A stretch of DNA of 44,082 nucleotides from an uncultured Alteromonas sp. (GTDB lineage Bacteria; Pseudomonadota; Gammaproteobacteria; Enterobacterales; Alteromonadaceae). Made by a program: the position numbers and the translations under genes. Positions within the stretch are counted from its first letter, which is position 1. Each line of letters opens with the position of its first letter. Where the stretch lies: the NCBI RefSeq assembly GCF_913058315.1, contig NZ_CAJXQY010000024.1, forward strand, positions 1-44,082, given 5' to 3'. The notes below the pieces were generated by a model. It was not told where the DNA came from and ran no database searches. It was given only the letters and a program-made list of their open reading frames with translations. This document shows positions 1 through 44,082 of this stretch, in pieces.

Positions 1-2
1 CC

Positions 3-2015
3 ATTGAGTTTTCTTCCCTTCAGTACCATCAGGATCGAGACGCGCAATATAAGTATGTGCTTAGCAAGGGCAAACAGATTCTGAGTGAAGATATTACCCA
101 GGATACCCGGGTAATATTGCCTTCTTTAGCGGCTGGCGACTATCGGTTTGAGGTCATGCCGGTGTCTCAGGCCCAGGAGCGGACACTTTTACCGGCCAGT
201 CTGACTATTCACATGGCATATCCGCCATTTTGGTCACCTCTGGCATACACGGTTTACGCCCTGATTGTGGTGGGATTACTGGGTGCTTACCTGGTGAGTC
301 GTCATCTGCAAATATTGCGGTTAAAACAAGCCCAGCAGCAAGTTAAGTTGTTTGGTAATGCGTTTCGCCATACCAGTGACTGGGTGGTTATCTTTGATGA
401 CTCGCACTTGCCGGTTGCGGCCAATCCGGCTTTTGAGAAAGCCTTTGGTATCAGCGACAAAGAGCGCCTTGACCGGCAACTCTACCGGGTCTATCAGCAG
501 GTGCCGAAACTGGAAGCACAACTGTCGGGGCATCTTAAACTGCTCAGTGATGATGCGGTCTGGAAAGGGGAAGAGCGTATCCAGATGCCGGATGGACGTC
601 AGTATGATGTATTGATTGACATTAATCGTATGATGGATGAAAAAAGCGGCGAGGATATTCATTATCTGGTGGTGATTTCCAATATCACCGAACAAAAAAA
701 TGCCGAGCGCAAACTGGTTAAAATTGCCAACTTTGACAATCTTACCGGGCTGGTGAATCGTAGCCTGTTGCTCGATCGCCTGGAGCATGCCATTGACTCT
801 GCTGCCGCTCATCATCATACCGTTGCGGTGCTGTTTGTTGATTTGGACCGGTTTAAAGGCATAAACGATTCGCTGGGCCATGACTACGGTGACAAGCTGC
901 TCAGAGTTATCGCCAACCGCATGCTTAATCAGGCATCAAAAAGTGACACGGTTGCCCGTTTAGGCGGCGATGAATTTGTTATTGTGATGGAAGAGGTTGA
1001 GAGTGAATCGGCAGTTTCCAGCTTTGTCGCGCAACTGATTGAGTCCATCGAAACGCCCATTTCACTCGGCAAAGAAGTGTTGCGGGTGTCCTGTTCTGTT
1101 GGCATTTCATTTTTTCCGGATGATGCAACCGATCCGGCTGAGCTGTTGAAACAGGCGGATGTTGCCATGTACACGGCGAAAAAGAATACCCTGAGTGCGT
1201 TTATCTATTACACCAAGGAAATGAATGAGCGCGCGATAGAACGACTGGCACTGGAAAACCGGGTGAAGTCGGCTTATGAAGAGCAAATATTCGAAAACTA
1301 TTATCAGCCAATTGTTAACCTTACAACCGGGAAGACCGAGGGCGTCGAATTACTGTTACGCTGTTTTTACAACGGTGAGTGGATATCGCCGGCCGCTTTC
1401 ATTCCGGTGCTTGAAGAATTACGCCATATTATTGAAATTACGCGTAAAGCCACTGATGCGGCGATCACAGATTTACAGCAATGGTACGCAGAAGGCTATA
1501 CCGGGTATGTTTCGATAAATCTGTCTGCACTGCACTTTAAAACGCACTTTGATTTGGAATATATAGAGCAACGACTTCAAGAGGCGGGGTTACCCCGTTC
1601 TGCGCTGCGCTTTGAAATTACGGAAGGTGTGTTGATTGATAAATCTGACGAAGTCTTACATGAGTTAAAACGTATCAGGGATGCCGGTTTTAAACTGGCA
1701 CTGGACGATTTTGGCACCGGCTACTCTTCGTTAAGTTACCTGCGCCGGTTCCCACTGGATGTGCTTAAAATCGATAAAAGCTTTATCGATGACGTGAAAG
1801 AAAGTGTTGAAGAAAACGCGTTGGTTCAAACCACTATTAACCTGGCGCTCAGTTTGAAGATGGACTGTATCGCAGAAGGCATAGAGCACAGCGAGCAGGT
1901 TCAGTATTTATTGAATCATGGCTGTTATCGTATGCAGGGTTTCTTCTTCTCGCGGCCGGTGAATGCCGAGGATATCAGGCCATGCCTGTGTAAAACCTGG
2001 TCGCCGCCAGATTAA
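3..2015 (+). CDS. Membrane-anchored PAS-GGDEF-EAL c-di-GMP protein, 5' partial
   Basis: The frame is open from base 3, so the gene begins upstream of the window; a GTG at 57 is internal. The first ~75 residues look like the end of a Y_Y_Y domain (the module after two-component-type beta-propellers), ending in PPFW, then one membrane segment around nt 235-300. A PAS-like domain follows (about nt 330-690, ending VVISNITEQKNAERKL), then GGDEF (about 720-1200) with an intact GGDEF at 963-977, then EAL (about 1240-2010). In the EAL domain the first motif reads ELL (1347-1355) instead of EAL, but EITEG, DDFGTGYSSL, KIDKSF and QGFFFSRP are present, so both cyclase and phosphodiesterase activity remain possible. 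By family it would sense a periplasmic ligand and adjust c-di-GMP. A terminator follows directly. Confidence 0.93.
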   Translation: MEFSSLQYHQDRDAQYKYVLSKGKQILSEDITQDTRVILPSLAAGDYRFEVMPVSQAQERTLLPASLTIHMAYPPFWSPLAYTVYALIVVGLLGAYLVSRHLQILRLKQAQQQVKLFGNAFRHTSDWVVIFDDSHLPVAANPAFEKAFGISDKERLDRQLYRVYQQVPKLEAQLSGHLKLLSDDAVWKGEERIQMPDGRQYDVLIDINRMMDEKSGEDIHYLVVISNITEQKNAERKLVKIANFDNLTGLVNRSLLLDRLEHAIDSAAAHHHTVAVLFVDLDRFKGINDSLGHDYGDKLLRVIANRMLNQASKSDTVARLGGDEFVIVMEEVESESAVSSFVAQLIESIETPISLGKEVLRVSCSVGISFFPDDATDPAELLKQADVAMYTAKKNTLSAFIYYTKEMNERAIERLALENRVKSAYEEQIFENYYQPIVNLTTGKTEGVELLLRCFYNGEWISPAAFIPVLEELRHIIEITRKATDAAITDLQQWYAEGYTGYVSINLSALHFKTHFDLEYIEQRLQEAGLPRSALRFEITEGVLIDKSDEVLHELKRIRDAGFKLALDDFGTGYSSLSYLRRFPLDVLKIDKSFIDDVKESVEENALVQTTINLALSLKMDCIAEGIEHSEQVQYLLNHGCYRMQGFFFSRPVNAEDIRPCLCKTWSPPD

Positions 2016-2037
2016 TCATTCATTTGGATCAAAAAAA

Positions 2038-2076
2038 GCCCGGTCATTTGGAAGTGACCGGGCTTGTTGGTTTTTT
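2038..2076. terminator. Bidirectional intrinsic terminator
   Basis: A perfect 9-bp stem (2038-2046 with 2055-2063) with an 8-base loop is preceded by seven A and followed by a T-rich run ending in six T. It lies between two convergent genes and suits both directions. Confidence 0.9.
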
Positions 2077-2081
2077 CGCTA

Positions 2082-4340
2082 TCAGGCCGTTTTGATATTC
2101 AACGGAATCGGTAAATTACGGAATCGTTGGCCGGTAGCAGCAAACAGCGCATTGGCCAGTGCCGGGGCCGCAGGTGGCGTTGGTGGTTCACCCACACCGC
2201 CGGGCAGCGCCTCGGTTTCAATGATTTCCACATCAATACTCACCGGTGTTTGCGGCATCCGGGCAACCAGGTAATCGTGGAAGTTGCTCTGCGTAACTTC
2301 CCCATTGAGTGCAGTTATCTGGCCAATGGCGCAGCTAATACCGTAAATCAGGCCGCCCTCACACTGTGCTTTAACATGGTCAGGGTTCACCACGGTTCCG
2401 GCATCTATCGCTATCCAGGCTTTAGGAATCGTCCATTCGCCACGACTGTTTACCTTTACTTCTATTACCGCTGCTGAATAACTCAAAAATGAACGGTGCG
2501 CTGCCAGACCTAAAAAGCGGCCCTGTTGCTCACGCTTATCCCAGTCTGCCATGTCGGTCACTTTATTGATGACATTTTTCAGTCTGGCCGTGTCTACCGG
2601 ATATTCGTTGAGGTCGTCACCATAGTTGCCATATTTGGCATTGCTCGCGGCAAAATCAATATGCCGGTCCTTACCAATCAACTGTAGCAGGAAGTCTTTG
2701 TGGTCAACCTCGGTCTGATGGGCGAGCTCGGCAACAAATGATTCTTTAGCAAAGGCATGGTATACGTTTGCCACACTGCGCATCCAGCCAATGCGGACAT
2801 GAGCATTGGCTTCACCGCGCTCAAGCTGCAGGTTGGGAACGTCAAAAGGCGTATCCAGATGGCCCAAATCCAGCTCGCCATCACTGGGCTTATTCGCAGC
2901 CGGATTAAAGGTGGATGAAATGGGCGGAAATACGGTTTTGTGATACCAGCCGGTAACCTGATTATCGGCGTCGAGCGTGGCGCTTAAGCGCTGACCGCTG
3001 ACCGAATGATAATAGCCGTGTTTAATGTCGTCTTCACGACGCCATACTACCTTCACCGGCCGGCCTGCTTGTTTGGCAAGTAAAGCGGCTTCCACGGCAA
3101 AATCGGGTTTCGCTTTCCGTCCGAATCCACCGCCCAGCAGGGTGACATTAATCGTCACATTTTCAACCGGCATTTTGAGCGCGCCAGCCACCTGCTGACG
3201 AGCTGTCTGAGGCGATTGTACACACGCCCAAATCTCAGCGCTGTCTGCGGTGACTACTGCTGTGGCAGCAGGGGGTTCCATTGGCGCCTGAGCCAGGTGA
3301 GGCGCATAGTAACTGGCATCCACTACTTTGGCGGCGTCGGTGGTGGCCTGAGCAAAATCGCCCAGTTTGCGGACTACCTCACCGGGTTTTGCTGCATTGT
3401 CGAGCAAAGCCTGCTGGTAGTCATCTGAGTTATAACTGGCATTGTCACTGGTTTGCCACTCAGTTTTCAGCGCGTTACAGGCTTGCCAGGCCAGCCAGGT
3501 ATTGGTTGCCAGGACGGCAATACCACCAAGTGGGTTAAACAGTGCCGGAGCTGACGCGGCAGGCATGTCTATAACATCCACTACGCCGGCCATTTTTTTG
3601 ACTTCAGCCTGATTGGAAGATTTAATGCTACTGAATAACACCGGCGGTCGCTGGATAACGGCATAGAGCATATTGTCCATGACAATGTCCTGGCCATAAA
3701 CGGCAGTGCCTGTTGTCATACCGGTCAGATCGACACTGGGAACGGCCTTGCCGATCTGCGTCCAGTTGTCGCGGGCTTTAAGTTTTAAATCACCCTGCTT
3801 GGGCACCGGCAGTTTCGCCGCTACGCCAACCACGTCGGCAAATGGCACTTTACGGCCGGTTGGCTTGTGCACAACAAAGTGATTTTCAGTGACACATTCA
3901 TATGGGTCGACCTGCCAGCCCTTGGCTGCCGCGGTACACAGCATTAATGCTGCGGTTGCACCAGCTTCCCGGAGGCGCTGAAAGTTGCGTCGCACACTGC
4001 GTGAACCATCCGTGTTCTGATCGCCGTATTTGGCATCTCCGGTGGCCTGCTTAATCGTGACCTGTTGCCAGTCAGCCCCGAGCTCTTCCATCATGATCTG
4101 TGGGATACTGGTTCGCACCTGCTGACCCATCTCTGAGCGGTGGCAGGTGATTTCCACTTTGCCATCGTCGGCAAAGCTAATGAAAACGTTGGGGGCAAAG
4201 TTGTCAGACTCGGGCGCGTTGGCGAACATCGCGTGCCCACGAGTGGCCGGTAACAAGGCCACGCCCAGGGTAAAGCCTGAGGCTGTAACACTGCGTTTTA
4301 GAAACGTCCGGCGGGATTGGGAAACAGTAGAATCACTCAT
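2082..4340 (-). CDS. Molybdenum hydroxylase large subunit (IorB / aldehyde oxidase-like), Tat-exported
   Basis: A 752-residue molybdopterin-binding subunit of the xanthine dehydrogenase/aldehyde oxidase family, closest in layout to isoquinoline 1-oxidoreductase beta. The N-terminus carries a twin-arginine signal (SRRTFLKRS, followed by a hydrophobic stretch ending in ATRGHA), so the folded enzyme should reach the periplasm. An a/b hammerhead region lies around residues 205-290, a glycine-rich cofactor loop ([12 protein letters not shown]) near 405-415, and the C-terminal [10 protein letters not shown] carries the expected catalytic Glu. It starts by ATGA overlap with the upstream 2Fe-2S subunit gene. 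Enzymes of this type hydroxylate N-heterocycles or oxidise aldehydes; the substrate cannot be read from the sequence. No XdhC-type maturation factor is present here. Confidence 0.92.
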
Positions 4341-4804
4341 TCGGTCACCTTCACAGCAATAGACTCAGCAGCAGACTTAACCGCCGCGCGAATACGGGGA
4401 TAGGTACCACAGCGGCAAATATTACCCGACATGTGGGATTCGATTTGTTCGTCAGTCACTGGCTTCTGCTTATTGACCAGCGAGGCAGCCTGCATCATCT
4501 GACCGCTCTGACAATAGCCGCACTGAGGTACATTATGTTCACGCCAGGCCTGCTGGACCGGGTGCGAGCCATCTTCTGAAAGGCCTTCTATGGTTGTGAC
4601 CGCTTTGTCACCAATGGCTGCCATGGGTAACTGGCAAGAGCGGGTGGGTTCGCCGTCCAGGTGCACAGTACAGGCACCACAGAGGGCCATACCGCAGGAA
4701 TACTTGGTACCGGTCATTTTGAGTTCATCACGGATGAACCAAAGCAACGGCATACTGGGATCCCCCTGGTAGTCAAACTCCTGTTTATTGATAGTGACTT
4801 TCAT
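4337..4804 (-). CDS. Molybdenum hydroxylase 2Fe-2S subunit (IorA-like)
   Basis: This 155-residue protein has the usual two-domain layout: a plant-ferredoxin-type cluster site (C-x4-C-x2-C-x11-C, around [16 protein letters not shown]) and a helical second cluster site (CGYC ... ICRC). It would pass electrons from the molybdenum centre of the large subunit to a further acceptor. The start is the ATG at 4804, preceded by AGAGGA and matching the family N-terminus ([10 protein letters not shown]); the frame stays open upstream to 4897 but that extension has no family resemblance. No signal peptide is visible, which fits export piggy-backed on the Tat signal of the partner. The two genes overlap by four bases. 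Confidence 0.94.
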
Positions 4805-5043
4805 AACGTTCCTCTTATTATCCCTGACGGTAGTGTCGCTAATTGAGATTAGATCAACATGATACCGTTGATGATTCAATAAAAACGGGTTAAACAACGG
4901 GAAACCACGATTAATTCCGCCCGATTAAAACAACTGTTTTAACCCATTTAAGCACAATTCGTTAGCTTTATTGTCCTTGTTTTTGTAAAGTCTTTGTTAA
5001 GTATTTTACAAATAATAATAACCAATAGATAGAAAAGGTGGAA

Positions 5044-6729
5044 ATGACAATGTCAGATGCGACTGCAGTACCCTCATCTCCTCAAGTGATGTCGCCCCTC
5101 GAATGTTTTTATTACCGTGAACGACATAGCCCGGATCATCCTTGTCTGGTGCAACCCGTCGAGGGCAGTTACTACACCTATTCCTGGGCAGACGTGGCCA
5201 CTCAGGTGCGCAAGCTGGCCTGGCGTCTCAGTAATATGGGACTCGATAAGGGCAGCCGTATCGCGATTTTATCTAAAAATTGTGCGGAATGGATGATGGC
5301 CGATTTGGCAATTATGCTCGCCGGGCATGTCTCTGTGCCGATTTTCGCTACCGCCGGTGAAGACACTATCCGATATGTGCTTGGACACGCCGAAGCAAAA
5401 TTAGTTTTTGTGGGTAAGCTGGATGATGGCCCCGGGCAGGTGGCCGCCATTGATGAGAGCATTACCACGGTGGCATTTCCTTACCCGGGCGTAAAAACTA
5501 CGTACAGCTGGGCAGAGTTTTGTCATTGCGAAAGTTTTAACGACAGTCCACTCCCTGACGCTGACGAACTGATGACCATTATCTACACGTCGGGCAGTAC
5601 CGGCAGCCCGAAAGGGGTGATGCATTCCTATGGCGCAATGGCCTGGGCCGGCGCGCAGGCCAGAACGGATTTGGCACTTGGTGAACAGGACCGGCTGTTA
5701 AGTTATTTACCGCTGGCCCACATTACTGAACGGGTATTGATTGAAATGGCTGCTTTGCAATCCGGGATGACCCTCTATTTCATAGAGTCTCTGGATACAT
5801 TTCAGCGTGATGTTCAGCAGTGCCAACCCACTTTGTTTGTGTCAGTGCCGCGACTCTGGACCAAGTTCCAGCACGGTATATTGCATAAATTAGCCCAGAA
5901 AAAGCTCAATATATTGCTGCGAATACCGGTGGTCAGCACCTTAATTAAAAAGAAAATTCGCCATGGCCTGGGGTTGTCTGAAACCAAATTATGTGCCAGT
6001 GGTTCGGCCCCCTTACCACCGGTGATCACCGCGTGGTTTGAAAAGCTTGGGATTGAAATCTGCGAAGGGTGGGGGATGACAGAAAATGCTGCGCTGGGTA
6101 CAGCGTGCCTGCCGTTCCGCAAAGATAAAATTGGCTGCATAGGTCGCCCCTGGGGCAGCGTTTCCCTCAAACTTTCTGAGCAACAGGAGTTACTGAGTAA
6201 ATCGCCGGGTAATATGATGGGGTACTATCTCGACCCTGAGCGCACGAATGAAGCCTTTACCGAAGACGGGTATCTAAGAACCGGCGACAAAGCCGCGGTG
6301 GATGCCGACGGCTACTATTCAATTACTGGCCGGATTAAAGATATTTTTAAAACCGCCAAAGGCAAATATGTAACGCCCGCCCCCATAGAAGCTAAATTGA
6401 TGGAGAATAATTTTATTGAGCAGGTTTGCGTGACAGGTGCAGGCTTGCCACAACCTGTTGCGCTACTGGTGTTATCGGAAGAAGCGCAGGAACAGTCAAA
6501 GAATCAAATTACGTCGTCGTTGCAATATACGCTGAATAAAGTGAATGGGGGGCTTGAGAGTCATCAGCGGCTCGACCACCTGGTTGTGCTGGCTGATCCC
6601 TGGACCATTGAAAACGATCTTCTGACACCCACCCTGAAAGTGAAACGTCACGTTTTAGAGGAGCGCTTTCCAGAAGTGATCCATCAGGTCTATACTGAAA
6701 AGGTTGCCTGGCAACACCATTCAAACTAA
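5044..6729 (+). CDS. AMP-forming long-chain acyl-CoA synthetase
   Basis: A roughly 561-residue member of the ANL adenylating superfamily, closest to long-chain fatty-acid-CoA ligases (COG1022 type). The phosphate-binding loop IIYTSGSTGSPKGVMHS, the YLPLAHITER motif, GWGMTENA and the late motif YLRTGDKAAVDADGYYSITGR...KTAKGKY are all present, so it should activate a carboxylic acid to acyl-AMP and then acyl-CoA. The motif after TGRIKD reads IFKTAKGKYVTP, typical of the long-chain class. Start choice is open between ATG 5044 and ATG 5050, behind AAAAGGTGG; a GTG at 5038 overlaps this Shine-Dalgarno sequence and is less likely. The gene is followed 14 bases later by a small exported-protein gene, probably in the same transcript. 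Confidence 0.92.
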   Translation: MTMSDATAVPSSPQVMSPLECFYYRERHSPDHPCLVQPVEGSYYTYSWADVATQVRKLAWRLSNMGLDKGSRIAILSKNCAEWMMADLAIMLAGHVSVPIFATAGEDTIRYVLGHAEAKLVFVGKLDDGPGQVAAIDESITTVAFPYPGVKTTYSWAEFCHCESFNDSPLPDADELMTIIYTSGSTGSPKGVMHSYGAMAWAGAQARTDLALGEQDRLLSYLPLAHITERVLIEMAALQSGMTLYFIESLDTFQRDVQQCQPTLFVSVPRLWTKFQHGILHKLAQKKLNILLRIPVVSTLIKKKIRHGLGLSETKLCASGSAPLPPVITAWFEKLGIEICEGWGMTENAALGTACLPFRKDKIGCIGRPWGSVSLKLSEQQELLSKSPGNMMGYYLDPERTNEAFTEDGYLRTGDKAAVDADGYYSITGRIKDIFKTAKGKYVTPAPIEAKLMENNFIEQVCVTGAGLPQPVALLVLSEEAQEQSKNQITSSLQYTLNKVNGGLESHQRLDHLVVLADPWTIENDLLTPTLKVKRHVLEERFPEVIHQVYTEKVAWQHHSN

Positions 6730-6743
6730 GGGCTGGAGATATT

Positions 6744-7115
6744 ATGAAGCGTAGCAAGGGATTGTTATCAGGTTGTCTGTTGATGGGCTTTTCGGCCGGG
6801 GCGCTGGCCGATCTCGCGGCGTTAAATAACGCCGCCACCAAGCTTTGCGAAAAAAGTAAGGTTTGCCTGCAGCAGGAAATGGCCGCCAACGAAGATTTAC
6901 CGCCGGGCATGGCAGCGATGCTCGATAGCATGATGGGAGAGCTATGTAAGCAGTATATGTCTATTGCAACGGTGGGTGAACATCACGAAATTATCGAGCC
7001 GGCAACGGCGTGCCTGAATTCTATGGCAGATAAAAGCTGTGATGATCTGTTAAATGGCGAAGAAACGACTGCCGCCTGCCAGCGCTATGAGCGCGTCGCA
7101 GAAACCTACCGCTAA
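6744..7115 (+). CDS. Small Cys-rich exported protein of unknown function
   Basis: I do not recognise a family. The 123-residue product starts with a clear signal peptide (basic MKRSKG, hydrophobic LLSGCLLMGFSAG, cleavage likely after ALA). The mature part has six cysteines (in LCEKSKVC, LCKQY, TACLNS, SCDDL and AACQRY), which suggests up to three disulfides in the periplasm. It is acidic and helical in appearance. A GGAG sits at the right distance before the ATG. The 14-base gap after the acyl-CoA synthetase gene and the shared terminator suggest co-transcription, but nothing in the protein itself ties it to lipid metabolism. Confidence 0.8.
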   Translation: MKRSKGLLSGCLLMGFSAGALADLAALNNAATKLCEKSKVCLQQEMAANEDLPPGMAAMLDSMMGELCKQYMSIATVGEHHEIIEPATACLNSMADKSCDDLLNGEETTAACQRYERVAETYR

Positions 7116-7129
7116 GCACTAGCGAGAAT

Positions 7130-7164
7130 GCACCCTAACCGCTGCTGCGGATAGGGTGCTTTTA
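7130..7164 (+). terminator. Intrinsic terminator of the acyl-CoA synthetase unit
   Basis: Arms 7130-7142 and 7147-7159 form a 13-bp stem with a single mismatch and a TGCT loop, followed by TTTTATT. It lies between convergent genes. Confidence 0.85.
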
Positions 7165-7165
7165 T

Positions 7166-7822
7166 TCAGGCGGGGTAACGTTGTTGCAAGCCCTGATAGA
7201 CCTCTTCGGCATAATCAGGGTTATTAATGTCCAGTGCGTCCAGCACATCCACCAGATGTTCATTATCTTCACGGCCCTGCCAGGTTTTTTGATAGGTGCC
7301 GGCCTTGTAGCCATTATCCTGACGGAAAAAGTTCAGTACGTTTTTACCGACATACTGACGGTAGAGTTCGTCACCGCTCATTTCGCACTGTTCAACAATG
7401 TGCATAAACAAAGGGACGCTGAAACGTTTCGCAGCACACAAGCCAGCCATGAGTTCCAGGTTATCCAGTAAGTCCTGCTGCTTTATGGCGTAATCTGTAC
7501 CATCAAAGGTCACCATGGGATCGGCTTGCTGGGCGAGTTGGGCTGCCAGGGCATGAGCTGTAGCATCAACATCGCCGCTATAGTCGATGATGCTTGCCGA
7601 CAAGGCAAAGTGCCAGATATCAACCAGTTCCATTTGCAGTTGCGCAAGGTCCTTATTCTGCGCCTTCCACCATTTCCAGCCATGGTGCTCAATTGCTTCC
7701 ACTGACTCCACCATGGCGGCTCTTAAATAGCCATATCCGGCGGTTAACCACTGGGGGTTCACTTTACAGTTCATTTTATTCTGCAGCGACAACATGGTGT
7801 TTAATTGTTGTTGAGTAAGCAT
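7166..7822 (-). CDS. Dimeric-type dUTP diphosphatase (all-alpha NTP-PPase)
   Basis: This 218-residue protein matches the dimeric dUTPase/MazG-related all-alpha family rather than the trimeric Dut family. Metal-binding signatures are seen near residues 39-51 (ESVEAIEHHGWKWWK) and 63-70 (ELVDIWHF), with a later Asp/Asn-rich helix (LLDNLELMAGL) and the lysine/glycine-rich FRQDNGYKAGTYQK segment expected in the C-terminal part. It would hydrolyse dUTP to dUMP and keep uracil out of DNA. It reads alone, leftward, with its promoter in the 7823-8110 gap. Confidence 0.9.
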   Translation of the reverse strand: MLTQQQLNTMLSLQNKMNCKVNPQWLTAGYGYLRAAMVESVEAIEHHGWKWWKAQNKDLAQLQMELVDIWHFALSASIIDYSGDVDATAHALAAQLAQQADPMVTFDGTDYAIKQQDLLDNLELMAGLCAAKRFSVPLFMHIVEQCEMSGDELYRQYVGKNVLNFFRQDNGYKAGTYQKTWQGREDNEHLVDVLDALDINNPDYAEEVYQGLQQRYPA

Positions 7823-7984
7823 AATTTACCTAATTATTGGGGGTAGTTATCGGAGCGGCAATGCGAAGCAAGAGGCATGAATTGCTGTCCTGGTATTCAG
7901 GCGGCTAGTCTACCACGGTGGATTCACCGGATGAACGTTCGTGTGGGTAAAATCGCATTCTTGGTGGGTTGCGCCCGGTTTCGC

Positions 7985-8007
7985 TGCACTTTTAATGAGC
8001 GCGTGCA
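7985..8007. promoter_or_regulatory. Candidate enhancer dyad upstream of the sigma-54 promoter
   Basis: TGCAC (7985-7989) and GTGCA (8003-8007) form an inverted repeat with a 13-base spacer. It lies about 105-125 bases upstream of the predicted sigma-54 start site, the usual distance for activator binding. The spacer is longer than in NtrC sites (7), so the activator is not identified; the dyad may also be chance. Confidence 0.3.
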
Positions 8008-8082
8008 CCAATATGAGGAAGCATTAGAATTTATACGATTTGCAGGATTTTTGTAAATTATTGATTTTTATGATTTTAAATG

Positions 8083-8099
8083 TTGGCACTTATTCTGCA
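8083..8099 (+). promoter_or_regulatory. Sigma-54 (RpoN) -24/-12 promoter
   Basis: The sequence TTGGCACTTATTCTGCA matches the TTGGCAC-N5-TTGCA consensus with one mismatch. The diagnostic GG (8085-8086) and GC (8097-8098) are separated by exactly 10 bases as required. Predicted start of transcription is about 8110. There is no open reading frame with a ribosome binding site between it and the terminator at 8197-8240. Confidence 0.7.
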
Positions 8100-8109
8100 A
8101 TGTCAAGGT

Positions 8110-8240
8110 TGTTAACTGCGCTAAATTCTGGCGCTAACTTTGGCCGGTGCCAGGCAACGCCGGCTCAAAGTTGTCAGAATGTGGCCCGTAACCTTCCCCA
8201 TACAGATTTTTCGTGTCCTGAGGTCTGTATGGGTTTTTTT
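8110..8240 (+). ncRNA. Candidate sigma-54-dependent small RNA (or recC leader)
   Basis: A transcript of about 130 bases is bounded by the sigma-54 promoter and a strong intrinsic terminator. Inside it, 8125-8180 folds into one long hairpin: ATTCTG pairs with CAGAAT, AACTTTG with CAAAGTT, and GCCGG with CCGGC across a small bulge, interrupted by one internal loop. The terminator stem forms a second hairpin with a 17-base loop and a U7 tail, the kind of 3' end Hfq-binding RNAs have. It does not match Qrr, Spot 42 or GlmY/GlmZ as I know them. The alternative is a terminated leader of recC, whose start lies 132 bases downstream on the same strand. Confidence 0.55.
8197..8240 (+). terminator. Strong intrinsic terminator before recC
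   Basis: A perfect 10-bp stem, CCCATACAGA (8197-8206) with TCTGTATGGG (8224-8233), has a 17-base loop and is followed by seven T. No gene precedes it on this strand; the dUTPase reads the other way. Confidence 0.9.
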
Positions 8241-8371
8241 ATGTCCGAATTCTGATGCGCGTTAATATAGCCCACTGCGCATATTTTGGCCAGTTAATTT
8301 TCCCGCATATTTCTAAATTCATCCTTAAGGTGCATACTAGGCGTTCATTCGGTAACAGGAACACCGACGCT

Positions 8372-11300
8372 TTGCTCACTCTTTATCCGTCAAATAAACT
8401 CGAACATCTCAGCTTTTTACTGGCCACTTTGCTTGACCGTCAACCCGCAGCGGGTTTGAGTGCGGACGTGATCCTGGTGGAAAGCCCCGGTATGCAACAC
8501 TGGTTAAGTATGGAGCTGGCCGCCAGTCGTGGTATTGCCATGAATATTGACTATCCCTTACCGGTGAGGTTTATGTGGGATACCGCCAGGGCTGTGCTGG
8601 GCCCGGATGCCGTGCCCCGTGAATCACCATTCCGGCGGGAAACCCTGCGCTGGCGGATTTATGGTTTACTGAGGCAGACAGAACAATTAGCTCACCCGGC
8701 GATGGAGCGTGTGCAGCGCTTTCTGGATAAAAGTGAAGCCAATGGTAGTGGTCATCTGCAAACCCTGCAACTGGCAGTGGCCCTGGCCGACCTGTTGGAA
8801 CAGTATTTATTATACCGGCCCGACTGGTTGCTGGCCTGGGAACAGCATCAGCAGGTTGTGGCCGAGGATGCCGACGAAATCTGGCAGGCCCATATCTGGC
8901 GCCTGTTGGTAAAAGATACGCCGGCTCACCCGGCGCGGCTGCATGAACAAATGGTAGCTGCCTTGCAACAGCCATCCCAGGCCGTACTCAATAGTTTACC
9001 CCGGCGTATTATCCTGTTTGCGATAAATACCATGGCCCCACAGTTTGTGGCGTTTCTGGATGCATTGGCTGAATGGGTGGATGTCCATTTATTCCATTTA
9101 AACCCCTGCGTCAACTACTGGGGGAATCTTGCCAGCCGTGGTGAACAGGCGCGGGTGCTCCGGGAACAAGGGATCAGCGCCTGGCTGGAGCAGTCTCAGG
9201 AAAACCCCTTACTGGCTAATCTGGGGCGCCAGGGGCGCGATCTGTTTAATCAGCTCACCGAACTACAAAGCTATGAGATTAGTGCCTTCGATATGCCTGC
9301 ACCGGATGAGCAAGCCGCTCAAACCACGGTATTAAACCAGATGCAACACGATATACTGGAGGCGAATAACCCCCGTCAGAACTTTGTGTGGGCTGATGGC
9401 GATGACAGTATCCTGATCAATTCTGCTCACAGTACCCTGCGTGAAGTCCAGTCGCTGCATGACTATTTACTCGACCGATTAGCCGCCGATCCGGCGTTGC
9501 AGCCTCGGGATATTCTGGTGATGTGCCCAGCCATTGAAGACTATGCGCCGGCTATCGAAGCGGTCTTTGCCCGAGTCGGGACGGTAAGCGGCGACGATGA
9601 CGCCTCGCCACGTCTTCCCTGTACCATTGCAGACCGTTCGCCATTGGATGCTGAGCCATTGGTGGCGGCGTTTTTGTCGCTATTATCGTTGCCTGATAGT
9701 CGTTTCAGTGTCACGCAAATTCTCGAGTACCTGAGTCTGGCACCGTTGCAGCGCAAATTTGGTTTAACCGAACAGAGTCTGACGGTGATTGAGTACTGGC
9801 TGGAACGGGCCAATATTCACTGGGGGCTGGATGGCCGGCATAAGGCAGAAATAACCGCATCTGCCGCAGACAGTCCAATGTACAGCTGGCGCTGGGGGCT
9901 TCAGCGCTTGTTGCTGGGAATGATCAGTGAAGATGCCACTCAGTTGCTGGATAACTGTGTAACCGTGCCCGATGTTGAAGGGCAGGAAAGTATTGAACTG
10001 GGCCGGTTGATGCTGATCGTGGAGCAATTGCAAATTCACAATCGCGAGCTGAGTCGCTCTCGCACCGCCGATGACTGGCAGGCCTACTTAAATACGCTGC
10101 GGGAGGATTGTTTTATACCCGGCAGTGATGATATTGACAGCTGGGAAAGTATTGGTAAAACGATTGCCGATATGGCGCTGCAGTGCGAGCAAGCCGGGTA
10201 CAGCGGAGAACTGAGTCTGGCTGAGGTGCGCGACATCTTAACCAAGCGCTTTGCCACTCCGGATGCGGGTAACCATTTTATGACCGGACAGGTCACTTTC
10301 TGCTCCATGCTTCCCATGCGTAGTATTCCATTTAGTGTGATTGGCATTCTGGGGCTCAATGACGGTGATTTCCCGCGCACTAATCCGCCCGGCAGTATCA
10401 ATATGATGGCGCGACACCCGGGGCGCCTCGGTGATCGGTCCCGCCGTCAGGAAGACCGCTACCTGTTTCTGGAAGCATTAATATCAGCCCGTCAGGCGCT
10501 TTATCTGAGTTATCAGGGGCGCAGTGCGTTGAATAATGCTGAGCGCCAACCCAGTCTGGTGCTTCAGGAGCTGATGGATTTTCTCGAGCAAGCCTATAAC
10601 TGGCAACCACAAGCGGTGCGTCAACTGCCGCTGCACCCTTTCAGTCCGGCGGTGTTTAATAGCGAACGACCTGCTTACAGCAAAGGCTGGTACAGGCTGG
10701 CGAAGTCGATTGCCGGTTTACAGGAAGAAGATATCGATAGCGTCATACAGGTCGCGGCCTCAGCGCATCAAACCCGACAGCTCAGCGCCACCGAGATGGC
10801 CCGCTGTTTCGACGATCCACTGGCCTGGCTGGCAAAACAACTTGGCCTCAGATTGGAACTCGACAACCGGTTGTTAGAAGACAGTGAGCCGTTTGAAACG
10901 AACAAGCTTAGTCGCTACCAGTACGTTGATGAACTGGTGACCAATCAGGCAAATACCAGCGCCGAAACACTCACTGCTGAGTTTTTGCTAAGTGGTGATC
11001 TGCCTGACACCCCCATCACCCGGGCCGAACTGGCGACCTGGCAGGAAGCGGCAACGTTACTCCGCCAGGCCGTGCCCGGGGACGATGAGCATCTGCTGGC
11101 AAGTCGGGTGACCTTGGATGACTGGCAGCTTTTCTCCACCTGTTATGAGGAGGAGGCCGCGCTGGTGAGCTATCACGTCGGTCAGCATCAAATCAGACGC
11201 AGCTTTACCGCCTGGCTGACCATGCTGATTGCTAACAGTCAGGGGGTAATAAAGCCGTTGACGCTGCATTATATCGACTGGAAAAAGCAGCCGCTGGCAT

Positions 11301-11659
11301 TGAAATCTGAGACCTATGAACCCCTCACGGCCGACGAAGCCATGGCACAGTTAACCAGGCTGGTGACAGCAATCAAGCAAATTGAACAAGGGCCGAGTTT
11401 ACTCTATCTGGCCGTTGCTGAAGCGTTTTATAAATATGCCGGGATGACCACCGACCACGATGACTGGTTCCAAAGTCATGAAATCAGCAAACGGTGGGAC
11501 GACATTACTGATCCGAATAATGCGTTTAGCAAGCTTGGCAGTAACGGTTATTTTAACTGGTTTTACAACTATATACCGCCGGCTACGCAGTTGCCTTTAG
11601 GGCATTTAGCCGACCTCTACAGTGCCTTCCTGAGTAATTTTAAAAGGGGCAGAAAATGA
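8372..11659 (+). CDS. recC: RecBCD exonuclease V subunit RecC
   Basis: A 1095-residue RecC, close to the usual ~1120. RecC is the scaffold and Chi-recognition subunit of the RecBCD helicase-nuclease that processes double-strand breaks. The start is taken as TTG 8372: translation from it reads MLTLYPSNKL, aligning end to end with the family start (MLRVYHSNRL in E. coli), and AGGA sits 11 bases upstream. The frame is open back to an ATG at 8255, but those 39 residues have no family counterpart and no good ribosome site. Typical stretches include ILVESPGMQHWLSMEL, NIDYPLPVRFMWD, VTFCSMLPMRSIPF and a C-terminal YNYIPP. It overlaps recB by ATGA. Confidence 0.96.
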   Translation: MLTLYPSNKLEHLSFLLATLLDRQPAAGLSADVILVESPGMQHWLSMELAASRGIAMNIDYPLPVRFMWDTARAVLGPDAVPRESPFRRETLRWRIYGLLRQTEQLAHPAMERVQRFLDKSEANGSGHLQTLQLAVALADLLEQYLLYRPDWLLAWEQHQQVVAEDADEIWQAHIWRLLVKDTPAHPARLHEQMVAALQQPSQAVLNSLPRRIILFAINTMAPQFVAFLDALAEWVDVHLFHLNPCVNYWGNLASRGEQARVLREQGISAWLEQSQENPLLANLGRQGRDLFNQLTELQSYEISAFDMPAPDEQAAQTTVLNQMQHDILEANNPRQNFVWADGDDSILINSAHSTLREVQSLHDYLLDRLAADPALQPRDILVMCPAIEDYAPAIEAVFARVGTVSGDDDASPRLPCTIADRSPLDAEPLVAAFLSLLSLPDSRFSVTQILEYLSLAPLQRKFGLTEQSLTVIEYWLERANIHWGLDGRHKAEITASAADSPMYSWRWGLQRLLLGMISEDATQLLDNCVTVPDVEGQESIELGRLMLIVEQLQIHNRELSRSRTADDWQAYLNTLREDCFIPGSDDIDSWESIGKTIADMALQCEQAGYSGELSLAEVRDILTKRFATPDAGNHFMTGQVTFCSMLPMRSIPFSVIGILGLNDGDFPRTNPPGSINMMARHPGRLGDRSRRQEDRYLFLEALISARQALYLSYQGRSALNNAERQPSLVLQELMDFLEQAYNWQPQAVRQLPLHPFSPAVFNSERPAYSKGWYRLAKSIAGLQEEDIDSVIQVAASAHQTRQLSATEMARCFDDPLAWLAKQLGLRLELDNRLLEDSEPFETNKLSRYQYVDELVTNQANTSAETLTAEFLLSGDLPDTPITRAELATWQEAATLLRQAVPGDDEHLLASRVTLDDWQLFSTCYEEEAALVSYHVGQHQIRRSFTAWLTMLIANSQGVIKPLTLHYIDWKKQPLALKSETYEPLTADEAMAQLTRLVTAIKQIEQGPSLLYLAVAEAFYKYAGMTTDHDDWFQSHEISKRWDDITDPNNAFSKLGSNGYFNWFYNYIPPATQLPLGHLADLYSAFLSNFKRGRK

Positions 11660-14600
11660 CCGCACAACAGCTTGATGTCATCAATTTACCGCTTAGCGGG
11701 CGGCATCTGATAGAAGCAAGTGCCGGTACCGGCAAGACCTTTAATATTACCCGTATCTATTTACGCTGCCTGCTTGAGCAACGTCTCACGGTGCAGCAAA
11801 TTCTGGTCATGACCTTTACCAAAGCGGCAACCGAAGAGATCCGTGGACGTATCGCAGGGACCCTGCGTGATGCCCTGGCATATTGGCAAGCCCGCAGTCA
11901 CAACGAGGTGTTTGAGGCCGATCCGGTGCTCGACGTTCTGTATGACCGCCTGCCAGTTGAGGACGCCCTGGCTTTGTTGCAGGCGGCGCTGTTAGAGCTG
12001 GATGATGCCGCCGTATTTACCATTCACAGTTTCTGCAATAACGTGTTATCGGATATGGCGTTTACCTCAGCAGCGCCACTGGAACTGGCGCTGGCAACCG
12101 ATACCCGGGCAATGTATTTACAAGGCTGTGAAGATTTTATCCGTAAAGTGAGCCGGGATGATGAGGCCTTTGCGCTGCTGGCTGCTCATGGCTGGCATAC
12201 ACCTGAGCGCCTGCTAAGCAATTTTTTGCCGCTGATGGAATTTGCCAGTCCACCGCATCGGGCATCAGAGCAAACAATTACTGCACAGTTCGATGCGGCA
12301 CTGGATACGGTGTCAGCGCGCTATCAGTCGCAGGCGAAAGCGTTGTATAGCGCGCTGGTGAATAATGAATCGCTGTTTTTAACTGCCGTGATCGGTAAAG
12401 ATGAAGAGCGGGCCAGAGAGTGGCAGGTGATCCTTGACTGGTTGCATAACGGGCCGTTAACCAGCGTTCCCGAGGAGCTGGGTAAGTTTATAAACGGCAA
12501 TCGCTACCGGGCCAAACGCGAAGGGATTGCCGAAGCGAAAGAAATAGTCGAGCCGGTCAAAGTGTTGCGCAGCGATTTGAACAAGGCAGTGGATGAGTTG
12601 GCCAAAGCGCGCCAGGCGTTATTAGACAAAGCGCCGGTCTATGCCGTTGTCTGTGAGGCGGTGGAATTTGTGCGTGACGCTGTTGTTAAGCAAAAACAGC
12701 GTTTAAATACCGTCGACTTTAACGATTTGATCAGGTTACTGGCCGCGCAAATCGACAGTCCGGAGGCGCCACTTTGCCAACAGCTGCGCCTGCGCTATCC
12801 GGTGGCTTTAGTGGATGAGTTTCAGGATACTGATGCCGACCAGTATCATATTCTGGCCAATGTGTACCCGCCACAAGGTAGCTCTCAAAAACTGCAAACT
12901 ACCTTGTTAATGATTGGCGATCCGAAGCAGGCCATTTATGGCTTTCGCGGCGGCGACATATTTACCTATCTGCAGGCAGCAGAGCAAGTCGAGTACCGCT
13001 GGGTTATGGATACTAACTGGCGCTCAGTGAAACCCATGGTCGATGCTTACAATCGTTTGTTCTGGGGCGCGGCCATGAACGCCGATGGCCGTGATCTGTT
13101 TAATTTCGGCATTCGTTATGAGCCGGTCAAAGCCAGTAGCGGCGCAAAAGCCGCGAAAATACCGTTGGTCGATCCGGCCTCAGACCGCAGCGCTCTGACC
13201 TTTATTGCCGATGAGCCTGATGAAGAGGACGGTGCCAGCAAAGGCGCCACCCGCCAGCGTCTGGCCGAACAGCTGACCAGAGAAGTGGTGCGTTTGCTCG
13301 CTCAGGCGCAACTCGGTGAGCGACCGGTACAGCCCGCAGATATAGCCATTCTGGTTCAGACCGGTACTGAAGCCACCATCGTGCAGGGCGCGTTGCAAGC
13401 GGCCGGGCTGCCTTCGGTGTATCTGTCTAATCGCAACAGTCTGTTTGCCAGTGCGGAAGCGGCCGACACCCTGATGGTGCTGAATGCCATCTGGCATGCT
13501 CATGATTTACGGTTGGTTAACGGTATCATCGCGAGTCCTTTACTGGGACTTAATCGGCACCAGATCCAAACGTTGCTGACCGATGAATACGCCAGTGACT
13601 GGGACGCGCTGCTGTTGCAAATTGCCCAGTGGCGGGAAATCTGGGCACGCCGTGGCGTGATGGCATTGCTGCTGGCGATGTTACAAAACAGCTATCTGCC
13701 TAACCGCAAAGAAGCCGAGCGTAGTCTGACTAACTACCAACACCTGGCAGAAGTGCTCGAAGATACCGCCAGAACTTACCGTCAGCCGGGCCATTTGCTT
13801 AACTGGTTACACCGTCAGGTGCGTCAGCTAGAGCAGGCTCAGGAACATATTCAACGGCTCGAAAGCGATGCCCGGCTGATTCAGATTGTCACTCAGCATG
13901 GCTCCAAAGGGCTGGAATATCCCATTGTATTTGTACCCTTTGCCAGTGAATACCGCGACCCGGTGAAGTTTGGTAACAGTCAGTCAGAAGTGCTGCGCTA
14001 TTACGATCCGCAAAGTGCTGCTCAGCAAATGGCGCTCGGCGCCACTCCTGATGTTCTGGAACGGGTACGGCGTGAAGGTGAGGCCGAATCCATGCGCTTA
14101 TTATATGTGGCAATCACCCGGGCATCTCATCGCTGCTATCTGGGCGTGGGTGAGGGTAAACTCAGCGACCAGTCAGCACTGGGGCAAATTGTGCGACGCG
14201 CCGACTTTGATGACTGGCGGGCAGCCATTGAAGCGCTGTTGCAGGAAGGCGCCGGCCATTCTGCTTTAATTAGTCACGTAGCGAAAGTGGCCTTGCCTGC
14301 AGCACGGGAGGATGACGTAGCACTGGCGTGCGACGAGTTTGAGCGAACCCTGGAAGATAACTGGCGGCTGTACTCTTTTTCTGCACTCACCCGTCAGGCC
14401 GTCCATACCACGTTCCGTCACCGCGAGGCCGAAGCGCTGCCAGCAGAATCCGGCAACCTGCCGGTTGCAGCGAAAAGTGACGCGCTGCGGTTTCAGTTAA
14501 AGGCGGGTGCGCAAAGTGGTAACTTATTGCACGATATGCTCGAAGTGACCGACTTCAGTGCACCCGACTGGGCGGAAACGGGCACTGCCGTGGCCAGGCG

Positions 14601-15228
14601 TTATGGCATAGCCGAAGCGGACCATGAAGCGTTGTTTGTCTGGCTCGATGAAGTGCTGACCACCCCTCTGGCACTGCCCGGTGTTGCGCCGGTGACGCTT
14701 GCTGATTTACCCATGACGGATACACTTCGTGAAGCCGAGTTTTACTTCCCGTTACATAATGCCAATCGCCGGGCTATTGGCCGGATATTGCAGCAACATC
14801 GCTGCTCCCATGGCAGCGAAGCTCTGCCGGCGGTACTTGAAGGTGTCAGACTGGAGGGGATGATGCATGGTTTTATTGATTTGATATTTTGTGTTGAGGG
14901 CCGTTATTTTGTGGCCGATTATAAGTCAACCATGCTGGGTGACAGTCCTCAGGACTATCAGCCGGATAAGCTTAACCAAAACAATCAGCAACATTATTAC
15001 GACCTGCAGTATCTGATTTACAGTGTGGCACTGCACCGCTTTTTAGCCCAGCGTATCGAAGACTACGATCCGGCGCTGCACTTTGGCGGCGTGGCTTATT
15101 TTTATTTGCGCGGCATGTGCGCCGATTTTCCGCTCGGTAGCGGGATCTTTTATCATCCTTTATCGACGGCGTTGATCAGCGAAATGGAACTGGCTCTAAC
15201 CGGTAAAGTCCTGCAGGAGACGCCATGA
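11656..15228 (+). CDS. recB: RecBCD subunit RecB, helicase-nuclease
   Basis: A 1190-residue SF1A 3'-5' helicase with a C-terminal nuclease domain, full length for the family. Walker A is at residues 21-28 (AxxGTGKT, Lys27), the DE-type Walker B at about 386-392 (VDEFQDT), and GDPKQAIYGFRGGDIF follows. The nuclease residues are visible as His959, Asp1075 (GFIDLIF), Asp1088 and Lys1090 (VADYKS), with the same 13-residue gap between the two Asp as in E. coli RecB. It loads RecA after Chi recognition together with RecC and RecD. Start and stop overlap both neighbours by four bases, indicating translational coupling. Confidence 0.97.
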   Translation: MTAQQLDVINLPLSGRHLIEASAGTGKTFNITRIYLRCLLEQRLTVQQILVMTFTKAATEEIRGRIAGTLRDALAYWQARSHNEVFEADPVLDVLYDRLPVEDALALLQAALLELDDAAVFTIHSFCNNVLSDMAFTSAAPLELALATDTRAMYLQGCEDFIRKVSRDDEAFALLAAHGWHTPERLLSNFLPLMEFASPPHRASEQTITAQFDAALDTVSARYQSQAKALYSALVNNESLFLTAVIGKDEERAREWQVILDWLHNGPLTSVPEELGKFINGNRYRAKREGIAEAKEIVEPVKVLRSDLNKAVDELAKARQALLDKAPVYAVVCEAVEFVRDAVVKQKQRLNTVDFNDLIRLLAAQIDSPEAPLCQQLRLRYPVALVDEFQDTDADQYHILANVYPPQGSSQKLQTTLLMIGDPKQAIYGFRGGDIFTYLQAAEQVEYRWVMDTNWRSVKPMVDAYNRLFWGAAMNADGRDLFNFGIRYEPVKASSGAKAAKIPLVDPASDRSALTFIADEPDEEDGASKGATRQRLAEQLTREVVRLLAQAQLGERPVQPADIAILVQTGTEATIVQGALQAAGLPSVYLSNRNSLFASAEAADTLMVLNAIWHAHDLRLVNGIIASPLLGLNRHQIQTLLTDEYASDWDALLLQIAQWREIWARRGVMALLLAMLQNSYLPNRKEAERSLTNYQHLAEVLEDTARTYRQPGHLLNWLHRQVRQLEQAQEHIQRLESDARLIQIVTQHGSKGLEYPIVFVPFASEYRDPVKFGNSQSEVLRYYDPQSAAQQMALGATPDVLERVRREGEAESMRLLYVAITRASHRCYLGVGEGKLSDQSALGQIVRRADFDDWRAAIEALLQEGAGHSALISHVAKVALPAAREDDVALACDEFERTLEDNWRLYSFSALTRQAVHTTFRHREAEALPAESGNLPVAAKSDALRFQLKAGAQSGNLLHDMLEVTDFSAPDWAETGTAVARRYGIAEADHEALFVWLDEVLTTPLALPGVAPVTLADLPMTDTLREAEFYFPLHNANRRAIGRILQQHRCSHGSEALPAVLEGVRLEGMMHGFIDLIFCVEGRYFVADYKSTMLGDSPQDYQPDKLNQNNQQHYYDLQYLIYSVALHRFLAQRIEDYDPALHFGGVAYFYLRGMCADFPLGSGIFYHPLSTALISEMELALTGKVLQETP

Positions 15229-17093
15229 TGTTTGCCAGTTTTTCTCAATGTACGGCCCGGCTGGCAGAAATTGAAGCCATCGATTATTTTTTTGCCAGGG
15301 AGCTTACGCAACTGGCTGGTAGCGCCCATGACAATGATTTTTGTTTGTTACTGGCCCTGAGTCGGGCCCAGCGCCTGGGTAACAGTTGTCTTATAGTCAG
15401 TGAGCTGGCCGGTCAGCATTATTTCGAACACCCCGATGAGGTGGATTCGGGCTTTACTTTTGCACCACTGCAGGCGCTTGAGTCCCGAGTTGAAGCCCTG
15501 GTGAGTCAGCCGCAGCTTGGCGGACGTTTACACTGGCATAACGGGCGATTGTACACGGCTCGCTACTGGCAATTTGAACAGCAACTGGTGGCCAGTATTG
15601 CAGTTCGCAGTCAGCCTGAGCCGTTATCATCCGGGCAGATATCAGCCTTATTGCAGGCCTGGCCCAGTTTATTTTCAACCTCTCAAGGTGATGAGCAGGA
15701 CTGGCAACAGGTGGCGACAGCGCTGTGTATTAATCGTGCTTTTGCAATGTTGTCGGGTGGGCCGGGGACCGGTAAAACTTACACTGTCGCCCGGTTACTG
15801 ATGGCACTGCAGGTTGCCTGGCAAGGCCAGTTAAATGTGGTGCTGACGGCACCAACCGGCAAAGCCGCACAGCGACTTACCGAGTCGGTGGATACCGCAC
15901 TGTCACAATTTGCCAGTCATCCTACGCTTGCGCAGTACAGTACTGCTATGCAGCAGCCTGCCATGACACTGCACCGGTTGCTGGGCATGCCACGCTGGGG
16001 TATTCAGAGCCGGTTTAATCAGCAGAACCCGGTACCGGCAGATGTGATCATTGTTGACGAGAGTTCAATGATTGACCTGGCCTTAATGACCCGCCTGTTC
16101 AGGGCACTTGCTCCACACACTCGGGTCATACTGGTTGGCGATCCGAAACAGTTACCCTCCGTTGAAGCCGGCAACGTACTGGGTGATATTATTGCTGCGC
16201 TGGACTCAGCCTCACCACAAAGCGTTGATGAGGCATCGGCGCAACAGTTTGCTACGTTGTGTCCTCACTTGCCGCCGTTGCCGGTAACTCACGACAACCG
16301 GCCAGCGGCAATGCACTTTGCCTTGCAACGCGCACAACGCTTCAGCGGCCAGTTAGCCGAGGTTGCCAGGGCAATGAATAACGGCTCTATTGACGCGGTC
16401 TGGGCGCAGTTGGATGAGGTCGATGCCGGTCAGACTCAGCAGGTTGAAGGGGTTGCTACGAGCAGTTTTAGCGCCCTTGAAACGCACTTTGAGTCACTGG
16501 CGACAAACTGGTTCGGTGCCATTAGTCAGGCCGACTCATTGCCTGCTGCCATGGCCCGTTTACAAGCCTCCCGCTGGTTAACACCGTTCAGGCAGGGAGA
16601 GTGGGGAGCGCTGGGACTAAACCAGCGCATTGAACGCTTGTTGTCGCCGGGAAATAGCCGGGGCTTTTACCGGGGTCGCCCGATCATGATCACTGAAAAC
16701 CACCACGGTCAGCGGTTGTATAATGGTGATATCGGACTGCTGTGGCCTGATGAAAACGGTGTGCTCAAAGCCTGGTTTGCTGCGCAGGATGGAGCGTACC
16801 GGGCAATCCCTATTATGCGATTACCCCAGCATGAAACCGTGTATGCGATGACAATTCATAAATCTCAGGGCTCTGAATTCAGCCGCTTATTGCTGCTGGT
16901 TCCGCAAGCGCCTTCCCGTCAGGCGGCAAATCTGTATAGCCGGGAGCTGGTGTATACCGGACTGACCCGGGCCAAAACCGGCGCGGTGCTGGTCACCAGT
17001 CAGGCTATTCTGCAGGACGTAGTGGCCCGTCGTCAGCAGCGTAAAACGGGGTTAACCCGGTTACTGGCTGAGGCGATTGGCGCTAGTCGCTAA
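15225..17093 (+). CDS. recD: RecBCD subunit RecD, 5'-3' helicase
   Basis: A 622-residue SF1B helicase, slightly longer than the E. coli 608. Walker A is GGPGTGKT with Lys184, Walker B IIVDESSMIDL, motif III GDPKQLPSVEAGNVLGDI, and the late motif YAMTIHKSQGSEFS followed by YTGLTRAK. It is the fast motor of the complex. The start codon ATG 15225 overlaps the recB stop; a second ATG at 15228 is also possible. Its stop overlaps the tail of the convergent deacylase gene by 11 bases, so no separate terminator fits between them. Order recC-recB-recD without ptrA matches many marine gammaproteobacteria. Confidence 0.97.
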   Translation: MMFASFSQCTARLAEIEAIDYFFARELTQLAGSAHDNDFCLLLALSRAQRLGNSCLIVSELAGQHYFEHPDEVDSGFTFAPLQALESRVEALVSQPQLGGRLHWHNGRLYTARYWQFEQQLVASIAVRSQPEPLSSGQISALLQAWPSLFSTSQGDEQDWQQVATALCINRAFAMLSGGPGTGKTYTVARLLMALQVAWQGQLNVVLTAPTGKAAQRLTESVDTALSQFASHPTLAQYSTAMQQPAMTLHRLLGMPRWGIQSRFNQQNPVPADVIIVDESSMIDLALMTRLFRALAPHTRVILVGDPKQLPSVEAGNVLGDIIAALDSASPQSVDEASAQQFATLCPHLPPLPVTHDNRPAAMHFALQRAQRFSGQLAEVARAMNNGSIDAVWAQLDEVDAGQTQQVEGVATSSFSALETHFESLATNWFGAISQADSLPAAMARLQASRWLTPFRQGEWGALGLNQRIERLLSPGNSRGFYRGRPIMITENHHGQRLYNGDIGLLWPDENGVLKAWFAAQDGAYRAIPIMRLPQHETVYAMTIHKSQGSEFSRLLLLVPQAPSRQAANLYSRELVYTGLTRAKTGAVLVTSQAILQDVVARRQQRKTGLTRLLAEAIGASR

Positions 17094-18171
17094 GCGGGAC
17101 CTCACTGAGATGTTGCTGACGTTTGGAGTTGGTCAGTTGATTATTGATATCCACAAAGTACAACAAACAGTCTGACTTGGCGATGTCACTGCGGGTGGTC
17201 ACCATAAAGAATTTCAGCGGACGGGTGACGGTCAGTTCGTTGTTATCAGCACAAAAATAATCGCTCAGGTACTCATGAGGCTGCTGACCGGCCAGCCTGA
17301 AGTGTTCAAGTCGGGCATGATCGAGCCAGCCGAGTACCTCGCCGGGGCGGGTAAGGCCAAAGTTGCGTTGTTCGATATCCTGACGGATGGTGACATTGGC
17401 ACCGAAAACCGGCCTTTCTGCATAGGCCAGTGTCGCCTGACGATGAATTTCCAGGCGCTTGGGCTGTTCCAGTAGCTCAACGTCCTGGCGTGGCATAAAG
17501 ACATCCTCTGCTGCCAGATAGGAACGTAATCCGTTATAAGCGTTCAGCGTTGCCAGTTCATCCATGGCGCCACCAGACTCAATGGTTACGATGGGGCAGC
17601 AAAAAGGCACTTCCATCAGTGAGCCTAACTCGATATCGGTATGAATAAACCAGCGGGTAAAGTGTGAAGCCAGCGCTGTATACTGCGTGCCCAGTCGGGT
17701 GGAAACGCTGAATGCCGGGCCACTGCCGGAAGTATTATGCACATCAATGATGGCTTCCGGGGCTAAATCGACCAGATAATCAAGTACCTGCTTGGCTAAC
17801 ATCCCGGGCGCATCATTATAGGGAGGTTTAAAGCAGCGATTGATATCCCGGGCATCGGGTAAAGCCCGGTGAGTAAATAATGGCTCGTGCAGGGCTGCGC
17901 CAACCGAGACCACAATAAAAGTGGTGTCGGCGTAGGGTTTAAAACCTTCTTTTAGCAGGCGGTGCAAGGCCTGAAAGCCGGATGGCTCGTTGCCATGTAA
18001 CAGCGTTGTGATAGCTCGTTTCCTGCGGGTTCGGCCGGGTATAAAAATAATCGCCGGGCCTCCCAGCATCTGCAGAAAACTCACGCTGGAGTCGGGAATT
18101 TGCTGCGGCGCCGGTGCGTGCAGTATTTTAAAGCCGGGTAATACGGGTGTGGCTAATCTGGCAGTTCCCAT
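17083..18171 (-). CDS. Aspartoacylase/succinylglutamate desuccinylase-like zinc deacylase (M14 superfamily)
   Basis: The 362-residue product shows the M14/AstE-ASPA pattern: HGNEPSG (His and Glu zinc ligands in HxxE form, near residue 60), DINRCF, and AIIDVHNTSG supplying the second histidine. By family it removes an acyl group from an amino acid or similar amide; the substrate is unknown. Start is set at ATG 18171, preceded by GGGAG five bases upstream; a TTG at 18183 in the same frame would fall on the previous gene and lacks that spacing. The upstream ligase gene stops at 18174, two bases before, so the two are almost certainly coupled. A pathway that makes and breaks an amide bond is a reasonable inference from the pair. 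Confidence 0.82.
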   Translation of the reverse strand: MGTARLATPVLPGFKILHAPAPQQIPDSSVSFLQMLGGPAIIFIPGRTRRKRAITTLLHGNEPSGFQALHRLLKEGFKPYADTTFIVVSVGAALHEPLFTHRALPDARDINRCFKPPYNDAPGMLAKQVLDYLVDLAPEAIIDVHNTSGSGPAFSVSTRLGTQYTALASHFTRWFIHTDIELGSLMEVPFCCPIVTIESGGAMDELATLNAYNGLRSYLAAEDVFMPRQDVELLEQPKRLEIHRQATLAYAERPVFGANVTIRQDIEQRNFGLTRPGEVLGWLDHARLEHFRLAGQQPHEYLSDYFCADNNELTVTRPLKFFMVTTRSDIAKSDCLLYFVDINNQLTNSKRQQHLSEVPLSD

Positions 18172-18173
18172 TG

Positions 18174-19634
18174 CTACTCCCAATAGGCCACAGGTTCACC
18201 GCTGTGGCTCAGTTGATAGTACCGGCGACACAGTTCGCTAAGTACTTTGGATTCAGGATATTGGCTCATCAAGGTTTTATACGTGTTCAACTGCCACAGA
18301 GCGCCGGTTTGTCGTGCAGCCAGACGATGTTCAATGATCCCCAGGTAATGATCCCGCTCTTCCCGGCTCACACCAATCTTCGCCAGTCCATCATCTGCCT
18401 TGCCAATTAAATCTGACAGGATAGCGGTGACTTTGTATTCCTTGAGCTGATGCTGATATTTTTGCGGCCACAGGATGTGTGCATTCAGGCCTGACTGAGC
18501 ACAGCGGTAAAAGTTATATTCGGTATAGCGAAAGGGCAGGCGCTGCAGATAGTCTTCAATGTGATCGGACAAGGCTTCGACCAGGCCAATCTGCAACGCG
18601 GCATTAGCCAGCATATCCTGATTTGTGGGGCCCGCGGGTAAGCTGCGGTATTCAATTCGAACGTGACCATTCTCGCCCGGTTCGAACACCGCGCGGTTCC
18701 AGCTCCATACCGTACCGTGATGTAAATTCAGTTCGGCAAAAGGTTTACTGTCACCATGTAAGCGCTCGGATACGACGGGCAATACCGCAGGGTAAAGGGC
18801 GACACTTTCGGTCAGGCAATCCGTAATGCCGTTGCGTAACCAGCCATGGCCGTAGCTCACCCGGGCAGGCTGACGCCATTGGGTAGCATTGGTATCGCGG
18901 TAATCGATGGCTTGTTTAAATAAAGCAATGCGGGTTTCCTGCCATAGTCGTTTGCCCATGAAAAAGGGCGAATTACCGGCCAGGGCAAGCACTAAGGGTG
19001 AAATCAGCTGGGCCGCATTATAGCAGTCGGTAAACCGGTCATGGGCAATGCGGTGGTGCAACTGAAAAGAAGTATTCGCGCCTTCAAGGGTCACATCGTC
19101 ACAGGTGGTTCGCACCACATCCTGGCCGTGAATATCGATATCAAAAGGCGCACCGCGCTGCTCACTGAGTTCGTGGGTGAGGGCTTTATACCGGGGCCGG
19201 TTAGTCAGGTAATCTTCGGTTAAATGGCTGCTGGCCAGGGTGGGCAGGATGCCGATTGCCATGGCGTGTCCATCAAACAGACTGGCGGTCTGGTCGACCA
19301 CGCGACTGGCTTTGTCCAACTGTTGCTGAAGCTGCGAAAACGGGGTGCCGGCTGCATCAACAGGATCGAGATTAAACTCCAGATTATATTGATTTAATTC
19401 TTCCTGCAGACCCTTAATACGGGCTTTATCGAGAATAGCTTCATTGATCGGCGCGGGGTTAAACTGGCGATTAACCAGGTAAAACTCCAGCTCTGCACCG
19501 AGGCTGACTGCCTGGCTGTTATAACAGTCGCGGGTGAGCTCGTGTCTGACCTCACACAACTGTGCCTGCACACGTTGGTCGAACAGTGCGCGTTGTGCGT
19601 CGGTAAAATCATGCTGTTGAAAATTAAGACCCAT
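18174..19634 (-). CDS. GCS2-type glutamate-cysteine ligase-like carboxylate-amine ligase
   Basis: A 486-residue protein of the glutamate-cysteine ligase 2 superfamily. Features are the early LGAELEFYLV (metal/ATP-binding Glu), HAMAIGILPTLASSHLT, a central region with GANTSFQLHHRI, and RIEYRSLPAGPTNQDMLANA in the C-terminal half. Enzymes of this fold join a carboxylate to an amine through an acyl phosphate; real gamma-glutamylcysteine synthesis is only one of the known reactions, so the product should not be assumed to be GshA. It is the first gene of a two-gene unit with the aspartoacylase-like protein. A perfect FNR-type palindrome lies 77-90 bases upstream of its start. Confidence 0.82.
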   Translation of the reverse strand: MGLNFQQHDFTDAQRALFDQRVQAQLCEVRHELTRDCYNSQAVSLGAELEFYLVNRQFNPAPINEAILDKARIKGLQEELNQYNLEFNLDPVDAAGTPFSQLQQQLDKASRVVDQTASLFDGHAMAIGILPTLASSHLTEDYLTNRPRYKALTHELSEQRGAPFDIDIHGQDVVRTTCDDVTLEGANTSFQLHHRIAHDRFTDCYNAAQLISPLVLALAGNSPFFMGKRLWQETRIALFKQAIDYRDTNATQWRQPARVSYGHGWLRNGITDCLTESVALYPAVLPVVSERLHGDSKPFAELNLHHGTVWSWNRAVFEPGENGHVRIEYRSLPAGPTNQDMLANAALQIGLVEALSDHIEDYLQRLPFRYTEYNFYRCAQSGLNAHILWPQKYQHQLKEYKVTAILSDLIGKADDGLAKIGVSREERDHYLGIIEHRLAARQTGALWQLNTYKTLMSQYPESKVLSELCRRYYQLSHSGEPVAYWE

Positions 19635-19710
19635 GCTATCTCTGCGTCAGTTAACATTATTAAGTGTAGCCTATCGCTTAGCAGAGTAACGAGGGGCAGC
19701 AAATTGCTCC

Positions 19711-19724
19711 TTGATGCAGATCAA
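19711..19724. promoter_or_regulatory. FNR/EtrA-type box between ligase and metalloprotease genes
   Basis: TTGATGCAGATCAA matches the FNR consensus TTGAT-N4-ATCAA exactly, including the spacer. It lies in the divergent gap, 77 bases from the ligase start and about 175 from the protease start, so either or both could respond to oxygen. Confidence 0.65.
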
Positions 19725-19898
19725 GCCAGATCACAACTGACCCGGCTGCGAAATAATGTTTGCGTTAAATCAAAAATATCTGCGCGGGTGATTGGTCGGT
19801 GGTTCTGGCGGTTTGGTCAGTCGCGACTGGATTTATTCGCCTGCTTTGGGTAGCGTAAAGTTTTACTTATGATCATTTCGAATCCGGAGGGAATCCCG

Positions 19899-22283
19899 TT
19901 GCGCGTTCATGTTTTGCTAGCCAGTGTGGCGATGATGGTTATTTCGCCTGTATGGGCTGAATCCATCGCATCCTTTACCAAAGATATGCAAAAGCAGGCG
20001 GGGTTTATCCCCGTGTATTACAACCACGACGATGATAAAATTTATCTGCAAATCAATGCCGTGGATGAACCTTTATTGTTCCAGTCCAGTTTGCCCCATG
20101 GCGTAGGTTCTAACGATATTGGTCTGGATCGCGGGCAGTTAGGCGCTACTCGGCTGGTGCAATTTGAGCAATATGGTAATAAATTGCTGCTCAAACAGCT
20201 GAACACCGAATACCGGGCCAGTGCCGATAATGCTGCCGAGCGAGCCAGTATTGATGAGGCGTTCGCCGACTCGGTGATTGCCGGTTTTACCATTGTGGCT
20301 AACGATGATGAAAGCGTTTTAATTGACTATACCAGTCAGTTACTCAGTGATATCCACGGCGTGGCCGAACGTCTGAAAGCCCGCCAGCAGGGCGCGTTTA
20401 AGGCTGATCCGCAACGCAGTGGCGTTTATTTACCGCGGACCAAAGCGTTTCCGTTAAATACCGAACTGGAAGCATTAATTACCTTTGGTGGTAAAGGCAC
20501 CGGGGCTTATCTGCGGCAGGTTACGCCGGATGCCGACAGCGTTAGCGTACACATGCATCACTCTTTTATCGCCTTACCCGATGCAGGTTATGAGCCCCGC
20601 GAATTCCACCCGTTTTCCGGTTATTGGAAACACAGCTGGCAGGACTACTCGGCGCCTATAACTGAACCATTGGAGCAGGCCTATATTCGTCGCCACCGGC
20701 TGGCTAAAAAAGACCCTTCAGCCCCCATCAGTGAAGCCGTTGAACCGATCGTTTATTACCTCGATCCGGGTATTCCGGAGCCAGTGATGAGTGCGCTGAA
20801 AGACGGTGCAAGCTGGTGGAATCAGGCCTTCGAAGCGGCCGGCTATAAAGAGGCTTTCCAGGTTAAAGTGTTACCGGCAGATGCCGACCCCATGGATGTT
20901 CGTTATAACGTGATTAACTGGGTACACCGGGCCACCCGAGGCTGGTCTTATGGCTCCTCGGTGGTTGATCCGCGCACCGGTGAAATCATTAAAGGCCATG
21001 TAACCCTCGGCTCATTACGGGTACGTCAGGATTATCTGATTGCATTGGGATTAACCAGTCCGTTTAGCGGCGATAGTGAAGTGACCACCGCACAAAAAGA
21101 AATGGCGCTGGCGCGAATTCGCCAGTTGTCTGCGCACGAGGTGGGTCATACGCTGGGCATTGCCCATAATTTTGCCGCCAGTGAAAACGGTCGTGAGTCG
21201 GTGATGGATTATCCTCACCCTAAAATCGAAATCGCCGGCAATAAACTGTCGCTGGCTAATGCCTACGACACCGGCATGGGGGAGTGGGATAATTATGTGA
21301 TTGCTTATGGTTACCAGGACTTCGCCGAAAACAGCGATGCTGAAAAGGCGCTCAAGGCTATGGTAGTCGCGGCGCGTGAAGCCGGTCTTAGTTATAAGTC
21401 TGATGCCGATGCCAGAGCCTCTCGTCACGCTTCTGCCGATGGCCATATGTGGGACAACGGAACGAACCCGCTGGCTGAATACGATCATCTGTTGCAGGTT
21501 CGGGACATAGCACTGTCCAACATGGGACTGAACACGATTGCTAAAGGTAGCAGTTTATCCTCTTTGGAAAATGCGCTGGTACCGGTTTATCTGTTACACC
21601 GTTATCAGTTGGAAGCAGTGGCTAAGCAGGTCGGCGGTATTCAGTATTTTTACGAGAATAAGGGCGATCTGGATAAGCCCATGGGCGTGAAGCTGGTGCC
21701 GTCAGAAACCCAGGTAGAGGCCATGATGCGCTTGATTGATGCGTCGAGTGCTGAAGTGCTTAAAATGCCGGAGCAATTGTTAGGCCTGATACCCCCGCCT
21801 ACTTTTGCTGAAGCCGAAACCCGCGAGCAATTTAATGGCCGGTTAGGCCGGGTGTTCGACCCCATTTCTGCTGCAGAAAGCGCCGCGGCATTTAGTCTGG
21901 AACTGCTGTTACATCCCGAACGGTTAAATCGTCTGGCTTATCAGCACAGTCGTCAGGCCAGTATTCCGGGAGTGGATGACTTGATCCGCAAGATTTTCTC
22001 GGTCCATTTTTATCGTCAGCCGGAACCCAGTGATAATCTGGTGGCGCGACTTCAAATGGTGGCGTTACAAAGTGTGATGCAGTCGCTGCAAAATGACGCT
22101 ACCTCACCGGAAGTGAAGCTGGCGATCACCGCCGAACTGATGACGCTGACGGAATGGCTGGAAGATGAAGATGAGGTGCCGGGTTACCGGGCACTGGAGC
22201 ATTATCTGGATCATTACCTTGAGACCGGCGACTGGCAGATGGACTTCAAGGTGAAGCCATTGCCACCGGGTTCGCCAATCTGA
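19899..22283 (+). CDS. Secreted zinc-dependent metalloprotease (metzincin type)
   Basis: The 794-residue product has the zinc motif HEVGHTLGIAH (HExxHxxGxxH) followed by a Met-turn (SVMDYPHP), the pattern of metzincins and of the large bacterial zinc-dependent metalloproteases with DUF5117/DUF4953 regions. The start is taken as TTG 19899: GGAGG lies eight bases upstream, and translation from it gives a textbook signal peptide (RVHVLLASVAMMVISPVWA). An ATG at 19869 in the same frame would put a long, poorly charged leader before that signal and has only a weak ribosome site. The protein should act in the periplasm or outside. Its target is unknown. It is followed by a terminator shared with the convergent gene. 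Confidence 0.88.
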   Translation: MRVHVLLASVAMMVISPVWAESIASFTKDMQKQAGFIPVYYNHDDDKIYLQINAVDEPLLFQSSLPHGVGSNDIGLDRGQLGATRLVQFEQYGNKLLLKQLNTEYRASADNAAERASIDEAFADSVIAGFTIVANDDESVLIDYTSQLLSDIHGVAERLKARQQGAFKADPQRSGVYLPRTKAFPLNTELEALITFGGKGTGAYLRQVTPDADSVSVHMHHSFIALPDAGYEPREFHPFSGYWKHSWQDYSAPITEPLEQAYIRRHRLAKKDPSAPISEAVEPIVYYLDPGIPEPVMSALKDGASWWNQAFEAAGYKEAFQVKVLPADADPMDVRYNVINWVHRATRGWSYGSSVVDPRTGEIIKGHVTLGSLRVRQDYLIALGLTSPFSGDSEVTTAQKEMALARIRQLSAHEVGHTLGIAHNFAASENGRESVMDYPHPKIEIAGNKLSLANAYDTGMGEWDNYVIAYGYQDFAENSDAEKALKAMVVAAREAGLSYKSDADARASRHASADGHMWDNGTNPLAEYDHLLQVRDIALSNMGLNTIAKGSSLSSLENALVPVYLLHRYQLEAVAKQVGGIQYFYENKGDLDKPMGVKLVPSETQVEAMMRLIDASSAEVLKMPEQLLGLIPPPTFAEAETREQFNGRLGRVFDPISAAESAAAFSLELLLHPERLNRLAYQHSRQASIPGVDDLIRKIFSVHFYRQPEPSDNLVARLQMVALQSVMQSLQNDATSPEVKLAITAELMTLTEWLEDEDEVPGYRALEHYLDHYLETGDWQMDFKVKPLPPGSPI

Positions 22284-22304
22284 TCCGGCGATTTAGGTAT
22301 AGTG

Positions 22305-22332
22305 AAAGAGGGCTTTTTAGCCCTCTTTTTTT
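22305..22332. terminator. Bidirectional intrinsic terminator
   Basis: A 10-bp stem, AAAGAGGGCT (22305-22314) with AGCCCTCTTT (22319-22328), has a TTTT loop and is followed by TTTTA. It serves the metalloprotease gene and probably the convergent deacylase gene, whose stop falls within it. Confidence 0.88.
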
Positions 22333-23467
22333 ATGCATCCTGCTGTTGGGTGAGGTAAAAGTACTCGGTGAAGCATTTGTACAGCTGGGTACCACTGAGC
22401 ACTGATGCCGAAGGAAAATGCAGCATAGGGATCAGATTACAGGGCGCCAGAATATCGTGGCTTCCGTTGTCATTGTCGAGCTCGTCGATGTTCAGTACGC
22501 GAGCCAGTAACTCGCCCTGTTTAACGTGCTGGCCAGGCTGAGCGCAATATTCCACCATGCCGCCCCAGCCGGTAAATAAGGTTTTGTAATCGCTCAGCAT
22601 AACGCCAATGCGGTCCATTACTGCCGGACTCACCTGACTTTCGGGTAATAAGCCTTTCACGGTCAGATAACTGATAATGCTGCGGGCATCGATTTCACCT
22701 TCGGCAAAATCAATCACTTCCTGACTGCCCATTTCCAGCGTAAACGCCTCAATGCCAAAATCGATATCGCGGTTATCCCGTTCATTAAGACGATCGGTGA
22801 GAGTCCACCACGGGCAAAACGTGGCTTCATCCAGTGCACCGGCAAAGACATTAGGAATGAAAATACAGTGCGGAAAGTTAAATGCTTTAGCGCTCTCACG
22901 GGCATAGTCGGGAATATAGATGTGGCGGGTTGATACCGGCCCGTTGTGTAAATCCAGCACAAAGTCGGCATCCAGAGCCAGTTGTTGGAGCCTCAGGTTG
23001 AGCTGTTGAGCCAGACCCAGTCCCCACGGACTAGCCAGTTTACCGGCAATGGCAGTGCTTAAATGTTCGCGAAACCGCTGTTTGATGGAGGCGACCGACT
23101 CTTCTGCCGTGACGGTATTGATGAAGGCATCTACCTGCCCGGGATCATAGTAATAGCCCCGGTTCCAGTTAGTCCCGTTAACCGGATCAAACCGGCCAAG
23201 GGTGTATTCACCGGCTTTTATATTCGTGCCAACCGGATTGCAGTTTGGTACCAGCACAATTTCGCCACATAGGGGCATGGCCTGCAGCCACTGGATAAGG
23301 TGGTAGATCACCACATTGCCCTGAACCTCGGCACCGTGAATTGAGCTTTGAATATACACCTTAGGCCCAGGCCGCTGGCCCTTGATATGATACACGGGAA
23401 CATTCATGCTCCGGCCTGAGGCATTTTGGGCGACTCGGATATGTTTCTTATTTACCTGATTGAGCAT
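22331..23467 (-). CDS. Second aspartoacylase/desuccinylase-like zinc deacylase (M14 superfamily)
   Basis: A 378-residue protein with SSIHGAEVQGN (HxxE zinc pair at about residues 44-47), an Asn-Pro-Val-Gly-rich VPNCNPVGTN, NGTNWNRG at the position of the substrate-arginine motif, and FVLDLHNGP with the third ligand. The C-terminal part (GMVEYCAQPGQHVKQGELLARV) resembles the barrel-like domain of AstE/ASPA proteins. It differs clearly from the other deacylase at 17.1-18.2 kb, so the two are not recent duplicates. It lies 16 bases behind moeB on the same strand and probably shares its transcript, although a role in cofactor synthesis is not evident. No strong ribosome site precedes the ATG. Confidence 0.8.
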   Translation of the reverse strand: MLNQVNKKHIRVAQNASGRSMNVPVYHIKGQRPGPKVYIQSSIHGAEVQGNVVIYHLIQWLQAMPLCGEIVLVPNCNPVGTNIKAGEYTLGRFDPVNGTNWNRGYYYDPGQVDAFINTVTAEESVASIKQRFREHLSTAIAGKLASPWGLGLAQQLNLRLQQLALDADFVLDLHNGPVSTRHIYIPDYARESAKAFNFPHCIFIPNVFAGALDEATFCPWWTLTDRLNERDNRDIDFGIEAFTLEMGSQEVIDFAEGEIDARSIISYLTVKGLLPESQVSPAVMDRIGVMLSDYKTLFTGWGGMVEYCAQPGQHVKQGELLARVLNIDELDNDNGSHDILAPCNLIPMLHFPSASVLSGTQLYKCFTEYFYLTQQQDA

Positions 23468-23483
23468 AGCGATGGGTTACTTT

Positions 23484-24245
23484 TTATTTTGTTTCAGGCT
23501 GGCAAACTGCACACTGCGGGTCGGTAGGTACATTAAATTGTTGCCAGGTAAGGGTAAGGCCGTCGTAGGTCAGTAACTGCCCGGCGGGCAGCACCTTTTT
23601 GCCCATCAGCCACAATAAGCCTACGTGGGCCTGCTGGGTACCGATGGCGGCAACGACCGGAGCAAAGATACCGGCTTCCACACAGGACAGCGCCTGTTCG
23701 GTGAAAAGACGGCTAATACACTGATAACAAGGACTCCGATTAACCGGATCAACCATTAATAACTGACCCTCAAAGCGAATAGCCGCGCCACTTATTAACG
23801 GTCGTTGCTGCTGATAGCACAAGGCGTTAATTTGTTTGCGACTGGCCGGGTTGTCGGTGCAGTCCAGCACTAAATCGTGCTCACGGATGTGCTGTATCAG
23901 AGCGTCATCATCAAGACGCGTATTAATAGCGTTAATCTGACAGTCCGGGTTCAACTCGTGCAGTCTGTCCCGGGCGGCGTAAACTTTAAACTGACCGACC
24001 TGAGCCCGGCTAAAAAGGAACTGCCTGGGAAGGTTCGATACGGCTACCTTGTCATCATCAACCAGGGTCAGCAGGCCAACGCCACTGCTGCATAATAACT
24101 GTGCTGCCGGGCAGCCGAGCCCGCCGCTGCCGATGATCAGCACCCGGGCATTTAGCAGTGCTTCCTGGCCCTGAAGGTCAATCTGGGGCAGCACAATATG
24201 GCGATTATAAGTGACCGCCTGGGCGTAGCTGAGTGTCTCTGCCAT
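23484..24245 (-). CDS. moeB: Molybdopterin-synthase adenylyltransferase MoeB
   Basis: A 253-residue E1-like adenylyltransferase with the nucleotide-binding VLIIGSGGLGCPAAQLL, the DNLPRQ-like segment NLPRQFLF, LVLDCTDNPASR and two CxxC zinc pairs (CYQC and CAVC near the C-terminus). It activates the C-terminal Gly-Gly of MoaD, which is encoded in the divergent operon; this context favours MoeB over ThiF. There is no C-terminal rhodanese domain. It starts 82 bases from the divergent moaB. Confidence 0.93.
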   Translation of the reverse strand: MAETLSYAQAVTYNRHIVLPQIDLQGQEALLNARVLIIGSGGLGCPAAQLLCSSGVGLLTLVDDDKVAVSNLPRQFLFSRAQVGQFKVYAARDRLHELNPDCQINAINTRLDDDALIQHIREHDLVLDCTDNPASRKQINALCYQQQRPLISGAAIRFEGQLLMVDPVNRSPCYQCISRLFTEQALSCVEAGIFAPVVAAIGTQQAHVGLLWLMGKKVLPAGQLLTYDGLTLTWQQFNVPTDPQCAVCQPETK

Positions 24246-24327
24246 GGTTAGACTTTTATCCTGTTATATTTCAACGCATAATGTACCAATTCGACAGTCC
24301 TGTCGCAGCAGATTTTTAAGGACCATC

Positions 24328-24837
24328 ATGACTACCGCTTCTGAATCACTGGCAATTGCAATTTTAACCGTATCCGATACCCGTACGCTGGAGACCGATA
24401 CATCGGGGCAGTATCTGGTTGAGGCCGTTACTGAGGCCGGCCATTCAGTGGCCGAACGCGCGCTGGTTATCGATGATATCTATCAGCAGCGGGCCATTGT
24501 GTCGGCCTGGATAGCCAACCCTGGCGTGGAAGCCATACTGGTGACCGGCGGTACCGGCTTTACCGGCCGTGATTCAACCCCTGAAGCGCTTAGCGTGTTG
24601 TTTGATAAAACCGTCGACGGCTTCGGTGAGTTGTTTCGCTATTTGAGTTATCAGGAAATTGGCACTTCTACCATTCAGTCGCGGGCACTGGCCGGCTTTG
24701 CCAACCGTACTGTGATTTTTTGCCTGCCAGGGTCTACCGGTGCCTGTAAAACGGCCTGGCAGGGGATTATTCGTTCGCAGTTAGACGCCAGCTTTAAGCC
24801 GTGTAACTTTGTTGGACATTTAAAAGGCGGACATTAG
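24328..24837 (+). CDS. moaB: Molybdenum cofactor biosynthesis protein MoaB
   Basis: A 169-residue MogA/MoaB-family protein with LTVSDTR at the N-terminus, [19 protein letters not shown] in the pterin-binding core and the [14 protein letters not shown] loop. Members adenylylate molybdopterin before metal insertion; some MoaB proteins are inactive copies, which cannot be judged here. The start is ATG 24328 with AAGGA upstream; the frame is open back to 24244, but that extension runs into the moeB promoter. First gene of the Mo operon. Confidence 0.94.
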
Positions 24838-24839
24838 TT

Positions 24840-25319
24840 ATGCAATTGTCTCATGTGAATCAGCAAGGTGAAGCCAACATGGTGGATGTCAGCGGTAAAG
24901 CGGTGACGACCCGTGAAGCTATTGCCGAAGGCGAGTTGCATTTAAGTGCCGAGGCGTTGGCGCAGGTGAAAAATAACAGCGCCGCCAAAGGCGACGTGTT
25001 GGCAGTGGCCAGAATTGCTGGCATTCAGGGGGCAAAACAATGCGCCAGCCTGATCCCTTTGTGTCACCCTTTAGCCCTGAGTAAGGTTGATATTGAGTTC
25101 ACTCTGGACGAGCAGAATAACCGGATTATTACCCGTTGCCGTTGCAAACTGAACGGTCAGACCGGTGTGGAAATGGAAGCGCTGACCGGCGTTAATGTGG
25201 CGCTGTTGACCTTGTTTGATATGTGCAAGGCGGTGGATCCGGCTATGATTATGACCAATGTGCGCGTGTTGCATAAGCAGGGCGGCAAGAGCGGTCAGTG
25301 GAGTCGTGATGAAGGTTAA
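24840..25319 (+). CDS. moaC: Cyclic pyranopterin monophosphate synthase MoaC
   Basis: A 159-residue MoaC with all family hallmarks: HVNQQGEANMVDVS, KGDVLAVARIAGIQGAK, LIPLCHPL and GVEMEALTGVNVALLTLFDMCKA (written here in parts). It converts the MoaA product to cyclic pyranopterin monophosphate. MoaA itself is not in the window, so the first step must be encoded elsewhere. It begins two bases after moaB ends and overlaps moaD by 11 bases. Confidence 0.97.
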   Translation: MQLSHVNQQGEANMVDVSGKAVTTREAIAEGELHLSAEALAQVKNNSAAKGDVLAVARIAGIQGAKQCASLIPLCHPLALSKVDIEFTLDEQNNRIITRCRCKLNGQTGVEMEALTGVNVALLTLFDMCKAVDPAMIMTNVRVLHKQGGKSGQWSRDEG

Positions 25320-25551
25320 GTTTTTTGCTCAGATCCGAGAGTTAACCGGGACGGCGTCGGTGGAAATGGCAGTGCCGGAAAATGCCACCGTTGAGGGCGT
25401 GCGTCAGGCATTAATGGCCAGAGGCCCGTCGTGGCAGGAAGCCCTGTCGGTGAATGTGTTATGTGCCTGTAATCAAACACTGTGTGACGGCGCTACGACC
25501 GTGTCGGAGCAGGATGAGGTGGCCTTCTTTCCACCGGTCACCGGAGGTTAG
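25309..25551 (+). CDS. moaD: Molybdopterin synthase small subunit MoaD
   Basis: An 80-residue ubiquitin-like sulfur carrier ending in FFPPVTGG; the terminal Gly-Gly is adenylylated by MoeB and then thiocarboxylated. Start ATG 25309 has GGAG five bases upstream; GTG 25306 directly before it is possible. The gene overlaps the end of moaC and is followed two bases later by moaE. Confidence 0.94.
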   Translation: MKVKFFAQIRELTGTASVEMAVPENATVEGVRQALMARGPSWQEALSVNVLCACNQTLCDGATTVSEQDEVAFFPPVTGG

Positions 25552-25552
25552 G

Positions 25553-26026
25553 ATGTTTGCGCGGGTCATCGAAGCGGACTTCAGTCAACAGGCACTTTTT
25601 GATGAGCTGTGCCAACACGATAAGGCCAGTCAGTCGGGCGCTGTGGTGACCTTTACCGGACGGGTGAGAGACTATAACGCCAACGGCGCAATCGATGGTA
25701 TCGAACTGGAATATTATCCGGGCATGACAGAGGCTGCGCTGCAACGTCTGCTGGATGAGGCGACCACGCGCTTTAATCTCGCCAATGCCGGGATTGTCCA
25801 TCGCGTGGGCCGCCTGGAAAACCAGGCGCAGATTGTCTGGGTAGGCACCTGCGCAGCACATCGACAGGACGCCTTTAATGGGGCCTCGTATATGATGGAT
25901 ATGCTCAAGCAATCGGTGCCTATTTGGAAAAAGGAATGGGCGGACGGTTCGCCAACCTGGGTGGCAGCCAAGGGAACAGACAGTGATGCCGCCATGCGCT
26001 GGCTGACCGACGATAAGGACAACTAG
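25553..26026 (+). CDS. moaE: Molybdopterin synthase catalytic subunit MoaE
   Basis: A 157-residue MoaE with VVTFTGRVRD, LELEYYPGM-type segment, IVHRVGRL and the lysine-containing WKKEWADGSPTWV near the C-terminus that contacts the precursor and MoaD. It places the two sulfurs of the dithiolene. Start ATG 25553 is preceded by GGAGG with a five-base gap; the frame runs further upstream inside moaD, which is a shadow. Confidence 0.96.
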   Translation: MFARVIEADFSQQALFDELCQHDKASQSGAVVTFTGRVRDYNANGAIDGIELEYYPGMTEAALQRLLDEATTRFNLANAGIVHRVGRLENQAQIVWVGTCAAHRQDAFNGASYMMDMLKQSVPIWKKEWADGSPTWVAAKGTDSDAAMRWLTDDKDN

Positions 26027-26032
26027 TCAGCC

Positions 26033-26794
26033 ATGAACCGAATATTTCTGCACCTGGTGGTGCTACTGGGGATTATTGGTGCGCCTGCCAGCGTATTGGC
26101 CGCCTCTTCCATCAATGTAGCGGTGGCGGCAAACTTTGCGGCGCCACTGCAAAAGCTGCTACCCGAATTTGAGGCCGCAACGGGAATAAATGTGCGCTTA
26201 AGCGTTGGTTCCAGTGGAGCATTATTTGCGCAGATCCAACACGGTGCACCCTACGATGCATTTCTATCGGCCGACAGTAAACGTCCTCAGGCTTTAATTG
26301 CCTCAGGCAGGGTGAATGCGTCTGCGGTGCAGACCTATGCCATTGGTCATCTGGCGCTGGTGGGTGATGTCGAGGGTATTTCAGATCCCAGGTTAACCGC
26401 GGCCGGCGTACGGGTCGCCATCGCTGAACCAGAAACAGCGCCTTATGGTCGCGCTGCCAGACAGTTGCTCAAGCAAGCGGGGCTATGGGAAACGCTGGCC
26501 GCAGGACTGATTCGGGGCACCAATATTCAGCAGACATTGCAGTTTTGGCAAACCGGTAATGTGGATGTGGCGTTGATAGCGGCTTCTCAATGTGTCACTT
26601 ACGAGCTGGCCTGTAAACGGGTACCCGAAGACTACGCGCCGATTATTCAACAAGTGGCCGTTACCGGTACCGGCGATGCGGCAGTCGCCGCCAGCCAGCT
26701 GGTGGATTTCCTGCGTAGCCAGCCTGTGCAGTTAAAGTTGTCTGCGGCCGGATATGCGCCGCTGGATCCGCATCTGTCAGAAGGTAGTGATTAA
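26033..26794 (+). CDS. modA: Periplasmic molybdate-binding protein ModA
   Basis: A 253-residue substrate-binding protein. It has a signal peptide (hydrophobic FLHLVVLLGIIGAP, cleavage near VLA), then INVAVAANFAAPLQKLLPEF, SVGSSGALFAQIQHGAPYDAFLSAD and APYGRAARQ, the usual molybdate-binding sequence blocks. It begins seven bases after moaE and is followed by the permease and ATPase genes, so uptake and cofactor synthesis share one operon. Confidence 0.95.
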   Translation: MNRIFLHLVVLLGIIGAPASVLAASSINVAVAANFAAPLQKLLPEFEAATGINVRLSVGSSGALFAQIQHGAPYDAFLSADSKRPQALIASGRVNASAVQTYAIGHLALVGDVEGISDPRLTAAGVRVAIAEPETAPYGRAARQLLKQAGLWETLAAGLIRGTNIQQTLQFWQTGNVDVALIAASQCVTYELACKRVPEDYAPIIQQVAVTGTGDAAVAASQLVDFLRSQPVQLKLSAAGYAPLDPHLSEGSD

Positions 26795-26796
26795 AC

Positions 26797-27471
26797 GTGG
26801 AATTCCCGGCAATTTGGCTGACTCTGAAATTAGCAGGGTTATCGACGTTACTGCTGATGCTGGTCGCCATACCGGTAAGCTGGTGGTTAAGCCGTTGGAA
26901 CAGTCGTTTCAAAGCTGTGGTTCAGGCTTGTGTAGCATTACCTTTGGTGCTGCCCCCCACGGTGCTGGGATTTTATTTGTTGCTGGCTTTTGCGCCCGAT
27001 AGCCTGGTTGGCGAGCTATGGCTAACGATGACTGGGGAGCGGCTTGCTTTTACCTTTGAAGCGCTGGTGCTGGGCTCAGTTATTTATTCCTTTCCGTTTG
27101 CAGTGCAGCCGTTATATGCCAGTTTCTGCCAATTTCATCCCCATTATTTACACACCGCAAAAATGCTCAACTTGCCCTGGTCTGCGCGTTTAGTAAAGGT
27201 CTGGTTGCCGGCCATTAAGCCTGGTTTGCTGATCGCTGCAGGGTTAAGTTTTGCCCATACGGTGGGCGAGTTTGGTGTGGTGCTGATGATTGGCGGCAAT
27301 ATTCCAGGCCAAACCCGGGTTGTTTCCATCGCATTGTTCGACCAGGTAGAGTCGCTAAATTATGGCAGCGCTCATCAGCTGGCCGCAACCTTATTAATTT
27401 TTTCTTTGTGCTTGCTGATGGCACTTTACTGGCTGCAGGGACGTCGGAGGCTCAAATGGAATGTCATGTAA
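26797..27471 (+). CDS. modB: Molybdate ABC transporter permease ModB
   Basis: A 224-residue permease with about five hydrophobic segments and the EAA-loop region (TAKMLNLPWSARLVKVWLP) followed by the HTVGEFGVVLMIGGNIPG motif typical of ModB. The GTG start at 26797 comes two bases after the modA stop. Its 3' end overlaps modC by 16 bases. Confidence 0.95.
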   Translation: MEFPAIWLTLKLAGLSTLLLMLVAIPVSWWLSRWNSRFKAVVQACVALPLVLPPTVLGFYLLLAFAPDSLVGELWLTMTGERLAFTFEALVLGSVIYSFPFAVQPLYASFCQFHPHYLHTAKMLNLPWSARLVKVWLPAIKPGLLIAAGLSFAHTVGEFGVVLMIGGNIPGQTRVVSIALFDQVESLNYGSAHQLAATLLIFSLCLLMALYWLQGRRRLKWNVM

Positions 27472-28481
27472 GGGGGCAGGCCGGCGAGTTTTATCTTGAT
27501 GTGGTGTTATCCGCCACTGCTGAGTGCGCCTGGTTTGGTCTGGCAGGCCACTCAGGCGCGGGTAAGTCGACGTTATTGCAGGCTTTAGCAGGCTTCGACC
27601 CGTCAGCTAAGGTGCAGGGACAGTGGCAGGATATCGACTTGAGCAGTGCCAGAAACACCGTTCTGGTCAGTGCACAAACGCCGTTATTTCCGGCACTTAA
27701 CGTGGCCGACAACCTTGAACTGGTAGCCCGCTATAACCAGCAGCTCACTAACATAGCTGCCATTGTGGCGCTTTGTGAGTGTGAGGCCCTGTTACTGCGC
27801 CACACCACCGAGTTGTCGGGCGGTGAGCTGCAACGGGTAAAGCTGGCCAGAGCGTTACTGGCCAATCCCCGATTGTTATTGCTGGATGAAAGCTTTGGTG
27901 CCATGGATCGCGCTCTGCGTTTTCGTATTTTGAAGAAGCTCAGGGTGTTCCTTGGTCAGCACACCAGGGTGCTCATGGTCAGCCATGATATTAATGAGAT
28001 CATTCTTTGCTGCGATCATCTTGCGGTGATTGAAAACGGAGGCACGGTTGCCTGCGGTGCACTTAGCGAGTTGTTAAATCCCGAATATTCAGACTTGAGC
28101 ACGACCGTTTTGCCGTTGATCAGCGTGCTGCAGGGTGTTATGTGGGAACACAAAGGTGGCGTCAGTCGTGTGCTCATCGACCAGACGGATGTCCGGGTAA
28201 GTGATGAAAGCGACGCTCAGTCCGGCAGCCCGATAAGGCTATTGTTGCCCGCTGAAGCGATCACTCTGGCAACTGAACAGGGCGAAGCGCTGCAAACTAA
28301 CTGTCTGAAGGGGAGGGTTATGGCGCTTCGGGCTTACTCGGCCACACAAAATGTGGTGATAATTGATTGCGGTGGCCAGCGATTGTCGGCTTTGGTTGAT
28401 AACTACAACCCGCAGTGTGAGTTGTTGTCGGTCGGACGCCGTGTATGGGCTTATTTCAGTGGTCAGCAAACCCTGGTGTGA
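27456..28481 (+). CDS. modC: Molybdate ABC transporter ATPase ModC
   Basis: A 341-residue ATPase with Walker A GHSGAGKST (residues 31-39), signature LSGGELQRVKLARALL, Walker B LLLLDESFGAMD and the switch histidine (VSHD). The C-terminal ~70 residues form a TOBE/Mop-type molybdate-binding domain, in which CLKGRVMALRAYSATQNVVII marks the usual start (given in shortened form by position 28300-28370). Start ATG 27456 has GGAGG five bases upstream, inside modB. It is the last gene of the operon; no terminator is seen in the 15 bases before the convergent response-regulator gene. Confidence 0.94.
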   Translation: MECHVRGQAGEFYLDVVLSATAECAWFGLAGHSGAGKSTLLQALAGFDPSAKVQGQWQDIDLSSARNTVLVSAQTPLFPALNVADNLELVARYNQQLTNIAAIVALCECEALLLRHTTELSGGELQRVKLARALLANPRLLLLDESFGAMDRALRFRILKKLRVFLGQHTRVLMVSHDINEIILCCDHLAVIENGGTVACGALSELLNPEYSDLSTTVLPLISVLQGVMWEHKGGVSRVLIDQTDVRVSDESDAQSGSPIRLLLPAEAITLATEQGEALQTNCLKGRVMALRAYSATQNVVIIDCGGQRLSALVDNYNPQCELLSVGRRVWAYFSGQQTLV

Positions 28482-28496
28482 AAGGCGTGCACCCGA

Positions 28497-29473
28497 TCAC
28501 GACGCTACTTCTCCCTGGTCAGTAGTCGCGCCTTTTAACTGCGCTTTTCCCGCCATTTTGGCCTCATACAAATACAAATCCGCTTCATTTAACAGATGCT
28601 CCAGTGTCTGCACGTTATTGATTGAGGTTACCACGTAACCGGCGCTGATGGTGACGACTCCCAACGGACTGGCTTCATTAACAATGGCCAGTTTCCGCAC
28701 AGCCTCCACCAGGCTTTGACCAAGCATCCCGCAGCTTTGAGGGGGATGTCAGGTAAAAAGACAGTAAATTCTTCACCGCCATAGCGTACGATACTGTCCT
28801 GGGGTCGCGGCAGGTGCTCTTTGAGGGTTTGTGCTACCTCGAATAAACACTTATCACCGGCAACATGACCATAGCGATCATTGAAACCTTTGAAATAGTC
28901 TATGTCGAGCATGATGACACCCAGCGATTTGCCGTCTCGTGACAGCCGTTTAAGCAGCGTTGGGATCTCGGTAAACAGGTAGTAGCGATTATACAGCAGG
29001 GTTAGCTGATCTTTGAAAGTCAGCTCGGTTAATAAATCCAGACGCAGTTTACTTTGCAAAAGGTTCTTTACCCGATGCACCAGAGTTGAGGCCACCACGG
29101 GTTTGCGGATGTAATCGGAAGCGCCTGCCTGCCAGCATTGATTCTGGGTATCTGCATTGCCATCCCCTGTAATAAACAAGACTGGGCAAGCGGAGGTTTT
29201 ATGGTTGTTTTTGAGTAGGTGACACAATTCAATACCATTGATGCCGGGCATATTAATGTCGAGAAGAATTAGGTCCGGTGGCTGATTTTCACAGTAAACC
29301 ACCACGTTGGTTGGGTCGTGCAATGTGTCACAATGTACGATATCGCTAAGAATGGTGGCAATTAATAAGCAACTGGACTGTTCGTCATCGACAACCAGCA
29401 CCTTACAGTCAGCGATACTTTTGCTGGCATAAACCGTTGATTCCAGCGTGGTGTAGGCCGTGGATTGGGTCAT
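28497..29473 (-). pseudogene. REC-GGDEF response regulator with a frameshift in the cyclase domain
   Basis: The gene starts at 29473 and encodes a receiver domain (acidic DD29-30, phosphorylation site Asp72 in LILLDINMPG, KPV near residue 124) followed by a diguanylate cyclase domain with GGEEF at residues 232-236. Near 28727-28730 the reading frame shifts: the first frame runs on as unrelated residues to 28628, while the expected continuation (from GQSLVEAVRKLAI through ITISAGYVV-like sequence to LYLYEAKMAGK) is found in another frame down to 28497. Adding one base at the GGGATG would restore a normal full-length protein of about 325 residues. Either the gene is freshly inactivated or the assembly has a one-base error. 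The receiver is clearly related to that at 33.3 kb. Confidence 0.85.
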
Positions 29474-29784
29474 TATGCTACTATCTTGCTCATTTATGGT
29501 TAGTCTGGCGGCAAGGTTACTGCTAAGCGTTACTTCACCCCTAAAAACGTCCTGTGTCGGTCATCTGTAACGCGGCGCTTTGGTCTCTGATTCCATATAA
29601 GCTATTAAAAGTGTACATGATTACATAAAATTTACAATTGATGGCGGCCTATAACCTCATTTCCCCTGAATTATTTTCATCCCGGATTAGTAAATACGAT
29701 GATTTACACTAGGATTAACTTAACCCACAAAACAACTCGTCATTGGTGCTCAGAGTGGGCGGTTTCCCCTGAGGATTTCAACGC
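29474..29784. other. Divergent intergenic region, 311 bases
   Basis: This AT-rich gap separates the frameshifted regulator gene from the hybrid kinase gene and must hold promoters for both. I see no confident -35/-10 pair, hairpin or small reading frame with a ribosome site. Confidence 0.5.
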
Positions 29785-32700
29785 TTGAAAAAAATATCAG
29801 TCAGAGCTTATTCGTTTATTGCCGTGCTCATCGTTGTTGCTATTGCCATGATTGCCGATCACCGTATTACGGCATCCTATAATCAGGCTGTATTAGAAGA
29901 TGTGCAAATAAACCTGAGTGAAATTGAAGCGTTGTTAAAAAATGAATATGCCTCATATCGCGATGACATTTTATTTTTGTACTCCACACCGCCAATTAGC
30001 GGCTTAACCCGGGCCCTCAGTAATAACGGAATTGACACGCAGGACAATACCACCACTGCCCAATGGCTGAGTCGCCTGACTTATATATTTCGCAGTTTTG
30101 TGGAGAATAACAGCGCCTACTCTCAATTAAGGCTGCTGGATGCACAAGGCAACGAAACCATTCGTGTGGACCGCAAAAACGGCAAAATAGTTGCCGTTGA
30201 AGAGCACCAATTACAAGCCAAAAGCGATCGATATTACTTCAATCAAACCAGAGCGCTGGTTAACGATCAACTGTATGTATCGCACATTGACCTCAACCGT
30301 GAAAATGGCCGGCTCACTTTCCCTCATCAGCCTACGGTGCGACTGGCACTGAAGATTGAGTCGGAGGGCCAGTTCATCGGCATGCTGGTTGCCAATATTG
30401 CGGTATCTCATGTGCTCACTGAACTGGATGTTCTGGTAGGGCAGCATTTATCGATAGTGCTCACTGACGACAAATATTATTTTATTAAACATCCCAACCA
30501 AGCCCTACGATTTAGTCGTGATCTGGCCCCTGAACGCACCTTTACCAGTGAATATCAAGCCGTTGATTCAGACATTAAAGGATTACATCGATACGTTAAC
30601 CGCGATACGGGTGACGCTGAATTGGGCTCAGCAGTCGATATTTTTGTCGCGCCTGGTGAAGCCGGGGTATTGCATGCTTATGTCATGGTTGATGATGACT
30701 ATTATCATGATCAGCTTATTGGCCGACGTATTGAGTCTCTGGCGGGATTAGCCGCCGTGCTGATCCTGGCGGTGCTAGCGCTGGAGTATCTGGGGAATAA
30801 CAACAAACGATTGGCAAAACTCCTGGTGGTCGCAGAAGAAGCCAAAGCGGCGGTAGACGTTGCAGAAGATGCCGTCATTACCGTGGCAAGTGACTGGCGG
30901 GTAAATACCTATAACCGTGCATTTGAGCGTATGTTTTTACTTCAGGAGAGTGACATAAGCGGTCATAAAATGACTGACATACTGACCCGGCTGGGTGGCC
31001 GTGAGATTGCCGCGTCGTTTGAAGCGCACCTTGGCACAGGGCTCAACGGTGCTGAATGGTACCGGCCGACCGGCACGACAAGCGGCAAGTGGTATTACTG
31101 TAAAGTGAATACTCTTGATAATCCCCAGGCTGGGGCCGCTTACGCCATTGTTATCCGTGATATAACCGTGGAAAAAGAAAGTCTGCTAACCGTCGCTGAA
31201 ACAAACCGTCAGTTAGAAGAGCAGGTGGAGGAGCGCACCCAGGAACTCAAAAAGACCCGTGACGAAGCGTTGCAGCTCAGCCAGCTAAAAACAAACTTTA
31301 TCTCCACAATCAGCCACGAAATGCGAACGCCGCTGAACGGCATTGTAGGCGCCACCACTTTGCTGAAAAGCGAATCGCTGAATGCGAAACAGTCTAAATT
31401 GCTGTCTATGGCTGAAAACAGTGTGGACACCCTGAAGCGACTGATTAACGATATTCTCGATCTGTCTAAAATTGAAGCTGGAAAACTGGAACTGGACTTT
31501 CGGAATTTTAACCCTGAAGCCATGATTGAGGGGATCACCAGTACCATGTCGGTAGTGGCTAATCAAAAAGGTATTGGCTTTTACATTGATACCAGCGAAC
31601 TGAACTTCAGTTTAGTTCACAGTGACCCACACCGACTCTCACAGGTCATCAATAACGTGTTGAATAATGCGATTAAGTTTACCAGCGAAGGCTATGTATT
31701 AGTACGATGCCTGAGTGAGGTAGAACGCGATGATGCCTGCCTGGTGGTTGAAGTGACCGACACCGGTAAAGGTATATCGCCCAGGCAGCAGGAAAAACTG
31801 TTTACGGCGTTCAGCCAGGCCGATGAAACTATCGCTGCCAGCTATGGCGGAACCGGATTAGGCCTGTCCATTTGCCGGGAAATACTGGCTTTGCTGCAAG
31901 GTTCGATAACAGTGAGTTCCCGGGAAGGTGAAGGGTCTACTTTTACCATCAGGCTGCCCCTTAAATTATGGCAGGTCAGGGAGCCCCAGGCGCAGCCCAG
32001 ACTGGCAGGCTGTGTTGCCGGAATGCTGGTTGATAATAAAACGCTGGGAACCGTGCTGCGACGAATATTGGTTAGTAACGGCGCCTTACCTGAGGCGCTT
32101 GAGGCGCCGGTATCCCTTGTTGAAGTGCAAGCCTGTGCTTTTGTCTTCATTGATCAATCGAATCCTGACTATGCCACGTTTACGGCAAACTGGCGGCGCT
32201 GGGTGGCAGACAAAGAGCGCCTGCCAGTATTGTTCGTGATAGCGAGTGGGGCGGCATCTGTCGATGAAGCATTACCTCAGGCAACGGTGCTGACAGAGCC
32301 GCTCTACCGTTCCGTTTTCCTGTCTAACGTGATCGACAGCAGAGAAAAAAGAACGCCGTCAACGGTGTTATCCGCCGATAACCGGCGTAGCTCGGATATC
32401 GCTGATGACCCATCACAGGAACGTATCGATTTTAGTCGCAACACTTTCCTGATTGTTGATGACAATGAAATTAACCGTCAGGTGGCTGAGTTTATCCTCG
32501 AACCCTACGGACCCAAAGTACTCACTGCCGTTAACGGGCAAGTGGCTATCGAACAACTGCTCAGCAACCCTGACACAGACCTGGTTTTAATGGACTGTAA
32601 CATGCCTGAGCTCAACGGTTACGATGCGACCAGAGCAATTCGACAAGGCGCTGCAGGTGATGTACACCGCAATATTCCTGTTATTGCAATGACCGCCAAT

Positions 32701-33198
32701 GCGCTGAAGGGCGAAAGTGAAAAATGTTATGACGCCGGTATGAATGAATACCTTACCAAGCCAATTGAGGCGGGTGAATTTATTCAGAAAGTCAAACGTT
32801 GTATGGAGCACTCTGATACAGGTAAGCAGCCAAACCAGGACCCGAAACGGCCTGAACAAACGCTCTGGCAATGTGAAGAAACGCTGGTAAGACTGGCTGA
32901 TAATAAAGCCCTGTTAAAAAAACTACTGGCCATGTACCTCAATGAGAGTCAGGTAAAACTGGCGGCGATAGAACAGGCTATAGCCGCGGACGACAGGGAA
33001 AAAGTGCGGTTTACGGCGCACGCCCTGAAGGGCAACTCCGCAGAAATTGGCGCAGCCAGCCTGCAGGATAAACTGGCAGCGTTGGAGTCTTTGGCCCAGA
33101 CGGCCTCGAAGAGGGAGATAGAAGGCCTTTTTGACGAGATATCACGTCAAATGCCGCATCTGATATCGTTACTGGAGCAATTTATTAAAGAAGGCTAA
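29785..33198 (+). CDS. BarA-like hybrid sensor histidine kinase
   Basis: A 1137-residue kinase with a complete phosphorelay. Order: membrane segment (about residues 8-25), a periplasmic Cache-like sensor (about 30-310), second membrane segment (about 317-335), PAS (about 355-465), coiled region, HisKA with His511 (ISHEMRTPLNG), HATPase with N box near 615 and GTGLGLSIC near 690, a degenerate receiver-like segment (about 740-850) lacking the acceptor Asp, a true receiver with Asp937 (LVLMDCNMPE), and a C-terminal Hpt domain with His1079 (TAHALKGNSAEIG). The start is TTG 29785 with GAGGA nine bases upstream. Neighbouring REC proteins on both sides are the obvious phosphotransfer partners. Confidence 0.95.
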   Translation: MKKISVRAYSFIAVLIVVAIAMIADHRITASYNQAVLEDVQINLSEIEALLKNEYASYRDDILFLYSTPPISGLTRALSNNGIDTQDNTTTAQWLSRLTYIFRSFVENNSAYSQLRLLDAQGNETIRVDRKNGKIVAVEEHQLQAKSDRYYFNQTRALVNDQLYVSHIDLNRENGRLTFPHQPTVRLALKIESEGQFIGMLVANIAVSHVLTELDVLVGQHLSIVLTDDKYYFIKHPNQALRFSRDLAPERTFTSEYQAVDSDIKGLHRYVNRDTGDAELGSAVDIFVAPGEAGVLHAYVMVDDDYYHDQLIGRRIESLAGLAAVLILAVLALEYLGNNNKRLAKLLVVAEEAKAAVDVAEDAVITVASDWRVNTYNRAFERMFLLQESDISGHKMTDILTRLGGREIAASFEAHLGTGLNGAEWYRPTGTTSGKWYYCKVNTLDNPQAGAAYAIVIRDITVEKESLLTVAETNRQLEEQVEERTQELKKTRDEALQLSQLKTNFISTISHEMRTPLNGIVGATTLLKSESLNAKQSKLLSMAENSVDTLKRLINDILDLSKIEAGKLELDFRNFNPEAMIEGITSTMSVVANQKGIGFYIDTSELNFSLVHSDPHRLSQVINNVLNNAIKFTSEGYVLVRCLSEVERDDACLVVEVTDTGKGISPRQQEKLFTAFSQADETIAASYGGTGLGLSICREILALLQGSITVSSREGEGSTFTIRLPLKLWQVREPQAQPRLAGCVAGMLVDNKTLGTVLRRILVSNGALPEALEAPVSLVEVQACAFVFIDQSNPDYATFTANWRRWVADKERLPVLFVIASGAASVDEALPQATVLTEPLYRSVFLSNVIDSREKRTPSTVLSADNRRSSDIADDPSQERIDFSRNTFLIVDDNEINRQVAEFILEPYGPKVLTAVNGQVAIEQLLSNPDTDLVLMDCNMPELNGYDATRAIRQGAAGDVHRNIPVIAMTANALKGESEKCYDAGMNEYLTKPIEAGEFIQKVKRCMEHSDTGKQPNQDPKRPEQTLWQCEETLVRLADNKALLKKLLAMYLNESQVKLAAIEQAIAADDREKVRFTAHALKGNSAEIGAASLQDKLAALESLAQTASKREIEGLFDEISRQMPHLISLLEQFIKEG

Positions 33199-33313
33199 TA
33201 ATAGTGTGTCAATTAACCGTCGAAGTGTCAAAAAAATGACTACTAAAGTTGTATAGCACTTTGTTAAAGGAGTGTATATAACTTAACAATAATGTGGTTT
33301 GTGAGGTACCGCG

Positions 33314-34219
33314 GTGAAACATATCGACCAATGCACGGTTCTGGTTGTCGATGACGATGAAATTACCCGATTAATGTTAATCGCGGTATTAAGTGACATC
33401 TGTCATTGTGAAGCAGCAGGAAACGCTCAGGAAGCGTTTAATTTTTTGGCAGTTCATCCGGTTGACCTTATCGTGCTGGATATTCAGATGCCGGAGATGT
33501 CCGGCCTGGAATTTTGTGAAAAAGTGCGTGCTAACAACAACTTTGTCAAAATTCCTATCCTGTTTATTACCGCTTCTGTGGAGCGCAATATCCAGGAGGC
33601 ATGCTGGATTGCCGGAGGCAATGACTTTGTTAAGAAACCCGTCATCAGTAATACGCTCAAGCAGCGAGCAGAGAACCTGCTGAAAAGTAAAATTGTAGCC
33701 GATTCAATGTTTCATACGGGCTACGACGACCCGCTAACCGGTATGAAAACAGAACACTATTTATTAAAAGAAGTTGGCGATCATTTGCATTACTGCCAGA
33801 TGAATAACCGGCCTTTTTCGATGCTGATAATTAAAATTGCCGGTATCAATGATATCAATATCCATCAGGGCTTCCATCAGGGCAATCTGGCGATTCAGGC
33901 TGTTGCCCGGGTCATTGAAGGTCAGCTAAGTATTCCTTTGACTAAATGCTGCCGTATCAGTGGTGCAACGTTTGCGATCAGTTTACCCAATGTTAGCGAA
34001 AAGCAAGGCCTTGAATTTGCCGACCAGCTCAATAATGCAATGGGCTCTTATCTCTACAGCAGTGGCACTAAATTACCGTTGAATATCCGGTTTAAATCGT
34101 CGATTGCCAGCTGTGATGGCAGTTCCGGTGACAATTTGGATCAGCTTATGGAGCAATGCCATGCTGCTCTGGTGGCGAACCCTGCCGGCAACTATCTAAA
34201 ACCTGGCCGGCCGAATTAA
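33314..34219 (+). CDS. Response regulator with degenerate GGDEF-like output domain
   Basis: A 301-residue protein. The receiver is intact: acidic DDD13-15, Asp56 in LIVLDIQMPEMSG and KPV near residue 109. The remaining part has the length and outline of a GGDEF domain (DPLTGMKTEHYLLKEV at its start), but the signature position reads SGATF, so it should not make c-di-GMP; binding or protein interaction remains possible. Its receiver shares CW-x-AG-x2-D(F/Y)-x2-KPV and a following R-x3-NLL-x-SK with the frameshifted regulator at 28.5-29.5 kb, so the two are paralogues flanking the kinase. GTG start with GAGGT six bases upstream. Its stop overlaps the convergent hemN stop by four bases. Confidence 0.88.
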   Translation: MKHIDQCTVLVVDDDEITRLMLIAVLSDICHCEAAGNAQEAFNFLAVHPVDLIVLDIQMPEMSGLEFCEKVRANNNFVKIPILFITASVERNIQEACWIAGGNDFVKKPVISNTLKQRAENLLKSKIVADSMFHTGYDDPLTGMKTEHYLLKEVGDHLHYCQMNNRPFSMLIIKIAGINDINIHQGFHQGNLAIQAVARVIEGQLSIPLTKCCRISGATFAISLPNVSEKQGLEFADQLNNAMGSYLYSSGTKLPLNIRFKSSIASCDGSSGDNLDQLMEQCHAALVANPAGNYLKPGRPN

Positions 34220-35586
34220 ATTACCCGGGAATAGCGCCGCTGATGAACCTGTTTAGCCAGATAAGCGTCAAAAGACATACTGATAATGCGGATCAACAGT
34301 CTGGCTTTTGGCGCTACTTTGATATGCTGTGCGGTTATCGACACCAAGCCATCATCGATAAAGGGGTCCAGAGCGCTAATAGCGTCGGCAAAATAGGCAT
34401 TGAAGTCGATATCCCATTCGGACTCAATATCGCGAATAGCCAGGTTCAGGTTGCACATCAGTTCCATAATAACCTGACGGCGTAACATATCGTCGCGGTT
34501 CAGTAATACGCCTTTCGTGGTTAAGTTAGCCGGTTCATCGAGTGCAGCGTAGTAATCATTTAGCGTCTTAGGGTTTTGCCCATACATGTTATAAACGGCC
34601 GATATGGATGAGACACCTAATCCCAGCAGATCCAGATCGCCACGGGTGGTATAGCCCTGAAAATTGCGGTGCAGTGTACCGCTACGCTGGGCAATGGCCA
34701 GTTCATCGTCTGCCTTGGCAAAGTGATCCATGCCAATCAGCTCGTAGCCTACTTCACTTAGCGTGGACATGGCTTGTTTCATTAATGCCAGTTTAAGCTC
34801 TGCTGAAGGCAACCATTGCTCTTTTATTTTACGCTGTGCGGCGAATCGCTCGGGTAAATGTGCATAGCTAAACAGTGAGACCCGCTCGGGATCCATCGCT
34901 TTTACCGCTGCCAGGGTCGTTTTGAAGGTTTCTTCGGTTTGATGCGGTAAACCATAAATCAAATCCAGATTAACCGATGCAAAGCCCACCTCTCGGGCAT
35001 GTTCCACTAAACCGGCAATATGCGAGGTACTCTGGATCCGGTTGATCGCCTGTTGCACATTAAAGTCGGTGTCCTGCACGCCAATACTGATGCGACGATA
35101 GCCAATGGCGGCCAGTTCGCTGATGTAATCGGTATCCACCGTGCGGGGATCTATTTCGATACTACATTCAGCCTCTTCACTAAACGTAAAAGCGTCTCTT
35201 AACAGCGCCATTAAGCGTCGGTGCTGGTCTGGCGATAAAAAGCTGGGTGAACCTCCGCCCAGATGCAACTGACTCACGTTGTAGTGGCCAAATGCCGCTG
35301 CTCGAAGGGTGATTTCCTTGCTGAGATAATCCAGGTAGCGGTCGGCTTTTTCAGCATGACGGGTAACCACTTTATTGCAGCCACAGTAATAACACAGTGA
35401 ATGGCAGAACGGGATATGCACATAGAGTGATAAATTCTGCGCCGGACTGGTTTGTGCCGCCGTTAGCAGGGTTGCATCACTCACATCGCTATTAAATTCC
35501 AGAGCAGTAGGGTACGAGGTATACCTCGGGCCATTGATGTTGTATTTGTTAAGTAGCGCCGGGTCAAAAAAATCGATAGTTTGCAT
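34216..35586 (-). CDS. hemN: Oxygen-independent coproporphyrinogen III oxidase HemN
   Basis: A 456-residue radical SAM enzyme with the cluster-binding cysteines 61, 65, 68 and 70 (HIPFCHSLCYYCGCNKV), matching the C-x3-C-x2-C-x-C arrangement of true HemN rather than HemW. GGGSPSFL, IEIDPRTVD and DLIYGLPHQT follow as expected. It decarboxylates coproporphyrinogen III without oxygen in haem synthesis. An FNR-like box 83-96 bases upstream agrees with anaerobic induction. The N-terminal YNINGPRYTSYPTA is the family start. Confidence 0.97.
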   Translation of the reverse strand: MQTIDFFDPALLNKYNINGPRYTSYPTALEFNSDVSDATLLTAAQTSPAQNLSLYVHIPFCHSLCYYCGCNKVVTRHAEKADRYLDYLSKEITLRAAAFGHYNVSQLHLGGGSPSFLSPDQHRRLMALLRDAFTFSEEAECSIEIDPRTVDTDYISELAAIGYRRISIGVQDTDFNVQQAINRIQSTSHIAGLVEHAREVGFASVNLDLIYGLPHQTEETFKTTLAAVKAMDPERVSLFSYAHLPERFAAQRKIKEQWLPSAELKLALMKQAMSTLSEVGYELIGMDHFAKADDELAIAQRSGTLHRNFQGYTTRGDLDLLGLGVSSISAVYNMYGQNPKTLNDYYAALDEPANLTTKGVLLNRDDMLRRQVIMELMCNLNLAIRDIESEWDIDFNAYFADAISALDPFIDDGLVSITAQHIKVAPKARLLIRIISMSFDAYLAKQVHQRRYSRVI

Positions 35587-35668
35587 AGCCTGAATTCATC
35601 TGTTTATCGTTATGGGAACCGGATAGTTCCTGATAAGCCGTAGCATACAGACTCTGAGCAAAGACGAT

Positions 35669-35682
35669 TTGATCTCGTTCAA
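35669..35682 (-). promoter_or_regulatory. FNR/EtrA-type box upstream of hemN
   Basis: TTGATCTCGTTCAA matches TTGAT-N4-ATCAA with one mismatch. It lies 83 bases before the hemN start, and anaerobic control of hemN by FNR is well established in related bacteria. Confidence 0.6.
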
Positions 35683-35706
35683 TAAAAAGCGGCGAAGTAG
35701 GGATTA

Positions 35707-35736
35707 GTTACCCGGTGAAAGGGAACACCGGGTAAC
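35707..35736 (-). terminator. Perfect 11-bp hairpin after the TonB-dependent receptor gene
   Basis: GTTACCCGGTG (35707-35717) pairs with CACCGGGTAAC (35726-35736) around an 8-base loop, 12 bases after the receptor stop. No U tract follows, so it may be a 3' stabiliser or a Rho-assisted end rather than a classical terminator. Confidence 0.5.
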
Positions 35737-35748
35737 CAACGGCTGTCT

Positions 35749-38328
35749 TTAAAACTGGGTTCTCAGGGTAATGCCCCAGGTGCGTGGCATGCCAGGGTAA
35801 GCCATAATCTTGCCCGCCTGAACCGGCACGTCAAAGCCATTTTTCGCTACATACTCGGTATCAAACAGGTTTTTACTCCACAGAATTAGCTGACTGTCCC
35901 AGTCAGGCATTTCCCACATCCAGCTGGCATTTACCAGTTCAAAGCTGTCGAGGTGTTTATAGGGATCGTTGGTGTCATCCATGAAGAGATCACCGGTGTA
36001 CAGATAATCCACGCGCACCGTGGTGGGGAAGCTAAAGACGTCAATATAATGCTCAAGACCCAGCGTATAACGGGTTTCTGGTTCAAATCCGACCCTGTCA
36101 CCGGCCCGTGAACAATAAGGATCTTCAGGGTTTTGCCGGCCCGGATCGTCAATGCCGGTGTGCCAGGTATAGGCAACCCAACAGGTGCCATTGTCAAACT
36201 CGTCAAAGGTGGCCAGTGTGCGAGCGAAATTTAATGAGATCTGGGTAGAGGCAACCGGTAACCAGACCAAATCGAATTCAACGCCTTTGGTGCCGATACT
36301 GCCAGCATTTTGCAGATTAAAGCCCGTCCCGGTAAAGGTGGATGCCTGAAAGTCGTCGATATCCGTTTTATGCAGGGCCAGATTAAAGCGTAAATCGTAT
36401 GCAGGGAATTCCTGCTTCACACCCAACTCCCAGGCCCGGGAAGTTTCCGCTTTGAAAACCGGGTCGAAGCCAGGCGCTATGCGATCGGTATTGATGCCGC
36501 CAGACTTAAAGCCATTCGCCCAGGACAAATATATCAGGCGTTCATCATTGGGCTGGTAACTAATTTTAACCGTGCCGGAAACATTATCATCGGATAAGGA
36601 TTCCTGCATGGACGGCCGCGGCAGAATGGAAGCCGTATTAAGAAAGTAAAAGCCCCAGCCCGGAGTCTGAAACGGTGCGATGGCTGCCAGTGAGTCCGCA
36701 GTGGGCATCTGCATAGTGGCCAGCGCCGTGGCGATATCCGTTAAAGCCGGTACCGCGGTAAAGGGGTTAGGAATATCCTGTGGTTGAGTAGGTAAACCAT
36801 TTATACCTGGCCCAATTTCGCTGAATTCGCCGTTTAGCGTTTTATCTTCGGTGGTCCAGCGGATCCCGGTAGTCAGGGTCCACTGTGGCAGAAACGTCCA
36901 GTCTGACTGGGCAAACACTGCATAACTGTCCTGGGTCTGATCGGCACTGTGCGGGAAATCGGTGCCTCCCGGCGTGGCGGGCGCTACCGGCGCTATCAGG
37001 CCTCCGCTTAATGTACTGAGCGTATTAATCCCTTCTATAAGAGGTTGGAGTTCGGCAGCGCTGGTGGCAAAAAAGGCCGGAAAATCACCGCCAATCATAT
37101 TATTGAAATCGAGATCAAGGCGCTGATGGAAATAAAAGACACCGGCAATGGCAGACAATGATGGCGAGGTATAGTGAACCCTGAGCTCCTGAGTCACCGC
37201 GCGCTGGGCCGAGTCATTGGTGGTCGATAAAAGCTCGCCATCGGAGAAATCAGAGTCGATATAGTCAAAGCTATCAAATTTTCTCAGTGAACTGACAGAC
37301 ACCAGCGACAAGGTGTCGCTGATTTGCCAGTCGATCTCTGCTGACAATCCCCGGTCTTGCATGGCGGAACGCGGCGAGGTGCTGAGCGCCGTGGTGAAAT
37401 CGAAATACTGCGCCTGGTTAAAAACCCGGCCGCCAATTAATGGCGACGCAATAAGGCTATCGGTACCATACTTACCCGCTATCTCGTTTGCCTGAACGTT
37501 ACCCTGCCAGGTGAGCGCCGCACAACAGCGCTCGTCGAGCTCGGCATAGTCTGCGATTACCCTTACCGATACGGCATCCGTGGGGGTATATAAGGCTTGC
37601 AAACGAAAACCTGAGCGGTCGCGGTTGTTAAGCTCTTTGCCGGGGTGAGTCTGATCGGTTACCCAACCATCACGGCGTGCGGTAAAGCCGCTCGCCCGCA
37701 TAGCCAGTACGTCGTCAATCAGGGTGACCGACTTAGCGCCGCTTATATTCAGCGTATTGTAATTGCCGGCAGTGACCTGAAAAAAGCCCCGGCCATCAAA
37801 ATCGGCATTCACGGTATTAATAACTACCGCACCGGAAGGCGTATTTTTACCAAACAAGCTGCCCTGTGGACCTCGCAGCACTTCCACCGACTGGATATCC
37901 ACTAAATCGTTAATTACCGAGTTTTGGCGGGCGCGATAAACACCATCAACATACAAACCCACGGATGATTCAAAACCAAAATTTTGTGAGGAGGTGCCAA
38001 TGCCTCGTATCGCAAAAGCGCTGTTAGTGGCGCTCTGACTTTGAAAAGCTGACAGGGTGGGGACACTGCGTTCGATGTCAAAAATATCGAAACTGGCTTT
38101 TTCCGCTAACAGCTCACCACTAAGAGCCGTAACCGCTACCGGCACTTCCTGTAAGTTCTGCGAACGCTTTTGTGCGGTAACTTCAATGGTTTCCAACCCG
38201 GACTCAGATGTCGTGGGAGAAGATTGTGCAAACACTGAAGAAGAGAGTATCGCGGTAGCCAGCAATGACATTGCCGGCACAAGCTTTTGTGAGTGATACG
38301 AAGATTGAGAAGACTGAGGTTGTTGCAT
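35749..38328 (-). CDS. TonB-dependent outer-membrane receptor
   Basis: An 859-residue receptor. It has a long signal peptide (hydrophobic AMSLLATAILSSSVFA), a TonB-box-like ETIEVTA, a plug domain (VPVAVTALSGELL ... FAIRGIGTS ... SVGLYVDGVYRARQ ... EVLRGPQGSLFGKNTPSGAV) and a 22-strand-type barrel ending in the terminal aromatic residue (LRTQF). This plug type is common in marine bacteria for glycans, aromatic or siderophore-like compounds; the substrate is not evident, and the neighbours do not indicate one. ATG 38328 is chosen because AGGG precedes it and the signal peptide follows; the frame is open to 38379 without a ribosome site. Confidence 0.93.
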   Translation of the reverse strand: MQQPQSSQSSYHSQKLVPAMSLLATAILSSSVFAQSSPTTSESGLETIEVTAQKRSQNLQEVPVAVTALSGELLAEKASFDIFDIERSVPTLSAFQSQSATNSAFAIRGIGTSSQNFGFESSVGLYVDGVYRARQNSVINDLVDIQSVEVLRGPQGSLFGKNTPSGAVVINTVNADFDGRGFFQVTAGNYNTLNISGAKSVTLIDDVLAMRASGFTARRDGWVTDQTHPGKELNNRDRSGFRLQALYTPTDAVSVRVIADYAELDERCCAALTWQGNVQANEIAGKYGTDSLIASPLIGGRVFNQAQYFDFTTALSTSPRSAMQDRGLSAEIDWQISDTLSLVSVSSLRKFDSFDYIDSDFSDGELLSTTNDSAQRAVTQELRVHYTSPSLSAIAGVFYFHQRLDLDFNNMIGGDFPAFFATSAAELQPLIEGINTLSTLSGGLIAPVAPATPGGTDFPHSADQTQDSYAVFAQSDWTFLPQWTLTTGIRWTTEDKTLNGEFSEIGPGINGLPTQPQDIPNPFTAVPALTDIATALATMQMPTADSLAAIAPFQTPGWGFYFLNTASILPRPSMQESLSDDNVSGTVKISYQPNDERLIYLSWANGFKSGGINTDRIAPGFDPVFKAETSRAWELGVKQEFPAYDLRFNLALHKTDIDDFQASTFTGTGFNLQNAGSIGTKGVEFDLVWLPVASTQISLNFARTLATFDEFDNGTCWVAYTWHTGIDDPGRQNPEDPYCSRAGDRVGFEPETRYTLGLEHYIDVFSFPTTVRVDYLYTGDLFMDDTNDPYKHLDSFELVNASWMWEMPDWDSQLILWSKNLFDTEYVAKNGFDVPVQAGKIMAYPGMPRTWGITLRTQF

Positions 38329-38455
38329 AGATCGCCCTGACTTTCTATCGGCAGTAATTGGCGCATAGTGTAGTGACAATTAGGCCTGAGGGGTAGTCAA
38401 TGAATGCAATAAATTGTGATAACTAATAATTGGTACAGGGGGGCCGGGTAGTAGT

Positions 38456-38728
38456 TTACCGACCGGCTTGTTGTCCCGGCTGTTGATTAGCACCGTTCAA
38501 AGATAACGCTGGCGCCGTTGTGAAAGTATTTTCTGACCGGTTATTTTTTTTGATGTACTTATTGAGTAACTGGTCAACCGGCAAACGTGAGGAGTCTGCA
38601 CGTAGCTTTTTAATCAGTTGTGGAGCACTGTCAACAGAAGCAGGTTGGATATTATGCTCATTGGCCATGGTTGTGCCTGCAAATAAACAGCAGGTCAGCA
38701 GGCTAAGGGTAACGATTTTGATTTTCAT
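38456..38728 (-). CDS. Small exported protein of unknown function
   Basis: I do not recognise a family. The 90-residue product has a signal peptide (MKIKIVTLSLLTCCLFAGTT, cleavage likely after TMA). The mature 67 residues are polar, with a short basic helix (LIKKLRADSS ... LLNKYIKKNN) and an unstructured Gln/Gly-rich tail. No cysteines remain after cleavage. ATG 38728 is preferred over the in-frame ATG at 38770 because the signal begins there. Its upstream region carries the same 24-bp element as the three tandem DUF3718-like genes, which suggests shared regulation. Confidence 0.7.
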   Translation of the reverse strand: MKIKIVTLSLLTCCLFAGTTMANEHNIQPASVDSAPQLIKKLRADSSRLPVDQLLNKYIKKNNRSENTFTTAPALSLNGANQQPGQQAGR

Positions 38729-38808
38729 AATATGCTCGCTTTTCTTGATCTCGGTCAGCAACCAGGTCATTACACCTTAGTTGTAGATGTGATAACACAC
38801 TGGGAATC

Positions 38809-38832
38809 ATACATTGGTATTTGAGTTTATAC
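38809..38832 (-). promoter_or_regulatory. Shared 24-bp upstream element, copy D
   Basis: On the + strand this reads ATACATTGGTAT, eight bases, then ATAC. It lies 80 bases before the small exported-protein start. The same element with the same spacing precedes each of the three tandem paralogues. Confidence 0.6.
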
Positions 38833-38869
38833 GTTATAGCTGCAAGTGTATATTTTATGGTGAGTTATC

Positions 38870-38947
38870 AAAAAAAGGAAAGGCGCCCTAAGGCGCCCCA
38901 CCGCAGAGCCCGGAGCTCTGCTACCATGTTGAAATGTTTACATGGCT
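38870..38947 (-). terminator. Triple-hairpin 3' UTR, copy A
   Basis: Read on the minus strand after the gene: a CCATGT/ACATGG hairpin (38924-38929 with 38940-38945), a 7-bp GCAGAGC/GCTCTGC hairpin (38903-38909 with 38915-38921), and a GGCGCC terminator stem (38882-38887 with 38892-38897) ending in a T-rich tract. The middle stem differs from copies B and C by paired changes. Confidence 0.75.
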
Positions 38948-38968
38948 ATCATGAATTCGTTATTAGTC

Positions 38969-39364
38969 TTAAAGACGGGCGATAACTTCTTTAGCAATGG
39001 CGTTGTCTTGCATGCCATTGTCGTTAATCCAGGCTTGCAGTGTTTTACCGTCTTGCTCTGGCTCGCTTAAATCACGGCTTGGCATCTTTTTCACCAGCAG
39101 GGTGCCCACTTCAGTCGCGTTATTTTGTAACGCGGTGCGGATAAGGCTCTGGCCGTTACAGGTGATACCTGCATAGTAATCGCGAAGTTTTAAACGGTAG
39201 TCAGATTGAACGTCACGCATTTTTTTACGCAGTTCGCCTTTATCATCAGCACTAACGATAGTGCAGATGTTCGCCAGCGCTTCTTCTACGTTAGCGTGAG
39301 CAGTAGCGTTAATTCCGAAAGAAGCGGTTAATACCAGTGCAGCAGTTTTAGCAAATTTCAACAT
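38969..39364 (-). CDS. DUF3718-like exported protein, tandem copy A
   Basis: A 131-residue protein with a signal peptide cleaved near residue 24 (TAHA|NVEE) and two cysteines, 34 (ANICTIV) and 69 (GITCNG), likely one disulfide in the periplasm. The mature part has KGELRKKMR, a Tyr-rich YRLKLRDYYAG, NGQSLIRTALQNNA and AWINDNG. The pattern resembles the DUF3718 family of Shewanella and Alteromonas, whose function is unknown; I am fairly but not fully sure of the family. It is the most divergent of the three copies in its C-terminal third (NGMQDNAIAKEVIARL), but shares its signal peptide and 5' UTR with copy B. Confidence 0.82.
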   Translation of the reverse strand: MLKFAKTAALVLTASFGINATAHANVEEALANICTIVSADDKGELRKKMRDVQSDYRLKLRDYYAGITCNGQSLIRTALQNNATEVGTLLVKKMPSRDLSEPEQDGKTLQAWINDNGMQDNAIAKEVIARL

Positions 39365-39471
39365 GGGGTAATCCTCGTACGTTTTAGCAGTCTTAAAGTT
39401 AATTACTATTTTTGTTTGTTTTGTTGGCGCTATTAAAGCGAAATTTAATGCCCGTTTAAACAGTAGGTCTG

Positions 39472-39495
39472 ATACATTGGTATTTAAAATAATAC
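39472..39495 (-). promoter_or_regulatory. Shared 24-bp upstream element, copy A
   Basis: ATACATTGGTAT, eight bases, ATAC on the + strand, 107 bases before the copy A start codon. Confidence 0.6.
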
Positions 39496-39560
39496 TCTAC
39501 GTATGGGTTGATTAAGTATTTAAAATCAATATATTAGAGATTTTTAGGGTGGCCTGAAAA

Positions 39561-39641
39561 GGAAAAAGGCGCCTTTCGGCGCCTTTCCAATGCAGGGGAC
39601 TGCTAGGCTCCCTGCAACCATGTTGAACAAGTTACATGGTT
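39561..39641 (-). terminator. Triple-hairpin 3' UTR, copy B
   Basis: Minus-strand order: AACCATGT/ACATGGTT hairpin (39616-39623 with 39634-39641), GCAGGG/CCCTGC hairpin (39592-39597 with 39610-39615), then the terminator stem AAGGCGCC/GGCGCCTT (39566-39573 with 39578-39585) and a T tract. Confidence 0.8.
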
Positions 39642-39663
39642 ATCATGAAAGGGGTCTGACGTC

Positions 39664-40059
39664 TTAGAGACGGTCCATCACTTCTTTGGCGATAGCATGA
39701 TCCTGAAGGCCATTATCATTAATCCAGGCTTGCAGGGTCTTACCGTCTTTTTCCGGCTCACTCAGGTCACGGCTTGGCATTTTTTTCACCAGCAGGGTAC
39801 CCACTTCCACGGCATTATTTTGCAGCGCAGTGCGGATAAGGCTTTGGCCGTTGCAACTAATACCTGAATAATAGTCATGCAGTTTTAAACGATAATCCGA
39901 TTGAACCGCACGCATTTTCTTGCGCAGTTCACCTTTATCGTCGGCACTAACGATAGTGCAGATGTTCGCCAGAGCTTCTTCAACATTGGCGTGCGCAGTA
40001 GCGTTAATTCCAAAAGAAGCCGTTAATACAAGAGCAGCAGTTTTAGCAAATTTCAACAT
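39664..40059 (-). CDS. DUF3718-like exported protein, tandem copy B
   Basis: A 131-residue paralogue. The start is ATG 40059, the equivalent of copies A and C; the frame is open 39 bases further up without support. The signal peptide is identical to copy A (MLKFAKTAALVLTASFGINA), while the C-terminal third (YYSGISCNG, NAVEVG, NGLQDHAIAKE, MDRL) follows copy C. The same switch is seen in the flanks: its 5' UTR is like A, its 3' UTR like C. This makes copy B a mosaic, most simply from unequal crossing-over or gene conversion. Cysteines 34 and 69 are kept. Confidence 0.84.
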   Translation of the reverse strand: MLKFAKTAALVLTASFGINATAHANVEEALANICTIVSADDKGELRKKMRAVQSDYRLKLHDYYSGISCNGQSLIRTALQNNAVEVGTLLVKKMPSRDLSEPEKDGKTLQAWINDNGLQDHAIAKEVMDRL

Positions 40060-40169
40060 GGTGGTAATCCTCGGTAGTTTTAGCAGTCTTAAGGGCAAAT
40101 ATTTTTATTTGCTCCGTTTCGATGATGCTATTAAACCTAAAGTATAAGGCGGTTAAAACAGCTAAGGTG

Positions 40170-40193
40170 ATACATTGGTATGCGTTTGAATAC
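40170..40193 (-). promoter_or_regulatory. Shared 24-bp upstream element, copy B
   Basis: ATACATTGGTAT, eight bases, ATAC on the + strand, 110 bases before the copy B start codon. Confidence 0.6.
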
Positions 40194-40248
40194 TCTTTTT
40201 AGAGTTTAGAAAGAAGCGCAAAATCAATGTCTTGAAATGAAAAAAGAA

Positions 40249-40326
40249 AAAAGGCGCCGTGAGGCGCCTTCTAAATGCAGGGGACTGCTACATTCCCTGC
40301 AACCATGTTGAACGGTTTACATGGTT
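40249..40326 (-). terminator. Triple-hairpin 3' UTR, copy C
   Basis: Minus-strand order: AACCATGT/ACATGGTT hairpin (40301-40308 with 40319-40326), GCAGGG/CCCTGC hairpin (40277-40282 with 40295-40300), terminator stem AAGGCGCC/GGCGCCTT (40251-40258 with 40263-40270) and a T-rich tract. A further small hairpin (40348-40353 with 40357-40362) surrounds the stop codon. Confidence 0.8.
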
Positions 40327-40352
40327 AACATGAAAAGGGGTCTGTGGCCGTC

Positions 40353-40748
40353 TTACAGACGGTCCATTAATTCCTTGGCAATGGCATGATCCTGAAGACC
40401 ATTCTCATTAATCCAGGCTTGCAGTGTTTTGCCGTCATTTTCCGGCTCGCCTAATTCTCGGCTAGGCATTTTTTTCACCAGCAGGGTACCGACTTCTACC
40501 GCATTGTTCTGCAATGCTGTGCGGATCAGACTCTGACCGTTACAGGAAATGCCTGAGTAGTAATCGTGTAGCTTTAAGCGATAGTCGGATTGAACCGCAC
40601 GCATTTTTTTGCGTAATTCGCCCTTATCATCGGCACTAACAATAGTGCAAATATTGGCCAGAGCTTCTTCTACATTAGCACTCGCTGTGCCCGTAAACGC
40701 CAGCGATGCAGTTAAAGCAAACAAAGAGGTCTTAACAATTTTCAACAT
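40353..40748 (-). CDS. DUF3718-like exported protein, tandem copy C
   Basis: A 131-residue paralogue with its own signal peptide (MLKIVKTSLFALTASLAFTG, cleavage near ASA|NVEE) and the conserved mature domain with cysteines 34 and 69. AGGAGC lies at the right distance before the ATG, unlike the 5' UTR of copies A and B. It differs from B by few residues in the mature part (RELGEPENDG, NENG, ELMDRL). It is the most upstream copy on the coding strand; each copy has its own upstream element and terminator, so the three are probably separate transcripts. Confidence 0.84.
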   Translation of the reverse strand: MLKIVKTSLFALTASLAFTGTASANVEEALANICTIVSADDKGELRKKMRAVQSDYRLKLHDYYSGISCNGQSLIRTALQNNAVEVGTLLVKKMPSRELGEPENDGKTLQAWINENGLQDHAIAKELMDRL

Positions 40749-40858
40749 GGTTAGCTCCTTGAAAGGTAAAATTTAAATTAGGTTAGGTGGTCAATCAGTT
40801 GTTTGTTTTGTCCATTTCATTAAAGCCTTGTAAGTCGCCGCGGTAAATTCTTTGAATA

Positions 40859-40882
40859 ATACATTGTTATGAATCTTAATAC
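40859..40882 (-). promoter_or_regulatory. Shared 24-bp upstream element, copy C
   Basis: ATACATTGTTAT, eight bases, ATAC on the + strand; one base differs from the other three copies. It lies 110 bases before the copy C start. Confidence 0.55.
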
Positions 40883-41019
40883 GTAAAGTGGCGGGGTGTC
40901 GTGTTGGTTGGTTTTTAACTTAATGTAATGTAAGGGATAAATGGTTTTTTGCCAGCTTAGCCGAAATGCTCATAAAAGGGCTTTTTGGCTGTCTGAGAGG
41001 TCATTATACAGTGAGAAAT

Positions 41020-41045
41020 AGCCTCGCCTGATGGGCAGCGAGGCT
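41020..41045 (-). terminator. Hairpin behind the LysR-type regulator gene
   Basis: AGCCTCGC (41020-41027) pairs with GCGAGGCT (41038-41045) around a 10-base loop, 17 bases after the stop; the following minus-strand sequence ATTTCTC is only weakly T-rich. Confidence 0.6.
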
Positions 41046-41062
41046 GTAACCTAAGCCACAGT

Positions 41063-41986
41063 TCAGGCGGCGTTCTGATTTAACGGTGGTGTCAGGAATG
41101 CCTGAGCGATATCGATAAGTTGCTGGCGAACCCAGCGATGGGCCGGATCTTCATTGGCACTGACATGCCAGTAAACGTAATAATCGAGAGGTTGCAAGGT
41201 AAAAGGAAGCTCGCTGACGGCTAAATTATAGTGCTTGGCCAGATGGGAGGGTAAGCATGCCAGTAAATCTGTCTTCACCAGCACACTGGGAATGGTTAGA
41301 AAATGATGGCTTTGCATGGCAATACGGCGCTGGTGGCCAAGTTTTGATAACTCAACATCGACCTCACTGGCCTGGTCGGGTCGTTGGCTCACCTTTATAT
41401 GGCCATAAGCCAGAAAGTTCTCCATTGACATGGGGTCGGCAAAAGCCGGATGTTCCGGGCGACCAACCACTACCAGCCGGTCTTCGGCGATTTTGTGTCT
41501 GGCCAGGTATTGCTCGGTAAGCGTTTCGCTGTCGGCATAGAAATCAAGCTGTCCGCTGGCCAGGGCATTTACTACCTGCTTTTTATCAATATCATAGTTA
41601 GTTATGGTGATAGCGGGTGCCTGCGCTTCAATTTTAGCAATCAAACGCGGAAGAATACTGGCTTCAATGAGATCCCGACAAGCGAACTGGAAGGTCTTCT
41701 CTGCGACTTCAGGGTTAAACTCGCGGCTTTGCAGTACACTGGTGCGCAGTAACGAAAGCGCTTGTCTGGCCGGGCCGATAAGATTTTGGGCCACCGGTGT
41801 CGGACTCATGGTATGGCCTGTTCTGACAAATAAAGGGTCGTTAAGCAGATCACGAAGCCGGGCCAGCGAGTTACTCACTGCCGGTTGGGTGATGCAAAGG
41901 ATATCAGCGGCTTTGGTAAGATTACCTGCGGTATAAATGGCATCAAATACAGCAAACAGGTTTAAATCGATTCGGTTTAAATTCAT
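41063..41986 (-). CDS. LysR-family transcriptional regulator
   Basis: A 307-residue LTTR. The winged helix-turn-helix is at about residues 5-65 (LNLFAVFDAIYTAGNLTKAA ... TQPAVSNSLARLRDLLNDPLF), followed by a linker and an effector-binding domain. The opening NLNRIDLNLFAVFDAI and the VRTGHTMSPTP segment resemble the NodD/NahR/LeuO-like branch. The effector and targets are unknown. It is not divergent from an obvious target: the next gene upstream, an entericidin-like lipoprotein, reads the same way. Confidence 0.92.
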   Translation of the reverse strand: MNLNRIDLNLFAVFDAIYTAGNLTKAADILCITQPAVSNSLARLRDLLNDPLFVRTGHTMSPTPVAQNLIGPARQALSLLRTSVLQSREFNPEVAEKTFQFACRDLIEASILPRLIAKIEAQAPAITITNYDIDKKQVVNALASGQLDFYADSETLTEQYLARHKIAEDRLVVVGRPEHPAFADPMSMENFLAYGHIKVSQRPDQASEVDVELSKLGHQRRIAMQSHHFLTIPSVLVKTDLLACLPSHLAKHYNLAVSELPFTLQPLDYYVYWHVSANEDPAHRWVRQQLIDIAQAFLTPPLNQNAA

Positions 41987-42111
41987 GTAAGAAGTGGCCC
42001 AACCAGTTAACTGCAGTCATTATTACCATTATTAATAGAAAATCAACATTTCTATCACATTGGTTGATTGTCAGACCAGCTGGGACACCGATAAGAATTT
42101 TGCTAATTCCC

Positions 42112-42255
42112 TTAATTTTTGTCTGCGGCTTCTTCAAGCTGTTCACCTGCTTTTTTGATATCTTTGCCGAGTCCTTCCATCGTTGCACAACCCGTTGTCA
42201 TACCGGCAACAGCGATTAATCCGAATAAAAAAAGACGTACATTACGAAACTTCAT
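42112..42255 (-). CDS. Entericidin-like small lipoprotein
   Basis: A 47-residue reading frame with GGAGA seven bases before the ATG. The product has a basic N-terminus (MKFRNVR), a hydrophobic stretch (LFLFGLIAVAG) and a lipid-attachment cysteine at position 23 (MTTGCAT), followed by MEGLGKDIKKAGEQLEEAAD. The C-x4-G-x-G-x-DI-x2-G pattern is that of the entericidin A/B family, small cell-envelope lipoproteins linked in E. coli to stationary-phase lysis. The residue at -3 of the lipobox is Thr rather than Leu, slightly off consensus. It sits between the channel gene and the LysR gene on the same strand. Confidence 0.85.
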   Translation of the reverse strand: MKFRNVRLFLFGLIAVAGMTTGCATMEGLGKDIKKAGEQLEEAADKN

Positions 42256-42287
42256 GGGATGTCTCCAAACAAAATTAAAACTGGTTT

Positions 42288-43262
42288 CTAACTATCATCG
42301 CCAGGACTATTATCGTCTTCACTAGCCGATGGCTGGGAAGCACCGTCATCTGTTTGGCTTTGAGGTAAAACAGAATCGTTAAGCATAGCGTTGAGTTTCT
42401 CGCCTCCTTTAGCACCAAAATCCAGCGTGCGAATAGGGAAGGGGATGAGTATATCAGCATCGCTCAATGCTCTCTGAATGGCAACGATTACCTGATGTCT
42501 TGCCGCCAGAAAACCCGGTTCGCCCGGGTATTCGATCCAGAACCAGACCAGCAAATTAATGCTGCTGTCGCCAAAGGACTCAGCCCACACGCCGGTTTCT
42601 TCTTTTCTGATCACAAAGTCAAATTCATTTACGGCTTCGGTTAACACTTCGGCTGCTTGCTGAGGATCGTCCGCATAGGAAATCCCAACCGGCACTTCAA
42701 CCCGGCGATGGCCATTAACGCTATAGTTAGTAAGAATATTGCGAAATAAAATCTTGTTGGGAATGATTTCCCGTTGGCCAAAGAATGTCATTACATGAGT
42801 GTTGCGAAGGTTTATTGCCTCTACGTTGCCAAATACCCCTTCGGCTTCGATAACATCACCAATCTGAAAGGGTTTACGCACCCCCATTGCAATGCCGGCT
42901 ATAAGGTTTTCAGTAATGTCCTGGAACGCAAAACCAATGGCCAGGCCCACAATACCGGCACCGGCCAGTAAAGAGGTGACTGTTCCCCGCAGTCCAATAA
43001 AGTCCAGCGCAATAAAAATGCCCGCGGTTGCAATGGCCACTTTAATGATGGAGGTGAGCAAGCCGACAATTTGCGTGGAGTCAAAAGTGCGTGACAGAAC
43101 GCGGTGAGCAAGGTTTCCGACTATTTTGGCCAGCAGGCCAAAGGCCATGGCAATAAAGATGGCCACGGCAATATTAGGCAGGTGTTTAATACTTGCTTCG
43201 ACCCAGCGCTCAAGCTTTTCATTAATCAGTTGCCAAAAAGTATCGAGATGTAGTGCTTTCAT
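42288..43262 (-). CDS. MscS-family mechanosensitive channel
   Basis: A 324-residue small-conductance channel. Three hydrophobic segments are visible (NIAVAIFIAMAFGLLAKIVG, a second around residues 70-95, and the pore helix LAGAGIVGLAIGFAFQDITE), followed by the beta domain (FQIGDVIEAEGVFGNVEAIN, RNTHVMTFFGQREIIPNKI) and a C-terminal ab domain. The glycine/alanine-rich pore helix and the FxDxxxN segment are typical. The last ~35 residues are acidic and low in complexity. ATG 43262 has GGAGA directly upstream; the frame extends 12 bases further. It should release solutes on osmotic downshock. Confidence 0.94.
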   Translation of the reverse strand: MKALHLDTFWQLINEKLERWVEASIKHLPNIAVAIFIAMAFGLLAKIVGNLAHRVLSRTFDSTQIVGLLTSIIKVAIATAGIFIALDFIGLRGTVTSLLAGAGIVGLAIGFAFQDITENLIAGIAMGVRKPFQIGDVIEAEGVFGNVEAINLRNTHVMTFFGQREIIPNKILFRNILTNYSVNGHRRVEVPVGISYADDPQQAAEVLTEAVNEFDFVIRKEETGVWAESFGDSSINLLVWFWIEYPGEPGFLAARHQVIVAIQRALSDADILIPFPIRTLDFGAKGGEKLNAMLNDSVLPQSQTDDGASQPSASEDDNSPGDDS

Positions 43263-43551
43263 AATTCTCCGCAAACCGCCTGAATGTAACCTAAAATTTG
43301 ATCTGCAGTGGCTATTGCAAGCATTGTACCAGCCGCTTTTTCATGTATAACCCACTGAAAGTAATAGTTATATGAGTTTATTTTAGGGGTTGGGCAGAGA
43401 GCAGTGAGTAAAATTTTCCTGCATAACACGAAAGGATTACTCTGCTGCATGGATTACTTTACAGCCTCTCAGACAAAGAAAAGTGATAGCCCTTTGAGCG
43501 CTTTGTGACTTTCGTTAAGGTAAGAAGGTATATTGAAAACAAGGAAACCCT

Positions 43552-43857
43552 ATGACTGCCAAGTTAAATGAAACTCAAATCGCAGAACAACTGGCCGCAT
43601 TAAATGCCACTGCAGAAGAAGGTTGCCTATGGCAACGGGACGGCGATGCGATTACCTGTACGTTTACTTTTAAAGGATTTATCGGCGCTTTTGGCTGGAT
43701 GTCGCAAATGGCTATCTGGGCAGAGAAGCTCAAACATCACCCTGAGTGGTTTAATGTTTATAATAAAGTTGAAGTCAGATTAACCACCCATGATGTGGGC
43801 GGTCTCAGCGAACTGGACTTTAGACTGGCGCAAAAAATGAATCGCTATTTTAGTTAA
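43552..43857 (+). CDS. phhB: Pterin-4a-carbinolamine dehydratase
   Basis: A 101-residue protein with the family motif HHPEW (residues 62-66) followed by [20 protein letters not shown] and DFRLAQKMN. It dehydrates 4a-hydroxytetrahydrobiopterin during pterin recycling for phenylalanine hydroxylase. The usual partner phhA is not in the window. AAGGAAA precedes the ATG. Confidence 0.94.
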
Positions 43858-43944
43858 AATCGTAGTAAATAGTATGCTAAGTGAACGTTGTGGTGGGTAT
43901 TTAACCGGTTGGTCAAAAAATTGAAACAATTCGCCAAACAGGCC

Positions 43945-43972
43945 TTGCTAACCTCTAAACCCTATGTATAAT
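43945..43972 (+). promoter_or_regulatory. Sigma-70 promoter of the tRNA gene
   Basis: TTGCTA (43945-43950), a 16-base spacer and a consensus TATAAT (43967-43972) lie about 55 bases upstream of the tRNA. The sequence right after the -10 is ACGCACC, GC-rich as in stringently controlled stable-RNA promoters. Confidence 0.75.
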
Positions 43973-44027
43973 ACGCACCACTTGAACGGTACAGGGCAAC
44001 ACGCAGTCCGGTTCAACCCAGTACAGA

Positions 44028-44082
<55 letters not shown>

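Follow-up and report, generated by a model that had tools for sequence, protein, structure and literature searches.

To our knowledge, few sigma-54-driven small RNAs are known. NtrC/RpoN-dependent sRNAs, trans-acting RNAs derived from leaders and sponge RNAs related to ANTAR leaders have already been described. NrsZ of Pseudomonas has been described as an NtrB/C- and RpoN-dependent sRNA of about 226 nt, which responds to nitrogen limitation, lies beside ntrC and is processed (PMC8395346), and EutX and Rli55 as stand-alone, ANTAR-sequestering sRNAs related to ANTAR leaders (PMC7602753). In ANTAR-controlled leaders, a further report places the P2 hairpin at the foot of the terminator, with a hexaloop whose A1 and G4 are needed for binding in the systems studied (PMC3369931). 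Other papers describe RepG of Helicobacter pylori, whose seed lies in a C/U-rich terminator loop (PMC8295292), and the leader-derived, trans-acting RNAs Vsr217 (from the malK 5' UTR), rnTrpL and RZ (PMC8265627, PMC7298713, PMC9373788). Two RNAs of A. macleodii, AltRNa1 (424 nt, at 1.07 Mb of AltDE1) and AltRNa2 (309 nt, at 4.31 Mb), are reported in PMC4223743, and nothing in the sections of that paper that concern them equates either with the RNA described here. The open-licence literature yielded no stand-alone sRNA that combines the promoter and terminator loop of a nitrate leader but is devoid of the ANTAR switch.

Here we analysed a stretch of 44,082 nucleotides from an Alteromonas genome (the window), in which the gap between a dUTPase-type gene and recC probably holds an RNA of this kind (the recC-locus RNA), namely a stand-alone regulatory sRNA of nitrogen limitation that is driven by NtrC and sigma-54, most likely acts in trans and is most likely a former nitrate-operon leader. 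The region comprises the following features, those within the unit being predicted ones.

7166-7822, minus strand: upstream neighbour, dUTPase_2 family (PF08761)
7985-8020, plus strand: two adjacent NtrC-type enhancer sites (7985-8001, 9/14; 8004-8020, 11/14) scored against the consensus TGCACYANNNTRGTGCA
8054-8066, minus strand: IHF-type site, 9/9 positions of the consensus WATCAANNNNTTR (background 0.14 per kb)
8083-8099, plus strand: sigma-54 -24/-12 promoter TTGGCACTTATTCTGCA, GG at 8085-8086 and GC at 8097-8098, 10 bases between
8109-8240, plus strand: stand-alone small RNA of about 130 nt, its start placed by promoter geometry (+/-2 nt) and its end by the terminator
8121-8184, plus strand: hairpin 1, interrupted, with apical loop CCAGGCAA (8150-8157); 24 pairs, 20 of them changed on both sides
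8187-8198, plus strand: CGT-AACCTT-CCC, corresponding to the ANTAR P2 hairpin but degenerate, with C as the fourth loop base and a broken stem
8197-8240, plus strand: intrinsic terminator, 10-bp covarying stem followed by seven T, read directly
8209-8222, plus strand: terminator-loop stretch TTTCGTGTCCTGAG, the proposed seed, invariant in 32 aligned same-genus copies
8372-11659, plus strand: recC, downstream neighbour outside the unit (PF04257, PF17946), probable start TTG at 8372

An earlier note on this DNA had proposed a sigma-54-driven unit that encodes a small RNA, with a GG and a GC set 10 bases apart, and direct reading of 8083-8099 bore this spacing out; the site, described there as one mismatch from the RpoN consensus, has two, as it matches 11 of the 13 positions of TTGGCACGNNNNTTGCW. 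No site as good was found elsewhere in the window. A looser sigma-54 pattern taken alone gave four matches in the window against 5.76 expected, no excess over chance, and the promoter call therefore depends on conservation. TGGCA lies 128-131 nt upstream of TGTCCTGA in all 34 same-genus copies located by TGTCCTGA, and this is the fair count, because the promoter alignments (A2-A4) had been chosen by TGGCA and its invariance there follows from that selection.

Upstream of the promoter, the letters TGCAC and GTGCA reported in the earlier note are present (7985-7989 and 8003-8007), but they fit two adjacent NtrC-type sites better than the dyad proposed there. A score of 9/14, as at 7985-8001, has a background rate of 5.5 per kb, and that site alone is no better than background; the rate for 11/14, as at 8004-8020, is 0.11 per kb. 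Among 35 aligned promoters (33 same-genus copies and two nitrate leaders), the best NtrC-type site scores at least 10/14 in 33, the range being 9/14 to 12/14, and in 31 the score, which takes account of sequence only, lies above mononucleotide shuffles at 0.05. In 30 of the same 35 promoters an IHF-type site lies at -30/-31 from TGGCA; the IHF-type score is 9/9 in 13 and 8/9 in 19, and only the 13 with 9/9 exceed shuffles at 0.05. The genome itself encodes glnA-ntrB-ntrC (NtrC match, E 6.6e-229) and has NtrC-type sites upstream of glnA (11/14 and 12/14), ntrB (13/14) and the nas operon (12/14 and 11/14), with two further 11/14 sites elsewhere in the 7.4-kb glnA-ntrC stretch. The nas operon also has an IHF site of 9/9 and a sigma-54 site of 10/13, in the same NtrC-IHF-sigma-54 order as the window. 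The scan for NtrC-type sites also gave two inside genes. The sequence hallmarks of an NtrC/RpoN-dependent sRNA, a sigma-54 promoter with NtrC-type sites at enhancer distance, were thus found at this locus.

The RNA predicted from this promoter folds much better than its shuffles (z -5.84, 0/200). The interrupted hairpin previously placed at 8125-8180 was confirmed, with an extent of about 8121-8184, and so was the perfect 10-bp terminator with U7 (stem 8197-8206/8224-8233, T 8234-8240); a terminator scan of the window reported none, missing 8197-8240 because its loop limit was 8 and the actual loop is longer. In an alignment of 32 copies (31 distinct), 95.6% of cells are paired and 28 of 40 pairs show change on both sides. 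The covariation score is 0.424 against 0.184 +/- 0.010 for shuffled alignments, none of 500 shuffles being as high; the shuffles ignore relatedness, and sliding the partners, a control that keeps relatedness, gave 0.05-0.08. Alignments A2-A4 do not include L031, and A2 does not include L032, in which hairpin 1 is lost. Of the invariant stretches of the RNA, the two longest are TTTCGTGTCCTGAG, within the terminator, and GCCAGGCAAC, which surrounds the loop of hairpin 1 and does not vary among the 32 same-genus copies aligned. A peptide-coding reading of 8109-8240 was rejected on the grounds of paired-base covariation and of single-base insertions in the alignment.

Rfam gave no gathering-score match in the window except a tRNA, and none at E up to 1 in 7950-8300, which agrees with the earlier view that this RNA is unlike Qrr, GlmY/GlmZ and CrcZ; in six related loci only three matches were obtained, all under the gathering score. 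A tRNA gene at 44028-44082 is truncated by the window end. With promoter and hairpin both kept in relatives, covarying stems and no Rfam match, the putative sigma-54 unit for a small RNA stands, and the lack of conservation in close relatives that would speak against it was not observed.

A blastn search with 8060-8250 among 60 relatives matched the genome of origin and 33 of the 35 other genomes of the genus, and none of 24 genomes from other families. The closest named relatives are Alteromonas species and other Alteromonadaceae, and 18 of 25 named recBCD loci contain a strong model match to the RNA (E at most 1.3e-14). Copies at the recC locus, between a dUTPase-type gene and recC, also occur in genera g36 (three genomes) and g44 (one genome), where they carry the terminator loop of the nitrate leaders (with one base changed in L185) without P2; in two of the three g36 copies TGGTAT stands in place of TGGCA.

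Outside the genus, other members of the family also have the terminator and its loop UUUCGUGUCCUG, in most cases as the terminators of nitrate-transport leaders, and the core of TTTCGTGTCCTGAG is common to many of these leaders and to stand-alone RNAs of other genera. A model of the terminator module (R1) found matches in 54 of 295 family genomes, which belong to 14 of 52 genera, that of the window among them; since R1 contains the loop, this search favours loop-bearing leaders. The reading of out-of-genus matches covered 35 of 43: 20 precede nrtA- or NarK-type genes, nine are stand-alone (no adjacent nitrate gene), one precedes a nirB-like and one a moaA-like gene, two follow a NasS-like gene and two are generic terminators. 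The proteins that we take to be NrtA, NasS, NirB and MoaA were named by sequence recognition and context; a domain search gave NMT1-like domains for one NrtA and one NasS type, and MFS, the NarK model remaining under its cut-off. In the genome of origin the NIT-ANTAR, formate/nitrite transporter, dUTPase_2 and RecC domains were confirmed. A second model (R2), run with strict filters on 369 genomes of the class, matched eight genomes outside the family, weakly (E 7.5e-5 to 9.1e-4); by eye most of these matches are generic terminators, and two (L196 and L197) resemble ANTAR-type leaders that lack the loop motif.

At the foot of their terminators the nitrate leaders carry GGC-AnnGnn-GCC, which fits the ANTAR P2 hairpin. 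P2 is complete (A1/G4) in all 24 leaders scored, and A1 together with G4 occurs in none of 15 stand-alone RNAs, a count in which leader and stand-alone labels come from neighbouring genes (L180 and L182 being leaders on weaker context) and from which L186 (A1/G4, closing pair broken) and L165, L167, L171 and L173 (close relatives of retained rows) are excluded. The stand-alone RNA L166 keeps the three P2 stem pairs but is without A1 and G4. No consistent ANTAR P1 hairpin (A1/G4) was found by eye in the leaders or in the window RNA; given its absence from the leaders, our ANTAR claim is confined to P2. By both marks of an ANTAR leader the recC-locus RNA differs from one, its P2 being degenerate and the next gene being recC, with no nitrate operon.

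The loop motif is missing from leaders L183, L189, L190 and L192, so ANTAR-type control is apparently independent of it. Within the genus, a pattern scan that demands A1 and G4 by construction found 16 ANTAR-type leaders in 15 genomes, none with the loop motif, and there is thus no support for descent from those present leaders; in this genus the loop is carried by the stand-alone RNA and not by the ANTAR leaders found by pattern.

Several other arrangements were observed. The nirB leader of the genome of origin (L130:4606-4768, contig C97) has a sigma-54-type site, an ANTAR-type P2 (GGC-AACGAA-GCC) and, within its 5' hairpin loop, GCCAGGCAA, nine bases that also stand in the invariant loop of the window RNA; this match may be due to chance, since none of the other nirB leaders scanned upstream of P2 contains it. 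The nas leader before the formate/nitrite transporter gene (L130:1720-1841) has another terminator loop and, by eye, the P2 GGAU-AAAGGC-GUCC with A1/G4, and between the nitrite transporter gene and nirB lies an apparent PP2C phosphatase-protein kinase fusion (L130:2774-4492, 572 aa, by eye). Genome G005 (7% contamination) has a second, leader-type copy before a NarK-type gene on C75 (L035), possibly a contaminant contig. A moaA-like (molybdenum cofactor) gene is headed in genus g41 by the module (L182:1767-1832), whose ANTAR-type P2 is complete there, an arrangement that would bring cofactor synthesis under the same control.

In genus g34, leader and stand-alone RNA occur at one and the same locus. 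Two genomes have the order GNAT - module - nrtA nrtB nrtC - amidohydrolase and three others, two of them near-identical, GNAT - module - amidohydrolase; a fourth stand-alone genome agrees with these three downstream of the module but has additional genes between it and GNAT (genes named by eye, homology from blastp clusters). The leaders and the stand-alone RNAs can be aligned along much of their length. In the stand-alone pair L262/L264 the RNA is 0.90 identical (167 columns), against 0.71 for the adjacent coding sequence and 0.27 at fourfold sites, indicating strong constraint on the RNA even where the operon is absent; in the leader pair L266/L267 the values are 0.62 for the RNA and 0.70 for coding sequence. 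It is simpler to suppose that the stand-alone genomes lost the operon than that the other two gained it. These relatives suggest that such RNAs may originate from the regulatory leader of a nitrate-uptake operon that stays behind as a gene of its own.

The earlier note had added that the unit may also act as a terminated leader of recCBD and so bring DNA repair under RpoN control, and the RNA does lie between the dUTPase_2-like gene and recC, upstream of and co-oriented with the latter, in all 34 same-genus loci, as well as having its recC-locus copies in g36 and g44. It is, however, lost where recC is kept: the A. lipotrueiana locus (L051) neither matches the model nor has space for the gene, in A. 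aquimaris (L055) and Alteromonas sp. ASW11-130 (L065, E 0.12) only remnants are seen by eye, and recC is open over 1094 matched residues in all three, which argues against a recC leader. The probable recC start, inferred from alignment with relatives, is 131 nt past the terminator, the RNA has no antiterminator hairpin, and the stand-alone copies of g34 and g61 sit elsewhere, not beside recC, so that we regard a role as recC leader as highly improbable. Among the same-genus genomes, G012 has a remnant of the L055 type, G015 retains promoter and terminator without hairpin 1, and G026 lacks the RNA; the last was not used as a clean case of loss because its recC start (L260:2327-2404) matches in two frames, by frameshift or assembly error.

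The module common to this RNA and to ANTAR-type leaders raises instead the question of a protein sponge, which would titrate NasR, the ANTAR antiterminator, or some other RNA-binding protein, in the way that EutV is titrated by EutX and Rli55. The genome of origin encodes one NIT-ANTAR protein, and both same-genus genomes without a blastn match to the RNA are also without a detected ANTAR gene. Yet none of the 33 same-genus copies scored has G4 of P2, and while ANTAR genes were found in 26 of 36 same-genus genomes (the own included), the RNA is present in eight of the ten that have none (in one of them, G015, without hairpin 1); titration of NasR is therefore unlikely as its main role, and we see little chance that the RNA is a sponge at all. 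A similarly small chance is given to a real RNA that does not report nitrogen status, its activator being another enhancer-binding protein, LuxO-like or GlrR-like. This genome encodes about a dozen more proteins whose activator domain matches the NtrC model, most aligned promoters contain GGTGC(A/G)-N2-TGCAC, in an order unlike that of classical NtrC halves, and the best 17-base site reaches just 9/14 to 12/14; against this, sites of the same type precede glnA and ntrB in the same genome, the nas promoter shares the order of the three sites, and the related module heads nitrate-transport genes.

Like NrsZ, the recC-locus RNA is stand-alone with predicted NtrC and sigma-54 control; it is set apart by description, being about 130 nt long and beside recC, whereas NrsZ has about 226 nt, lies beside ntrC and is processed. 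It shares the sigma-54 promoter with the ANTAR (NasR/NasT) nitrate leaders, and in other genera these have the same terminator and loop, but it has no downstream nitrate operon and its P2 is degenerate. EutX and Rli55 have an ANTAR binding site, unlike this RNA, which is without the P2 determinant and does not show the two ANTAR hairpins. RepG offers a precedent for a seed in a terminator loop, loop pairing in the recC-locus RNA being our prediction, and we know of no resemblance in sequence or promoter between the two. The rnTrpL RNA acts in trans. Vsr217, rnTrpL and RZ lie before their operon, while the recC-locus RNA would be an independent gene.

A trans-acting sRNA fits the covarying stems, the invariant loops, the terminator without an antiterminator hairpin and the sigma-54 promoter. 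The earlier interpretation as a sigma-54 sRNA unit is upheld, that as a recCBD leader is not, and NtrC as the probable activator and the kinship with nitrate leaders had been overlooked. In the mechanism that we propose, phosphorylated NtrC would bind at 7985-8020 under nitrogen limitation and, with IHF bending the DNA, would activate sigma-54 polymerase at 8083-8099. The transcript would end at 8240 because the ANTAR antiterminator hairpin is absent, and the invariant terminator loop UUUCGUGUCCUG, whose UCCU is anti-Shine-Dalgarno in character, would be offered in trans to ribosome-binding sites; the second invariant loop, CCAGGCAA, may provide a further contact. As to origin, descent from a nitrate-operon leader is likely, the leader having presumably become an independent gene in which antitermination is no longer possible.

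A target search in 15 genomes for TCAGGACAC before ATG gave 59 matches against 30 for the reversed-pattern control, with no recurrent gene matched at its ribosome-binding site among the 30 loci fetched; one recurrent match appears inside the coding sequence of what we take to be an aconitase-like protein. In 36 genomes the 11-mer TCAGGACACGA had 20 matches outside the RNA gene against 23 for its control, and hence no excess.

A broader reading, which we put forward tentatively and judge somewhat short of an even chance, is that in this family the terminated nitrate leader is itself trans-acting, its loop seed being separate from the ANTAR switch, and that stand-alone sRNAs are born by loss of the operon and of the ANTAR hairpin. 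The leader would then terminate when nitrate is absent, and NtrC would in this way broadcast nitrogen starvation to distant mRNAs; promoter and seed would be what is kept, with g34 showing the step at one locus and the Alteromonas recC-locus RNA being an older case.

How new sRNA genes originate is an open question, and the process is hard to catch in the act. At the g34 locus a leader that acts in cis on its operon can be compared, at the same place, with a stand-alone RNA that has no such operon. If the proposed function of the recC-locus RNA is true, Alteromonas would gain a nitrogen-responsive RNA regulator, of which none was found in the open-licence literature.
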